Source of the DNA: Clostridia bacterium
Lineage (GTDB): Bacteria > Bacillota > Clostridia > Oscillospirales > CAG-272
Length of the DNA stretch: 47,528 bases
Assembly (NCBI GenBank): GCA_017456005.1
Contig: JAFTLJ010000066.1
Coordinates: 1 to 47,528 of the forward strand
Direction of reading: 5' to 3'
Part shown: positions 1 to 47,528 of the stretch, piece after piece
Layout of the letters: each line of letters opens with the position of its first letter
Position numbering within the stretch: the stretch's first letter is position 1
Position numbers and translations under genes: made by a program
The notes under the pieces: model-generated
Told to the model about the DNA's origin: nothing
Databases searched by the model: none
The model's input: only the letters and a program-made list of their open reading frames with translations

Positions 1-52
1 GCGAAACTGGCGATAAACAAAACAATAAATAAGAATTTGTGGAGGTATCAAT

Positions 53-361
53 ATGTTAGTGTATTCCATTATTATGTTTCTGGTTGCAGCTCTGTTTACG
101 GTATTGGGTATTGCAATTTACAAGGGTAAAACGGATTTAATTCACGATTACCACCAAACCAAAGTCACAGATAAATCAGCCTACGGAAAAGCCTTTGGAA
201 AAGCAATGCTTTTTATCGCAATTATTATGCTACTCAGTGGCATTATAGGACTGTTTGAAAATTTGACCATTCTTGCCGTTGCTATACTTATCATAGGCTT
301 GGTGATTGGTATAGGTTTTATTGTTGTAGTACAAAAAAAGTACAATAAGGGAGTATTCTAA
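53..361 (+). CDS. Small DUF3784-like membrane protein
   Basis: A 102-residue protein with three hydrophobic stretches, at about residues 3-24, 50-67 and 73-93, so it should be an integral membrane protein. A polar loop with Asp-Leu-Ile-His-Asp-Tyr follows the first segment, then a basic Lys-Ala-Phe-Gly-Lys patch before the second. This layout resembles the DUF3784 family of small Firmicutes membrane proteins, for which no function is known. A GGAGG ribosome binding site precedes the ATG, and a strong terminator follows the stop. It faces away from recX and appears to be the end of a transcript that begins left of the window. The family assignment comes from overall pattern only. Confidence 0.7.
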   Translation: MLVYSIIMFLVAALFTVLGIAIYKGKTDLIHDYHQTKVTDKSAYGKAFGKAMLFIAIIMLLSGIIGLFENLTILAVAILIIGLVIGIGFIVVVQKKYNKGVF

Positions 362-380
362 TTTCCAATTTATTGAATTG

Positions 381-425
381 TTAGCCCCGACAGACTTAAA
401 AACTGTCGGGGCTAATTATTTGTTT
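381..425 (+). terminator. Rho-independent terminator of the first gene
   Basis: A perfect 13-bp stem (381-393 with 403-415, core GCCCCGACAG/CTGTCGGGGC) with a 9-base loop is followed by a T-rich tail. It lies 20 bases after the stop codon at 361. Confidence 0.9.
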
Positions 426-447
426 CCTGCATAGCAAAATATGTCTC

Positions 448-475
448 GGACCGTCGAGGACGCCGGTCCCTACAA
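448..475. repeat. Short GGACCG/CGGTCC inverted repeat
   Basis: GGACCG (448-453) and CGGTCC (464-469) form a small hairpin in the gap between two converging genes, followed by CTACA. GC-rich intergenic repeats of this look are common in Clostridia genomes; here only one copy is seen. Otherwise the 418-522 gap holds no gene. Confidence 0.45.
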
Positions 476-522
476 GGAGAAATCAAACTTCCTTATGAGA
501 ACCTGCCTTTCGGCTTCTTTTT

Positions 523-1182
523 CTATTTTCTTTGACGGTTGTTCGAGCCGAGAGCTGCGCGGATATCATCATAGGTAAAACCATAGCGAAGAAGCGCCGC
601 AACGGCTTTCTGCTTCGTTTCCGGTGCGGCAAAAAGCACTTTACCGCCCATTTTTCTTATGCGCGCACGGCAAATTTCCGCAAAATCCACATCCAGCTCC
701 GCAAGAGCTTCGCTTATCGTTTCCTTGCCAAAGCCTTTTTCATACAGCGCCGCACTTATCCTTTTTGCACCGTACAGCTTCTTTTCCGCCATATCCTGTG
801 CCAAAAGTGCGGCGTTTTTCGCTTCGTTTATATAACCTGCCTCGGCGAGAAAATCGCACGCCTCCTCCGCCGCCTCGCGGGAAAAACCTTTCGTGCGGAG
901 CTTACCTGCAAGCCCTTTTTTGGTGTTGTCGCCGAAAGCGAGAATGGCTATCCCCCTCTTCACGGCGGCGTGCTTTTCCGCAAGAAACGTGACATATTCG
1001 TATGTTTCGCGCGAAACATCTGCCGCCTGCACGGCGGCGGTGGAAAATCCAAGCTCAAAAAACATTTCCGCGCTTACTGTAAATTTCGTGCGCTCGAAGT
1101 TTTCCCCCTCGGAAAGCTCGAAGTAAAGCTCCGTTTCCTCGCCGCCCGATATGGGATTTACCTTATAGAGCTGTATTTTCAT
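523..1182 (-). CDS. recX: RecX, modulator of RecA
   Basis: A 219-residue protein with the helical-repeat pattern of RecX: repeated modules ending in motifs such as Leu-Arg-Thr-Lys-Gly-Phe and Leu-Tyr-Glu-Lys-Gly-Phe, and a last Leu-Arg-Tyr-Gly-Phe-Thr-Tyr-Asp-Asp-Ile. RecX binds RecA filaments and limits their extension and recombinase activity. The length is within the family's usual range. It starts 5 bases after the recA stop, so the two are almost certainly co-transcribed, which fits its role. The N-terminal 60 residues are less typical. The coding sequence contains an 18-bp perfect palindrome at 1002-1019 (see findings). Confidence 0.92.
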   Translation of the reverse strand: MKIQLYKVNPISGGEETELYFELSEGENFERTKFTVSAEMFFELGFSTAAVQAADVSRETYEYVTFLAEKHAAVKRGIAILAFGDNTKKGLAGKLRTKGFSREAAEEACDFLAEAGYINEAKNAALLAQDMAEKKLYGAKRISAALYEKGFGKETISEALAELDVDFAEICRARIRKMGGKVLFAAPETKQKAVAALLRYGFTYDDIRAALGSNNRQRK

Positions 1183-1187
1183 AAAAC

Positions 1188-2357
1188 TCAGTCGTCTGCG
1201 GAAACATCAAGCAGTCGGAGGTCCATTTCGCCGCCTTCGTCGTCGCCGCCGAGCTCGAATTCGCCGCCTTCGAGCGCTTCCTCGTCGTCATCCTCCAGGG
1301 AGTATGCGTCGCCTGCCGCGAGGTCTATCTTATCACTCTGCGCTTTTATCTTTTCTTCTATTTCCTTAAGCAATTCTTCGTTGCTTTCTATATAATTCTT
1401 TGCGTTTTCTTTACCCTGGCCTATACGCTCGCCGTTGTAGGAGAACCAAGAGCCGCTCTTCTGCACTATACCGAGGTCTATACCGATGTCCACAATCTCG
1501 CCCGATTTGGAAATGCCCTTGCCGTAGATAATATCAAACTCGGCAACCTTGAAGGGGGGCGCAACTTTGTTTTTAACCACTTTACATTTAACTCTGTTGC
1601 CGTACATTTCGCCGCCCTGCTTGAGCGTGTCTGTTTTGCGCACATCTATACGCACGGACGCGTAGAATTTGAGCGCGCGGCCGCCGGGTGTGGTTTCGGG
1701 GTTGCCGTACATAACGCCAACCTTTTCGCGGAGCTGGTTTATAAAGATTACAACACTGTTTGTCTTTGCAATAGAGCCGGAAAGCTTGCGCAGAGCCTGC
1801 GACATAAGGCGCGCCTGCAAGCCCACGTGGGAAGAGCCCATCGTGCCGTCTATTTCCTGCTGAGGAACGAGCGCCGCAACAGAGTCTACAACGATAACGT
1901 CAACCGCACCGGAGCGAACGAGCGCTTCCGTGATTTCCAGCGCCTGCTCGCCGCTGTCGGGCTGGGAAACGAGAAGGCGGTCTATGTCAACACCAAGCGC
2001 GTCCGCATAAACGGGGTCGAGCGCGTGTTCTGCGTCTATGAAAGCCGCTTCGCCGCCCATTTTCTGCACTTCTGCCGCGATATGGAGCGCAACCGTTGTT
2101 TTACCGGAAGATTCAGGCCCAAAAATTTCTATAATTCTGCCGCGCGGCACGCCGCCTATACCGAGCGCAAGGTCGAGCGTGAGCGAGCCTGTGGGTATAC
2201 CCTGTACGTTCATGCGCGCGTTATCGCCAAGCTTCATTATGGTGCCTTTACCGAAGTCCTTTTCTATCTGTGCAAGTGCTGTGGCGAGCGCTTTTTTCTT
2301 TTCGTCACCCTCGAGCTGTGTGGTGGGTGCTTTTTTAACTGTTTTCTTTGTTGCCAT
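1188..2357 (-). CDS. recA: RecA recombinase
   Basis: A 389-residue RecA. Visible hallmarks are the Walker A motif Gly-Pro-Glu-Ser-Ser-Gly-Lys-Thr-Thr, the Walker B region ending Val-Ile-Val-Val-Asp-Ser, the L1/L2 DNA-binding loops, and the Lys-Phe-Tyr-Ala-Ser-Val-Arg-Asp-type core. The last 40 residues are strongly acidic (runs of Glu and Asp), as in other RecA tails that modulate DNA binding. RecA coats single-stranded DNA, drives strand exchange and triggers LexA self-cleavage. A TAGGAG site precedes the ATG. A LexA-type box 40 bases upstream suggests SOS induction. recX follows immediately. Confidence 0.98.
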
Positions 2358-2396
2358 TATATATTCTCCTAATAAATAATATTTTTCATGTTTTCA

Positions 2397-2408
2397 GAAC
2401 CTTTGTTC
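2397..2408 (-). promoter_or_regulatory. LexA (SOS) box upstream of recA
   Basis: On the coding strand the site reads GAAC-AAAG-GTTC, matching the Gram-positive LexA consensus GAAC-N4-GTTC in both half-sites, with an extra flanking A/T pair. It lies 40 bases upstream of the recA start, where LexA would block the promoter. No lexA gene is in the window. Confidence 0.75.
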
Positions 2409-2417
2409 TTGCGTTTT

Positions 2418-2477
2418 TTCAAGGCGATGTGTTCTATCGCCTTGTTCAGGAGCTTCCTTTGCATGGAAGCTCCTGTG
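2418..2477. other. Two tandem hairpins between gyrA and recA
   Basis: An 11-bp stem (CAGGAGCTTCC, 2447-2457 with 2465-2475) and a 9-bp stem (CAAGGCGAT, 2420-2428 with 2436-2444) lie in series after the gyrA stop. On the gyrA/recA strand the second is followed by A residues, not U, so neither is a normal intrinsic terminator. They may stabilise or process the gyrA message, or separate it from recA. Confidence 0.6.
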
Positions 2478-2489
2478 CTTTCCTTGGTT

Positions 2490-5033
2490 TTAAATCTCGT
2501 CTTCCTCTGCTTCTGCGTGGATTTCATCGATGGAAATAGCCGCTTCCTTTTCGCTTTCTTCGATAGCCGCGTTTATTTCCTCTTCCTCTGCCGCCTCGGA
2601 TTTTGTAGCCGCAAAGTTTACTATAACCGCGTTTTCGTCGAGTCGCATTACGCGCACACCCACTGTGGAGTTACCGTCGTATACGTTTACGTCGGAAACG
2701 GGCATACGAATAAGTATTCCCTCGTTTGTGATGATCATAATATCGTCATCCTCTGCAACGGTTGCGATACCGGCGAGCTTACCTGTTTTTTCCGTGAGTC
2801 TGTGGCAAAGCACGCCTGTGGTGCCGCGGCTGTGCGCCACGTAGCCTTCGAACGGGTTGCGCTTGCCAAAGCCTTTTTCCGTAACGGTAATGAGCATCTT
2901 GCCCTCTTCCACAAGAGCCGCGCCCACAACGTAGTCGTCGCCCTTGAGCTTGATACCGCGAACGCCGCGAGCTGCTCTGCCCATTACTCTGGCTTCTTCC
3001 TCGCCGAAGCGAACAGCCTTACCGTCGCGGGAAGCGATAACTATATCGTCGCTGCCCGTGGTGTGTTTTACAAATTCCAGAGAGTCGCCCTCGTCAAGGT
3101 TGATGGCTATTTTGCCGCCCTTGCGCTGGAACTCGAAATCCTTTACGTTGGCACGCTTAACAACGCCTTTTCTCGTAACCATTACGAGGTATTCGTTATC
3201 TTCAAAGCTCTTTATAGCGAGAACGGAGGTTACTTTTTCTCCCTTTTCAAGCTCGATAAGGTTTACAAGGTTCGTACCCTTGGAAATATTGGAAGCTTCG
3301 GGGATCTGGTAAACCTTCTTCATATAGACCTTGCCGCGGTCTGTGAACATGAGCAGGTAGCTGTGGCTGTGAACGATGATAATATCGTCTACGAAGTCTT
3401 CTTCCTTCGTTTTCATGCCGCGTATACCCCTGCCGCCGCGGCGCTGTGCGGAATAAGCCGCCGCGCTGGAGCGCTTGATATAGCCGTCACGCGTGATGGT
3501 TACCACACATTCCTCTTTTTCAATAAGATCTTCGTCTATAATATCGTCGATAGCACCCGCAATTTCCGTGCGTCTGCCGTCGGCAAATTTTTCTTTTATT
3601 TCGCGCAGCTCGTTCGACACGATTTCAAGCAGCTTTGCTTCGCTTGCGAGGATTTCCTCCAGCTCTTTTATGAGTGCAAGCTTTGTGGCAAGCTCTTCTT
3701 CAACCTTGATTCTTTCAAGGCCGGAAAGCTTACCGAGCGTCATTTCCACGATAGCCTGCGCCTGTACCTGTGTAAGACCAAATCTTTCGACAAGCGCATC
3801 TCTTGCCGCCGCAACGGATTCGGAAGCGCGAATGGTCTTTATAACCTCGTCGATATTGTCTATAGCAATCTTCTGACCTTCGAGAATATGAACGCGGGCG
3901 CGCGTTTTTTCCAGGTCGAACTGCGTTCTGCGGCGAATAACCTCTTCCTGGTGCGCAATATAATGCGTAAGTATTTCTTTAAGGCCCAGAAGCTTCGGTT
4001 CACCGTTTACAAGCGCTATCATGTTTACGGCGCAAGTGTCCTGAAGCTGTGTGTATTTATAAAGCTGGTTGAGTATAACGGCGCCGTTGGCATCTCTGCG
4101 GAAATCGATAACTATCTTCATGCCAGCCTTGCCGGATTCATCGCGTATTGCCGTAATGCCATCTATTTTCTTATCCTTAACAAGGTTTGCCATGCTTTCC
4201 ACAAGCATGCTTTTGTTAACCTGATAAGGAATTTCCGTAACAACTATTCTGTGCTTTTCTTCCTCTACAACGGCGCGGGCGCGAACTATAATTCTGCCTC
4301 TGCCCGTTCTGTATGCGTTGTAGATGCCCGATGTGCCGCAGATAATACCCTGTGTGGGGAAATCGGGGCCTTTTATAAACGTCATAAGGTCCGCAACGCT
4401 CGCATCGGGGTTTTTGATAAGGTAGAGCGTGCCGTCTATAACCTCGCCGAGGTTGTGCGGGGGCACGTTTGTAGCCATACCAACGGCGATACCCACAGAA
4501 CCGTTTACAAGCAGGTTCGGGAAGCGCGCGGGAAGAACCTCGGGTTCGCGCAGTCTGTTATCGAAGTTGGGCACGAATGGCACCACTTCTTTTTCTATAT
4601 CTGTGAGCATTTCGTTGGCGATCTTGCTCATTCTCGCTTCCGTATAACGGTAAGCGGCCGCGCCGTCGCCGTCTACGTTACCGAAGTTACCCTGGCCGTC
4701 GATAAGCGTGTAGCGCATATTGAAGCCCTGCGCCAGACGCACCATAGAATCGTATACAGCCGCGTCGCCGTGCGGATGGTATCTACCCAGCACGTTGCCG
4801 ACCGTCGTAGCAGATTTGCAGTACGGGCGGTCGTACGTGAGCTTATCCTCGTACATAGCGTAGAGTATTCTTCTGTGCACGGGCTTTAAGCCGTCGCGCA
4901 CGTCGGGGAGCGCACGCGCCACGATAACGCTCATCGCGTATTCGATAAACGCGGTCTTTACCCTTTTTTCCATAGGTATGTCAACTATCTTCTGGTTGGC
5001 ATACGTTATATCCTTGTGTTCTTTATTATCCAT
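2490..5033 (-). CDS. gyrA: DNA gyrase subunit A
   Basis: An 847-residue gyrase A. The N-terminal breakage-reunion domain carries the catalytic tyrosine in Ala-Ala-Tyr-Arg-Tyr-Thr-Glu; the C-terminal half holds the beta-pinwheel blades with the gyrase box Gln-Arg-Arg-Gly-Gly-Arg-Gly. With GyrB it introduces negative supercoils using ATP. The tail is very acidic. It follows gyrB by 19 bases, as in the usual origin operon. In the quinolone-determining loop the sequence is His-Gly-Asp-Ala91-Ala-Val-Tyr-Asp95: Ala sits where E. coli has Ser83, while the Asp87 equivalent is kept. No parC/parE is in the window; the gyrase box argues against this being topoisomerase IV. Confidence 0.97.
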
Positions 5034-5052
5034 TTTTCACACCGTCCATTCA

Positions 5053-6990
<1,938 letters not shown>

Positions 6991-7013
6991 TCAAGCTCAA
7001 AGGCTCCGATTTT

Positions 7014-7283
7014 TTATTTTTCGTTTTCCGTTTCGTTTCTGCGAACCAAGGTTTTCGCGGAAAGAAGCGAAAAACAGATGTTTTCGTTTTTCTTGTCGCC
7101 GTAAAGCACAAAGGCGCGCGGCACCTCATCGGTAGCCGTGGTAAGCACGCCGCGTTTTTCCTTTTCGGAAAGAAAGGCGCGCGTGGTTTTGGAAACCGTC
7201 GCAGTATCGGCATCGAATATACCGATAACGTCCTTCGTCCTTACTATTTTGTTATTTCCTATATGAAGATACATATTTTTCAT
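7014..7283 (-). CDS. remB: RemB-like DUF370 regulator
   Basis: An 89-residue protein starting Met-Lys-Asn-Met-Tyr-Leu-His-Ile-Gly-Asn, with Val-Arg-Thr-Lys-Asp-Val-Ile-Gly-Ile-Phe-Asp and a later Pro-Arg-Ala-Phe-Val-Leu. This is the pattern of the DUF370/RemB family (YaaB in Bacillus subtilis), which lies between recF and gyrB there as here. In Bacillus it influences extracellular-matrix gene expression; the relative RemA binds DNA as a ring-shaped oligomer. The role in this organism is inferred only from synteny and family. The 44-base spacing to gyrB suggests one operon. Confidence 0.87.
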   Translation of the reverse strand: MKNMYLHIGNNKIVRTKDVIGIFDADTATVSKTTRAFLSEKEKRGVLTTATDEVPRAFVLYGDKKNENICFSLLSAKTLVRRNETENEK

Positions 7284-7289
7284 AAAATC

Positions 7290-7349
7290 ATTCTACACTC
7301 TGCACTCTTCATTCTGCACTCTTCATTCTGCATTCTTCATTCTGCACTA
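7290..7349 (-). repeat. Tandem 14-base repeat in the remB-recF gap
   Basis: About four imperfect copies of a 14-base unit (CTCTTCATTCTGCA on the plus strand) fill the gap between recF and remB. On the minus strand the unit reads TGCAGAATGAAGAG. Similar arrays occur at 11733-11786 and 19739-19771, so this is a dispersed intergenic repeat family. Confidence 0.75.
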
Positions 7350-7353
7350 TCAA

Positions 7354-8484
7354 TCACATTACGGTAAAATTTCCGTTTTCTACGTAAATTTTTTGTGCTT
7401 CCGCCGCACCTTTTATGGATCTATCGAAATCTGTTTCCGCGCAGGAGGTTATTATAACTTGTCTGCCCGAAAGGCGCGAAATTATATAGTTTTTTCTTTC
7501 CGCATCCAATTCGGAAAGCACGTCGTCGAAAAGGAACACGGGCAGTTCGCCGCTTATTTCCCTTGCGATCTCGCCCTCCGCAAGCTTCATTGCCAGCGCT
7601 ATGCTTCTCTGCTGCCCTTGCGAGCAAAAGAGCTTCGCCGCCCTGCCGTTTAGCTTTATTTCAAAATCATCCTTGTGGCAGCCCGAAAGCGAAACGCCCA
7701 GAATCTTTTCTTTTTCTTTGTTTGCGGCAAGCTTTTCGCAGTATCTGCGCGTATTTTCCGCCGCATCGAAAAGCTCCTCGCCGGCAAATGCGCTTATGCT
7801 TGTGTTATACTCAAGCTCCACATGCTCTGCACAGCCCGTCATATCCGCAAGGCAGGTATCTACTATGCCCGAGAGCCGCGAAAGGTATTTTGCGCGCGTG
7901 GCGGTCACTTTTCCTGCGCATGCGGCAAGCTTTTCGGAAAGTATATCGAACGTTACGTCGAAGGAGGAGCCGTACGCGCCGAAATTTTTAAGCAGAGCGT
8001 TCCTTTGCTCCAGCACCTTGCCATATTCCATAAGCGCGGCGAGGTAAGAGGGGCTGAGCTGTGAAACGGCACCGTCTACAAAAGAGCGCCTTATCGCAGG
8101 CTCGTTTTTCACTATTCCCAGGTGGTCCGGGAAGAACAGCACAGATTTAAAGCTGCCTATAAACTCTGCCGAACGAAGTATTTTTACGCCGTTTCTGTAC
8201 ATCTGCTTTTTGGCATCGCGGAAGAAGCGCATTTCCATTTTGTTCGTGCGCTCCTCCGTGGCATAATTTATCGCCACCCTCGCGTTTTCCTTTTCAAAGC
8301 AAATCATATCGCGCTCGCGCGCGTGGCGGAAGCTTTTTCCGCCCGCGAAAAGATATATTCCCTCCAAAACGTTGGTCTTACCCTGCGCGTTGTTGCCGTA
8401 GAAGATGTTCACACCGCGGCTGAAGGTGAAGCTGTGCTTTTCTATATTTCTGAAGTTTTCAAAAGCGGCGCTTTCAAGGTACAT
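7354..8484 (-). CDS. recF: RecF, recombination mediator
   Basis: A 376-residue SMC-like ATPase. Walker A is Gly-Asn-Asn-Ala-Gln-Gly-Lys-Thr-Asn near residue 30; the signature region Ser-Gln-Gly-Gln-Gln-Arg-Ser and Walker B Leu-Phe-Asp-Asp-Val-Leu-Ser-Glu-Leu-Asp lie in the last third. RecF acts with RecO and RecR to load RecA on single-stranded gaps. It starts one base after the dnaN stop, implying translational coupling, and follows the standard dnaN-recF order. Length is normal. Confidence 0.97.
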   Translation of the reverse strand: MYLESAAFENFRNIEKHSFTFSRGVNIFYGNNAQGKTNVLEGIYLFAGGKSFRHARERDMICFEKENARVAINYATEERTNKMEMRFFRDAKKQMYRNGVKILRSAEFIGSFKSVLFFPDHLGIVKNEPAIRRSFVDGAVSQLSPSYLAALMEYGKVLEQRNALLKNFGAYGSSFDVTFDILSEKLAACAGKVTATRAKYLSRLSGIVDTCLADMTGCAEHVELEYNTSISAFAGEELFDAAENTRRYCEKLAANKEKEKILGVSLSGCHKDDFEIKLNGRAAKLFCSQGQQRSIALAMKLAEGEIAREISGELPVFLFDDVLSELDAERKNYIISRLSGRQVIITSCAETDFDRSIKGAAEAQKIYVENGNFTVM

Positions 8485-8485
8485 A

Positions 8486-9652
8486 TCAGTTATCTCTCAT
8501 TTTCATCGGGAGCGCAAGGTAGAGGAACTTCGTGTCGCCGTCTTCGCTTTCACCCTCGATAACCATGCTCATAAGGGAGGATGTGAGGGAAAGCTTCAGC
8601 ACAGGCTGGTCCGTACCGCGCAGAATTTCTATAAGATATTTGCAGGCAAAGCCTATTTCGAGGTCGCCGCCCGTTTTTTCTATCGGAATTTCATCGAAGA
8701 ATTTACCGTTTATGGAAATTGCGGAAATATGAAGTATATTTTCCGCGAAATTGAATTTTACCACGCTCTTAACCTGGCCCTGTGCGCGGTCCTCGGTTAC
8801 CAAGGAAGCACGTTCAAGCGCATCCTCGAGCGCGTCGCGGTCTACCGTTACGAAAGTTTTGCTTTCCTTCGGGATAAATCTTTCGTATTCTATATAGTTG
8901 GCGTCTACGAGGCGGGAGAACATTACCGTGTCCTTTTCCTCTGCGCCGTATTTCATTTTGAGCGAGAAAATTATATGCTTTCTCGTAAGGCTGAACTTGA
9001 TCGGGTCTTCTTTATCTTCGAGAAGGCGGGAAAGCTCTGTTATCGTCTTGCCGGGAATGATGAAGTAGAGCTCTTCTTCGCCCGTTTTTGAGTATATATC
9101 GGTTTTTATGTTTACCTCGCGCACCGCAAGACGGAAGCTGTCGCAAGCAACGGCTTTTATCTTGTCGGAATTTATTTCTATATAAAGGCCTGTGAGCGCG
9201 GGGCGAGTTTCATCGTTGGAAATGGCAAAAACCGTCTGGTTTATAATTTTTCGGAGCAAGCGCTGCGGAAGCGTAAAATGTCTTTCGGGCGAAAATTCGG
9301 GAATTTTCGGGAAATCGCTGCCGGGCAGGTAGTGGAGCTGGAATTTGGAGCGGCCGGAGGAAACAGTGATAATATTGTTTTCCCCTGTTTCGAGCGTAAC
9401 CTCCGCAGGCATGAATTTTACAATAGATGCAAGCTTCGCGCCGTTTATAACAAGGCTGCCGGGGTCGTGAACTTCGGCGCTTATTTCGATCTTTATACCT
9501 TTTTCGATATCGTATGCACAAACCTGGCAGCGGTCTGTCCCCACCATATTTATATATATACCCTCTATAACGCTTGTCATCTTTTCCGCAACACAGCCGA
9601 GCGAGCGTGTGATGGCAAGCAAAAGAGCTTCTTTTTCAAATGTTGCTTTCAT
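8486..9652 (-). CDS. dnaN: DNA polymerase III beta sliding clamp
   Basis: A 388-residue beta clamp made of three similar domains; the C-terminus Leu-Ala-Leu-Pro-Met-Lys-Met-Arg is characteristic of the client-binding end. It encircles DNA and tethers replicative polymerase and repair factors. The start has a good AAAGGGG site. It lies directly beyond the A/T tract of oriC. Unlike Bacillus, where dnaA and dnaN are separated by a short oriC, here the gap is 564 bases. A possible extended -10 (TGATATACT on the minus strand, 9863-9871) could serve as its own promoter. Confidence 0.97.
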   Translation of the reverse strand: MKATFEKEALLLAITRSLGCVAEKMTSVIEGIYINMVGTDRCQVCAYDIEKGIKIEISAEVHDPGSLVINGAKLASIVKFMPAEVTLETGENNIITVSSGRSKFQLHYLPGSDFPKIPEFSPERHFTLPQRLLRKIINQTVFAISNDETRPALTGLYIEINSDKIKAVACDSFRLAVREVNIKTDIYSKTGEEELYFIIPGKTITELSRLLEDKEDPIKFSLTRKHIIFSLKMKYGAEEKDTVMFSRLVDANYIEYERFIPKESKTFVTVDRDALEDALERASLVTEDRAQGQVKSVVKFNFAENILHISAISINGKFFDEIPIEKTGGDLEIGFACKYLIEILRGTDQPVLKLSLTSSLMSMVIEGESEDGDTKFLYLALPMKMRDN

Positions 9653-10216
9653 TTTTTCCCCTTTCGATTTTCTGTATTTCTAAAAAAATCGTTCTTTTTT
9701 AATAAAAAAATATAAAAAATAAAAAATTTGGTAGTAGTAGTCGCAGTAGTGGCGGCGGAAATTGTGGAAAGAGCGAAAATCCTTGCCACATCTGGTTTTT
9801 CGCGCCGAAACTTTGAGAAAAATCGGTTTGTTTAAGTGAAGTAAGATTGTGGAACGCGAAAAAGTATATCATACATTTTTTCGCACGTGGCGAGCAATGT
9901 GAAAAACACGGAAAAAGTCGCCTGTGCAAAAGAATAACTTTTGTGGAAAACTTTTGGAGGGCTTGGAAAAATATGCGGAAAAACATATACTTTTTAGTGG
10001 GAAAAACCACCTTTTCCGAATTCCCATATACTTTTCTACACTGTTGTAAACACGCCAAAAACCCTTGCCACATCAGGCTTTTTTGAGTTTTTCACAAAGT
10101 TTTCCACACCCTGTGGAAAACTTTTTCTACATCTTGAAAACTTTTTCCTCTTATCTGCGTTTTCGCTTCCGCCAATTATCCGCGCAGCATCTGCAAAACC
10201 GTGCATTTTAGGCACG
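9653..10216. other. oriC: oriC, chromosomal replication origin
   Basis: A 564-bp non-coding region between dnaA and dnaN with all expected parts. An uninterrupted A/T tract (9695-9729) on the dnaN side is the likely unwinding element. DnaA-box-like nonamers occur at 9763-9771 (TGTGGAAAG), 9848-9856 (TGTGGAACG), 9923-9931 (TGTGCAAAA), 9942-9950 (TGTGGAAAA), 10100-10108 (TTTTCCACA) and 10112-10120 (TGTGGAAAA). Most share TGTGGAAAA instead of the usual TGTGGATAA. The last two form a perfect 13-bp inverted repeat with a 3-base spacer (10096-10124). The 12-mer CCTTGCCACATC occurs at both ends (9781-9792 and 10063-10074). Confidence 0.93.
9731..9771 (+). promoter_or_regulatory. DnaA-trio basal unwinding module
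   Basis: The top strand reads TAG-TAG-TAG-TCG-CAG-TAG (9732-9749), then a GC cluster GGCGGCGG (9751-9758), then DnaA box TGTGGAAAG (9763-9771). Read 3' to 5' from the box these are the GAT trinucleotides of the DnaA-trio motif, which in Bacillus subtilis guides DnaA onto single strands. The 35-bp A/T-only tract abuts it on the far side, giving the expected box, GC cluster, trios, AT order. Confidence 0.9.
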
Positions 10217-11611
10217 TCATGTCTGGAATTCGCGTATGAGCGATTTCACCTCGTGCTCGAACGTTGCATCCACTTCCATATCGTTTTCTACAACGTCTAT
10301 AGAGGACATCATCGTCGTGTGGTCGCGCCCGAAGATCTTCGCTATGCTCTGCAGTGACATATCCGTTGCTTTGCGTATAACGTAAACCGCAACGTGGCGC
10401 GCCATGGCAATATCCTTCGTGCGTTTTTTGCCCTTGATATCCTCGGGCGAAACGTGATATTTTTTGGATATTTCCGTGATTATGCGGTCCACCGTCACCT
10501 CGGGCGATTCCTTGCCGCTGAGCACGCCTGCGAGCTGGCTCTTTGCCACCTCCAGCGTGATGGGCTTGTTTGTAACGAAGTTGTAAGCGCCAAGCTTCTT
10601 TATAACACCCTCTATCTGGCGGATGTTGTTCTTTACGTTTTCGGCGACGAAAGTGAGCACTTCGTTTGAAATATCGAGGTTTATTATCATCGCTTTTCTT
10701 TTAAGTATTGCCATGCGGAGCTCTGCATCCGGCGGCTGAATGTCGATAATAAGGCCGGATTCAAAGCGGCTGCGCAGTCTGTCCTCCAGCTGCTTCATAT
10801 CCTTCGGTGGCCGGTCGGAGGTAAGTACTATCTGCTTGTTGGATTCATAGAGGGCGTTGAACGTGTGGAAAAATTCTTCCTGTGTGGCAACCTTGCCCGC
10901 TATGAACTGAATGTCGTCTATGAGAAGCATATCCGCGCGGCGGTACTTTTCTTTAAAGCCTGCGGTGTCTTTTTTTGCAAGCGCTTCCACGAGCTCGTTT
11001 GTAAAGGATTCGCCTTTTACTATAATTACGTTATAATCGGGGTTCTTTTTGAGTATCTCCGCGGCGATAGCCTTCATAAGGTGGGTTTTGCCAAGGCCGC
11101 TCTGCCCGTATATAAAAAGCGGGTTGTATGCCGTGGGGTTATCCGCTACGGCGCGGCTGGCTTTATAGGCGAATTTGTTCGATTCGCCTACTACGAAGTT
11201 TTCAAACGTATAGTTTGAATCAAAGCTGGTTATGGATTTTTCCGCTTTGTCGTCGTTGTAAAAGTCATCGTTTTCGCCCACAGCCTTCGGCATGGAAAAT
11301 TCCTTCGGCTTTGGCTTTTCGTCGGGCTCGTCGAATTCGGCGATAGCGCGTTCTATATCGAAGCCCGCGTCGGCGTATATTTTTACCTTTACACGGAAAT
11401 TAAGTATATCTTCGAGTATTTGTTCCATATCGGGAACGTACTTTTTGTTAAGAAGCGAAACAAATCCATCTCTCGGGGTAGTGATGATGGCAATGGAATC
11501 GTCGAGGTATACAAGTGTAAGGTTGTTGAACCAGAGCTCCATTGCGGCATCGGAATATTTCTTGGAAAGCTCCCCGAGAACAAGCTTCCAAATATCTTTG
11601 TATGAATCCAT
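10217..11611 (-). CDS. dnaA: DnaA, replication initiator
   Basis: A 464-residue DnaA. Domain I (about 1-85) starts Asp-Ser-Tyr-Lys-Asp-Ile-Trp; domain III has Walker A Gly-Gln-Ser-Gly-Leu-Gly-Lys-Thr-His and Walker B Leu-Leu-Ile-Asp-Asp-Ile-Gln-Phe; domain IV carries the DNA-binding signature as Phe-Gly-Arg428-region Asp-His-Thr-Thr-Met-Met-Ser-Ser. Most DnaA proteins have Phe-Gly-Gly-Arg-Asp-His-Thr-Thr-Val; here one Gly is missing and the following residues differ. It binds oriC boxes and melts the adjacent tract. A consensus promoter lies upstream. It is transcribed toward oriC. Confidence 0.98.
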   Translation of the reverse strand: MDSYKDIWKLVLGELSKKYSDAAMELWFNNLTLVYLDDSIAIITTPRDGFVSLLNKKYVPDMEQILEDILNFRVKVKIYADAGFDIERAIAEFDEPDEKPKPKEFSMPKAVGENDDFYNDDKAEKSITSFDSNYTFENFVVGESNKFAYKASRAVADNPTAYNPLFIYGQSGLGKTHLMKAIAAEILKKNPDYNVIIVKGESFTNELVEALAKKDTAGFKEKYRRADMLLIDDIQFIAGKVATQEEFFHTFNALYESNKQIVLTSDRPPKDMKQLEDRLRSRFESGLIIDIQPPDAELRMAILKRKAMIINLDISNEVLTFVAENVKNNIRQIEGVIKKLGAYNFVTNKPITLEVAKSQLAGVLSGKESPEVTVDRIITEISKKYHVSPEDIKGKKRTKDIAMARHVAVYVIRKATDMSLQSIAKIFGRDHTTMMSSIDVVENDMEVDATFEHEVKSLIREFQT

Positions 11612-11661
11612 TTAAACCGTCCTTTTGGGGGCAAAAAACACTTGCCCATAATAATGTCTAC

Positions 11662-11690
11662 ATTATACCACATTTTCGCGCGGATTTCAA
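11662..11690 (-). promoter_or_regulatory. dnaA promoter
   Basis: On the minus strand TTGAAA (11685-11690), a 17-bp spacer and TATAAT (11662-11667) with an extended TGG before the -10. It lies about 50 bases upstream of the dnaA start. No DnaA box is evident in it, so autoregulation through this promoter is not obvious. Confidence 0.85.
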
Positions 11691-11732
11691 TATATTTTTA
11701 TAAATTTATAATATATATATTATATTATAGTG

Positions 11733-11786
11733 AATTATGAAGTGCATATGAAGTGCAGAATGCAGAGTGAAGAGTGCAGAATTGAG
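11733..11786 (+). repeat. Tandem TGCAGAATGAAGAGT-type repeat
   Basis: An imperfect array built from GAAGTGCAGAATGCAGAG-like units. It belongs to the same family as the arrays at 7290-7349 (inverted) and 19739-19771. It sits between the dnaA promoter and the ahcY terminator. Confidence 0.7.
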
Positions 11787-11790
11787 TATA

Positions 11791-11820
11791 AAAAAATTTC
11801 CCTTGCAAGGGAAATTTTTT
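11791..11820. terminator. Bidirectional terminator after ahcY
   Basis: A perfect 30-bp palindrome centred on TTGCAA with A runs on one end and T runs on the other, so it can stop transcription in both directions. On the minus strand it lies about 20 bases after the ahcY stop and shields dnaA from read-through. Confidence 0.9.
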
Positions 11821-11841
11821 GAAAAATATTATTTATACGAT

Positions 11842-13074
11842 TTACACGCCGAGGTATTCCTTCTGCTCTTCCGTGAGAACGTCGAGCGAAAGCGCCATAG
11901 CCGAAAGTTTCAGCATAGCTACTTCTTTATCTGTTTCTGTGGGAATAGCATAGAGCGCGGGCTTCATCTTCCCATGTGTTGCGAGGTATTCGAGCCCCTT
12001 TGCCTGTATGGCAAAGCTCATGTCCATTATCTCTGCGGGGTGGCCGTTGCCTGCGGCGAGGTTTACGAGCCTGCCCTCTGCGAGCAGGTTTATCTTTCTG
12101 CCGTCTGCCATTGTAAAGCCTTCTATGCTCGGCTTTCTTTCGCCGTGGGAAACGGCGAGGGAGGCAAGGTCTTTTTTGTTTATTTCCACGTCGAAGTGGC
12201 CGGAGTTTGCAAGCAGCACGCCGTCCTTCATAACCTCGAAATGTCTTTTAACTATAACGTCGCTGCAGCCCGTAGCCGTGATGAAAAGGTCGCCTATGGG
12301 TGCGGCGTCGTCCATCTTCATAACGGAAAAACCGTCCATTGCCGCTTCCAGCGCTTTTACGGGGTCTATTTCCGTCACGATAACACGGGCGCCCATTCCT
12401 TTAAGGCGCATGGCAATGCCCTTTCCGCACCAGCCGTAGCCTGCGACAACGGCTGTTTTGCCCGCTACTATAAGGTTTGTTGTGTGCATGATGGCATCGA
12501 GCGTGGATTGGCCTGTGCCGTAGCGGTTGTCGAAGAGGTGCTTGCAGTCGGCATCGTTAACGTCGAACATGGGGTAGAGCAGCGTGCCTGCGCGCTCTCT
12601 CTGGCGCAAGCGGTGTATGCCCGTTGTGGTTTCCTCGCAGCCGCCGATAAGGTTTTCGCCGAGCTCCCTGTCCTCGCCGTGGAGAAGGGAGATAAAATCG
12701 CCGCCGTCGTCTATAATAAGGTCGGGCTTGCAGGAAAGTGCCTTGCGCAGGCGCGCGGTGTAGTTTTCCTCGTCGTCGCCGTGAATGGCGTAAACGTGCA
12801 CGCCGTATTCGGAAAGTGCGGCGGCAACGTCGTCCTGGGTGGAAAGCGGATTGCAGCCTGTAGCGTAAACGTCCGCGCCGCCGTTTTTAAGCACGGTGGC
12901 AAGGTACGCCGTTTTTGCCTCCAGATGTATGGACATAGCTATTTTTTTGCCTGCAAAGGGCTTGTTTTTTATAAAATCCTTTTCTATTGCGGAAAGTGTG
13001 GGCATATAGTCTTTTACCCAGTCTATTTTTGCGTGGCCCGCAGGCGCGAGCGTGATGTCTTTTATTTCGTTCAT
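11842..13074 (-). CDS. ahcY: Adenosylhomocysteinase
   Basis: A 410-residue NAD-dependent S-adenosylhomocysteine hydrolase. It shows the substrate-domain start Asp-Trp-Val-Lys-Asp-Tyr-Met-Pro, the Asp-Asp-Gly-Gly-Asp and Glu-Glu-Thr-Thr-Thr-Gly motifs, Asn-Arg-Tyr-Gly-Thr-Gly-Gln-Ser, the NAD site Gly-Tyr-Gly-Trp-Cys-Gly-Lys-Gly and the late Asn-Leu-Ala-Ala-Gly-Asn-Gly-His-Pro. It removes the methyltransferase by-product S-adenosylhomocysteine, yielding adenosine and homocysteine. It is short compared with the eukaryotic type and similar to archaeal and thermotogal forms, some of which prefer the inosyl substrate. An AGAGG site precedes the ATG. It follows ymdB by 37 bases. Confidence 0.95.
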   Translation of the reverse strand: MNEIKDITLAPAGHAKIDWVKDYMPTLSAIEKDFIKNKPFAGKKIAMSIHLEAKTAYLATVLKNGGADVYATGCNPLSTQDDVAAALSEYGVHVYAIHGDDEENYTARLRKALSCKPDLIIDDGGDFISLLHGEDRELGENLIGGCEETTTGIHRLRQRERAGTLLYPMFDVNDADCKHLFDNRYGTGQSTLDAIMHTTNLIVAGKTAVVAGYGWCGKGIAMRLKGMGARVIVTEIDPVKALEAAMDGFSVMKMDDAAPIGDLFITATGCSDVIVKRHFEVMKDGVLLANSGHFDVEINKKDLASLAVSHGERKPSIEGFTMADGRKINLLAEGRLVNLAAGNGHPAEIMDMSFAIQAKGLEYLATHGKMKPALYAIPTETDKEVAMLKLSAMALSLDVLTEEQKEYLGV

Positions 13075-13111
13075 ATTAAACCTCTTGAATTTTATTTTTT
13101 ATAATATAATA

Positions 13112-13891
13112 TCAGAATTTTACCCTTTCCACGCTCTTTACCTTGCCGCTGTTTGCGTCCAGCGTGAAAACAGCTCCGTGCGCTGTGATCTTTGTGCCCG
13201 AAACCGTGAATTTTACGGGTGTGTGCATGCGCAGCTTTTCTATAATACACTTTGCGTCCACGCCCAGCACGCTGTTGTCGGGTCCGCACATGCCTATGTC
13301 TGTTATATACCCCGTGCCGCGCGGCAAGATCTGCTCGTCTGCCGTTTGAACGTGCGTGTGTGTGCCGAAAATAACGTCTATTTTGCCGTCGAAGTAAAGC
13401 CCCAGCGCGCGTTTTTCGCTCGTTGCTTCCGCGTGTACGTCCAGCACGGAAATATCGTATTTACCCTTATTTCGCTCCAATATTTTTTCCACAGCGGAGA
13501 AAGGGTCTGCGAGCGGCTCCATCATGACCACGCCCATTACGTTGATTATGAGGAACGTTTTGCCTGCGGCATCGAAAAGCGTGTAGCCGTAGCCGGGCAG
13601 AGCCTCCGGGTAGTTTGCGGGGCGGATTATATATTTGTTTTCATCGAGCAGAGCTTTTGCTTCGTAGGTTTTGAAAACGTGGTTGCCCGTTGTTATAACG
13701 TCCACGCCGTAGGAAAGCAGTGTGTCTGCGCTCTGCCTGTCTATACCGCTGTTTTCTGCGGAATTTTCGCCGTTTGCCACAACGATGTCTATGCCGTGTT
13801 CTTTGCGGAACGCCCAAAGCCTTTTAGAAACGTAATCGCAGGAAACCGTGCGCACCACGTCGCCGAGGGCGAGAAGTTTTATTTCTTTCAA
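13112..13891 (-). CDS. ymdB: YmdB-family metallophosphoesterase
   Basis: A 259-residue member of the TIGR00282/YmdB family. Motifs are Gly-Asp-Val-Val, Ala-Asn-Gly-Glu-Asn-Ser-Ala, Thr-Thr-Gly-Asn-His-Val and Gly-Thr-His-Thr-His-Val-Gln-Thr-Ala-Asp, giving the two-metal site. Bacillus YmdB hydrolyses 2',3'-cyclic nucleotides and affects biofilm and motility choices. The start is TTG at 13891 with a strong GGAGG ten bases upstream; no ATG fits. It heads a two-gene operon with ahcY. Confidence 0.92.
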   Translation of the reverse strand: MKEIKLLALGDVVRTVSCDYVSKRLWAFRKEHGIDIVVANGENSAENSGIDRQSADTLLSYGVDVITTGNHVFKTYEAKALLDENKYIIRPANYPEALPGYGYTLFDAAGKTFLIINVMGVVMMEPLADPFSAVEKILERNKGKYDISVLDVHAEATSEKRALGLYFDGKIDVIFGTHTHVQTADEQILPRGTGYITDIGMCGPDNSVLGVDAKCIIEKLRMHTPVKFTVSGTKITAHGAVFTLDANSGKVKSVERVKF

Positions 13892-13923
13892 AATTACCTC
13901 CGTGTAATAAGCCTATTATAATA

Positions 13924-13952
13924 AGTATACTACATTTTGTAATAAAACGCAA
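13924..13952 (-). promoter_or_regulatory. ymdB-ahcY promoter
   Basis: On the minus strand TTGCGT (13947-13952), 17-bp spacer, TATACT (13924-13929). It gives a leader of about 26 bases that contains the GGAGG site. A second -10-like TATAAT lies at 13915-13920. Confidence 0.65.
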
Positions 13953-13979
13953 GGAATTTTGCAATAATCGGTAAAATTA

Positions 13980-14045
13980 AAAGCCTCCCTTGCGCAAAGG
14001 TAGCGTGACCGAGCTGTAGCGAGACAGGTGGATTTTGAGCATCAA
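13980..14045 (+). repeat. Degenerate GCCTCCC intergenic repeat remnant
   Basis: The stretch starts GCCTCCCTTGCGCAAAGG and continues with TAGCGTGACCGAG. It looks like a worn copy of the GCCTCCC...GGAGG intergenic repeats found in many Clostridia; the matching GGGAGG arm is missing. This is pattern recognition, with no second copy in the window. Confidence 0.4.
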
Positions 14046-14168
14046 AAGACGAAGGAAAACTTATATTTTCTTTTGATTTTTTACGTTCCTTTTAGGTTGC
14101 AGAAATGTTAAGCGCTAAAAAATAGAACATTAAATATTGATTTTGTTAATGATTAAAATTTGTAAACA

Positions 14169-14197
14169 TTGACAAATTATGCACAATGTGTTAAAAT
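14169..14197 (+). promoter_or_regulatory. Consensus promoter of the hairpin RNA
   Basis: TTGACA (14169-14174), exactly 17 bp, TAAAAT (14192-14197). The predicted start, 7 bases on, is G14204, the first base of the long hairpin. Confidence 0.8.
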
Positions 14198-14203
14198 AAA
14201 ACT

Positions 14204-14372
14204 GCCACACAATTAAATACAGTTTTACATTGAATAAGTGTATGTTTTTTTGATAAAAACATATGCTCTTTTCTGCATACTTTCGTACTTGTTCGATGTA
14301 TCTGTATTTGTGTGGCAACAATAAAAAGAGCAATGTGTTTTTTGTGCGTTGTTCAAACACAACGCACTTTTT
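14204..14372 (+). ncRNA. Candidate structured RNA or leader with long hairpin
   Basis: From the predicted start the transcript can fold into one long stem: GCCACACAA (14204-14212) with TTGTGTGGC (14308-14316), ATACAG (14217-14222) with CTGTAT (14302-14307), ACATTGAATAAGT (14227-14239) with ACTTGTTCGATGT (14287-14299) using two G-U pairs, and GTATG (14240-14244) with CATAC (14276-14280), about 33 pairs. A linker leads to a perfect 9-bp terminator-like hairpin (14344-14367) and a T run. The result would be a free RNA of about 170 bases, or an attenuating leader for the gene at 14408. No known RNA family was recognised. 6S RNA was considered but the internal bubble does not fit well. Confidence 0.5.
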
Positions 14373-14375
14373 ATT
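14344..14375 (+). terminator. Terminator/attenuator before the orphan membrane gene
   Basis: GTGCGTTGT (14344-14352), loop TCAAAC, ACAACGCAC (14359-14367), then TTTTTATTT. It lies between the promoter and the gene at 14408, so the downstream gene needs read-through or another promoter. Confidence 0.8.
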
Positions 14376-14407
14376 TCACTTTGCTTACACAAAATAAGGA
14401 GATAAAA

Positions 14408-15322
14408 ATGCATATCACGCCACAAAAATCATCGTTTTACGGAAATGTCAACCATCTTCAACCCCAAGAAGCTCCTGCGGATACAGGAACAGATAACCCT
14501 TTACATTCTTTTGTTGCGCATAATGATGACGATTTATTCCAACTCTTCCGACTCCTCATTCGCCCGTTGCAAGATTTAGAAAATCTCTGTTGCCAAGAAG
14601 AAGAAATAAAGCAACAAAAAATTAAAGCTTACAACGCTATGCATCCCTCGATTTTCTCTACAATACTTACAAGTATTGTAACAACAATTTTCTTATCAAT
14701 TCCTTTCGGAATAATCTTTTCAATTTTATCCAGCATCATCCCATTAGGAGACGGAACGCTCTTTGACGCATTCGATAAATGGGCAGCAGGAATTCCTTTC
14801 ATTGGAACACTCTTGGATTGGGTCACTCCGAGTAAAGAAGGATTACTATGGATTATATTGGGATTCATTGTTTTGATTTTTATGGAATTTATTGTACTCC
14901 CAAATCTCCTCATACTATTTCCAATAACTCTTATTGTCAACATTATTATTCTCATCGTATCTGCCGTAATAGGAAAACGAGAATATAATTCTTGCGTAAA
15001 AACATTAGAAGAATTAAAAGGCAAGATTGATTTTTCGATGGAGCAGTTATCCATTCCGCTCAATTTAGTCCCTCCGAATTATCGTCATAGCGCTGCATTG
15101 ATACATTTTTGCAATAGTTATGCAAATAGACGTGCTTCAACAGTAAAGGAAGCTATAGAGTGTTATGAAACAGATTTACACCGCAAAAAAGTAGAGGATG
15201 CTCAAAACATAATACTTCAAAATCAATTGGAAATAGCGCAGCAAATTCAAAGCCAAAACGACACAATAAACGATTTGCAACAGAGCGTAAAAAAAGTAAA
15301 GAACAAAGTTGACTGGCTATAA
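14408..15322 (+). CDS. Orphan membrane protein with C-terminal coiled coil
   Basis: A 304-residue protein of unknown function. Residues 1-65 are soluble, with a paired-Cys Leu-Cys-Cys-Gln. Three or four membrane segments lie between about residues 75 and 185, separated by a loop containing Pro-Phe-Ile-Gly-Thr-Leu-Leu-Asp-Trp. A soluble region follows with Pro-Pro-Asn-Tyr-Arg-His and Arg-Arg-Ala-Ser-Thr-Val-Lys-Glu-Ala-Ile, a motif seen in several uncharacterised Firmicutes proteins. The last 45 residues form a Gln-rich predicted coiled coil. The start at 14408 is chosen for its AAGGAG site seven bases upstream; an earlier in-frame ATG lies inside the leader RNA. Base composition is clearly AT-richer than the neighbours, suggesting acquisition. 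Confidence 0.85.
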   Translation: MHITPQKSSFYGNVNHLQPQEAPADTGTDNPLHSFVAHNDDDLFQLFRLLIRPLQDLENLCCQEEEIKQQKIKAYNAMHPSIFSTILTSIVTTIFLSIPFGIIFSILSSIIPLGDGTLFDAFDKWAAGIPFIGTLLDWVTPSKEGLLWIILGFIVLIFMEFIVLPNLLILFPITLIVNIIILIVSAVIGKREYNSCVKTLEELKGKIDFSMEQLSIPLNLVPPNYRHSAALIHFCNSYANRRASTVKEAIECYETDLHRKKVEDAQNIILQNQLEIAQQIQSQNDTINDLQQSVKKVKNKVDWL

Positions 15323-15340
15323 GTTTTTCGATAGTATAAA

Positions 15341-15366
15341 AAAAGCAGGTAATACCTGCTTTTATT
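15341..15366 (+). terminator. Terminator of the orphan membrane gene
   Basis: AAAAGCAGG (15341-15349), loop TAATA, CCTGCTTTT, then ATTTG. It lies 19 bases after the stop. Confidence 0.85.
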
Positions 15367-15377
15367 TGTAAAAAATG

Positions 15378-15406
15378 TTGAAAATTTTTAAGTTTTATAG
15401 TAATAT
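15378..15406 (+). promoter_or_regulatory. Toxin mRNA promoter
   Basis: TTGAAA (15378-15383), 17-bp spacer, TAATAT (15401-15406). The predicted start near 15413 places a TCGCA/TGCGA hairpin (15414-15426) at the extreme 5' end of the message, as in many stable toxin mRNAs. Confidence 0.75.
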
Positions 15407-15412
15407 ACTACT

Positions 15413-15502
15413 GTCGCATATTGCGATAGGCTACCACAAACGGTAGGCGGTTGCCCTCCACAGCAGGAGGGTTCTTTTCCCTCCGAGTTCCGCAAGGAGG
15501 GC
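15413..15502 (+). promoter_or_regulatory. Structured 5' leader hiding the toxin ribosome site
   Basis: The leader has stems TCGCA/TGCGA, CTACC/GGTAG, and two alternating CCCTCC/GGAGGG pairs. CCCTCC at 15454-15459 pairs with GGAGGG at 15466-15471; CCCTCC at 15479-15484 pairs with GGAGGG at 15496-15501, which is the ribosome binding site itself. The second CCCTCC could also pair with the first GGAGGG, opening the site, so the leader can switch. Confidence 0.7.
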
Positions 15503-15509
15503 GATGCTT

Positions 15510-15602
15510 ATGAACTACATAACATTGTCCGATTTATTCCAATACACATTGGTGATAATCGGCATCGTACAGTTAATCATCACATTGATAAAAAAGAAAT
15601 AA
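15510..15602 (+). CDS. Type I toxin, small holin-like membrane peptide
   Basis: A 30-residue peptide: a short polar start (Met-Asn-Tyr-Ile-Thr-Leu-Ser-Asp-Leu-Phe), one hydrophobic helix rich in Ile, Val and Leu, and a Lys-Lys-Lys end. This is the plan of the small holin-like/Fst-type toxins of Firmicutes, which insert in the membrane and depolarise it when over-expressed. AAGGAGG (15494-15500) lies nine bases before this ATG; an in-frame ATG at 15504 is only three bases away and less likely. Leader structure, antisense promoter and shared terminator support the assignment. Too short for ordinary gene callers. Toxicity is inferred. Confidence 0.82.
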   Translation: MNYITLSDLFQYTLVIIGIVQLIITLIKKK

Positions 15603-15684
15603 CCGCCCCAGTTCCCCAACTAATGCGGTTAATTTCTTTTAACTAACTTATTTAGGGCGACCGTCTACGGGCAGCCTTTTTTCT
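15590..15684 (-). ncRNA. Antisense antitoxin RNA
   Basis: A minus-strand RNA of about 95 bases is predicted from the promoter at 15691-15719 to the T run after the hairpin at 15601-15630. It is fully complementary to the 3' end of the toxin message, including the last codons. This convergent arrangement with a shared bidirectional terminator is the hallmark of the par/fst and holin-like type I systems, where the antisense RNA blocks translation or triggers decay. Confidence 0.78.
15601..15640. terminator. Bidirectional terminator of the toxin-antitoxin pair
   Basis: AACCGC (15601-15606) pairs with GCGGTT (15625-15630), with an inner GTT/AAC pair. Going right it is followed by AATTTCTTTT, going left by ATTTCTTTTTT, so it can end both transcripts. 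Confidence 0.78.
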
Positions 15685-15690
15685 GTTTTT
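15655..15690 (+). terminator. Second terminator-like hairpin, plus strand
   Basis: GGC...CCG-TCTA-CGG...GCC (15656-15676) followed by TTTTTTCTGTTTTT. It also forms the 5' end structure of the antisense RNA. Confidence 0.6.
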
Positions 15691-15719
15691 ATTATACTTC
15701 TTTTTTTGAAATTTGTCAA
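15691..15719 (-). promoter_or_regulatory. Antisense RNA promoter, perfect consensus
   Basis: On the minus strand TTGACA (15714-15719), 17 bp, TATAAT (15691-15696). Both hexamers match the consensus fully, making it one of the two strongest-looking promoters in the window, as expected for an unstable antitoxin RNA that must be made in excess. Confidence 0.88.
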
Positions 15720-15800
15720 TACAATTTTGATTTTTAGAACGAGTTGTAAAGAATATGTACAAAAAAACTGTCAAAAATACACAGAAAACCAAAAAAAGAC

Positions 15801-15829
15801 TTGTAATATCATAGATAAAATGATATAAT
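15801..15829 (+). promoter_or_regulatory. Promoter of the rhamnosidase gene
   Basis: TTGTAA (15801-15806), 17 bp, TATAAT (15824-15829), followed by an inverted repeat TTGGGAAA-N8-TTTCCCAA (15836-15859) that overlaps the predicted start and could be a regulator's operator. Confidence 0.75.
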
Positions 15830-15835
15830 CCAAAA

Positions 15836-15859
15836 TTGGGAAAGTATAATATTTCCCAA
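15836..15859. promoter_or_regulatory. Inverted repeat, possible operator
   Basis: TTGGGAAA (15836-15843) and TTTCCCAA (15852-15859) are perfect 8-bp arms just after the -10 of the rhamnosidase promoter. Position suits a repressor site; the regulator is not in the window. Confidence 0.5.
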
Positions 15860-15886
15860 ATCTGAAAAATCAAAGGAAAAAACAAA

Positions 15887-18523
15887 ATGAGTCTTAAAAT
15901 TTACGACCTTACGGTGAACTACCTCAAAAATCCGTGCGGCATAGACAGCCTGCCTAGATTTTCTTATAAGGTAAGCTCCGATTCTTTTGGCGATAAGCAG
16001 ACAAAACGCCGCATACGCGTGTATTCCGCCAGCGAAATACTCGCAGAAGTAGACCCCGATGTTTGGGACAGCGGCTGGGTGGAGGACGAAGAAAACGTGC
16101 TCATTCCCTACGAGGGCGGCGCGCTTTCCCCTGTTACCAGATATTATTGGTCCGTGGAAATAGAAACGGCGAGCGGCGAAAGAGCCGGATGCTACGGCGC
16201 TACCTTCGTTACGGGCAAGCTCGGCGAGCGCTTCACAGCCAAATGGATAGCCGCAAGGGGCGCAAACAAAAGAACGGTCGGTGCAAACTACCTCCGCAAA
16301 ACATTCGATATATACAAGGACGTAAAAAGAGCCTATCTCACCATCTGCGGCCTTGGCTACTTTGAAAGCTATATAAACGGTGAAAAAACAGGCGACGACC
16401 TGCTTTCCCCCGCTTTTACATCATACGATAAAGAAACGCTCTATATGCAGTACGACGTAGAGCACCTGTTGCGCAAGGGCGAAAACGTTATAGGCGTGGC
16501 GCTGGGCAACGGCTTCTACAACCACTTTACAGAGGCTAACTGGAACTACGACAGCGCAACGTGGCGTAACTTCCCCAAAATGATATGCGAGCTCAAGATA
16601 ACCTATAAGGATGGCAAAACGGAAACCATCGTTTCCGACACGTCGTGGACAAGCTTTGCGCACGGTCCCATAAAAATGACGGGCATACGCAACGGCGAAT
16701 TTTACGATGCACGCCTTGAGCTCGGCAAATGGACAGAGCCCGGCTACGACGACGACGGCTGGGACGAAACCAAGCTCGGCAAATGCCCCGGCGGCATTAT
16801 GCGCGCGCAGGAAATGGAGCCCATACGCGTTTATAAAAAATTCCCCGCAATACGCAAATGGCAGAGCAAAGAGGGCTGGGTATACGATATAGGCCAGAAC
16901 ATTGCCGGCTACGGCGAATTTGTTATCAAGGGCCGCGCGGGCGATAAGGTTACCTTCCGCTATTCCGACGTGCTCGCAGAAGATGGCGTAGAGCTTGATT
17001 TCAAGGCGCTCGGCTGTTTTGTTCACTCCGGCGATTTCCAGACGGACAGATACACCAAAAAGAGCTACAAGCCCGAAAAATGGCACCCCACGTTCGTCTA
17101 CCACGGCTTCCAGTACATCGAGGTGCTCGGCATAGAAGATAAAGATAATGTTCCCGAGCTCGATGAGGTTGTGGGTGTTGCTATCTGCAACGACGTGGGC
17201 GATATAGGCTCCTTCTCCTGCTCCGATGAAATGCTCAATAAACTGCAGCACCTTTGCAGATGGTCCAGCCTTTCCAATTTTGAATCCATACCCACAGACA
17301 ACCCTCACCGCGAGAAAAACGGCTGGACGGGCGACACATCCCTTTCCTGCGAGCAGATGCTCACAAACTTCGGTACTCGCTGCTTCCTTTCCAAATGGAG
17401 CCGCGACCTTGTGGTTTCCCAGCGCCCCGCGGGTCAGATACCCTGTATAGTTCCCTCCCCGGGCTGGGGCTACTCCGGCCTTATGGGCCCCGACTGGTCC
17501 AGCGCGCTTATCACCGTTCCGTGGTATATCTACCTTTACAATAACGATAAAGAGATTCTTCGCCAAAGCTACGAGGCTATAAAGAAAAATATCGATTTCA
17601 CGCTCTCTATGTGCGAGGATTACGTGCCGAACTACGGCACGGGCGACTGGTGCGCCCCCTTCGACGGCCCTGCTATAGGCGTTAATATGGGCTCTTACAA
17701 ATGCCCTGTAGAGGTTACGGACACAGGCTACCTCTACAATGCGGCAAACACTGTTGTAAAGCTTGCGCACATCTTCGGCGAAAAAGAGGACGAAAAATAT
17801 TATAAAAACCTCGCTCTTACCATCCGCCAGGTGTTCAGAAGCAAATTCTTCGATAAAGAAACGTTCACGGTTATGGGCGATTGCCAGACGGCAACGGGCA
17901 CAATGCTCTTCTTCGAGCTTTACGACACGGAAGAAGAAAAGCAGGGCTTGCTCGCGAAGCTTAAAGAGCAGATCGCTGAAAAGGACGATCACCTCGATTT
18001 CGGTGTGCTCGGCTGTAAATTCGTTATGAACGCGCTCGGCTCCTCCGGCAACGGCGATATAGGCACGAAAATGGTGCTCCAGCGCACGTACCCCGGTGTG
18101 GCAGAGTGGATAAACCGCGGCGCCACGACTCTTTGGGAATGCTGGAACGGCGGCGGTTCGCACAACCACCACATGTTCTCCGACCTTTCTTCGTTTATGT
18201 ATAAATACATCGCTGGCATTTCCCCCGACGAGGCTGAGCCCGGCTTCCGCCACGTTATCTTCCGCCCTGCTATAGACAGCGAGCTCACGAGCGCCCGCGC
18301 GAGCCACGAAAGTATGCTCGGCACGGTGCTCTGCGATTGGTCTAAAGATGGCGAGAGCATCTGCGTTAACGTAGAAGTTCCCTTCGGCGCACACGGCACG
18401 CTCTATTTGCCCGAACGCTTTGCGGGCAAAGCAAAATGCGGCGGCACGGTGCTGGAAGCAAAAGTGGAAAACGGTAAAGCGGTTTACGAATTCGTTTCCG
18501 GTAAATATACCGTTGAAGCTTAA
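15887..18523 (+). CDS. GH78 alpha-L-rhamnosidase
   Basis: An 878-residue glycoside hydrolase of family GH78. N-terminal beta-sandwich domains are followed by an (alpha/alpha)6 barrel from about residue 430 and a short C-terminal beta domain. The catalytic region reads Asp-Asn-Pro-His-Arg-Glu-Lys-Asn-Gly-Trp-Thr-Gly-Asp (Glu as general acid), and the later Thr-Leu-Trp-Glu-Cys-Trp-Asn supplies the base. It removes terminal rhamnose from plant flavonoid glycosides, pectin side chains or bacterial polysaccharides. There is no signal peptide, so substrates must be imported. No transporter or rhamnose catabolic gene is adjacent. GC content is high again compared with the preceding island. Confidence 0.96.
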   Translation: MSLKIYDLTVNYLKNPCGIDSLPRFSYKVSSDSFGDKQTKRRIRVYSASEILAEVDPDVWDSGWVEDEENVLIPYEGGALSPVTRYYWSVEIETASGERAGCYGATFVTGKLGERFTAKWIAARGANKRTVGANYLRKTFDIYKDVKRAYLTICGLGYFESYINGEKTGDDLLSPAFTSYDKETLYMQYDVEHLLRKGENVIGVALGNGFYNHFTEANWNYDSATWRNFPKMICELKITYKDGKTETIVSDTSWTSFAHGPIKMTGIRNGEFYDARLELGKWTEPGYDDDGWDETKLGKCPGGIMRAQEMEPIRVYKKFPAIRKWQSKEGWVYDIGQNIAGYGEFVIKGRAGDKVTFRYSDVLAEDGVELDFKALGCFVHSGDFQTDRYTKKSYKPEKWHPTFVYHGFQYIEVLGIEDKDNVPELDEVVGVAICNDVGDIGSFSCSDEMLNKLQHLCRWSSLSNFESIPTDNPHREKNGWTGDTSLSCEQMLTNFGTRCFLSKWSRDLVVSQRPAGQIPCIVPSPGWGYSGLMGPDWSSALITVPWYIYLYNNDKEILRQSYEAIKKNIDFTLSMCEDYVPNYGTGDWCAPFDGPAIGVNMGSYKCPVEVTDTGYLYNAANTVVKLAHIFGEKEDEKYYKNLALTIRQVFRSKFFDKETFTVMGDCQTATGTMLFFELYDTEEEKQGLLAKLKEQIAEKDDHLDFGVLGCKFVMNALGSSGNGDIGTKMVLQRTYPGVAEWINRGATTLWECWNGGGSHNHHMFSDLSSFMYKYIAGISPDEAEPGFRHVIFRPAIDSELTSARASHESMLGTVLCDWSKDGESICVNVEVPFGAHGTLYLPERFAGKAKCGGTVLEAKVENGKAVYEFVSGKYTVEA

Positions 18524-18559
18524 ATACGGAATTAAACCAAAGATACTAAAATAAAAAGA

Positions 18560-18591
18560 TTTAAAGGGAGGTGTAAAATCCTCCCTTTAAA
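18560..18591 (+). promoter_or_regulatory. Hairpin with anti-Shine-Dalgarno arm
   Basis: TTTAAAGGGAGG (18560-18571) pairs with CCTCCCTTTAAA (18580-18591). No T run follows, so it is a poor terminator. The CCTCCCTTT arm could alternatively pair with AAAGGAGG (18599-18606), the ribosome site of the next gene, giving possible translational control. Confidence 0.5.
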
Positions 18592-18612
18592 AAACAAATA
18601 AAGGAGGTAGGA

Positions 18613-19737
18613 ATGCCGAAAATTTTACATATCGGGGATATCCACCTCGATTCCCCGTTTTCGCTTTTCGACGTGGAAAAATCGCAGGCGAGGCGAAACG
18701 AGCTTCGCGGCACGTTCACGTCTGTTATGATGTATGCCAAAATGAAGGAAGCGGACGTTGTTATAATATCCGGCGACCTTTTCGACAGCGAATTTGTAAC
18801 TAAAGAAACCCTGAATCTGCTTGTTTCGCAGTTTGCCGGGAACCCCGACTGCCGTTTTGTTATAACCCCGGGAAACCACGACCCGGCCACAGCGAAAAGT
18901 GCATACCTCAAAGCGAAATTCCCCGAAAACGTATATATTTTCAAAAGTGAAAGCATAGAAAAGCTTTCCTTCGACGATATCGGTGTGGATATATACGGTT
19001 TTGCGTATACGCAGGAAACTTACGAGCAAAATCCGCTTGAAAAGCCGATAGAAACGGATAAAAGCAAAATAAATATATTAGCCGCGCACGCGGATATAAC
19101 AAACCGAAAAAGTGTATACTGCCCTATGAAAGAGTGGGATTTTGCCGTTAGCGGCTTCGATTACGTAGCGCTCGGGCACATTCACTCGGGCGGTGAAATA
19201 GAAAAAATAGGCGAAACGTATTATGCCTACTGCGGCTGCCCGGAGGGGCGCTCCTTTGACGAATGCGGCGTTAAGGGCGGCATTTTCATAAATGCGGAAA
19301 AGAAGGACGGCGAACTGAAAATAGATTTCGAGCACCCTCGCTTCTGCAAAAAAAGGTATGAAAAAGCCGAGGTAGACGTTTCGGGCACATTAACGCGGGA
19401 GGAAGCTGTTTCGGCGATAAAAAAGGCCGTAACTGAAAACGGCTGGGGGCGCGATACGCTTTTGCGCGTGCACCTTTGCGGTGTGGTTTCCCCCTCTGCC
19501 GATTTCGGCGCAGAAAGTATAACGGCACAGGAAACGGGAGTTTTCTACATAGAGGTGGAAGATTTTACGCGTCCGCTTCTCGATTACGAGGAGCTTAAAA
19601 ATGATATAACCATAAAAGGTGCGATCTTCCGCGAGCTTTTGCCGCGCCTGGAAAGCCGCGACGAGCAGGAGCGTAAGCTCGCCTCTCTCGCGCTGAAATA
19701 TGCCCTTGCGGCGCTCGCAGGCGACGAAATAAAATAA
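18613..19737 (+). CDS. SbcD/YhaO-type metallophosphoesterase
   Basis: A 374-residue calcineurin-like phosphoesterase. The metal-binding motifs are Gly-Asp-Ile-His-Leu-Asp, Ser-Gly-Asp-Leu-Phe-Asp, Gly-Asn-His-Asp and Gly-His-Ile-His-Ser-Gly, in the Mre11/SbcD order. Such proteins are nucleases acting with an SMC-like ATPase in double-strand-break and hairpin processing. The usual partner gene (sbcC or yhaN) is absent here; the next gene is a peptidase. A strong AAGGAGG precedes the ATG. Exact substrate is not known. Confidence 0.88.
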   Translation: MPKILHIGDIHLDSPFSLFDVEKSQARRNELRGTFTSVMMYAKMKEADVVIISGDLFDSEFVTKETLNLLVSQFAGNPDCRFVITPGNHDPATAKSAYLKAKFPENVYIFKSESIEKLSFDDIGVDIYGFAYTQETYEQNPLEKPIETDKSKINILAAHADITNRKSVYCPMKEWDFAVSGFDYVALGHIHSGGEIEKIGETYYAYCGCPEGRSFDECGVKGGIFINAEKKDGELKIDFEHPRFCKKRYEKAEVDVSGTLTREEAVSAIKKAVTENGWGRDTLLRVHLCGVVSPSADFGAESITAQETGVFYIEVEDFTRPLLDYEELKNDITIKGAIFRELLPRLESRDEQERKLASLALKYALAALAGDEIK

Positions 19738-19738
19738 A

Positions 19739-19771
19739 ATGCAGATTGAAGAGTGAAGAATGCAGAATGGA
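19739..19771 (+). repeat. Third copy of the TGCAGAATGAAGAG repeat
   Basis: ATGCAGATTGAAGAGTGAAG and continuation to 19771 match the arrays at 7290-7349 and 11733-11786. Its end supplies the GGAAGG that serves as ribosome site for the peptidase at 19783. Confidence 0.65.
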
Positions 19772-19782
19772 AGGTATTTTTT

Positions 19783-20850
19783 ATGGAAAATAAGGTAAAA
19801 GAATTGCAGGAAAAGCTGCCCTGCGGCACGGAAAGCTTTATTTCGCTCGACGAAAAAACGGTGCTCTACCTAACGGGCTTTACAATGAACGACGGCGCGC
19901 TTTTCGTAACGCGTGACGACGCTGTTTTGTTCGTTGACTTCCGCTATATAGAGGCGGCGAACGAGGAAGCGAAAAACTGCCGTGTGGTCATGCCCGAAAA
20001 GAATTTTTACGAAGAAATTCGTGGAATTATGGCAGAGCGCGGTATAAAAACGCTCGGCTTTGAGGAAAACAAAACCACCGTGGCTCTGCTCGAAAGGCAG
20101 AAGAAGCTTTTGCCCGATGCAGAATTTGTAAAATGCGGCGAAATTATCACAAAAATGGCGGAGATAAAGAGCGAATACGAGCTGGACCTTATCGCGGCGG
20201 CAGAAAGTATAGGCGATGCGGCTTTTGCAGACGTTTTGCCGCGAATAACGCCCGATATGACAGAGATAGACGTGGCGCTGGAGCTTGAGTTTGCCATGCG
20301 CAAGCGCGGCGCACAGGGGCTCTCATTTCCGACGATAAGCGTATCGGGCACGGCATCCAGCCGCCCGCACGGCGAGCCGAGAAACGTGAAGCTGGAGCGT
20401 GGTTTCCTCACTATGGATTTCGGCTGTGTTTACAAAGGGTATTGCTCCGATATGACGCGCACGGTGTGCCTCGGCGCACCCGATGTGGAAATGAAAAATG
20501 TGTACGATACGGTGCTTCGCGCCCAGCTCGCGGCTATAGATTACCTTACCGCGGGCGGCAGAGATGCAGGCGAGGCAGACGCCGCCGCGCGCGACCTTAT
20601 AAACGAGGCGGGATATGCCGGTAAATTCGGCCACAGCCTTGGCCACAGCCTGGGCATTTACATCCACGAAAGCCCGCGCCTTTCCTCCCGTTCATTTGGG
20701 CAGAAGCTTACAACAGGGCACGTATTCTCCGTGGAACCCGGTATATACCTTGAGGGCAGATACGGCGTGAGAATAGAGGATGTTCTCGCTATTCGCGAAA
20801 GCGGTGTAGTGAACTTTACAAAGAGCCCAAAGGAGCTCATCGTAATTTAA
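19783..20850 (+). CDS. M24 family Xaa-Pro peptidase
   Basis: A 355-residue creatinase-fold peptidase. An N-terminal domain of about 125 residues precedes the pita-bread domain. The five metal ligands are visible: Met-Asp-Phe-Gly-Cys and Tyr-Cys-Ser-Asp-Met-Thr-Arg-Thr (two Asp), Gly-His-Ser-Leu-Gly-His-Ser-Leu-Gly-Ile (His), Val-Glu-Pro-Gly-Ile-Tyr (Glu) and Arg-Ile-Glu-Asp (Glu). It should cleave the N-terminal residue before proline. ATG 19783 is preferred over an in-frame ATG at 19753, which lies in the repeat. It sits directly upstream of efp as in many Firmicutes, where such a peptidase often precedes EF-P. Confidence 0.92.
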   Translation: MENKVKELQEKLPCGTESFISLDEKTVLYLTGFTMNDGALFVTRDDAVLFVDFRYIEAANEEAKNCRVVMPEKNFYEEIRGIMAERGIKTLGFEENKTTVALLERQKKLLPDAEFVKCGEIITKMAEIKSEYELDLIAAAESIGDAAFADVLPRITPDMTEIDVALELEFAMRKRGAQGLSFPTISVSGTASSRPHGEPRNVKLERGFLTMDFGCVYKGYCSDMTRTVCLGAPDVEMKNVYDTVLRAQLAAIDYLTAGGRDAGEADAAARDLINEAGYAGKFGHSLGHSLGIYIHESPRLSSRSFGQKLTTGHVFSVEPGIYLEGRYGVRIEDVLAIRESGVVNFTKSPKELIVI

Positions 20851-20860
20851 AAAAGCGAAA

Positions 20861-20884
20861 AAGACCTCGGGAGAGGTCTTTTTT
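20861..20884 (+). terminator. Terminator of the M24 peptidase gene
   Basis: AAGACCTC (20861-20868), loop GGGA, GAGGTCTT (20873-20880), then TTTT, 10 bases after the stop. It separates the peptidase from efp. Confidence 0.9.
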
Positions 20885-20887
20885 ACG

Positions 20888-21307
20888 TCAAAAGTGCTAT
20901 CCACTTTTGGAGGAACAAAAATATTTTATCCGCGCTTTTCTTTGTTTAAAAGAAAAGACGCGGCAAAAGAAGTAAAAAAACGTGCCGTTTTATCGCTTTG
21001 TTTGTGCCATTCTTGGCTTTGCGAGGCGACTGCCGTCACGAATTTTCACTCCGTTCCGTCGCAAAAATTGTGCCGAACCACGTCGCAAGGGTACGGCGTA
21101 CCAACTTGTTATGGTCTGCAAACGCGCTAAGGCGCGCCACTGCTTTGTTTTTTTACGTAGAACCCAACCGCGTGGTTCCACGCAATTTTCCGCAGGAAAA
21201 TCGAGCGTGGGAAGCGGTTCTTGCCGTAGTTTTCAGCTGTACCGAGCGATAAACCTGCAAGGTTTTTGGCTCTTTTTGCAACTTTTTCTCTCAAAGAGAA
21301 AAAGTTG
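20888..21307 (+). repeat. Dispersed hairpin-bounded repeat element, copy A
   Basis: A 420-bp non-coding block that starts with a CAAAAGTG/CACTTTTG hairpin. A second hairpin follows (20931-20962, arms CGCG...CTTTTCTTT and AAAGAAAAG...CGCG), and the block ends with a third (21279-21307, CAACTTTTTCTCT/AGAGAAAAAGTTG). The stretch GCAAAAGAAG...AAAAAAACGTGCCGTTTTATC is shared almost base for base with copy B at 32791-33265. ACCGAGCGATAAACC near the right end is shared with copy C at 29836-30021. Apart from the efp promoter, the gap 20851-21494 holds nothing else. Confidence 0.8.
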
Positions 21308-21404
21308 AACACAATCGAACGGCGCAGCCGTTCGCAAATTCCTTTCTTTTTAAAGGTATATTTTTCTTTCTTAAAGAAAAAATATATAATTTTCCAAAAA
21401 ACTA

Positions 21405-21433
21405 TTGCCTTTTGTGCTTTTTTCGTGTAAAAT
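21405..21433 (+). promoter_or_regulatory. efp promoter
   Basis: TTGCCT (21405-21410), 17 bp, TAAAAT (21428-21433). A second TATAAT overlaps at 21433-21438. It lies about 60 bases upstream of efp. Confidence 0.65.
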
Positions 21434-21494
21434 ATAATAGCATAATAATATTTGCCTATAATTTATAAAATTAAGGCTATTGGAGGTAAAAATT

Positions 21495-22052
21495 ATGGTA
21501 ATAGCAGGCGATTTCAAAAACGGCATCACATTCGAAATGGACGGCAACGTAATGCAGGTTATCGAATTCCAGCACGTTAAACCCGGCAAAGGCGCGGCTT
21601 TCGTTCGTACAAAGCTCAGAAACGTTATTTCCGGCGCTGTAACGGAAAGAACTTTCAACCCTACGGATAAATTCCCCCCCGCAGTAATCGAAAGAAAAGA
21701 AATGCAGTATCTCTACTCCGACGGTGAGCTCTACTACTTCATGGATACGGAAACATACGAACAGGAACCCATTTCCAAAGACATTCTTCCCGAATCCTTC
21801 GAATTTGTAAAAGAAGAAATGCTTTGCAAAATTCTTTCCTACAAAGGCAACGTATTCTCTGTTGAACCCCCCATGTTCGTTGAACTTGAGGTAACTGAAA
21901 CAGAACCCGGCCTTGCAGGCAACACAGCTACAAACACACTTAAACCCGCTACTGTTGAAACAGGCGCAGAAATCAAGGTTCCCCTCTTTATCAACATCGG
22001 TACAAGAATCCGCATCGACACAAGAACAGGCGAATATATCGAACGCGCTTAA
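21495..22052 (+). CDS. efp: Translation elongation factor P
   Basis: A 185-residue EF-P, the standard family length, with the three beta-barrel domains. The tip loop reads His-Val-Lys-Pro-Gly-Lys-Gly-Ala-Ala, with the conserved Lys that enters the peptidyl-transferase centre. The C-terminal signature [16 protein letters not shown] is intact. It rescues ribosomes stalled on polyproline. ATG 21495 is chosen because TGGAGG lies just upstream; the ATG at 21480 overlaps that site. No modification genes for the Lys are nearby. Confidence 0.97.
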
Positions 22053-22071
22053 TCTTAAGTCGAGGTGTAGT

Positions 22072-22527
22072 ATGGATATTAAAGAAAAGGTTGCATACAT
22101 CAAGGGCCTTGCAGAAGGGTTAAAGATTGATGAAAACGGCACAAACGGCAAGCTTCTTGCCGCTATCATAGATGTTCTTGGCGATATCGCGGAAGATATT
22201 GAAGATCTTACCGAAAATGCAGAATATCTTGAAAACTACGTTGAAGAGCTCGATGAAGACCTCGGCATGGTCGAAGAAGATCTTTACTGCGGTGAAGAAG
22301 ACTTCGACGAAGAGGATGAAGAAGATGAAGAAGACTTCGACGAAGAATTCGACGAGGAAGAGGAAGACGACGAAGAAATAGTCGTTGTAACCTGCCCTTC
22401 CTGCGGCGACGGCGTTTACCTCGATGATACGATGGATTTCGACGAGATCAAATGCCCCTCCTGCGGCGCTACGTTCAGCTGCGCTTGCGGTGCAGACTGC
22501 GAAAACTGCGAAGGCTGCGGAGAATAA
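22072..22527 (+). CDS. Acidic zinc-ribbon protein (CD1247-like N-terminus)
   Basis: A 151-residue protein in three parts. Residues 1-60 form a helical domain starting Met-Asp-Ile-Lys-Glu-Lys-Val-Ala-Tyr-Ile-Lys-Gly-Leu-Ala-Glu-Gly, like the domain named after Clostridioides CD1247. Residues 60-105 are almost only Asp and Glu. The C-terminus has Cys-Pro-Ser-Cys-Gly twice, a likely zinc ribbon, then a Cys-rich tail. Function is unknown. It follows efp by 19 bases with a GAGGTG site and so shares its operon, an arrangement that hints at a ribosome or RNA-polymerase link. Confidence 0.85.
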   Translation: MDIKEKVAYIKGLAEGLKIDENGTNGKLLAAIIDVLGDIAEDIEDLTENAEYLENYVEELDEDLGMVEEDLYCGEEDFDEEDEEDEEDFDEEFDEEEEDDEEIVVVTCPSCGDGVYLDDTMDFDEIKCPSCGATFSCACGADCENCEGCGE

Positions 22528-22540
22528 AAGACTTTTTATG

Positions 22541-22570
22541 AAGAAGCCGTCGTACGACGGCTTCTTTTGC
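22541..22570 (+). terminator. Terminator of the efp operon
   Basis: A perfect 26-bp palindrome (22541-22566, arm core GAAGCCGTCG) ending in TTCTTTTG, 13 bases after the stop. A small GCCC-TTTC-GGGC hairpin follows at 22568-22579. Confidence 0.88.
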
Positions 22571-22706
22571 CCTTTCGGGCGCAAAAATAAAGCTTTGGCA
22601 CAAAGAAACTGTGAGGGCACACAAAATACTGTGCCGCATGCCGACGCACGGTCCACGGGCGCAAAAACGCTTTTGAGAATATATAAAACGAAACTGCGGT
22701 GAATAA

Positions 22707-23918
22707 ATGAAAAATATAAAAAAATTTATTGTTTTGATACTGGCTTTTGCCGTTTGTGCGGCAATGCTTGCCTCCTGCGGCGGCAAAAAAGACGATGCTG
22801 TTGCAAGGTTTGGCGGCGATAGCTACATATATGCGGAGGATAGCGATTTTTCCGATATTTACAATCTTATCACGTACTATCACAAGCTCGAATCTGCGGG
22901 TGATGAGATAAGCGCCGTGGAATATAATATTATACTGCGCGATGCAGTTAAGTTTACGGTGGAAATGCGCCTTTTGGAGGACGAAGCGGCGCGCAGAGGC
23001 TACCCTGTTGATATGGGTAAGGTAGAAGCGGCGGCGAATGAGGACGAGGCGTTTTTTGAGGCAACGTATAACGGCGGCTTTGCGGCATTCTGCGCCGATT
23101 GGAATTTATCGGAAGATGTTTTTGTAATATTGAATAAATATTATGCTTTGCGCGAAACGGCAAAGAAAAACTTCTTCACCACCCCAGATGTGACCGAGGA
23201 GGAAGCCTTTGCTTACTATGAGGAAAATAAAGAAGATTTTATAAAAAAGCCTCATTTCGAAATAAAAGAGCTTTTTCTACATGTGGCAGACGGAACAAGC
23301 AGAGAAGCTGTTTGTAACGATGCAAACGTTTATATAGCTATGCTTAATGCAGGCAAAACATGGGAAAGTGTATTAGATACAGCTGAAATGAAATATAATC
23401 TTGGAAATGGTATGTATTTTTCCCACTATCTTACAGGTACTGAAATCATCGAAAAAAATGAGATCGAAAATGTAGAAAGCATAAGCTTGCTCAAAAGCCG
23501 AATCGACCAAGAGTTCAAAAATAAATACGGCGTTAATTATAGCGAAATGTTCCCTAACGGATTTGAAGAATATATAAAAACAAACGGTATAACGAAGGAT
23601 TCCGCGACATACAAAAGGGTTTTTGAAGCTCACATAAATTATTGCCGCGAGCTTTACAACGCGGAGGTAAGTTATGCCGTTACCCAAAAATGGAAAACCG
23701 GAAAGTGCTATGAATTCCCCGTTTACCACGGTGGCTTTGAAAGCTACGTTGTGATCTATTTCTCATCCTCAGAGGATGAAGAGGGCGAGCTCTCGTTTGA
23801 GGAAGCGAAAGCGGATATAACAGCGCAGATAGATAACGAGCGCAAGGAAATAAAGTTTGAAGATTTCATTTCCGAAAAAATGGACGAGGCAAAGGTTCAG
23901 ATAAAATACGGAAACTAA
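22707..23918 (+). CDS. Lipoprotein, PrsA/SurA-like peptidyl-prolyl isomerase
   Basis: A 403-residue exported lipoprotein: positively charged start, hydrophobic core, lipobox Leu-Ala-Ser-Cys near residue 24. A helical SurA-N-like domain (about 60-160) is followed by Glu-Ala-Phe-Ala-Tyr-Tyr-Glu-Glu-Asn-Lys-Glu-Asp-Phe and Phe-Glu-Ile-Lys-Glu-Leu-Phe-Leu-His-Val, matching the entry to a parvulin domain. The isomerase core itself is divergent, so it may act as a chaperone only. Likely outer-membrane-leaflet foldase for secreted proteins. The ribosome site is weak. It is probably transcribed alone. Confidence 0.75.
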   Translation: MKNIKKFIVLILAFAVCAAMLASCGGKKDDAVARFGGDSYIYAEDSDFSDIYNLITYYHKLESAGDEISAVEYNIILRDAVKFTVEMRLLEDEAARRGYPVDMGKVEAAANEDEAFFEATYNGGFAAFCADWNLSEDVFVILNKYYALRETAKKNFFTTPDVTEEEAFAYYEENKEDFIKKPHFEIKELFLHVADGTSREAVCNDANVYIAMLNAGKTWESVLDTAEMKYNLGNGMYFSHYLTGTEIIEKNEIENVESISLLKSRIDQEFKNKYGVNYSEMFPNGFEEYIKTNGITKDSATYKRVFEAHINYCRELYNAEVSYAVTQKWKTGKCYEFPVYHGGFESYVVIYFSSSEDEEGELSFEEAKADITAQIDNERKEIKFEDFISEKMDEAKVQIKYGN

Positions 23919-23922
23919 AAAG

Positions 23923-23945
23923 TTTTCCACAATTCATGTGGATAA
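23923..23945. promoter_or_regulatory. Inverted pair of DnaA boxes outside oriC
   Basis: TTTTCCACA (23923-23931) and the perfect consensus TGTGGATAA (23937-23945) face each other across five bases, directly after the lipoprotein stop, 13.8 kb from oriC. Such pairs can titrate or reload DnaA; function here is inferred. Confidence 0.5.
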
Positions 23946-23970
23946 GTAAAGAGAAAATATTCTTCATAAA

Positions 23971-24003
23971 AAAACTCCATCACACAAGTGATGGAGTTTT
24001 TTT
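23971..24003 (+). terminator. Terminator of the PrsA-like lipoprotein gene
   Basis: AAAACTCCATCAC (23971-23983), loop ACAA, GTGATGGAGTTTT (23988-24000), then TTT. Thirteen-bp perfect stem. Confidence 0.9.
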
Positions 24004-24043
24004 ATGACATAGGAAATTGCGCGCGAAGCGGTGCAATTTTGCT

Positions 24044-24121
24044 TGTTCAAAAAAAGTTTTCCTTATGTAAAAATGCCCGAAAATCGGGCATTTTATAGTT
24101 GCCGAAGGCAACTTTTTTACT
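24044..24121. repeat. Double-hairpin repeat, copy 1 (end of rbsK)
   Basis: A 78-bp sequence nearly identical to 38895-38972. It holds two stems, GCCCGA/TCGGGC (ATGCCCGA...) and GTTGCC/GGCAAC, the latter followed by TTTTTT. It lies just beyond the rbsK stop and probably works as a terminator in both directions. Between copies the first stem changes from GCCCGA/TCGGGC to GCTC/GGGGC but still pairs. Confidence 0.8.
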
Positions 24122-24125
24122 TTCT

Positions 24126-25067
24126 TTAGTTAAGAGCCGCTTTTTTGGAAATTTTATTGTTTGCCATGAATTCGCGAACCTCTTCCGCTACGGGAATGGA
24201 AGCTGCTGCGCCGGGGCGGCTTACCGCTATAGCGGATGTAGCGCTTGCATATTCAACTGCGTCGTCCATGCTCCAGCCGTCGCATATCTTTGCGCAAAGA
24301 CCGCCTATAAAGCTGTCGCCTGCCGCTGTGGTATCTACTGCTTTAACCTTGAAAACGCCTGTGTAGTGAACGTCGCCGTCTACTATATAAGCGCAACCCT
24401 TTATACCGAGAGTAACGAGCGCGTTTTTGCAGCCGAGAGCGCAGAGCGCATCGATAACATCTTTGGCGGAAGCGTTGTCTTCGGGCGTGATACCTGTGAT
24501 AAGCTGTGCTTCGAATTCATTGGGGATGATGAGGTCGATATACTGATAGAGCTCTTTTGTAACCTCTTTAACGGGGGCGGGGTTAAGAATGACCATCTTG
24601 CCCTTTTCGTGCGCGAGCTTTGCCGCAGCAAGCACGGATTCTGTGGGAATTTCGTACTGCATAACGAGAATGTCTGCCCAATCGAAGAGGTTTTCGTTTG
24701 CCACGATAACCTCGGGTGTTACCGTGCCGTTTGCGCCAACATCGAGAATGATGTGGTTATCGCCGCCGCAAACCGTGATAACCGCCGCGCCCGTGGGGCC
24801 TTCGGAACGGAGCACGGAGGAAGCGTCTATACCATAGGATTCGAGGTTTTTAACAGCGAGCTCGCCGGACATATCCGTGCCGACAGCACCGAGCATTTTT
24901 ACTGTGCAGCCCGCCTTTGCGAGCGCTGCTGCCTGGTTTGCGCCTTTGCCGCCGAAGTTCATCGCAAAATCTCTGCCTGTGATGGTTTCGCCAAGCTTTG
25001 GAAGGCGGTCTGTGTTTATAACATAATCGACATTTATGCTGCCGACAACGAGAACGTTTTTGCTCAT
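24126..25067 (-). CDS. rbsK: Ribokinase
   Basis: A 313-residue PfkB-family sugar kinase. The N-terminus has Ile-Asn-Val-Asp-Tyr-Val and the PfkB signature Asn-Phe-Gly-Gly-Lys-Gly-Ala-Asn-Gln-Ala; the C-terminal signature Asp-Thr-Thr-Ala-Ala-Gly-Asp-Ser-Phe-Ile-Gly-Gly carries the catalytic Asp. It phosphorylates ribose to ribose 5-phosphate. No ribose transporter or rbsD is near, and the gene is the last of a run from parA, so a housekeeping salvage role for ribose from nucleosides is plausible. Confidence 0.93.
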   Translation of the reverse strand: MSKNVLVVGSINVDYVINTDRLPKLGETITGRDFAMNFGGKGANQAAALAKAGCTVKMLGAVGTDMSGELAVKNLESYGIDASSVLRSEGPTGAAVITVCGGDNHIILDVGANGTVTPEVIVANENLFDWADILVMQYEIPTESVLAAAKLAHEKGKMVILNPAPVKEVTKELYQYIDLIIPNEFEAQLITGITPEDNASAKDVIDALCALGCKNALVTLGIKGCAYIVDGDVHYTGVFKVKAVDTTAAGDSFIGGLCAKICDGWSMDDAVEYASATSAIAVSRPGAAASIPVAEEVREFMANNKISKKAALN

Positions 25068-25094
25068 GATTTTTATGTCCTTTCTTTGTTTAAA

Positions 25095-25580
25095 TTAAAT
25101 TCCGGAAATTACTATTATTGTAAGAAGAATACCGAGAATGACCATACCCACAATACCGCCGATGAGAACGAGAAGACTTTCGTTGTTTTCGCCCCATTGA
25201 TCTCTTACCTGGGTGAATTTTTCTTCGGAAATATAAAATTTTGTTTCTTCTGTTATTTTAATTGCGCTGTGCGGGTCTGCTTCTGTGCCATCGGGGTTTA
25301 TAACAGTTATCGTGTTTCTGTATACACCGGGACGTTCGAGCTTTGATATTACAGTGTCGTTTTCTGTTTGGGAAACTTCCGCAAGCGTTTTTGCACTTTC
25401 TGCATCTATTGCGCCGGCTTTGATAAATGCACGGAAGAAGCTGCCCGTCACTTTGCGGTGGTAAAAGGAAACGAATAAAGCTATTATTACGCCGAGGATT
25501 ATGGACCAGATGAAAAGCATAGCTTTTATAACTTCTGGGTCGCTGCTGATTATATCGAGTTTTTCGAGAAAATTAGACAT
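25095..25580 (-). CDS. Uncharacterised protein with two membrane anchors
   Basis: A 161-residue protein. One hydrophobic segment lies at about residues 19-38 and another at the C-terminus (about 137-159), with a 95-residue soluble domain between them. That domain starts with Ser-Phe-Phe-Arg-Ala-Phe-Ile-Lys-Ala-Gly-Ala and contains Phe-Tyr-Ile-Ser-Glu-Glu-Lys-Phe. No family was recognised. It lies between serS and rbsK with short gaps on both sides (28 and 27 bases), so it is co-transcribed with them. Confidence 0.8.
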   Translation of the reverse strand: MSNFLEKLDIISSDPEVIKAMLFIWSIILGVIIALFVSFYHRKVTGSFFRAFIKAGAIDAESAKTLAEVSQTENDTVISKLERPGVYRNTITVINPDGTEADPHSAIKITEETKFYISEEKFTQVRDQWGENNESLLVLIGGIVGMVILGILLTIIVISGI

Positions 25581-25608
25581 ACAGTGCTATCCTCTTTCTT
25601 TTTTTATT

Positions 25609-26892
25609 TTATTTTTTGATCACGTCGCAGCCGAGGTATTTTTTGAGAACGTCGGGCACGTTAACAGAGCCGTCTGCGTTCTGGTTCTGCTCTACGAGCG
25701 CGGGCAAAATACGGCTTGTCGCAAGACCGCTGCCGTTGAGTGTGTGGCAGTATTCAACCTTGCCTGCGGCTGTTTTGTAGCGCATCATACCGCGGCGAGC
25801 CTGGTAATCGCGTGCGTTGGAAACAGAGCTTACTTCCTTGTAGCCGTTCATGGAAGGTATCTGGATCTCAATGTCGTATGTGCGCGCCATGGAAGCGGAG
25901 CAGTCTTCTGCCGCAAGTTTAACCGTGCGGAAGTGGAAGCCAAGGCCTTTTACAAGGTTTTCTGCGCAGGTTACGAGCTCTTCGAAAGCGGCATCGCTGC
26001 CTTCTTTTGTTGTGTACTGAACCATTTCAACCTTGTTGAACTGGTGGCCGCGCACCATGCCGCGTTCGTCTGCACGGTAGCTGCCTGCTTCTCTTCTGAA
26101 GCAAGGTGTGTAGGAGATATATTTTTTAGGAAGGTCTGCCTCTGTGAGTATTTCGTTTCTGTGGAGAGAAACGAGCGCTGTTTCTGCTGTGGGGAGCATA
26201 AAGTGGCGGCGTTCTTCATCGCTTGTTTTTTCAAGCCAATATACTTCATCGGCAAATTTCGGGAACTGACCTGCTGTAAGTCCGCATTCATAGCCGAGCA
26301 TATGGGGAACGAGAACGAGTTCAAAACCGTTCTGAAGGTGTGTTTCTATAAAGTAGTTGAGGAGCGCCCATTCGAGGCGTGCGCCCATGCCGCGGTAGAT
26401 CCAGAAGCCGTTGCCGGAAAGCTTTGTGCCGCGTTCATAGTCTATAAGACCGAGGTCTGTGCAAAGGTCAACGTGGTTTTTCGGCTTGAAATCGAACGTT
26501 TTGGGTTCGCCGAAGTAGCGGAGAGGTTCGTTGTTTTCTTTGCCGCCTTCTTTAAGGTCGGGGTCGGGAAGGTTGGGAAGAGAAAGCATAATTGCGTTGT
26601 ATTCCGCTTCAACTTCTTTGAGCTCGGCATCGATTGCCTTGGATTTAGCACCGATCTCTTTGAGCTTTGCAAATATCTCTTTAACGTCCTTGCCCTCTTT
26701 TTTGTACTGAGGAATGAGCTTGTTTTCTTTGTTCTGCTCTGCTTTAAGAGCCTCTGTTTCGGAAATAAGTGCACGGCGTTTGCCATCAAGCTCGAGAATG
26801 CGTGCTATATCTGCTGCTGCATCTTTGCCTTTAACTTTAAATCTTCTTGCGATTTCTTCGGGGTTTTCTTTGATAAGTTTAATATCGATCAT
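25609..26892 (-). CDS. serS: Seryl-tRNA synthetase
   Basis: A 427-residue class II synthetase. The N-terminal 100 residues form the long antiparallel coiled-coil arm that grips the tRNA(Ser) variable loop. Motif 2 contains Cys-Phe-Arg-Arg-Glu-Ala-Gly-Ser-Tyr-Arg and motif 3 ends Gly-Leu-Ala-Thr-Ser-Arg-Ile-Leu-Pro-Ala-Leu. It charges tRNA(Ser) with serine. It begins 23 bases after parB, with no T-box leader, so its expression follows the segregation genes instead of serine starvation. Confidence 0.97.
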   Translation of the reverse strand: MIDIKLIKENPEEIARRFKVKGKDAAADIARILELDGKRRALISETEALKAEQNKENKLIPQYKKEGKDVKEIFAKLKEIGAKSKAIDAELKEVEAEYNAIMLSLPNLPDPDLKEGGKENNEPLRYFGEPKTFDFKPKNHVDLCTDLGLIDYERGTKLSGNGFWIYRGMGARLEWALLNYFIETHLQNGFELVLVPHMLGYECGLTAGQFPKFADEVYWLEKTSDEERRHFMLPTAETALVSLHRNEILTEADLPKKYISYTPCFRREAGSYRADERGMVRGHQFNKVEMVQYTTKEGSDAAFEELVTCAENLVKGLGFHFRTVKLAAEDCSASMARTYDIEIQIPSMNGYKEVSSVSNARDYQARRGMMRYKTAAGKVEYCHTLNGSGLATSRILPALVEQNQNADGSVNVPDVLKKYLGCDVIKK

Positions 26893-26915
26893 TGTGTTTG
26901 CGTCCTTTCAGGGGA

Positions 26916-27794
26916 TTAGAGTTCATCATTTAATTTATCGCCGCAAAGCAAAGCGAGTATCTTTTCGAGGTCGTCGTTATCGGAAAAACCTATGTTTATA
27001 CTGCTTTTTTTGCCGTTTTGAACGATTTTTACGGTGTGGCCTATTATCGACTGCACCTTTTGTTCCAAAATTTTTGTGTGGTCCACATCGTAAACCACGC
27101 GCACCTCGGATTTTGGTGCTTCGTTAAGCGCTTTTACAAGCTTTTCCGTTTCACGCACGGAAAGTTCCCTTGCCACAACCGTTTCTGCGGCCTTTTCAAG
27201 CGCATCCTTGTCCTTTACGGAAAGAAGCACCTTTGCGTGCCCCTCGGAAAGCGTGCCTTCTTCAAGCTTTGCTAGCACGGTATCGGGAAGGTCCAAAAGG
27301 CGAAGGGAGTTTGCTATGGAAGAACGGGATCTGCCCACTTTTTTTGATATTTCTTCCTGCGTATAGCCATATTCGTCTATAAGGTCGGCGTATGCGCGCG
27401 CTTCTTCCACGGGGTTTAGGTCTTTGCGCTGAATGTTTTCCACGAGCGCAAGCTCGGCGGCTTTTTTGTCGTCCGCTTCGATTATGATAACGGGAACCTC
27501 GGAAAGGCCCGCCATTCTTGCGGCGCGCCAGCGGCGTTCGCCCGTTACTATCATATACATACCGTCTTTTGGGCGCACAACTATCGGCTGAATTATGCCG
27601 TGCTGGGAAATGGATTCCGCAAGCGCTTCCAGCGGCTCTGTATCAAAATTTTTGCGGGGCTGGTCGGGATTGGGCTCAACTTCGGTAAGGCGAACGACTG
27701 TAACACCGCCGTTTTCCTTCGTTTCTTCCATATTATCTGTAAGAATAGCGTCGAGACCTCTGCCAAGGCCGCCCATTTTCTTGGATTTTGCCAT
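26916..27794 (-). CDS. parB: ParB/Spo0J chromosome-partitioning protein
   Basis: A 292-residue ParB. The N-terminal CTPase domain has Asn-Pro-Asp-Gln-Pro-Arg and the box Gly-Glu-Arg-Arg-Trp-Arg-Ala; Glu-Asn-Ile-Gln-Arg-Lys-Asp-Leu-Asn-Pro follows; the helix-turn-helix reads Ile-Ser-Lys-Lys-Val-Gly-Arg-Ser-Arg-Ser-Ser-Ile-Ala-Asn; the C-terminus is the dimerisation domain. It clamps onto DNA at parS and spreads, recruiting SMC and stimulating ParA. The likely parS sites lie 0.9 kb away. It follows parA by 21 bases. Confidence 0.97.
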   Translation of the reverse strand: MAKSKKMGGLGRGLDAILTDNMEETKENGGVTVVRLTEVEPNPDQPRKNFDTEPLEALAESISQHGIIQPIVVRPKDGMYMIVTGERRWRAARMAGLSEVPVIIIEADDKKAAELALVENIQRKDLNPVEEARAYADLIDEYGYTQEEISKKVGRSRSSIANSLRLLDLPDTVLAKLEEGTLSEGHAKVLLSVKDKDALEKAAETVVARELSVRETEKLVKALNEAPKSEVRVVYDVDHTKILEQKVQSIIGHTVKIVQNGKKSSINIGFSDNDDLEKILALLCGDKLNDEL

Positions 27795-27815
27795 TTTTTC
27801 TCCTCTCTGAAACTT

Positions 27816-28577
27816 TTAAATACGTTCAAGCAGCTCTTTTGCCACGTCGTTGTAAGCTTCTGCGCCTTTTGCGTGCTTATCGTAATATTGTATAGGCTGG
27901 CCGAAGCTGGGCGCTTCGGAAAGGCGAACGTTGCGTGTGATAGTTGTTTTAAAGAGCTTGTTTGCGTAATATTTCTTAATTTCTTCTATAACCTGCAGGG
28001 AAAGGTTGAGTCTGCCGTTATACATAGTGACGAGAATGCCTGTAAGGCTTAGCTTGGGGTTGTAGAGCCTTTTTACTTGCTTTATCGTCATCATCATCTG
28101 TGAAAGCCCCTCAAGCGAGAAATATTCGCATTGCATGGGTATAATAGCCCCATCGGACGCCACGAGCGCGTTTACCGTTAGCATACCGAGGGAAGGGGGG
28201 CAATCGATTATTATAATATCATATTTATCCGCGACCTCTTCGAGGGCAGATTTAAGGCGTGTTTCGCGTTTTTCTATGTCTGCAAGCTCGAATTCCGCGC
28301 CGGCGAGGTCCATTGTAGAGGGCATAATGTCCAAATTTTTGAATTCCGTGTGCTGAATAGCCGCGGAAGCGGAGCATCTGCCTATGAGAACGTCGTAGGT
28401 CGTGGAAGAGAGCTGTGATTTTCTAACACCAACACCGCTGGAAGTATTCCCCTGCGGGTCTGAATCAATGAGTAGAACTTTTTTGCCCATAATTCCGAGC
28501 GCAGAGGCTATATTTATAGCTGATGTTGTTTTGCCGACACCGCCCTTTTGGTTTGTGAAAGCAATAACTTTTGCCAC
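27816..28577 (-). CDS. parA: ParA/Soj partitioning ATPase
   Basis: A 253-residue ParA of the short chromosomal (Soj) type without an N-terminal DNA-binding extension. The deviant Walker A is Lys-Gly-Gly-Val-Gly-Lys-Thr-Thr at residue 10; Walker B is Ile-Ile-Ile-Asp-Cys-Pro-Pro-Ser. It drives origin segregation and in Bacillus also modulates DnaA. First gene downstream of the parS cluster; it probably heads the parA-parB-serS-membrane protein-rbsK transcript. Confidence 0.97.
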   Translation of the reverse strand: MAKVIAFTNQKGGVGKTTSAINIASALGIMGKKVLLIDSDPQGNTSSGVGVRKSQLSSTTYDVLIGRCSASAAIQHTEFKNLDIMPSTMDLAGAEFELADIEKRETRLKSALEEVADKYDIIIIDCPPSLGMLTVNALVASDGAIIPMQCEYFSLEGLSQMMMTIKQVKRLYNPKLSLTGILVTMYNGRLNLSLQVIEEIKKYYANKLFKTTITRNVRLSEAPSFGQPIQYYDKHAKGAEAYNDVAKELLERI

Positions 28578-28674
28578 TAAGAGCCTCCTTTTTTAATATT
28601 ATTTCTTTCTAAAAATATTTTATCACATCGGAATATTAAAGTCAATCAATATACGAAAAATAATCTTAAATCAA

Positions 28675-28831
28675 TGTTCTACGTGGAACAAAATTATGCA
28701 AAACACTATAGAAATGTTCCACGTAGAACAATTTACATGAACTATGTAAAAGAACAAATGTTTTTTTTGATAAAAATGTTCCACGTGGAACATTCCCTGC
28801 GAAAAAACAAGGCTTTGTTCCACGTGGAACA
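28675..28831. promoter_or_regulatory. parS: Cluster of four parS-like sites
   Basis: Four 16-bp sites lie between noc and parA: TGTTCTACGTGGAACA (28675-28690), TGTTCCACGTAGAACA (28715-28730), and two perfect TGTTCCACGTGGAACA (28777-28792 and 28816-28831). The Bacillus parS consensus is TGTTTCACGTGAAACA; these keep the CACGTG core and differ symmetrically at one position in each arm. Start-to-start distances are 40, 62 and 39 bases, close to whole helical turns. The last site overlaps the noc stop. Confidence 0.9.
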
Positions 28832-28833
28832 TT

Positions 28834-29700
28834 TTAGAGTGCGGAATCGCCGCTTTTTGGTATTGTCAAAGTGAGAATAGTGTCTGTAGAGGTTTCTTCC
28901 GTATTGCAATCGATATTCACACCGCCTTCACGCATGGTTTCTACAGCGTGATTTATGGAATTTAAGAAAAATCCGTTGCCGCGTATCCGAAATTTTGTTT
29001 TTTGAAAGTGATTTTGGTTTTCTGCGGCATCCTCTGCATATGCCTCGCTTATTTTGGCGCAGACTGCAGCCACGTTTGTGCCGTGTATGATGGTTTCCAA
29101 AAATCCGCGGCGCGTGTGTGCATCCATTTTGGCAAGCTTTTTTGCGCTTGCTTCGGGAACTCCCGAATTTATAAGCAAATTTTGCTCTTCCTGTGTGAAA
29201 ACGAGCAATAAAAGTGTGGTGTGTACTTCTTCCTGCGGCAGATTTGCGCTTTTTGCAATGCTTTCTTCGGTATATAAGCCGCGATTTATGGCTTCGGCAT
29301 AGATTTTTGCTTTTTCGAAATAATTTCGCGGCGGTAATATTATTTCTTCGTTGTTTTCATTGTATTTATATATAACGGTGCAGGGTACACGTTCTATACG
29401 AGCCAGCAGACACGCACGAAAGCGTTTTTCGCCGGAAATTATCTGAAAAACCTCCTTGTTTTTTCTGCTTACAGCTAAAATGGCTATGGGATTGTGTAAA
29501 CCGTTCTTTAAAATATCCATAGCGAGTGCGGCGAGCTCCTCTGTTTTATAGTGTTTCGGCGGTGCTTCAGGGTCGGGGTAAATATCTGCAATATCTATGA
29601 TCTTAACTATGGCTTTGGCTTTTCCTCCCATAAGCTCTGTAGGTAGTTCGGAAAGGTATTTAGGTAGTTCTGCGGTATAAAAAAACTCTTGTTCTTCCAA
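28834..29700 (-). CDS. noc: Noc-like ParB paralogue
   Basis: A 288-residue ParB-family protein. Box Gly-Glu-Lys-Arg-Phe-Arg-Ala matches the CTP-binding motif, but the usual Asn-Ile-Gln-Arg-x-Asp-Leu-Asn-Pro segment is absent and the helix-turn-helix is degenerate. The C-terminal part (Asn-Ser-Ile-Asn-His-Ala-Val-Glu-Thr-Met-Arg-Glu-Gly-Gly-Val-Asn-Ile-Asp) resembles Bacillus Noc. Gene order mnmG-rsmG-noc-parA-parB is that of Bacillus, where Noc stops division over the nucleoid. The start is the TTG at 29700 with GAGGTGAT six bases upstream; a longer open frame would run into the promoter area and repeat. Confidence 0.82.
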   Translation of the reverse strand: MEEQEFFYTAELPKYLSELPTELMGGKAKAIVKIIDIADIYPDPEAPPKHYKTEELAALAMDILKNGLHNPIAILAVSRKNKEVFQIISGEKRFRACLLARIERVPCTVIYKYNENNEEIILPPRNYFEKAKIYAEAINRGLYTEESIAKSANLPQEEVHTTLLLLVFTQEEQNLLINSGVPEASAKKLAKMDAHTRRGFLETIIHGTNVAAVCAKISEAYAEDAAENQNHFQKTKFRIRGNGFFLNSINHAVETMREGGVNIDCNTEETSTDTILTLTIPKSGDSAL

Positions 29701-29835
29701 TATAACATCACCTCTGGAATATAATACCATAAAAGAGGTGAAAAAAGGCGCAAACCACGCTGTCGTAAAAAGCAAGTTTTCCACCAAAGCGGTGGAAAAC
29801 TTGAGAAAAACGCGAGTTTTTCTCATATATTATAT

Positions 29836-30021
29836 GTAACTTTTTCTTTCAAAAAGAAAAAGTTACAAAAAGAATCAAAAACTCTAACGGTTTATCGCTC
29901 GGTGTGCGCAGATTTGATGTGTGCGAATAGTGCTACGGGGGAGTGGTTCTTGCCGCGCCTTTTCTTTCAAATAAAGAAAAGCGCGAATATAATAAATTCA
30001 AAAATCGTATGAGTGATTTTT
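29836..30021 (-). repeat. Dispersed hairpin-bounded repeat element, copy C
   Basis: Inverted and shorter than copies A and B. Its 3' hairpin is GTAACTTTTTCTTT/AAAGAAAAAGTTAC (29836-29866). The middle hairpin is at 29954-29985 (CGCG...CTTTTCTTT / AAAGAAAAG...CGCG) and the 5' hairpin is AAAAATC/GATTTTT (to 30021). It shares with copy B about 50 bases around the first two hairpins. Confidence 0.75.
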
Positions 30022-30045
30022 GTTCAGAATATTTCTTTACAAAAG

Positions 30046-30072
30046 AAAAAACCTCTTTTAAAGAGGTTTTTT
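30046..30072. terminator. Terminator at the end of rsmG
   Basis: AAAAAACCTCTTT pairs with AAAGAGGTTTTTT around the rsmG stop codon (30058-30060), so the last codons lie within the stem. It works in both directions. Confidence 0.85.
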
Positions 30073-30807
30073 CTGTATCTGAGCATTTCTGCGCGGATAT
30101 TTCGCCGGTGTATGTGCTGTTTTGCGGAAGACGAAAATGTGGCGCTTTGCCTCTGCTTCGTCTTTGGCAGAAGGGTCGCAAAGTGTAAATTCGTCGTCCT
30201 TTTCTATATTAAGAAGCAACGTTTTTATCGCATTTTTTGCATCTGCAAGCTCTGTTCCGCCGTTTTTTCCCTTCATTGCTATGAAAAGTCCGCCTTTTTT
30301 AGCAAAAGGAACGCACCATTCTGCCAAAATGCGAAGTTCTGCCACTGCACGCGCGCAAACAACATCGTATTTTTCGCGGTATTCGGGCGTTTGCCCAAGC
30401 TCTTCTGCACGGGCGGAAACAACGGAAACGTTGCTAAGACCAAGCTTTTCCGCTGTGGCGAGAATGTACGCCGTCTTTTTAGCCGTGGCATCCAAGGCGG
30501 TGATCTGCACATCCGGGCGAGCTATGGCGAGGGGGAGTGTGGGCATACCGCCGCCGCTGCCTACGTCGAGTATCTTTGCACCCTCGGGAATGTGTTTGGC
30601 AACTGTCAGCGAATCTGCAAAATGGCGGCATATAACGCCCTCTTCGTCGCGTATCGCGGAAAGGTTCATCACCTTATTCTGCTCCAGCATTATGTTGCAA
30701 AGGCTGAAAAGTGCATCTCTTTTTTCGCCTTGCCAAAATTCCGATAAACCGTTACCAGAGAACACTTGTTCGGAAATTCTGAAGAAATCCTGTTTTTCCA
30801 AAATCAT
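30058..30807 (-). CDS. rsmG: 16S rRNA m7G527 methyltransferase
   Basis: A 249-residue Rossmann methyltransferase. The SAM site reads Ile-Leu-Asp-Val-Gly-Ser-Gly-Gly-Gly-Met-Pro, followed by Ala-Leu-Asp-Ala-Thr-Ala-Lys-Lys; Ala-Arg-Ala-Val-Ala lies further on. It methylates G527 of 16S rRNA. It follows mnmG by 8 bases, the standard pair. Loss of this gene gives low-level streptomycin resistance in other bacteria. Confidence 0.96.
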   Translation of the reverse strand: MILEKQDFFRISEQVFSGNGLSEFWQGEKRDALFSLCNIMLEQNKVMNLSAIRDEEGVICRHFADSLTVAKHIPEGAKILDVGSGGGMPTLPLAIARPDVQITALDATAKKTAYILATAEKLGLSNVSVVSARAEELGQTPEYREKYDVVCARAVAELRILAEWCVPFAKKGGLFIAMKGKNGGTELADAKNAIKTLLLNIEKDDEFTLCDPSAKDEAEAKRHIFVFRKTAHTPAKYPRRNAQIQKKPL

Positions 30808-30815
30808 CGCCTCCT

Positions 30816-32732
30816 TTATACATCTCTGTTTTCGGCACGCTCGCGCTCTTTGCGCTTGATGTCGAGGTAAATGAGCAACACGGAAATATCCGCAGGGCTT
30901 ACGCCCGAAATGCGCGAAGCCGCACCGATGGAGGCAGGGCGGAATTTTTCCAGCTTCTGTGCCGCCTCTGTAGAAAGGCCGAGCACGTTTTTATAGCAAA
31001 TGTCTTCGGGCAGCAGACGCTTTTCAAGCTTTGTAAATCTTTCTGCATCTGCAACCTCTTTTTTTATGTAGCCTTCGTATTTAAGGTCTGTCTGCGCCGT
31101 GAAAATAACGGCATCCGGCAGGGGCTTGCGCTCTTTGTCTATGGGCGCAAGAAGCTCATACGTAACGTTCGGGCGTTTTAAGAGGTCGGAAAGGCGCATA
31201 CCTGTTTTTATAGGCGGTTCGCCAACGCTTGCCAAAATTTCGTTTATTCCGTCTTTCGGGGAAGCCACAACAGCGCGAAGGCGCGCTTTTTCTGCTTCTA
31301 TCTGTGCTTTTTTCTCGCGGAAGCGCAGAATGCGTTCCTCCGGCAAAAGCCCTGCGGCATAGCCTATTTCGGAAAGGCGGTCGTCTGCGTTATCCTGGCG
31401 CAGAATAAGGCGGAATTCCGAGCGCGACGTCATCATACGGTAAGGCTCGTTTGTGCCTTTTGTTACAAGGTCGTCTATAAGCGTGCCTATGTAGGAGGAA
31501 TTTCGCGTAAGTGTTACGGGCGCTTCGCCTTTTACGAGGCGCGCGGCGTTTATGCCTGCGATAAGGCCCTGTGCGGCGGCTTCCTCATAGCCGGATGTGC
31601 CGTTGAACTGCCCCGCACCGAAAAGACCTTCTATATCCTTGAACATGAGCGCAGCGGAAAGCTGTGTGGAGTCTATGCAGTCGTATTCTATGGCATATGC
31701 GTGGCGCATGACCACAGCGTGCTCGAAGCCCTTTATGGAATGGAGCATCTGTGCCTGTATATAAGATGGCATAGAGGAGCTGAAGCCCTGCAGATACATT
31801 TCGTGCGTGCCGTCGCCCATAGGCTCTAAAAAGAGCTGGTGGCGCGTTTTGTCGGGGAAGCGAACAACTTTATCTTCTATACTCGGGCAGTATCGCGGCC
31901 CTACACCCTTTATCTGGCCCGAATAGAGGGGGGATTCAGAAATATGCTCGCGTATAATACGGTGTGTTTCCTCGTTGGTGTACGCTATGTAGCAGGGGAG
32001 CTTTGGGCGTGCCTCGAGGTCTGCCATATTCGTGTCTGCGCTGTAGGGGGTGAGCTTTTCTTCGCCGTCCTGGCGTTCCAGCACGGAATAATCCACAGTG
32101 CGTGCATCTATACGCGGAGGAGTGCCCGTTTTGAAGCGGAGCATTTTAACGCCCAGATCGATGATGGATTTTGTGAGAAATGCGGCCGGGTGGAAGCCGT
32201 CGGGGCCGGAGGGGTAGATAACGTCGCCTATAATAACACGGGAATCGAGGTACGTGCCCGAGCAGATGATGACCGTTTTTGCGTGCCACACGGAGGAAAG
32301 CCTGTCTACCACGGCGAAACGGTAATCGCCGCCCTCGAGCTTGCGGATCTCGCAAATTTCCGCTTGTATAAGGGAAAGATTTTCCGTGTGCTCCAGCGTT
32401 TTTTTCATGATGTCCTGGTAAAGTCGGCGGTCTGCCTGGATACGCTTGGAATGAACGGCGGGCCCTTTGCTAAGGTTAAGCATTCTGTCCTGCAGCATAA
32501 CCTTGTCTGCCGCCCTGCCCATTTCGCCGCCCAAAGCGTCGATTTCGAAAACGAGCTGACCTTTACCCGTGCCGCCTATAGAGGGGTTGCAGGGCATATT
32601 GCCCACGGCATCGTTTGAAATTGTGAAAAGTACGGTGCGGCAGCCCATTCGTGCGGCGGCGAGCGCGGCTTCTATGCCTGCGTGGCCCGCGCCGACAACG
32701 GCAACGTCTGCCGAATCTACGAAATATTCCAT
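30816..32732 (-). CDS. mnmG: tRNA U34 carboxymethylaminomethyl synthase subunit
   Basis: A 638-residue FAD enzyme. The dinucleotide fold is Val-Val-Gly-Ala-Gly-His-Ala-Gly-Ile-Glu; signatures Pro-Cys-Asn-Pro-Ser-Ile-Gly-Gly-Thr-Gly-Lys-Gly and Thr-Gly-Thr-Pro-Pro-Arg-Ile-Asp are intact, and the C-terminal helical domain ends Ile-Ser-Gly-Val-Ser-Pro-Ala-Asp-Ile. With MnmE it modifies the wobble uridine of several tRNAs. mnmE, usually directly upstream, is missing here and replaced by repeat copy B, a sign of rearrangement. Confidence 0.97.
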   Translation of the reverse strand: MEYFVDSADVAVVGAGHAGIEAALAAARMGCRTVLFTISNDAVGNMPCNPSIGGTGKGQLVFEIDALGGEMGRAADKVMLQDRMLNLSKGPAVHSKRIQADRRLYQDIMKKTLEHTENLSLIQAEICEIRKLEGGDYRFAVVDRLSSVWHAKTVIICSGTYLDSRVIIGDVIYPSGPDGFHPAAFLTKSIIDLGVKMLRFKTGTPPRIDARTVDYSVLERQDGEEKLTPYSADTNMADLEARPKLPCYIAYTNEETHRIIREHISESPLYSGQIKGVGPRYCPSIEDKVVRFPDKTRHQLFLEPMGDGTHEMYLQGFSSSMPSYIQAQMLHSIKGFEHAVVMRHAYAIEYDCIDSTQLSAALMFKDIEGLFGAGQFNGTSGYEEAAAQGLIAGINAARLVKGEAPVTLTRNSSYIGTLIDDLVTKGTNEPYRMMTSRSEFRLILRQDNADDRLSEIGYAAGLLPEERILRFREKKAQIEAEKARLRAVVASPKDGINEILASVGEPPIKTGMRLSDLLKRPNVTYELLAPIDKERKPLPDAVIFTAQTDLKYEGYIKKEVADAERFTKLEKRLLPEDICYKNVLGLSTEAAQKLEKFRPASIGAASRISGVSPADISVLLIYLDIKRKERERAENRDV

Positions 32733-32790
32733 ATATGACCTTTCTGTTTTCTTTGAAAGAAAACCTTGAAAAGAATTTTTAGGGGAAACA

Positions 32791-33265
32791 AAAATCGTTT
32801 AAAAACGATTTTTGAAATAATTATATTCGCGCTTTTCTTTGTTTGAAAGAAAAGTCGCGGCAAAAGAAGCAAAAAAACGTGCCGTTTTATCGCTTTGTTT
32901 GTGCGGTGTTGAAATATGGCGGGGCGGCTCCCCACACGAATTTTCACTCGCCCACTCGTAAAAATTGCGTGGAACCACGCCGCTGATTTCAAAATGAAAA
33001 AAATTTGCTCTCTGCAAAGGGGTGCGAACAAAGTTTTGGCTTAATATTTCTCGCTCATATTTGAGTAGACATTGCGGGACGAAACGGCTATGGAATTAGC
33101 ATACACCAATAGCTTTGGGGGGAGAATGCGTTTCGATGGTGTTTCGGTTTTGGGTGTTCTCTGTGCGTGATAAAATTCGGCTTGACTTGAGCGAGAAATG
33201 CCGCTAAAGCCGGCGAGGCTTTTTGACTCTTTTTGTCACTTTTTCTCACAATGAGAAAAAAGTGA
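32791..33265 (+). repeat. Dispersed hairpin-bounded repeat element, copy B
   Basis: A 475-bp block between mnmG and rlmH. It opens with AAAAATCGTTT/AAACGATTTTT, then the CGCG...CTTTTCTTT / AAAGAAAAG...CGCG hairpin (32828-32859), and closes with TCACTTTTTCTCA/TGAGAAAAAAGTGA (33236-33265). The first 90 bases after the second hairpin match copy A; the interior differs. No coding potential was found. Confidence 0.8.
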
Positions 33266-33276
33266 ATAAAACGTTT

Positions 33277-33296
33277 GGAAAGCCGCAGGCTTTCCT
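33277..33296 (-). terminator. Terminator hairpin after rlmH
   Basis: GGAAAGCC-TGC-GGCTTTCC on the minus strand, right after the rlmH stop, with only a weak T run. Confidence 0.55.
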
Positions 33297-33299
33297 TAT

Positions 33300-33779
33300 T
33301 TACTTGTGGTATTTTCCGCCACCGAGAATGTTGAAGGCGCGGTAGATCTGCTCCAGCAGAATAAAGCGCATCATTCTGTGCGTGAACGTCATTTTGGAAA
33401 CGGAAAGGCGGTAGTCGCACGCCGATTTAACTTCCTCTGCCATGCCGAAAGCGCCGCCTATCACAAAGGTTATCTGCCCACCGCTTGCGTCCTTTGCTTT
33501 TTCTATCTGCTTTGCAAAATCGGGCGAGGAAAGCTCCTTGCCCTCTACGGCAAGGGCTATTTTATAGCTTTTTTTCGGCAGGGCGGCGAGAATGCGCTTG
33601 CCCTCCTCTGCGATAGCTGCGGCTATTTCCGCGTCGCTCGCGTTTTCGGGCACGCGGCTTTCCTTAAGCTCTGTATTTTGAACCTTGCAGTATGCCGAAA
33701 GGCGTTTTTCGTATTCTGCCACGGCATCGGCGAGAAATTTGTCTTTTATATTGCCTACGTAAATTATGTTTACCTGCAT
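33300..33779 (-). CDS. rlmH: 23S rRNA pseudouridine-1915 N3-methyltransferase
   Basis: A 159-residue SPOUT methyltransferase of standard length. Visible are the start Met-Gln-Val-Asn-Ile-Ile-Tyr-Val-Gly-Asn-Ile-Lys, Leu-Ala-Val-Glu-Gly-Lys, Phe-Val-Ile-Gly-Gly-Ala-Phe-Gly and the end Arg-Ala-Phe-Asn-Ile-Leu-Gly-Gly-Gly-Lys-Tyr-His-Lys. It methylates the pseudouridine in helix 69 of the large ribosomal subunit. It follows walJ by 10 bases. Confidence 0.96.
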   Translation of the reverse strand: MQVNIIYVGNIKDKFLADAVAEYEKRLSAYCKVQNTELKESRVPENASDAEIAAAIAEEGKRILAALPKKSYKIALAVEGKELSSPDFAKQIEKAKDASGGQITFVIGGAFGMAEEVKSACDYRLSVSKMTFTHRMMRFILLEQIYRAFNILGGGKYHK

Positions 33780-33789
33780 ATGCGTAACC

Positions 33790-34575
33790 TTAAATGTATA
33801 TCTCCGTGGGGGAGCTGGGGGCGGCTATTGCTATGCGCACGCCGGGGAAGGAGGAAAGCGCCGTTTTCGCCGTAAGCTCCGCCGTGGGCGGATAGTTGTT
33901 TTCGCGGCTGAGGTGGGCGAGCATAAAGGCGTGCGTGCCGCTGCTTGCCAGCACCTGCAAAAGCTTGCCGCAATCGTCGTTGGAAAGGTGGCCGCTGGGG
34001 GAAAGTATGCGGCGCTTCAGCATATAAGGGTACGGGCCCGTCATAAGCATGGAAACGTCGTGGTTGGATTCTATTATGCATTCGTCCACGCCGTAGAGCG
34101 CGTCTATAAGGTCGCTTTCCACGTGGCCTATGTCTGTGGCTACGCCTATTTTATGCGTGGAATCGCCAAGCGGAAATTCCGCGCGGTAGCCCACGCAGCA
34201 GGCCGCATCGTGCGGAGCGATAAACGAGGAAAGCTTTATATCTCCCACCGCCGCGGAATATATGGGGTTGTGCTTTACGAGCACCTTGCAGAGCGCGGCG
34301 TTTTCGTCCTTTATAAGCGCTTCTGCGGAGGGGGATGTCATATGCACGGGTATAGCGAATTTTTTTGCTATCACCTCGAGCCCTCGCGTGTGGTCCACAT
34401 GCTCGTGCGTTACGAAAATTGCGGCGATATTGCGCAGGCTCGTGCCTATTTCCGAAAGGGAGCTTTCTATGGCGCGCGCCGAAACGCCGGCATCTATGAG
34501 TATTTCCGTTGTTTCGGATCGAATGTAGTGGCAATTGCCCGAGGAGCCGGAAAAAAGTGTTATGAGTTTTGGCAT
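33790..34575 (-). CDS. walJ: WalJ/YycJ metallo-beta-lactamase-fold hydrolase
   Basis: A 261-residue MBL-fold protein: Ser-Gly-Ser-Ser-Gly-Asn-Cys at the start, Asp-Ala-Gly-Val-Ser, the metal motif Thr-His-Glu-His-Val-Asp-His, then Gly-His-Leu-Ser-Asn and Leu-Ala-His-Leu-Ser. The YycJ/WalJ family is linked in other Firmicutes to the WalKR cell-wall regulon and to DNA repair/replication coordination. The walKR genes are not adjacent here; the conserved pair walJ-rlmH is kept. Confidence 0.92.
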   Translation of the reverse strand: MPKLITLFSGSSGNCHYIRSETTEILIDAGVSARAIESSLSEIGTSLRNIAAIFVTHEHVDHTRGLEVIAKKFAIPVHMTSPSAEALIKDENAALCKVLVKHNPIYSAAVGDIKLSSFIAPHDAACCVGYRAEFPLGDSTHKIGVATDIGHVESDLIDALYGVDECIIESNHDVSMLMTGPYPYMLKRRILSPSGHLSNDDCGKLLQVLASSGTHAFMLAHLSRENNYPPTAELTAKTALSSFPGVRIAIAAPSSPTEIYI

Positions 34576-34591
34576 CGGTTTACACTCTTAC

Positions 34592-35848
34592 TTAAAATAT
34601 TTTTGTCATACCCACGGGGCGTACGGAAAGCACTGTTACAGCACCCTTGCCGAACGCGTTTTCCATAACTTCTACGAATTTTTCCAGCTTCGCTTTGGGT
34701 ACGAAAGCCTGTATGGTGCCGGCAAAGCCGCCGCCATGTACGCGGCAAACGCCCTCGGGCGCGAGCACGCTGTTTGCCACCGCGCAGGCGAGCGTGATAC
34801 CCTGTTCTGCGGGGGCTTTGGGTGTGAAATAGTTCTGGAGCGACATGGCGCTGGAAACACCGCTCGCTTTTATAACGCCGAAAAAGCCCAAAATATCATC
34901 TTTTGCAAGGCATGCGGAGGCTTCTTTAACTCTTTCGTTTTCATCGAAAAAGTGTATTGCACGCAAAATGGCGCGATCGCCTGCGTATTCGCGCAGTGCG
35001 GAAACGTTTGCAAGCACGTCTTCCTTGGTGAGCTCGCGCAGTACTTCTTTGCCGAAGAAGGCGGCAACCTTCTTCATTTCCGCAGGCACGGCTGCGTAAT
35101 CGTCTGTGAGGTCTGCATGGGAGCCACCCGTGTTTACAACGCAGAGGTCGTAGCCGTGGGAGGCGAGGTCCAGCTCTATCTTTTCGCAAACGGGGTGTGC
35201 GGGGTCTGCAAAGTCGATGTGAACAAAGCCGCCGCAAGCACAGGCGATCTGGTCCATAAGGCCGCAGGGCTTGCCGAAATGAACGTTTTCCGCATACTGC
35301 GAGATCTGGGAAATTTCTATATAATCTATTTCTCCGTCGTTGTAGAGGTGGTTTTCTATGTTGCCCACCATATCTTCAAATGCGGCGGAGGAGGAAAGAC
35401 CGCTGCCGCCGAGTACGGAGGAGGTCATGTATGCGCAGAAGCCGCCGATGGAACGGTTTCTCTTCATAAGGCCGTCGCAAACGCCGCGAATGAGCGCGGC
35501 AGAAGTGCCTTCTTCGCCCGCCTGCGGGTCGAGGTCGCCGAGGTCTACCTCGTTCTGCGAAAAGCCCTCGCTTTTAACGTATATTTTGCCGTCGTCCGTG
35601 GGGGCGGCTACGGCTATTATATCGAGGCTTACGGAGGCCGCCAAAACCTCGCCTCTGTTATGGTCTGTGTGGTTGCCGCTTATTTCGCTTCTGCCCGAAA
35701 CGGAAAAAACGGAATATTCCTGCTCGCCGTAGAGCGCGGTGAAGCTTTCCACGGCTTTTTTTATTCTTTCGCGTGCATCTGCGCTTTCGCCGTAGAGCAC
35801 GGAAAGGGAGGCGTTGTTTTCTGCTATAAGTGTATCTATATTTTTCAT
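34592..35848 (-). CDS. galK: Galactokinase
   Basis: A 418-residue GHMP kinase. The galactokinase signature Gly-Arg-Ser-Glu-Ile-Ser-Gly-Asn-His-Thr-Asp-His-Asn-Arg-Gly lies near residue 55. The ATP loop Gly-Gly-Ser-Gly-Leu-Ser-Ser-Ser-Ala-Ala is near 150, and the GHMP-C motif Val-His-Gly-Gly-Gly-Phe-Ala-Gly-Thr near 380. It makes galactose 1-phosphate. The Glu of the usual Gly-Glu-His is Asn here, a change found in some bacterial galactokinases. ATG 35848 is chosen because AAGGAG lies upstream; an in-frame GTG at 35857 is part of that site. galT and galE are not nearby. Confidence 0.93.
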   Translation of the reverse strand: MKNIDTLIAENNASLSVLYGESADARERIKKAVESFTALYGEQEYSVFSVSGRSEISGNHTDHNRGEVLAASVSLDIIAVAAPTDDGKIYVKSEGFSQNEVDLGDLDPQAGEEGTSAALIRGVCDGLMKRNRSIGGFCAYMTSSVLGGSGLSSSAAFEDMVGNIENHLYNDGEIDYIEISQISQYAENVHFGKPCGLMDQIACACGGFVHIDFADPAHPVCEKIELDLASHGYDLCVVNTGGSHADLTDDYAAVPAEMKKVAAFFGKEVLRELTKEDVLANVSALREYAGDRAILRAIHFFDENERVKEASACLAKDDILGFFGVIKASGVSSAMSLQNYFTPKAPAEQGITLACAVANSVLAPEGVCRVHGGGFAGTIQAFVPKAKLEKFVEVMENAFGKGAVTVLSVRPVGMTKIF

Positions 35849-35900
35849 TTTAAACACTCCTTTTGGCTTTTTGAGCTTGTTTTTGCTTATTATTTTAAGT

Positions 35901-35929
35901 ATTATACCATAAAACGCGCGAAAATGGAA
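35901..35929 (-). promoter_or_regulatory. galK-walJ-rlmH promoter
   Basis: Minus-strand TATAAT (35901-35906) preceded by TGG (extended -10); the -35 (TTCCAT, 35924-35929) is weak. Leader about 45 bases. The 35849-36166 gap holds this and the divergent promoter at 36103. Confidence 0.6.
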
Positions 35930-36102
35930 GTATGCAAAAACAAAATATTCATAAAAAATGCTTGTTTTCGATAATATCGGTCATATAGGTTAAAAATTTA
36001 CAAAAAATAATAAAAATATAAGTTTTTTTGTGGTATTTTCAACATAAAATGGCTGCGCGAATTGTGGGAAAGGTAGAAAAAAGGTAAATGCCCAAGCGAG
36101 TA

Positions 36103-36131
36103 TTGTTTTTTGGAAGCAAAAATGGTAAAAT
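36103..36131 (+). promoter_or_regulatory. Promoter of the secreted glycohydrolase gene
   Basis: TTGTTT (36103-36108), 17 bp, TAAAAT (36126-36131) with TGG just before the -10. A GCGGAGG ribosome site follows before the ATG at 36167. Confidence 0.7.
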
Positions 36132-36166
36132 GCTAAATATAAAAGTATTATTCTGCGGAGGTAACT

Positions 36167-38725
36167 ATGAAAAAGAATATTTTTAGGCTTGCTTGCATTT
36201 TGCTTGCGGTAGTTATGCTCGTTTCCGCTTGCGGCGGCGAACCTCAAAGCACTACGGCGGGCTCACAAAGCACTGTCGGCACTACAAGTGCAAGCACGAC
36301 GAATACCACACAGACAACTCAGTCGACAACAGGCACGACACAGACAACGGTTAACCCCAATATCCCGAAGGTAGACCCCTATGACGGCACGCTTACCGAT
36401 GCGGAGCTGCGCGATAAGGTGCTGGGCGGTTGGATAGGCCAGATGGCGGGCGTTGCTTTCTTTGCCAAATCCGAATTTGGCTGGGCAGGCAAAATTATGA
36501 CACAGGAACGCCTGGACAGACTTTACAACGAATGGAACAACGGCACCGTTTCCGTTAACGATGCGTTCAATCAGGACGATACGTATGTTGAGATCCCATT
36601 TATGGACGCCATGAAGGAAAACGGCGCGCTTTGCGACGTTAAATATATGGCGGAAAAATTCAAAAATTCCCAGTTCGCCCTTTGGCATGCCAATAAAGCA
36701 GGCAGAGATAACCTGCGCGCAGGGCTCGAATGGCCTGAAAGCGGTCACTTCCTCTACAACCAGCATTGCGACGACCTTGACTGGCAGATAGAATGCGATT
36801 TCCTCGGTATGATGTACCCGGGCTTTGTAAACGCATCGGCAGAGCGCTCCTTTGAAATAGGCCACCTCACCAACTACGGCGACGGCGTTTACGGCGGCGT
36901 ATTTGTTACGGCTATGCACGCGGCGGCATTCACGGCAGATTCTATTGATGAAATTATAAACGCAGGCCTTTCCGTTATTCCGGATAAGACCACCTTCAAG
37001 GACGCTATGAACCTTGTTATGGAAAGCTACAAGGCTGGCGACACATGGCGCCAGTGCTGGCAGAAGCTCGAAAACAAATACGGCACGGTGGATAAATGCC
37101 CCGAAATGGGTTCCAAAGCATACAATATCGATGCGAAGCTTAATGCAGCTTACATTCTCGTAGGTCTTCTTTGGGGCGGCGGCGATTTCGAGCAGACTAT
37201 GGTCATTTCCGGCATGTGCGGCCAGGACAGCGACTGCAACCCCTCCTCTGCGGCATCTATTCTCGGCAATTTCTACGGTGCTTCCAATATTCCTGCAAAA
37301 TGGAAAAACGGCCTTAATTACAATACAACGAAGTTCTCTGCTACAAATTACACGCTCGATGACGTTATAGACCTCAATATAGACCTTATGGAACAGGTTC
37401 TCGAGTCCGAGGGTGCAACGTATAAAGACGGTGTTTGGACTATCAAAAAAGACACCTCCTATACACCCGTTGAATGGGAGCAGTGGACAGATGCCTTCGA
37501 CGCAGGCCTTATTGCCACCAATATGGGCAACGGCGTTGTGGTTTTCCAGCTTGTTACAAACGGCACAGACCCCGTTAAATCCGTTAAAATGGATATGGGC
37601 GACGGTTCCAAGTTCAACGATATGATAGCTCAGTACGCATATGCCGAAACGGGTACTTATACCGTTAAATACACTGTGGAAAGCGAAAGCGGCGTTAAGA
37701 TAGAAAAAGAAAGAGTTGTAAACGTTGCTTCCACGTACGTTATAGAAGCTACCCCTATATGCACGGTTACAGCGCCCACGGGCGGCGGAAATAGGGATAT
37801 GGGCGTTATATGCGACGGCTACGTTCCTTACGTTAGCGACACGAACTCTGCATTCCAGTACGACACATACGATGGCGGCGCGGCAAAAGATTCTCTCTAT
37901 ATAGGTCTGGAATTTAAATCTACTGTAAAAATAAAAGGCGTTGACTTCACGGAAGGTAAACACTTTAAAGACGGCGGCTGGTTTACTGCACAGCCCAAGG
38001 TAGAGGTGTTTGTAGACGGCGGCTGGAAAGAGGTTGAGGTGGATATTTCACGTGAATATCCCACAGGCAACAGCCTCGATGCCCACGGCAACAACTTCGA
38101 TATATACACGTTTATTTTCAAGGAAGCTGTAGAGTGCCAGGGTGTTCGCTTTGTGGGCGTACCCGGCGGTTCTGCGCACTTCATAAGCGTGGGCGAAATA
38201 ACACCCCTTCTTGCAGACGTAAATGCCGGCGACAAAATAAAATTCGACAATGCGGCAACACCTATTATCGTTGCGAGCACGACTATGCCTACGGGCGGCG
38301 GCAGCAAAAATATCGGTGTTATCTGCGATGGCGAGGTTCCCTACAACGGCACTACACAGTATGATACATACAAGGGCGTTCGCCCCGGTGTTACGGAATA
38401 CTTTGGCTTTATATATAAAGAAGACGTTACGGTTTCTACCGTTAAATTCCACGAGGGCGCACATAATACAGACGGCGGCTGGTTCAAAAACGGCTCGCTC
38501 AAAATAGAGGTTTTTGTGGGCGGCGAATGGAAGGAAGCGGCTTCCGACGTTGCCACGGTTTACCCGAACGGCGATGAATTTGCAACGTTTAATCCTTCCT
38601 ATCAGGCTTACACGTTCACTCTCACAACACCCACGGCATGCCGCGGTGTGCGCCTTATCGGCACAGCGGGCGGTACGAGCGGCTGGGTAAGCGTTGGCGA
38701 GCTTACGGTAAACCCCGGAAAATAA
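36167..38725 (+). CDS. Secreted ADP-ribosylglycohydrolase-fold lipoprotein
   Basis: An 852-residue lipoprotein. Signal peptide with lipobox Val-Ser-Ala-Cys at about 22; Thr/Ser-rich linker to about 65; DraG-like domain about 75-420; a PKD-like beta domain about 440-525; and two similar discoidin-like beta-sandwich repeats of about 150 residues each. The DraG metal motifs are kept: Gln-Asp-Asp-Thr early and Gly-Gln-Asp-Ser-Asp-Cys-Asn-Pro later. Family members remove ADP-ribose from proteins inside cells. Surface location and sugar-binding-like repeats suggest a glycan or other extracellular glycoside as substrate instead; this is inference. Confidence 0.88.
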   Translation: MKKNIFRLACILLAVVMLVSACGGEPQSTTAGSQSTVGTTSASTTNTTQTTQSTTGTTQTTVNPNIPKVDPYDGTLTDAELRDKVLGGWIGQMAGVAFFAKSEFGWAGKIMTQERLDRLYNEWNNGTVSVNDAFNQDDTYVEIPFMDAMKENGALCDVKYMAEKFKNSQFALWHANKAGRDNLRAGLEWPESGHFLYNQHCDDLDWQIECDFLGMMYPGFVNASAERSFEIGHLTNYGDGVYGGVFVTAMHAAAFTADSIDEIINAGLSVIPDKTTFKDAMNLVMESYKAGDTWRQCWQKLENKYGTVDKCPEMGSKAYNIDAKLNAAYILVGLLWGGGDFEQTMVISGMCGQDSDCNPSSAASILGNFYGASNIPAKWKNGLNYNTTKFSATNYTLDDVIDLNIDLMEQVLESEGATYKDGVWTIKKDTSYTPVEWEQWTDAFDAGLIATNMGNGVVVFQLVTNGTDPVKSVKMDMGDGSKFNDMIAQYAYAETGTYTVKYTVESESGVKIEKERVVNVASTYVIEATPICTVTAPTGGGNRDMGVICDGYVPYVSDTNSAFQYDTYDGGAAKDSLYIGLEFKSTVKIKGVDFTEGKHFKDGGWFTAQPKVEVFVDGGWKEVEVDISREYPTGNSLDAHGNNFDIYTFIFKEAVECQGVRFVGVPGGSAHFISVGEITPLLADVNAGDKIKFDNAATPIIVASTTMPTGGGSKNIGVICDGEVPYNGTTQYDTYKGVRPGVTEYFGFIYKEDVTVSTVKFHEGAHNTDGGWFKNGSLKIEVFVGGEWKEAASDVATVYPNGDEFATFNPSYQAYTFTLTTPTACRGVRLIGTAGGTSGWVSVGELTVNPGK

Positions 38726-38784
38726 GATATTCCGTAGCCTTCCTGCGCCAAAAGGGGCGGGAAACGGCAAATGAGGATAACAAC

Positions 38785-38893
38785 GAATCACCCACAGGGC
38801 ATTTTGCCTTGTGGGCGTTCGTGTTTTTGAAAACGAAGAACAGCAAAGCCTGCTTTGCCAAATAAATAACGCCCGAAAATCGGGCGTTTTTTA
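38785..38893 (+). terminator. Two terminator hairpins after the glycohydrolase gene
   Basis: CCCACAgGGC...GCCtTGTGGG (about 38791-38816), followed 50 bases later by AACGCCCGA/TCGGGCGTT and TTTTTTATTT (38867-38894). Otherwise the gap to 38968 holds the second double-hairpin repeat. Confidence 0.7.
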
Positions 38894-38894
38894 T

Positions 38895-38972
38895 TTGTTC
38901 AAAAAAAGTTTTCCTTATGCAAAAATGCTCGATTTTGGGGCATTTTATAGTTGCCGAAGGCAACTTTTTTAT
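38895..38972. repeat. Double-hairpin repeat, copy 2
   Basis: Nearly identical to 24044-24121 and again placed at the 3' end of a minus-strand gene; its last bases overlap that gene's stop codon. Likely terminator of the glycosyltransferase-acyltransferase operon. Confidence 0.8.
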
Positions 38973-39544
38973 TTTGCGGAATATGCATGTGTTTTCCGTT
39001 TTAGCCTTTTTAAGACTTCCTGCAGCTTTGGCGTGTTGTACCTTAAAATAAGCGTGGGGAGAATGTTTAAGAAAAGGTTTACGGCGGCTATCGGCAGGGC
39101 TACCGTGAAGGCGCATATGCCCGGCAACGTCGCCATAGCAAAAAAGCCTATCGGATAGGAGAGCCTGTGTGTGAGCACACCTTTGTTACATTCGATTATA
39201 AAAAGCTCGATATATTCGGGGTTTCCTGGCTCGCGCAGGTTTTTTTTGCTGAAGCCGCCGAGCCCGCCGAGCTCCCATACCTTATCCTTCCAGAGCCTGA
39301 CCTTCAGCTTTTTATATAGCTTTTTTTCGGCTTCGGAAACTTTGTATAAGGGGTTATCTGCGCCAAACCATTTGTTTGGCATTTTGTTTATTAAAATGGC
39401 GATGATTCCGTCCAGCGCAAATTGCAGTGCGGTGCACCACACCACCGCTATTATCACGTAATGCGGCGCGGCTGTGCCGAAAGCGATGTTTATAAGCGAT
39501 ACCGCCGCCATCGCGATACCTATAACAGAAAGATAGAGCTTCAT
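38969..39544 (-). CDS. CrtO-like acyltransferase, membrane protein
   Basis: A 191-residue membrane protein with hydrophobic segments at about 4-24, 27-50, 120-140 and 145-165. The central Leu-Trp-Lys-Asp-Lys ... Gly-Gly-Phe-Ser-Lys-Lys-Asn-Leu, Phe-Ile-Ile-Glu-Cys-Asn-Lys and final Arg-Tyr-Asn-Thr-Pro-Lys-Leu match the glycosyl-diaponeurosporenoate acyltransferase (CrtO) family. That family puts a fatty acid on a sugar of staphyloxanthin. No carotenoid genes are here, so the acceptor is another glycolipid or glycan. The start at 39544 overlaps the plsC-like stop as ATGA, indicating translational coupling. Confidence 0.8.
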   Translation of the reverse strand: MKLYLSVIGIAMAAVSLINIAFGTAAPHYVIIAVVWCTALQFALDGIIAILINKMPNKWFGADNPLYKVSEAEKKLYKKLKVRLWKDKVWELGGLGGFSKKNLREPGNPEYIELFIIECNKGVLTHRLSYPIGFFAMATLPGICAFTVALPIAAVNLFLNILPTLILRYNTPKLQEVLKRLKRKTHAYSAK

Positions 39545-40371
39545 AGTTCGCTGTATACAAGCGGCTTTTTGTAAAAATCCTCGTAGGTTTTTACCCAAGC
39601 CTCGTAATTTTCGTTTTTCATTTTTTTAACTGCTTCCGCACGGGAAAGGGTTTTGTCTGGGTATATTGCCGGCAGTATATTTACCGTGTATTCCTGCACG
39701 GGGAAGCCGTCGGCATCGATAAATTCGCTGTCGTTCATAGTTATGAATATCGGCACTACGGGCACGCTGTTTTTTGCGGCGAGGTAGAATGCGCCGTCCT
39801 GCATAGGGCGCGGCTTGCGGTAGTTCCACCACATACCCTGCTCCGGGTAGATGAGTATCGTTTCGCCGCGGTCCATAAGCACTTTTATCGCCTGCATAAG
39901 CTTTTTCGTGGTTGCGGTCTGGCTCGAAAGCGGCAGAGTGTTGCAGTGGCGCATAAAAAGCCCGAAGTTGCCCGGAGGGTTGGTGTAGTTGCCCTCGCGA
40001 ATTATTTTATAGAGCATTTTCCCGCCCATATGCTTGCGCAGTGTTCGCCACACCGCGTAGTTATCCGTAATGCTAAAGTGGTTGCAGGTCACAAACTTTC
40101 CGCCTTTCACGGCTTTGAAGTTTTCTATGCCTTTTACTTCCTTTATTATAAGCTGGTTTTGCGCTATCATTTTCTCGAAGAAGCGCTGGCCCAGGAAGTT
40201 TGCCGCCAGGCTTTTTATTTTGTTTATCGGCTTTTTGTTCAGGTAATCTACCATATCGGGCATAAGCGGGTAAGTTTCGGGGTCTTCCTCCGCGTCCATG
40301 TGCCAAAGCTCGTTTTTTTCAAGCTCTGCTATTTTTTGCAGGAGCTCTTTTTTGCTGTTTGAAATTTCCAT
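39541..40371 (-). CDS. PlsC-like 1-acylglycerol-phosphate acyltransferase
   Basis: A 276-residue acyltransferase. The HX4D motif is Cys-Asn-His-Phe-Ser-Ile-Thr-Asp near residue 98; the substrate-binding motif is Tyr-Pro-Glu-Gln-Gly-Met-Trp near 175. It transfers a fatty acyl chain to a hydroxyl, classically of lysophosphatidic acid. The N-terminal 75 residues are an extra soluble region. It is the middle gene of a three-gene set, 10 bases after the GT8 gene, which suggests a specialised lipid instead of housekeeping phospholipid. Confidence 0.88.
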   Translation of the reverse strand: MEISNSKKELLQKIAELEKNELWHMDAEEDPETYPLMPDMVDYLNKKPINKIKSLAANFLGQRFFEKMIAQNQLIIKEVKGIENFKAVKGGKFVTCNHFSITDNYAVWRTLRKHMGGKMLYKIIREGNYTNPPGNFGLFMRHCNTLPLSSQTATTKKLMQAIKVLMDRGETILIYPEQGMWWNYRKPRPMQDGAFYLAAKNSVPVVPIFITMNDSEFIDADGFPVQEYTVNILPAIYPDKTLSRAEAVKKMKNENYEAWVKTYEDFYKKPLVYSEL

Positions 40372-40381
40372 ATACCGATCC

Positions 40382-41329
40382 TTATTTATTGCAAAGTTTT
40401 TTTGAAAAAGTGTTTTCGGACATCGATATTTTCAGCGCGTGCTCCAGTATAAGCGTACCCGTGGCATCGTTATCTGCTCTGTCAGCTTCGCTGAAATTGC
40501 TCTTTCTTTGGCATATCAGTTCGTAGAATGGCGATTTTTTTGCGTAATGCCAGAAATATTCGCCGTCTGCCACATCGTCGTATTGCCACGGCTTTTTGTA
40601 GAGCGCATAGTGTACTATGTTCTTTTTCCCTTCACAGGGGAGGGGTGAGGGGATTTTGTTCCAGCCGTTTTTGAAAAAGTGTATCTTTTCGCGGCAAAGG
40701 TAGTTGAGGTAAGCTTGGTCGGGGTCTACGAGGTCGAAATCGTATTCGCTTATAAGGCTTACAAATTTATTTTCTATATCGTTTTTTCTGAATTCGTCGA
40801 GGTTGAGCAAAAGCACGCCTGCGTTTATATAGTTTTCGGGTTCAACGCAGATAGCGTTTTTGGCATAAAGGCTGAATTCTTTTGTTACGCTCACGAAAGG
40901 GTCGGGCACTGCGCCCATTATGTTGCTGCCGAGCTCTGTGTGGTAAAATTCCGAAATATCGCCCAACACCACAAGGTCGCAATCCAAATATGCTATTTTG
41001 TCATATTCCGGGAAAAGAGAAGCGATAAAAAGCCTGTAATACGTTACTATTGAAAAATGGTATACGTTTTTAAAACGCGATCTGATACTTTTTAGTCTTT
41101 CGGAAATGTCTACGAAATCGATTTTAAAGCCGGGTATCTCACGCTCTTTAACCTTTTGAATGTTTTCCTCTTTTAGCCCCGTGTTCAGTACCACTAACCT
41201 GTAGCAGTACTCTTTCGATGCGTTCTCGATCAAAGAGGATACCGCAATGTCCAAATATGGAATGTAATTATCATCTGTGGTAAAGAAAACCGGAATTTCG
41301 TTTTTTGTAATACTGTCGTTGTGTAACAA
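40382..41329 (-). CDS. GT8 family glycosyltransferase
   Basis: A 315-residue glycosyltransferase of family GT8. It starts Ile-Pro-Val-Phe-Phe-Thr-Thr-Asp-Asp-Asn-Tyr, has Tyr-Tyr-Arg-Leu-Phe-Ile-Ala and the Asp-x-Asp motif Ala-Tyr-Leu-Asp-Cys-Asp-Leu-Val-Val near residue 115, then Asn-Ala-Gly-Val-Leu-Leu-Leu-Asn and a late His-Tyr-Ala. It should move galactose or glucose from a UDP-sugar to a lipid or polysaccharide acceptor at the membrane. The start is TTG at 41329 with AGGAGG nine bases upstream. First gene of the operon. Confidence 0.93.
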   Translation of the reverse strand: MLHNDSITKNEIPVFFTTDDNYIPYLDIAVSSLIENASKEYCYRLVVLNTGLKEENIQKVKEREIPGFKIDFVDISERLKSIRSRFKNVYHFSIVTYYRLFIASLFPEYDKIAYLDCDLVVLGDISEFYHTELGSNIMGAVPDPFVSVTKEFSLYAKNAICVEPENYINAGVLLLNLDEFRKNDIENKFVSLISEYDFDLVDPDQAYLNYLCREKIHFFKNGWNKIPSPLPCEGKKNIVHYALYKKPWQYDDVADGEYFWHYAKKSPFYELICQRKSNFSEADRADNDATGTLILEHALKISMSENTFSKKLCNK

Positions 41330-41442
41330 AGCTTTGTTCCTCCTGAATGAGTGGTGTTGCTCTTAAAAATAGCGGTTTTTCGGCGAATTTCGCAAATATA
41401 CTCAAATAAATTATATATATTTTTCTAAACTGAAAATAAACT

Positions 41443-41475
41443 GAAAGCCCTGCTGTATGGCAAGGCTTTCGAAAA
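41443..41475 (-). terminator. Terminator of the antiporter gene
   Basis: GAAAGCC (41443-41449) pairs with GGCTTTC (41464-41470), extended by TGC/GCA, with a T-rich tail on the minus strand (AGTTTATTTTC). Confidence 0.75.
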
Positions 41476-41482
41476 ACTGTGT

Positions 41483-42931
41483 TTATTTTTCTTTTTTATC
41501 TTCGTTTTTTTGCGTGTGGCTTCTTCTGAAAACGTAGTCGTATGCATCTGCGAAAAAGTGCCTGTGTGCATTGTGCGCTTGAGGGTTGGCTTTTTCCGCT
41601 TCGCGCTTGTGCTGGATAGCTATTCTTGCGGCTTCACGCGCGTTGAATTCCTCGCCGTTTATATCGCCCGCTTTGGTGAGCGCAACCTTCGTGAGGTAAG
41701 GGCCCACGAGCTCGTAAATAAGCACGGAGAAGAGCGTAATGCTCTGCACGAGGTTGCCTACCTCGCCGCCGAAGGCGAGCGCCTGGCTCGCCATACCGAG
41801 CGCAACACCGGCCTGGGGGAGAAGCGTTATGCCGAGGTATTTTACGATGTTATCGTCGCAATGCGTGGCTTTTGCGCTGATGCTTGCGCCGAAATATTTA
41901 CCGAGGGAACGGAACACTATGTACGCTATGCCGATCACAACGAAGATCCAGTTCTGGAATACAGTGAGGTCAAGCTCCGCACCGCTTATTACGAAGAAGA
42001 GCACGAGCAGGGGCGCTGTCCATCTGTCGGCTCTTTCCATAAGCTCTTCGGAAAAGTCGCATATGTTGCAGAACACAGTGCCGAGCATCATGCAAGCGAG
42101 AAGGCTGGAAAACGCGATGTGTACGCTGCCAAAGCTGAATTTGAGCTGGGACACAGCAACCGTTAGCATAACGAACGTTACGGAAACAGCCATACGCTTG
42201 GAACGGGAAAGGAAGAATTTTTCGCAGAACGTGAAAAGGTAACCCATAAGCGCGCCGAGTGCTATGGAAAGAATGACCTCGAGCAAGGGGTTCACGAGCA
42301 TGGAAACTATATCTACCGTGTTTGTGTTGATAGCCTTTGCTATGCCGAAGGAAACGGCGAAAACCACAAGACCTACCGCGTCGTCAAGAGCAACAACGGG
42401 CAGAAGAATATCTGTAACGGGGCCTTTTGCCTTGTACTGGCGAACGACCATGAGCGTGGCTGCAGGTGCTGTAGCAGTGGCAACCGCGCCGAGTATTATG
42501 GCTGCGGGCAGGGGCAAATAGCCTTCGGGCAGAATGAAGGAAAGCGTGATAAGCGCCGCGTCTACTATTATCGTGGTGAACACAGCCTGGAAGATGCCTA
42601 TAATCGTGGCTTGCTTGCCTATTTTTTTGAGCTGTGAAAGGCGGAATTCGTTGCCTATTGCAAAGGCGATGAATCCGAGGGCAAGGTCGCAGAGCATAGA
42701 ATATTTTTCGGGGGAATTGTCGCCGTGATCAAATCCTATGCCGAAGTTGCCGAGAAGGTAAGGTCCTATTATAACGCCCGCTACGAGGTATGCCGTAACT
42801 GCGGGAAGACCTAATTTCTTTGCGAGTCTGGAAAGCAAAAGACCCGAAAGGAGCGCTATTGAAAGCGTGAGAAAAACTGATGCTGTAGTTGTCATTTGGT
42901 CATCTTCTTTCTGTGTAATTGTATTTTGCAT
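41483..42931 (-). CDS. Cation/proton antiporter (CPA type)
   Basis: About 482 residues with some twelve hydrophobic helices, from Ser-Val-Phe-Leu-Thr-Leu-Ser-Ile onward; Gly-Leu-Pro-Ala-Val-Thr-Ala-Tyr-Leu-Val-Ala-Gly, Ala-Thr-Ala-Thr-Ala-Pro-Ala-Ala-Thr and Leu-Asp-Asp-Ala-Val-Gly-Leu are typical CPA-family motifs, the last near the ion site. It exchanges Na+ or K+ for protons. The basic C-terminal 60 residues have no RCK domain. The ATG at 42982 is inside the -35 of a good promoter and is rejected; 42931 has AAGG eight bases upstream, and 42895 is also possible. Confidence 0.9.
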   Translation of the reverse strand: MQNTITQKEDDQMTTTASVFLTLSIALLSGLLLSRLAKKLGLPAVTAYLVAGVIIGPYLLGNFGIGFDHGDNSPEKYSMLCDLALGFIAFAIGNEFRLSQLKKIGKQATIIGIFQAVFTTIIVDAALITLSFILPEGYLPLPAAIILGAVATATAPAATLMVVRQYKAKGPVTDILLPVVALDDAVGLVVFAVSFGIAKAINTNTVDIVSMLVNPLLEVILSIALGALMGYLFTFCEKFFLSRSKRMAVSVTFVMLTVAVSQLKFSFGSVHIAFSSLLACMMLGTVFCNICDFSEELMERADRWTAPLLVLFFVISGAELDLTVFQNWIFVVIGIAYIVFRSLGKYFGASISAKATHCDDNIVKYLGITLLPQAGVALGMASQALAFGGEVGNLVQSITLFSVLIYELVGPYLTKVALTKAGDINGEEFNAREAARIAIQHKREAEKANPQAHNAHRHFFADAYDYVFRRSHTQKNEDKKEK

Positions 42932-42953
42932 AAAAAATGCCTTACAAAATTGT

Positions 42954-42982
42954 ATTATATCACGATTTTTTTGAATATGCAA
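42954..42982 (-). promoter_or_regulatory. Antiporter promoter
   Basis: Minus-strand TTGCAT (42977-42982), 17 bp, TATAAT (42954-42959) with an extended TGA. Start about 42947. Confidence 0.75.
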
Positions 42983-43061
42983 TGGTTTTTTGAAAAAAGT
43001 GTCCGTTTTATAGGCTTTTTTGCGCTATATTTATATATAGGAAAAAAATATATAAACGGTA

Positions 43062-43090
43062 TTGTGGGGGAAGAGAAAAAATGATAAAAT
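43062..43090 (+). promoter_or_regulatory. Promoter of the lipoprotein operon
   Basis: TTGTGG (43062-43067), 17 bp, TAAAAT (43085-43090), TGA before the -10. Confidence 0.6.
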
Positions 43091-43145
43091 AAAAACAAGG
43101 ATTTTTGCTTTTTAGCGCGTATAAATATTAAAAGGAGCTGATTTT

Positions 43146-43856
43146 ATGAAAAAGATTATTTTTGCGATGCTTTTTGTGCTTGCTATCATAGCAATTTTGG
43201 TATCCTGCTCAAAATCCTTTTTTAAAGTGGGGGATCCGCCGCCGACGGGTGACGGTACTTTCTGTTTTGACTCTGTGCAGAATCTCGAGGAATTTTTGCT
43301 TGCTGATACTATATATGATAATTTGGGTAATGCTTTTGCGGATGATGCCGAAATTGAAATGCGTTGCGGCGCGGCGTTTTTAAAGTTTAAAAACGCTTTT
43401 GCCGAGGGAAGCAATAAGCTGAAGGTGCCTTACTTTGCCGAAGAAGCGGAGCATGAACATATAGTGATATTCGCTAAAGAATTATACGGTCTTCCTTGCA
43501 TATCGTTCAGATTTAATATTGGTGATTGTAACGTGTGGATGAGGACTTTGTATATGGGCGATGAGTTTGAAGAAATGGCAAAGGAAATGGAATTTACGGA
43601 GCTTTTAAAACAAATTCGCCCCGATGCACCAAACGTGCATAATAAAAAAGAATACAAAGAATATAAAGCTATCTATGGCTGCGATATGAATATCGGCGGC
43701 GAAAGAACGAGCGTGTTGGTTTGTGAAGTCAAAAACAAAGAAAGAGTATTTGTTCTTTTTGCATATGAGGATATGATAGTTGTGCTCAGAGGAAACGATA
43801 AACTTTTAAGCGACGGATTTTTGGAAAACTTGACTTTTTCGGAGGTTGCAAAATAA
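43146..43856 (+). CDS. Uncharacterised lipoprotein
   Basis: A 236-residue exported protein with lipobox Leu-Val-Ser-Cys at about 21. The mature part begins with Asp-Pro-Pro-Pro-Thr-Gly-Asp-Gly and contains Phe-Asp-Ser-Val-Gln-Asn-Leu-Glu-Glu-Phe-Leu, a pattern seen in other unknown Clostridia lipoproteins. No enzyme motif was found. First of three lipoprotein/anchored genes spaced 29 and 18 bases apart. The 30 bases around its start (43131-43160) are nearly identical to those of the next gene. Confidence 0.82.
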   Translation: MKKIIFAMLFVLAIIAILVSCSKSFFKVGDPPPTGDGTFCFDSVQNLEEFLLADTIYDNLGNAFADDAEIEMRCGAAFLKFKNAFAEGSNKLKVPYFAEEAEHEHIVIFAKELYGLPCISFRFNIGDCNVWMRTLYMGDEFEEMAKEMEFTELLKQIRPDAPNVHNKKEYKEYKAIYGCDMNIGGERTSVLVCEVKNKERVFVLFAYEDMIVVLRGNDKLLSDGFLENLTFSEVAK

Positions 43857-43885
43857 AAACCGAAAAAATAAAAGGAGTTGATTTT

Positions 43886-44377
43886 ATGAAAAAGATTATT
43901 GCTTTGGTTATGTGTATTATGTTTGCAGTTGCATTTTGTTCTTGCAGAAAAACGAAGTATGATGAAGTTACTATCGGGATGACATATGATGAATTTGAAT
44001 CCTTTTTAAAAGGAAAAGATTTTTTTACTTCCGATTGCTACGCTTTTTGGCGCGACGAAAACGGAAATGAATTTGCGGTAGAATTTTGGGGCAATAACGT
44101 TAAAGTTAACAGAATAGCGAGCTTTTCGCGTCAAGGCGTAAAACCCACAAGCGAGGATTTTGAAAGCATTGTTCCCGGAATGGGTATGCTTGAGGTCGTG
44201 GAAAGAGTGGGAATCCCTTTTAGGTCGGTTGAATCCGGATTTGCGACGTTTGATTTTCTTGCCGATGACGGAACGGTGTACCGTATTTACTTTGGTTCTT
44301 CAAAAGAGCTTGTAAATGATATGTGCACATTCGGAGCCGAAGAATATTTCGTGTCGGAAATAAAAATTGTAGAATGA
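43886..44377 (+). CDS. Small lipoprotein with SmpA/BLIP-like repeats
   Basis: A 163-residue lipoprotein, Cys at about 20 (Phe-Cys-Ser-Cys). Two similar halves each start with Gly-Met and a short helix (Ile-Gly-Met-Thr-Tyr-Asp-Glu-Phe and Pro-Gly-Met-Gly-Met-Leu-Glu-Val-Val-Glu-Arg-Val-Gly), followed by beta strands with Phe-Asp-Phe-Leu. This is the layout of SmpA/BLIP-like domains, which bind other proteins. Function unknown. The start context duplicates that of 43146. Confidence 0.78.
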   Translation: MKKIIALVMCIMFAVAFCSCRKTKYDEVTIGMTYDEFESFLKGKDFFTSDCYAFWRDENGNEFAVEFWGNNVKVNRIASFSRQGVKPTSEDFESIVPGMGMLEVVERVGIPFRSVESGFATFDFLADDGTVYRIYFGSSKELVNDMCTFGAEEYFVSEIKIVE

Positions 44378-44395
44378 TTTTTTGAGGGAGACTTT

Positions 44396-45097
44396 ATGAA
44401 AAAGAAAATAATTATATGTTCGCTTGTTGCGCTTATTTTTGTCTGTGCAACTCTGTTTTCTTGGCTTGCGGTATCAGGTGGAGATTCTGTGGACTTTATA
44501 CTTCCGCTATCTTTGAAAATCGACAAGGAAACGACGGAAAGTGTTATAAAAGTTTACAGAGGCGTTTTTGTTAATGGTTTTGCGGCCCAAAAATCAATAA
44601 AAGCGCTGATAAATGACCGGTACAATGTACTTGAGGAAATTTATATTGTTACCGATAAATCGGGTGAAATTACCCCTAAAGTAATCCGTAATAATTCTGT
44701 TGAAGATATAAAATTTTATTACGGTGCGGGCAAAGAGCTTGTCGAAGTAGTAAATAATTCGGAAGCGCTGTTTGGTAATATTAACCCTAATATAAATATC
44801 AAAAAAATATATTGCCTTGACGACTCTTCTTACGCAGGATTTTTTCTCTATTACATTACCGACAATGGCAATTATATTTATTATACGGATCGTTACTATA
44901 CGAAGAAATCGTATTTGCTTGCAGAGGAAGAACTTTGCGATTTGGCAAAAGCAAAATGTGAATATATACAAAACAACTATACTTCCGAAATCTTGGAGGT
45001 AGACGGGGTAGATCAATCTCTTGCGAATGTGCGTGACATATCCAAATATGAAATAGTAGATTTCAAACCCGTTTTTTTGGAAACTTATAAAAAATAA
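44396..45097 (+). CDS. Uncharacterised membrane-anchored protein
   Basis: A 233-residue protein with one N-terminal hydrophobic segment (about 5-27). There is no lipobox cysteine after the hydrophobic core, so it is probably signal-anchored. The outside part has Tyr-Tyr-rich strands (Tyr-Ile-Tyr-Tyr-Thr-Asp-Arg-Tyr-Tyr) and a Cys pair (Glu-Glu-Leu-Cys-Asp ... Lys-Cys-Glu). No family recognised. Last gene of the set; GAGGGAG precedes the ATG. Confidence 0.75.
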   Translation: MKKKIIICSLVALIFVCATLFSWLAVSGGDSVDFILPLSLKIDKETTESVIKVYRGVFVNGFAAQKSIKALINDRYNVLEEIYIVTDKSGEITPKVIRNNSVEDIKFYYGAGKELVEVVNNSEALFGNINPNINIKKIYCLDDSSYAGFFLYYITDNGNYIYYTDRYYTKKSYLLAEEELCDLAKAKCEYIQNNYTSEILEVDGVDQSLANVRDISKYEIVDFKPVFLETYKK

Positions 45098-45109
45098 TTG
45101 TATTTAAGA

Positions 45110-45138
45110 AAAACCGAGCCTTTTACCTCGGTTTTTCA
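45110..45138 (+). terminator. Terminator of the lipoprotein operon
   Basis: AAAAACCGAG pairs with CTCGGTTTTT around a short loop, 12 bases after the stop. Confidence 0.85.
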
Positions 45139-45176
45139 TTTCTCTAAAATAAATTCCGAAAAAATCCAAAAAAATA

Positions 45177-45205
45177 TCGACATTTGCTGTGGGTTGTGCT
45201 ACAAT
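45177..45205 (+). promoter_or_regulatory. Promoter of the M18 aminopeptidase gene
   Basis: TCGACA (45177-45182), 17 bp, TACAAT (45200-45205); AAAGGAG follows ahead of the ATG. Confidence 0.7.
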
Positions 45206-45240
45206 AATAGTATCAAACAAAATCAAAGGAGAATTTTCCG

Positions 45241-46527
45241 ATGAATGAAATAAGAGAATATGCAGAAAAATTACTTAAATATTTAGATAATGCACCCACG
45301 GCTTTCCAGTCGGTAGACGAGCTTGAAAAAATGCTCGCGGAAGCGGGTGCTACAGAGCTTTGCGAGGGCGCGGAATGGCAGCTCGAAAAAGGCAAGCTCT
45401 ATTATATGAAAAAAGCAGGCACGCAGATTGCCGCTTTCCGCGTAACGGGCGACCCGCGCGAAACGGGCTTCCGCATCGGCGCGGCACATCAGGATGCCCC
45501 GGGCTTCCGCATTAAAACCGTTCCTTCCTCCGTTGACCTCGGCTACGAACGCTTGCTGCTCGAGCAGTACGGCGGCACGCTCGTTCACGGTTGGGTAGAC
45601 CGCCCCTTGGGCGTTGCGGGTTGCGTTTACGTTAAAGACGAAGAAAAAGGCTTCCGCCCCGTAAACGTAAACATCAAAAAGCCCGTGCTCCTTATCCCCA
45701 GCGCGGCTCCCCACGTTAAGAGAGGGCAGAACGACGGCGCTTCCTTCAGCGTACAGAACGAAATGCGCCCCTTCTTTGCCGCTTCCCCGAACGGCGAAAA
45801 AACTTTCCTTAAATATATAGCGGAAGAGATCGGCGTTAAAGAGGAAGACATTCTCAGCTACGAGCTCGCACCTTATGACGCGTCCCCTGCTTGCTTCACG
45901 GGCGTAAACGATGAGTTTATCTCCGTTCCCCGCCTCGACGACTGCGCTATGGCTCACGCTATTATAACTGGTATGTGCGATGCAGGCGAGGACACAGGCA
46001 ACGCTATTGCCGTTATCTTCGACCACGAGGAGATTGGCTCGGGTTCCGACAGAGGCGCGCGTTGCAACACGCTTATGCAGCTTATAGACCGCATTTGCGA
46101 AAAACTCGGCTACACGGTAGAGGATAAATACCGCGCGCTCGCAAACTCTATGCTCTTCTCGGCAGACCAGGCGCACGCCACACACCCCTCCTACCTCGGC
46201 TTGCAGGACCCCCAGCTTAAAGTTAAGCTCGGCGAAGGCCCCGTACTTAAGCTCAACTATAAGCAGAGCTATTCCACTTCTGCGCGCGGCACGGCTTTCT
46301 TCCGCACGCTTTGCGAGAAAGAGGGCATACCCTACCAGATGTTCAACAATAACAGCGACACGGGCGGCGGCGGCACTATAGGCCCTATCCTTTCCGCCAA
46401 CTACGGTGTTTGCTCGGTTGACCTCGGCAACCCCACGATCGCTATGCACGCGGTGCGCGAATTCGGCGGCACAGCCGACGGCTATTATATGGCAAAGCTC
46501 TTCACCGTGTTCTTTATGGGTAAATAA
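45241..46527 (+). CDS. M18 family aspartyl-type aminopeptidase
   Basis: A 428-residue metallopeptidase of family M18. Zinc-binding and catalytic residues are seen in Gly-Ala-Ala-His-Gln-Asp-Ala-Pro-Gly-Phe (His, Asp), Arg-Leu-Asp-Asp-Cys (Asp), Phe-Asp-His-Glu-Glu-Ile-Gly-Ser (Glu pair) and Ser-Ala-Asp-Gln-Ala-His-Ala-Thr-His-Pro; the last His is in Thr-Ile-Ala-Met-His-Ala-Val-Arg-Glu. It removes N-terminal residues, typically acidic, from peptides in the cytosol. Single-gene unit with its own promoter and terminator. High GC compared with the lipoprotein genes on both sides. Confidence 0.95.
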   Translation: MNEIREYAEKLLKYLDNAPTAFQSVDELEKMLAEAGATELCEGAEWQLEKGKLYYMKKAGTQIAAFRVTGDPRETGFRIGAAHQDAPGFRIKTVPSSVDLGYERLLLEQYGGTLVHGWVDRPLGVAGCVYVKDEEKGFRPVNVNIKKPVLLIPSAAPHVKRGQNDGASFSVQNEMRPFFAASPNGEKTFLKYIAEEIGVKEEDILSYELAPYDASPACFTGVNDEFISVPRLDDCAMAHAIITGMCDAGEDTGNAIAVIFDHEEIGSGSDRGARCNTLMQLIDRICEKLGYTVEDKYRALANSMLFSADQAHATHPSYLGLQDPQLKVKLGEGPVLKLNYKQSYSTSARGTAFFRTLCEKEGIPYQMFNNNSDTGGGGTIGPILSANYGVCSVDLGNPTIAMHAVREFGGTADGYYMAKLFTVFFMGK

Positions 46528-46534
46528 TGATATA

Positions 46535-46569
46535 AAAAGGCTGATGATACAGGTCATCAGTCTTTTTTT
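46535..46569 (+). terminator. Terminator of the M18 gene
   Basis: GGCTGATGA / TCATCAGTC stem with TTTTTTT tail, starting 8 bases after the stop. Confidence 0.85.
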
Positions 46570-46637
46570 GCTTAATTGTGAATTTTTTTGTTAACTTTGT
46601 CAAAAATGTGAGTAAAAATCGAATTTTATTATACATA

Positions 46638-46666
46638 TTGACAATACATAAAAAATATGATAAAAT
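46638..46666 (+). promoter_or_regulatory. Promoter of the last lipoprotein gene
   Basis: TTGACA (46638-46643), 17 bp, TAAAAT (46661-46666), TGA before the -10. Confidence 0.8.
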
Positions 46667-46696
46667 TGTAATACCTAAACAAAGGAGGAAAATTGT

Positions 46697-47188
46697 ATGA
46701 AAAAATACATCAAGATAATATCGGCGCTTTTGTGCTTGTGTATTGCGGCTTGCGCTGTTGTTTCTTGCGGCGATACAGAAGAGCCTGTGAATACAGATAT
46801 GTCTAAATCCGCAAATTACGGTAAGATGAGTTTCTTTTATATGGATTCAGAAACAAATGAACCAATATATATATATCCCACCAACAGAGAAGAATTTTTG
46901 GCTATGTGCGATACTATAATCGCAAATAAACCGACTAAGGAAAATACAAAACCCTCCGGCGGCGGCGTGTTTATGGGTTCAAGTTTGAGTGTAGAGGTGC
47001 TTTTTAAAGAGGGCGTGGATGCCAAAACGGAAGTGGGAAAATATGCGTTTGGCAGCAGCTCTAAAATATATAATAAAAATAAGGGCCGTTTAGGGGCGGA
47101 TATAGAAAGCTTCAATTATGAGATATTAGAGGAAATATCAAAAAATGAAAATCTTGAAAAAATAGAAATTAAATATTCTGTAATGTGA
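46697..47188 (+). CDS. Uncharacterised lipoprotein
   Basis: A 163-residue lipoprotein with lipobox Val-Val-Ser-Cys at about 24. The mature part is mostly polar with Pro-Ile-Tyr-Ile-Tyr-Pro-Thr-Asn and a Gly-rich Pro-Ser-Gly-Gly-Gly-Val stretch. No family recognised. A strong AAAGGAGG and a near-consensus promoter suggest high expression. The following terminator (47211-47237) makes it a single-gene unit. Confidence 0.8.
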   Translation: MKKYIKIISALLCLCIAACAVVSCGDTEEPVNTDMSKSANYGKMSFFYMDSETNEPIYIYPTNREEFLAMCDTIIANKPTKENTKPSGGGVFMGSSLSVEVLFKEGVDAKTEVGKYAFGSSSKIYNKNKGRLGADIESFNYEILEEISKNENLEKIEIKYSVM

Positions 47189-47210
47189 GTAAGTCCTACT
47201 TGATAGCGAA

Positions 47211-47240
47211 AAAAGGCTGAATTTTTCAGCCTTTTTCTTT
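47211..47240 (+). terminator. Terminator of the last lipoprotein gene
   Basis: AAAAAAGGCTG / CAGCCTTTTT stem with loop AATTTTT, 23 bases after the stop. The rest of the gap to 47435 is A-rich and holds nothing I can name. Confidence 0.88.
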
Positions 47241-47439
47241 TTAAAATTCAAAAAAACTTTTTTAAAAAATTTATAAAAAACACATCTTTATAAAAACGAA
47301 AAATCCTTTGAATCTCCGCTTTTCTCGTAAAACCCCAAAAACTTATGGTAAAAGTGCCCACCGTAACTGTAGCAAAACAAATCAACAATGGACAAGTTTG
47401 CCAAAGCGAAAAAAACTTAAAAAAAATTCAAAAAAAGCA

Positions 47440-47528
47440 TTGACAAAGAGGAAAGTGTGTGCTATACTAGTGGAGCGCTGTTGAGGAAGCGGCGCGAAAC
47501 GGTCCTTGAAAATTGAACAACTTAAAGA
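47440..47528 (+). promoter_or_regulatory. rRNA operon promoter and 5' leader
   Basis: TTGACA (47440-47445), 17 bp, TATACT (47463-47468), followed by a leader ending in GGTCCTTGAAAATTGAACAA (47501-47520). The TTGAAAATTGAACAA motif is the conserved leader and spacer sequence flanking rRNA genes in Clostridia. The 16S gene should start soon after the window, pointing away from oriC. Confidence 0.85.

Follow-up and report, generated by a model that had tools for sequence, protein, structure and literature searches.

A candidate riboswitch-like transcription attenuator upstream of a membrane protein gene in a recently gained insert of a Clostridia bacterium

An AT-rich block between housekeeping genes of a Clostridia bacterium contains a structured RNA, a membrane protein gene and a type I toxin-antitoxin pair side by side, which raises the question whether these units form one mobile cargo, as the original prediction proposed, and what the RNA does. 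The window analysed here comprises 47,528 nucleotides (contig JAFTLJ010000066.1). As predicted, the block stands out from its surroundings, the GC content being 0.34-0.36 at 14001-16000 and 0.48-0.53 in the flanks on both sides; it is not unique in the window because further GC dips exist, for example 0.33 at 46501-47500. The predicted repeat remnant was also recovered. It is a dispersed palindromic element at about 13978-14057 (forward strand) that marks the left edge of an insert, with matches of 85% and 96% in the same genome (G000:C82:6247-6305 and 6174-6200) and copies of 79-93% on contigs C75, C21 and C112 of the congener G001.

Comparison with related genomes separated the history of the three units. 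The repeat, the RNA and the membrane protein gene constitute an insert of approx. 1.4 kb (about 13982-15425) that is absent from the nearest relative G001, where the same neighbours are retained (YmdB 95% identical over 227 residues, rhamnosidase 96%) and the toxin-antitoxin pair occupies the same site. The congeners G002 and G003 possess YmdB and the rhamnosidase and have neither the insert nor the toxin. The ends of the insert showed no target-site duplication. These comparisons support a recent gain of the repeat, RNA and membrane protein gene, which would have entered beside a pre-existing type I toxin-antitoxin pair. The proposed recent acquisition thus applies to the insert and not to the toxin-antitoxin pair: judged from the sequences, all three units exist but are not one cargo, and the toxin-antitoxin pair arrived separately.

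TxpA/BsrG/holin-like type I toxin-antitoxins combine a small hydrophobic toxin, an mRNA with long-range folding and an overlapping antisense promoter. The locus at 15426-15700 displays the same features. A 30-aa hydrophobic toxin ORF (15510-15602, forward strand), conserved as a peptide, lies within a putative toxin mRNA (15426-15690; fold z -7.3) outside the insert, preceded by a weak candidate promoter (9/12 match; 15378-15406). On the reverse strand, a 12/12 promoter (15719-15691) would drive an overlapping antitoxin RNA of presumed extent 15560-15690, whose fold z is only -2.0. The toxin peptide is 100% identical in G001 and 70% and 67% identical in two tandem copies in G030. It matched the 'holin' family phrog_3488 with an E-value of only 0.027 and differs from the known systems in that no Pfam or NCBIfam match was obtained. 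By these sequence features the predicted type I locus is confirmed, and it is of the ordinary kind; G001, the closest relative, has it at the corresponding site.

The membrane protein gene (14408-15322, forward strand) encodes 304 amino acids with a hydrophobic middle and, by eye, a coiled-coil-like C-terminus, and the product carries the motif Y-R...N-R-A...K-E-A...Y-E. Its description as a protein of no known family held in so far as the Pfam search returned no family above the cut-off; in NCBIfam, VraH_fam stayed below it (E 0.0029, 17.5 vs 40 bits) and the PDB offered nothing usable (best E 0.034). Distant relatives do exist, however. A search of whole genomes gave eight matches including the protein itself, the best relative (L002) with 25% identity and an E-value of 2.8e-29 and the others weak. 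One candidate, L007, was dropped as it reads like a sensor kinase. Searches of genome contigs and viral contigs with back-translated peptides revealed no confirmed relative, and a tblastn search of phages and plasmids likewise yielded none. Comparison of the two-sequence profile A1 with A8 gave only 37.6%, and a profile with four more relatives (A9) gave 95.0% (E 3.7e-8) over 65 columns, so that the superfamily link rests on the motif in these columns.

Upstream of this gene, the predicted structured hairpin RNA was confirmed. The region 14196-14385 folds with -65.5 kcal/mol (z -8.3), and none of 200 shuffled sequences was as stable. It is preceded by an extended -10 promoter (14169-14197; TTGACA, 17 nt spacer, TAAAAT with TG in front; 11/12 match) ending 5 nt before the RNA; promoter-like matches across the whole block showed no excess (10 vs a shuffle mean of 8.4). 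The whole leader RNA, located at 14203-14380 on the forward strand, matched our model R1 with 121.7 bits (E 1.7e-22 in its own genome). Its basal stem P1 pairs 14203-14212 with 14308-14317, and the upper stem P2 with its loop spans 14226-14300 (14226-14240 paired with 14286-14300). An apical 'mid' strand (14255-14268) is the pseudoknot partner of a linker (14328-14342), which can alternatively pair through 14328-14336 with an antiterminator 3' strand (14346-14354). This strand overlaps an intrinsic terminator (14344-14372) composed of a 9-bp stem, a 6-nt loop and a T run. The window copy is thus predicted to be able to form every element, namely P1, P2, pseudoknot, antiterminator, terminator and promoter. 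As the RNA runs into the membrane protein gene as a leader, RNA and gene are not independent units here.

In total, 154 distinct copies of the RNA were read, and the alleged lack of relatives was not borne out for any of the three units. P1 was paired in 99.0% of cells across 101 distinct copies, with arm sequences nearly invariant on both sides. P2 covaried strongly (z -39.5; controls -1.1, -0.8 and 0.0) across the 94 copies, out of 130, whose arms were complete. For the pseudoknot, own linkers on the whole paired better than linkers exchanged between copies (z -12 over 131 non-redundant copies; none of 10000 permutations did as well). Moreover, in an alignment that was not fitted to the pseudoknot, cells with changes on both sides of P1 and pseudoknot numbered 231 vs 67 in shuffled and at most 46 in slid alignments, and 9 of 14 pseudoknot pairs showed changes on both sides among the 101 copies. 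The signal is collective, the own linker being the best single partner in just 1 (row) or 3 (column) of 131 cases with a median rank of 0.18-0.20; for two of the 14 pairs, pairing is lost in roughly one third of the copies (32 and 39 of 101). Covariation also links the 5' arm of P2 to the mid strand (z -14.5), so that a further alternative pairing may exist.

The antiterminator was recovered unprompted by RNAalifold and covaried with a z of -16.5 (control -0.7) in non-overlapping segments of 131 copies. One supporting alignment was fitted to the antiterminator; the z tests for linker swap, P2 and antiterminator are independent of it. Linker columns 194-206 are common to pseudoknot and antiterminator, and covariation indicates that the two pairings are mutually exclusive. 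Of 128 copies, 125 have a terminator and 117 a promoter, compared with 7 and 16 after shuffling; in 111 of these 117, precisely 5 nt separate the promoter from the RNA. Mean computed energies over 129 copies of -13.7 kcal/mol for the antiterminator and -18.2 kcal/mol for the terminator would suit a switch.

Among the 394 genomes sampled from the order, 145 had a match to model R1 (E<=0.01, six candidates scored per genome), and the richest genome among those scored fully contained approx. 16 RNA sites. An exact sequence pattern occurred at 13 places in 10 of the 394 genomes, and the reversed-pattern control at none. In a phylum-wide sample searched at a stricter threshold, R1 matched solely the window's own genome, yet named Lachnospiraceae carry the RNA. 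Many of the order's named members come from gut and rumen; cultured carriers of the RNA include Acutalibacter sp. 1XD8-36 and Hungatella hathewayi. Before counting, 41 of 133 matches in one set and 9 of 49 in another were discarded; all of these scored less than 50 bits, and most repeated sites already counted, on the reverse strand. The RNA was present on 21 viral contigs, 7 after removal of similar copies, and blastn with a single copy as query found no match in phage and plasmid records. Some association of the RNA with mobile elements is real.

None of the 4227 families of Rfam 15, including T-box, reached its gathering score in the window, and permissive Rfam scans, run on the block and on sets of 6 and 20 loci, yielded no match at gathering score over any RNA copy. 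In the consulted parts of the literature on riboswitches, leaders and structured-RNA surveys, no description of the RNA was found; it may be among the 3161 candidates of PMC8040213 or in another survey. A gene with a ribosome-binding-site-like string followed 109 of 115 eligible copies vs 54 in the opposite direction, the start codon lying at a median of 15 nt after the end of the model. Among the 104 downstream proteins tallied, 62 Pfam families were represented, a diversity that points to no pathway and hence to no ligand. Nineteen of 123 proteins, most of them short, truncated or of a kind already represented, had been excluded from this tally by hand; among them were two zinc-ribbon and three AMP-ligase-like proteins, so that those kinds are undercounted. 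The leader is apparently a large, undescribed family located before surface, membrane and mobile-element genes of many gut Clostridia.

The comparative analysis supports the stems, the pseudoknot, the antiterminator, the terminator, the fixed promoter and the leader position. We consider it probable that the RNA acts in cis as a riboswitch-like transcription attenuator of the membrane protein gene. Transcription would begin at the base of P1, or immediately beside it, from the extended -10 promoter, and the nascent RNA would fold into P1-P2 with its apical loop. Pairing of the linker back to the apical loop would leave the terminator free to form, presumably the OFF state. In contrast, pairing of the linker with the 5' arm of the terminator would allow the polymerase to read into the gene (ON). 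Which state prevails would presumably be decided by a ligand or protein that binds the conserved P1/loop core, and the gene would be induced when the pseudoknot is blocked.

Other explanations have to be weighed against such an attenuator. That the block is a single defence or addiction cargo of structured RNA, membrane effector and toxin-antitoxin pair fits its AT-richness, the recent insertion and the adjoining toxin-antitoxin locus. It is nevertheless extremely unlikely, since the toxin-antitoxin pair stands alone in G001, both parts are missing from G002 and G003, and the RNA precedes unrelated genes elsewhere. The expected co-occurrence of RNA and membrane protein failed as well, 14 of 17 loci with the protein or a homologue showing no RNA match. 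As to phage defence, PADLOC returned one marginal match (CARF_TM, E 9e-4, 17.6 bits, residues 87-276), which is not convincing as a known defence family. Of the proposed mobile defence cargo, mobility retains the viral contigs in its favour and defence is left without support.

A stand-alone small RNA acting mainly in trans, the gene behind it receiving read-through only, would explain the own promoter and terminator as well as tandem units without an intervening ORF (three in locus L296, two each in L297, L298 and L299), each of which retains both signals. We regard it as unlikely, because such an RNA would not need the covarying antiterminator and the start codon follows closely. Still less credible is a DNA-level reading in which the two arms of P1 serve a DNA-looping repressor as operators, placed as an inverted repeat near +1 and +105, with RNA structure secondary. 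Both arms are nearly invariant and the first has a fixed place after the -10 element, but the arm spacing (77-128 nt) shows no helical phasing (R 0.092, p ~0.33, n=131), and covariation is seen in P2, the pseudoknot and the antiterminator. Attenuation by ribosomes translating a leader peptide appears equally improbable. A ribosome-binding-site-like string with a start and at least 8 codons occurs in 74 of 131 copies vs 46 shuffled; however, the 12 examples examined all begin within the 3' half, at positions 93-134, and seven of them use TTG or GTG in the P1 3' arm as the start, in differing frames. The window copy has no such frame.

The preferred attenuator shares with transcriptional riboswitches a conserved fold of the 5' leader, a pseudoknot, a mutually exclusive pair of antiterminator and terminator, and the gene directly behind; it differs in the lack of an Rfam match, the fixed 5-nt promoter and the breadth of its partners. 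Fixed promoter spacing is unusual among riboswitches. Type III toxin-antitoxin leaders (ToxIN/CptIN) likewise consist of a promoter, a pseudoknotted RNA, a terminator and a gene, whereas the RNA studied here is not made of short tandem repeats and its diverse partners are not one endoribonuclease family. The SLH motif, a riboswitch candidate with 80 examples in Synergistaceae, Clostridia and Negativicutes, is likewise a leader before surface-protein genes in Clostridia; about 60% of its examples precede SLH proteins, whereas 4 of 104 partners contain an SLH domain here, and the two are set apart by description only (PMC6429828). The trpB motif, another candidate (>900 examples in Firmicutes and Fusobacteria, at least two hairpins), shares variable partner genes and a terminator with an antiterminator in the right shoulder of P1. 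Its partner set, most commonly an amino-acid-type ABC transporter, and its hairpins differ, again by description only (PMC11109978).

The RNA is conceivably, and we advance this tentatively, a promoter-sensor-terminator cassette representing a new class of riboswitch whose pseudoknot strand is also the antiterminator strand. Such a cassette may have spread as a plug-in that places genes for surface proteins, secreted proteins and mobile elements, dozens of them and unrelated to one another, under one shared signal across one gut-dominant order. The importance of the family lies in its abundance, with matches in more than one third of the genomes sampled from the order, combined with a well-supported fold and a three-strand switch. 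To our knowledge, few abundant bacterial RNA switches remain without an Rfam entry. With the promoter at a fixed place, the start of the transcript can be predicted, and finding the signal would reveal what these poorly cultured bacteria sense when switching on surface proteins.

On one side of the block at 13950–15860 lies, on the minus strand, the gene of a YmdB-like phosphodiesterase, and on the other that of an alpha-L-rhamnosidase; ORFs that we take to be dnaN and dnaA are nearby. It was originally described as an AT-rich island, and GC content indeed falls to 0.34–0.36 inside it. The block contains a repeat remnant (13978–14057), a structured RNA (14203–14380), a gene for a 304-aa membrane protein (14408–15322) and a small type I toxin-antitoxin (15426–15700). 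The repeat is palindromic and dispersed; at two separate sites in this genome, 13978–14057 of the window and positions 6174–6305 of locus L278, its neighbour is a member of one and the same protein superfamily.

Comparison within the genus spoke against the proposal that RNA, membrane protein and addiction module form one joint cargo. In the congener G001, the order is YmdB, toxin-antitoxin, rhamnosidase, and the insert is absent; YmdB is 95% identical to that of the window (227 residues present on the G001 contig), the rhamnosidase 96% and the toxin peptide 30 of 30 residues. In the congeners G002 and G003 the rhamnosidase directly follows YmdB (YmdB 80% and 88%, rhamnosidase 81% and 88% identical over the fetched part), and toxin and membrane-gene matches at this locus were no better than chance. 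Because G001 has the toxin-antitoxin without the insert and G002 and G003 have neither, the two look like separate events. Among the four loci of the genus read (own, G001, G002 and G003) the insert, approx. 13982–15425, was found in the window's genome only; the neighbours YmdB and rhamnosidase are kept in the others, which supports a recent gain of repeat, RNA and membrane gene. A DNA search of G004 and G005 with the block gave no match. The insert is placed just downstream of the probable toxin promoter of G001 (window 13955–13981); expression of the toxin in the window may therefore have come to rely on a weaker one at 15378–15406.

The predicted toxin-antitoxin fits the known type I kind and is unremarkable among its members. 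The toxin mRNA displayed long 5′-3′ pairing (fold z −7.3) and the promoter opposing it scored 12/12, while the antisense RNA alone folded barely better than shuffles (z −2.0). Among 97 genomes including the window's own, near full-length DNA matches were found in G001 (92%) and G030 (two tandem copies, 78% and 77%), and partial matches in eight others. The tandem locus of G030, a genome of another genus, is L291 (G030:C47:34962–35586).

For structural analysis of the RNA, 162 matches and five further copies yielded 166 parsed copies, 131 after removal of similar ones. The basal stem P1 is near-invariant and 99.0% paired, with both-side changes in six of 11 pairs. The upper stem P2 is free to vary in sequence while pairing is kept: in the 94 of 130 copies that were cleanly cut, own partners gave −22.5 kcal/mol versus −9.6 kcal/mol for swapped ones (z −39.5; three controls: −1.1, −0.8 and 0.0). 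The apical mid strand with its UGGUAAAA core and the linker outside P1 form a pseudoknot pairing (z −12 and −11.0 in two tests). This signal is collective: the own linker was the best of all partners for just 1 or 3 of 131 copies, its median rank being 0.18–0.20. In an alignment of 102 copies (101 distinct, from 100 chosen loci) fitted to P1 and the antiterminator, not to the pseudoknot, the 14 pseudoknot pairs were 91.9% paired and nine showed both-side changes; two were broken in 32 and 39 of 101 copies. The linker also covaries with the 5′ arm of the terminator (z −16.5 on non-overlapping segments; control −0.7), an antiterminator pairing that RNAalifold put forward unprompted. The linker cannot engage in both pairings at once. 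Moreover, the P2 5′ arm covaries with the mid strand (z −14.5), and one further alternative pairing is therefore possible.

Flanks were sufficient in 128 copies (3 of 131 were skipped). A promoter scoring at least 8/12 preceded 117 of them (16 after shuffling), its −10 element ending exactly 5 nt upstream of the RNA in 111, and a terminator was present in 125 (7 after shuffling). The position logo displayed a near-invariant extended −10 (T 97%, G 96%), followed by T, A and a final T (98%). Downstream of 109 of 115 eligible copies, at a median distance of 15 nt, there was a gene that had 50 or more codons and a ribosome-binding-site-like string; in the opposite direction the count was 54. At four loci, tandem promoter-RNA-terminator units with stems diverged per unit precede a single gene (L296:152–720 and L297:126–613, plus strand; L298 and L299, minus strand).

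The downstream genes are diverse. Pfam was scanned with 104 of 123 definable proteins; 19 carried BspA-type leucine-rich repeats, five a zinc ribbon and four S-layer homology, among 62 families in all. A crude signal scan found lipobox-like sequences in 27 of 122 proteins and another N-terminal hydrophobic stretch in 40. Five RNA copies (window, L181, which is the L090 locus, L208, L173 and L112) are followed by a protein with a Y-R...N-R...A...Y-E motif, the L173 protein missing most of the hydrophobic stretch. Profile comparison of the window protein and its relatives with the other four gave a probability of 95.0 (E 3.7e-8, 65 columns). When R1, a covariance model of the RNA built on 16 copies, was run on 17 loci that encode the window protein or a homologue, the RNA was found at three (window, L268 and L269), the latter two having themselves been found via the RNA; L002–L006, L008 and L278–L285 gave none. 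RNA and protein thus occur together repeatedly, though the association is not obligatory. On viral contigs and in Lachnospiraceae-named genomes (L247–L267; L172, L176, L226, L248, L253) the RNA stands ahead of a recurring group of small genes. One of their products has a weak PASTA-kinase match, and two others are also conserved.

A second copy in the window's genome (G000:C88) lies upstream of an unrelated lipoprotein-like gene. Among 394 genomes of the order, probably Oscillospirales, the exact pattern of both P1 arms occurred 13 times, in 10 genomes (reversed control 0); it also occurred in at least 119 stretches of named genome contigs. R1 confirmed 92 of the first 100 stretches and 19/19 of the rest, the eight unconfirmed being contigs with non-Clostridia titles. 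At E≤0.01, with six candidates scored per genome, R1 matched 145 of the 394 genomes and 73 of 168 genera. When eight chosen genomes were scored more fully, each had between 1 and 17 matches (E≤0.001); in G189, which had 17, one was a reverse-strand echo and another was partial. In a phylum-wide sample of 398 genomes, which holds few of the order and was read at E≤1e-5 instead of E≤0.01, only the window's own genome matched. Viral contigs with the pattern were all confirmed (21/21; 7 once similar copies were removed). These contigs indicate some association of the RNA with mobile elements. The supposed lack of relatives does not hold for so widespread an RNA. Carriers outside the order by name include Hungatella hathewayi and [Ruminococcus] torques. 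Two contigs of a MAG of Flexilinea, a member of the Chloroflexota, also carry the RNA (L147 and L215, JAFRIR01), possibly by horizontal transfer or misbinning. In 4 of 20 loci (L104, L106, L117 and L120) tRNA genes, possible integration sites, are no more than about 0.5 kb away from the RNA. Scanned at the Rfam gathering cut-offs, the window had no match. In permissive scans of the window block, six copy loci and 20 more loci no copy reached the gathering score, exceeded by five nearby tRNA genes only. As far as Rfam and the literature text were searched, no described family fits.

Pairing patterns and gene position suggest that the RNA is probably a cis-acting transcription attenuator of the downstream gene. 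Three units stand in tandem in L296, and two in each of L297, L298 and L299; every one of them retains a promoter-like stretch and a terminator, which leaves room for the rival view that the RNA acts in trans. For the attenuator, computed energies of antiterminator and terminator are comparable, the terminator being stronger in 119 of 129 copies. Transcription would probably start at the P1 base, and P1 and P2 would fold first. Pairing of the linker back to the apical loop would leave the terminator free to form, while pairing forward to the terminator 5′ arm would permit read-through. We take the pseudoknot state as OFF, since it would remove the 5′ strand of the antiterminator. A ligand or protein would act on the conserved core of P1 and loop.
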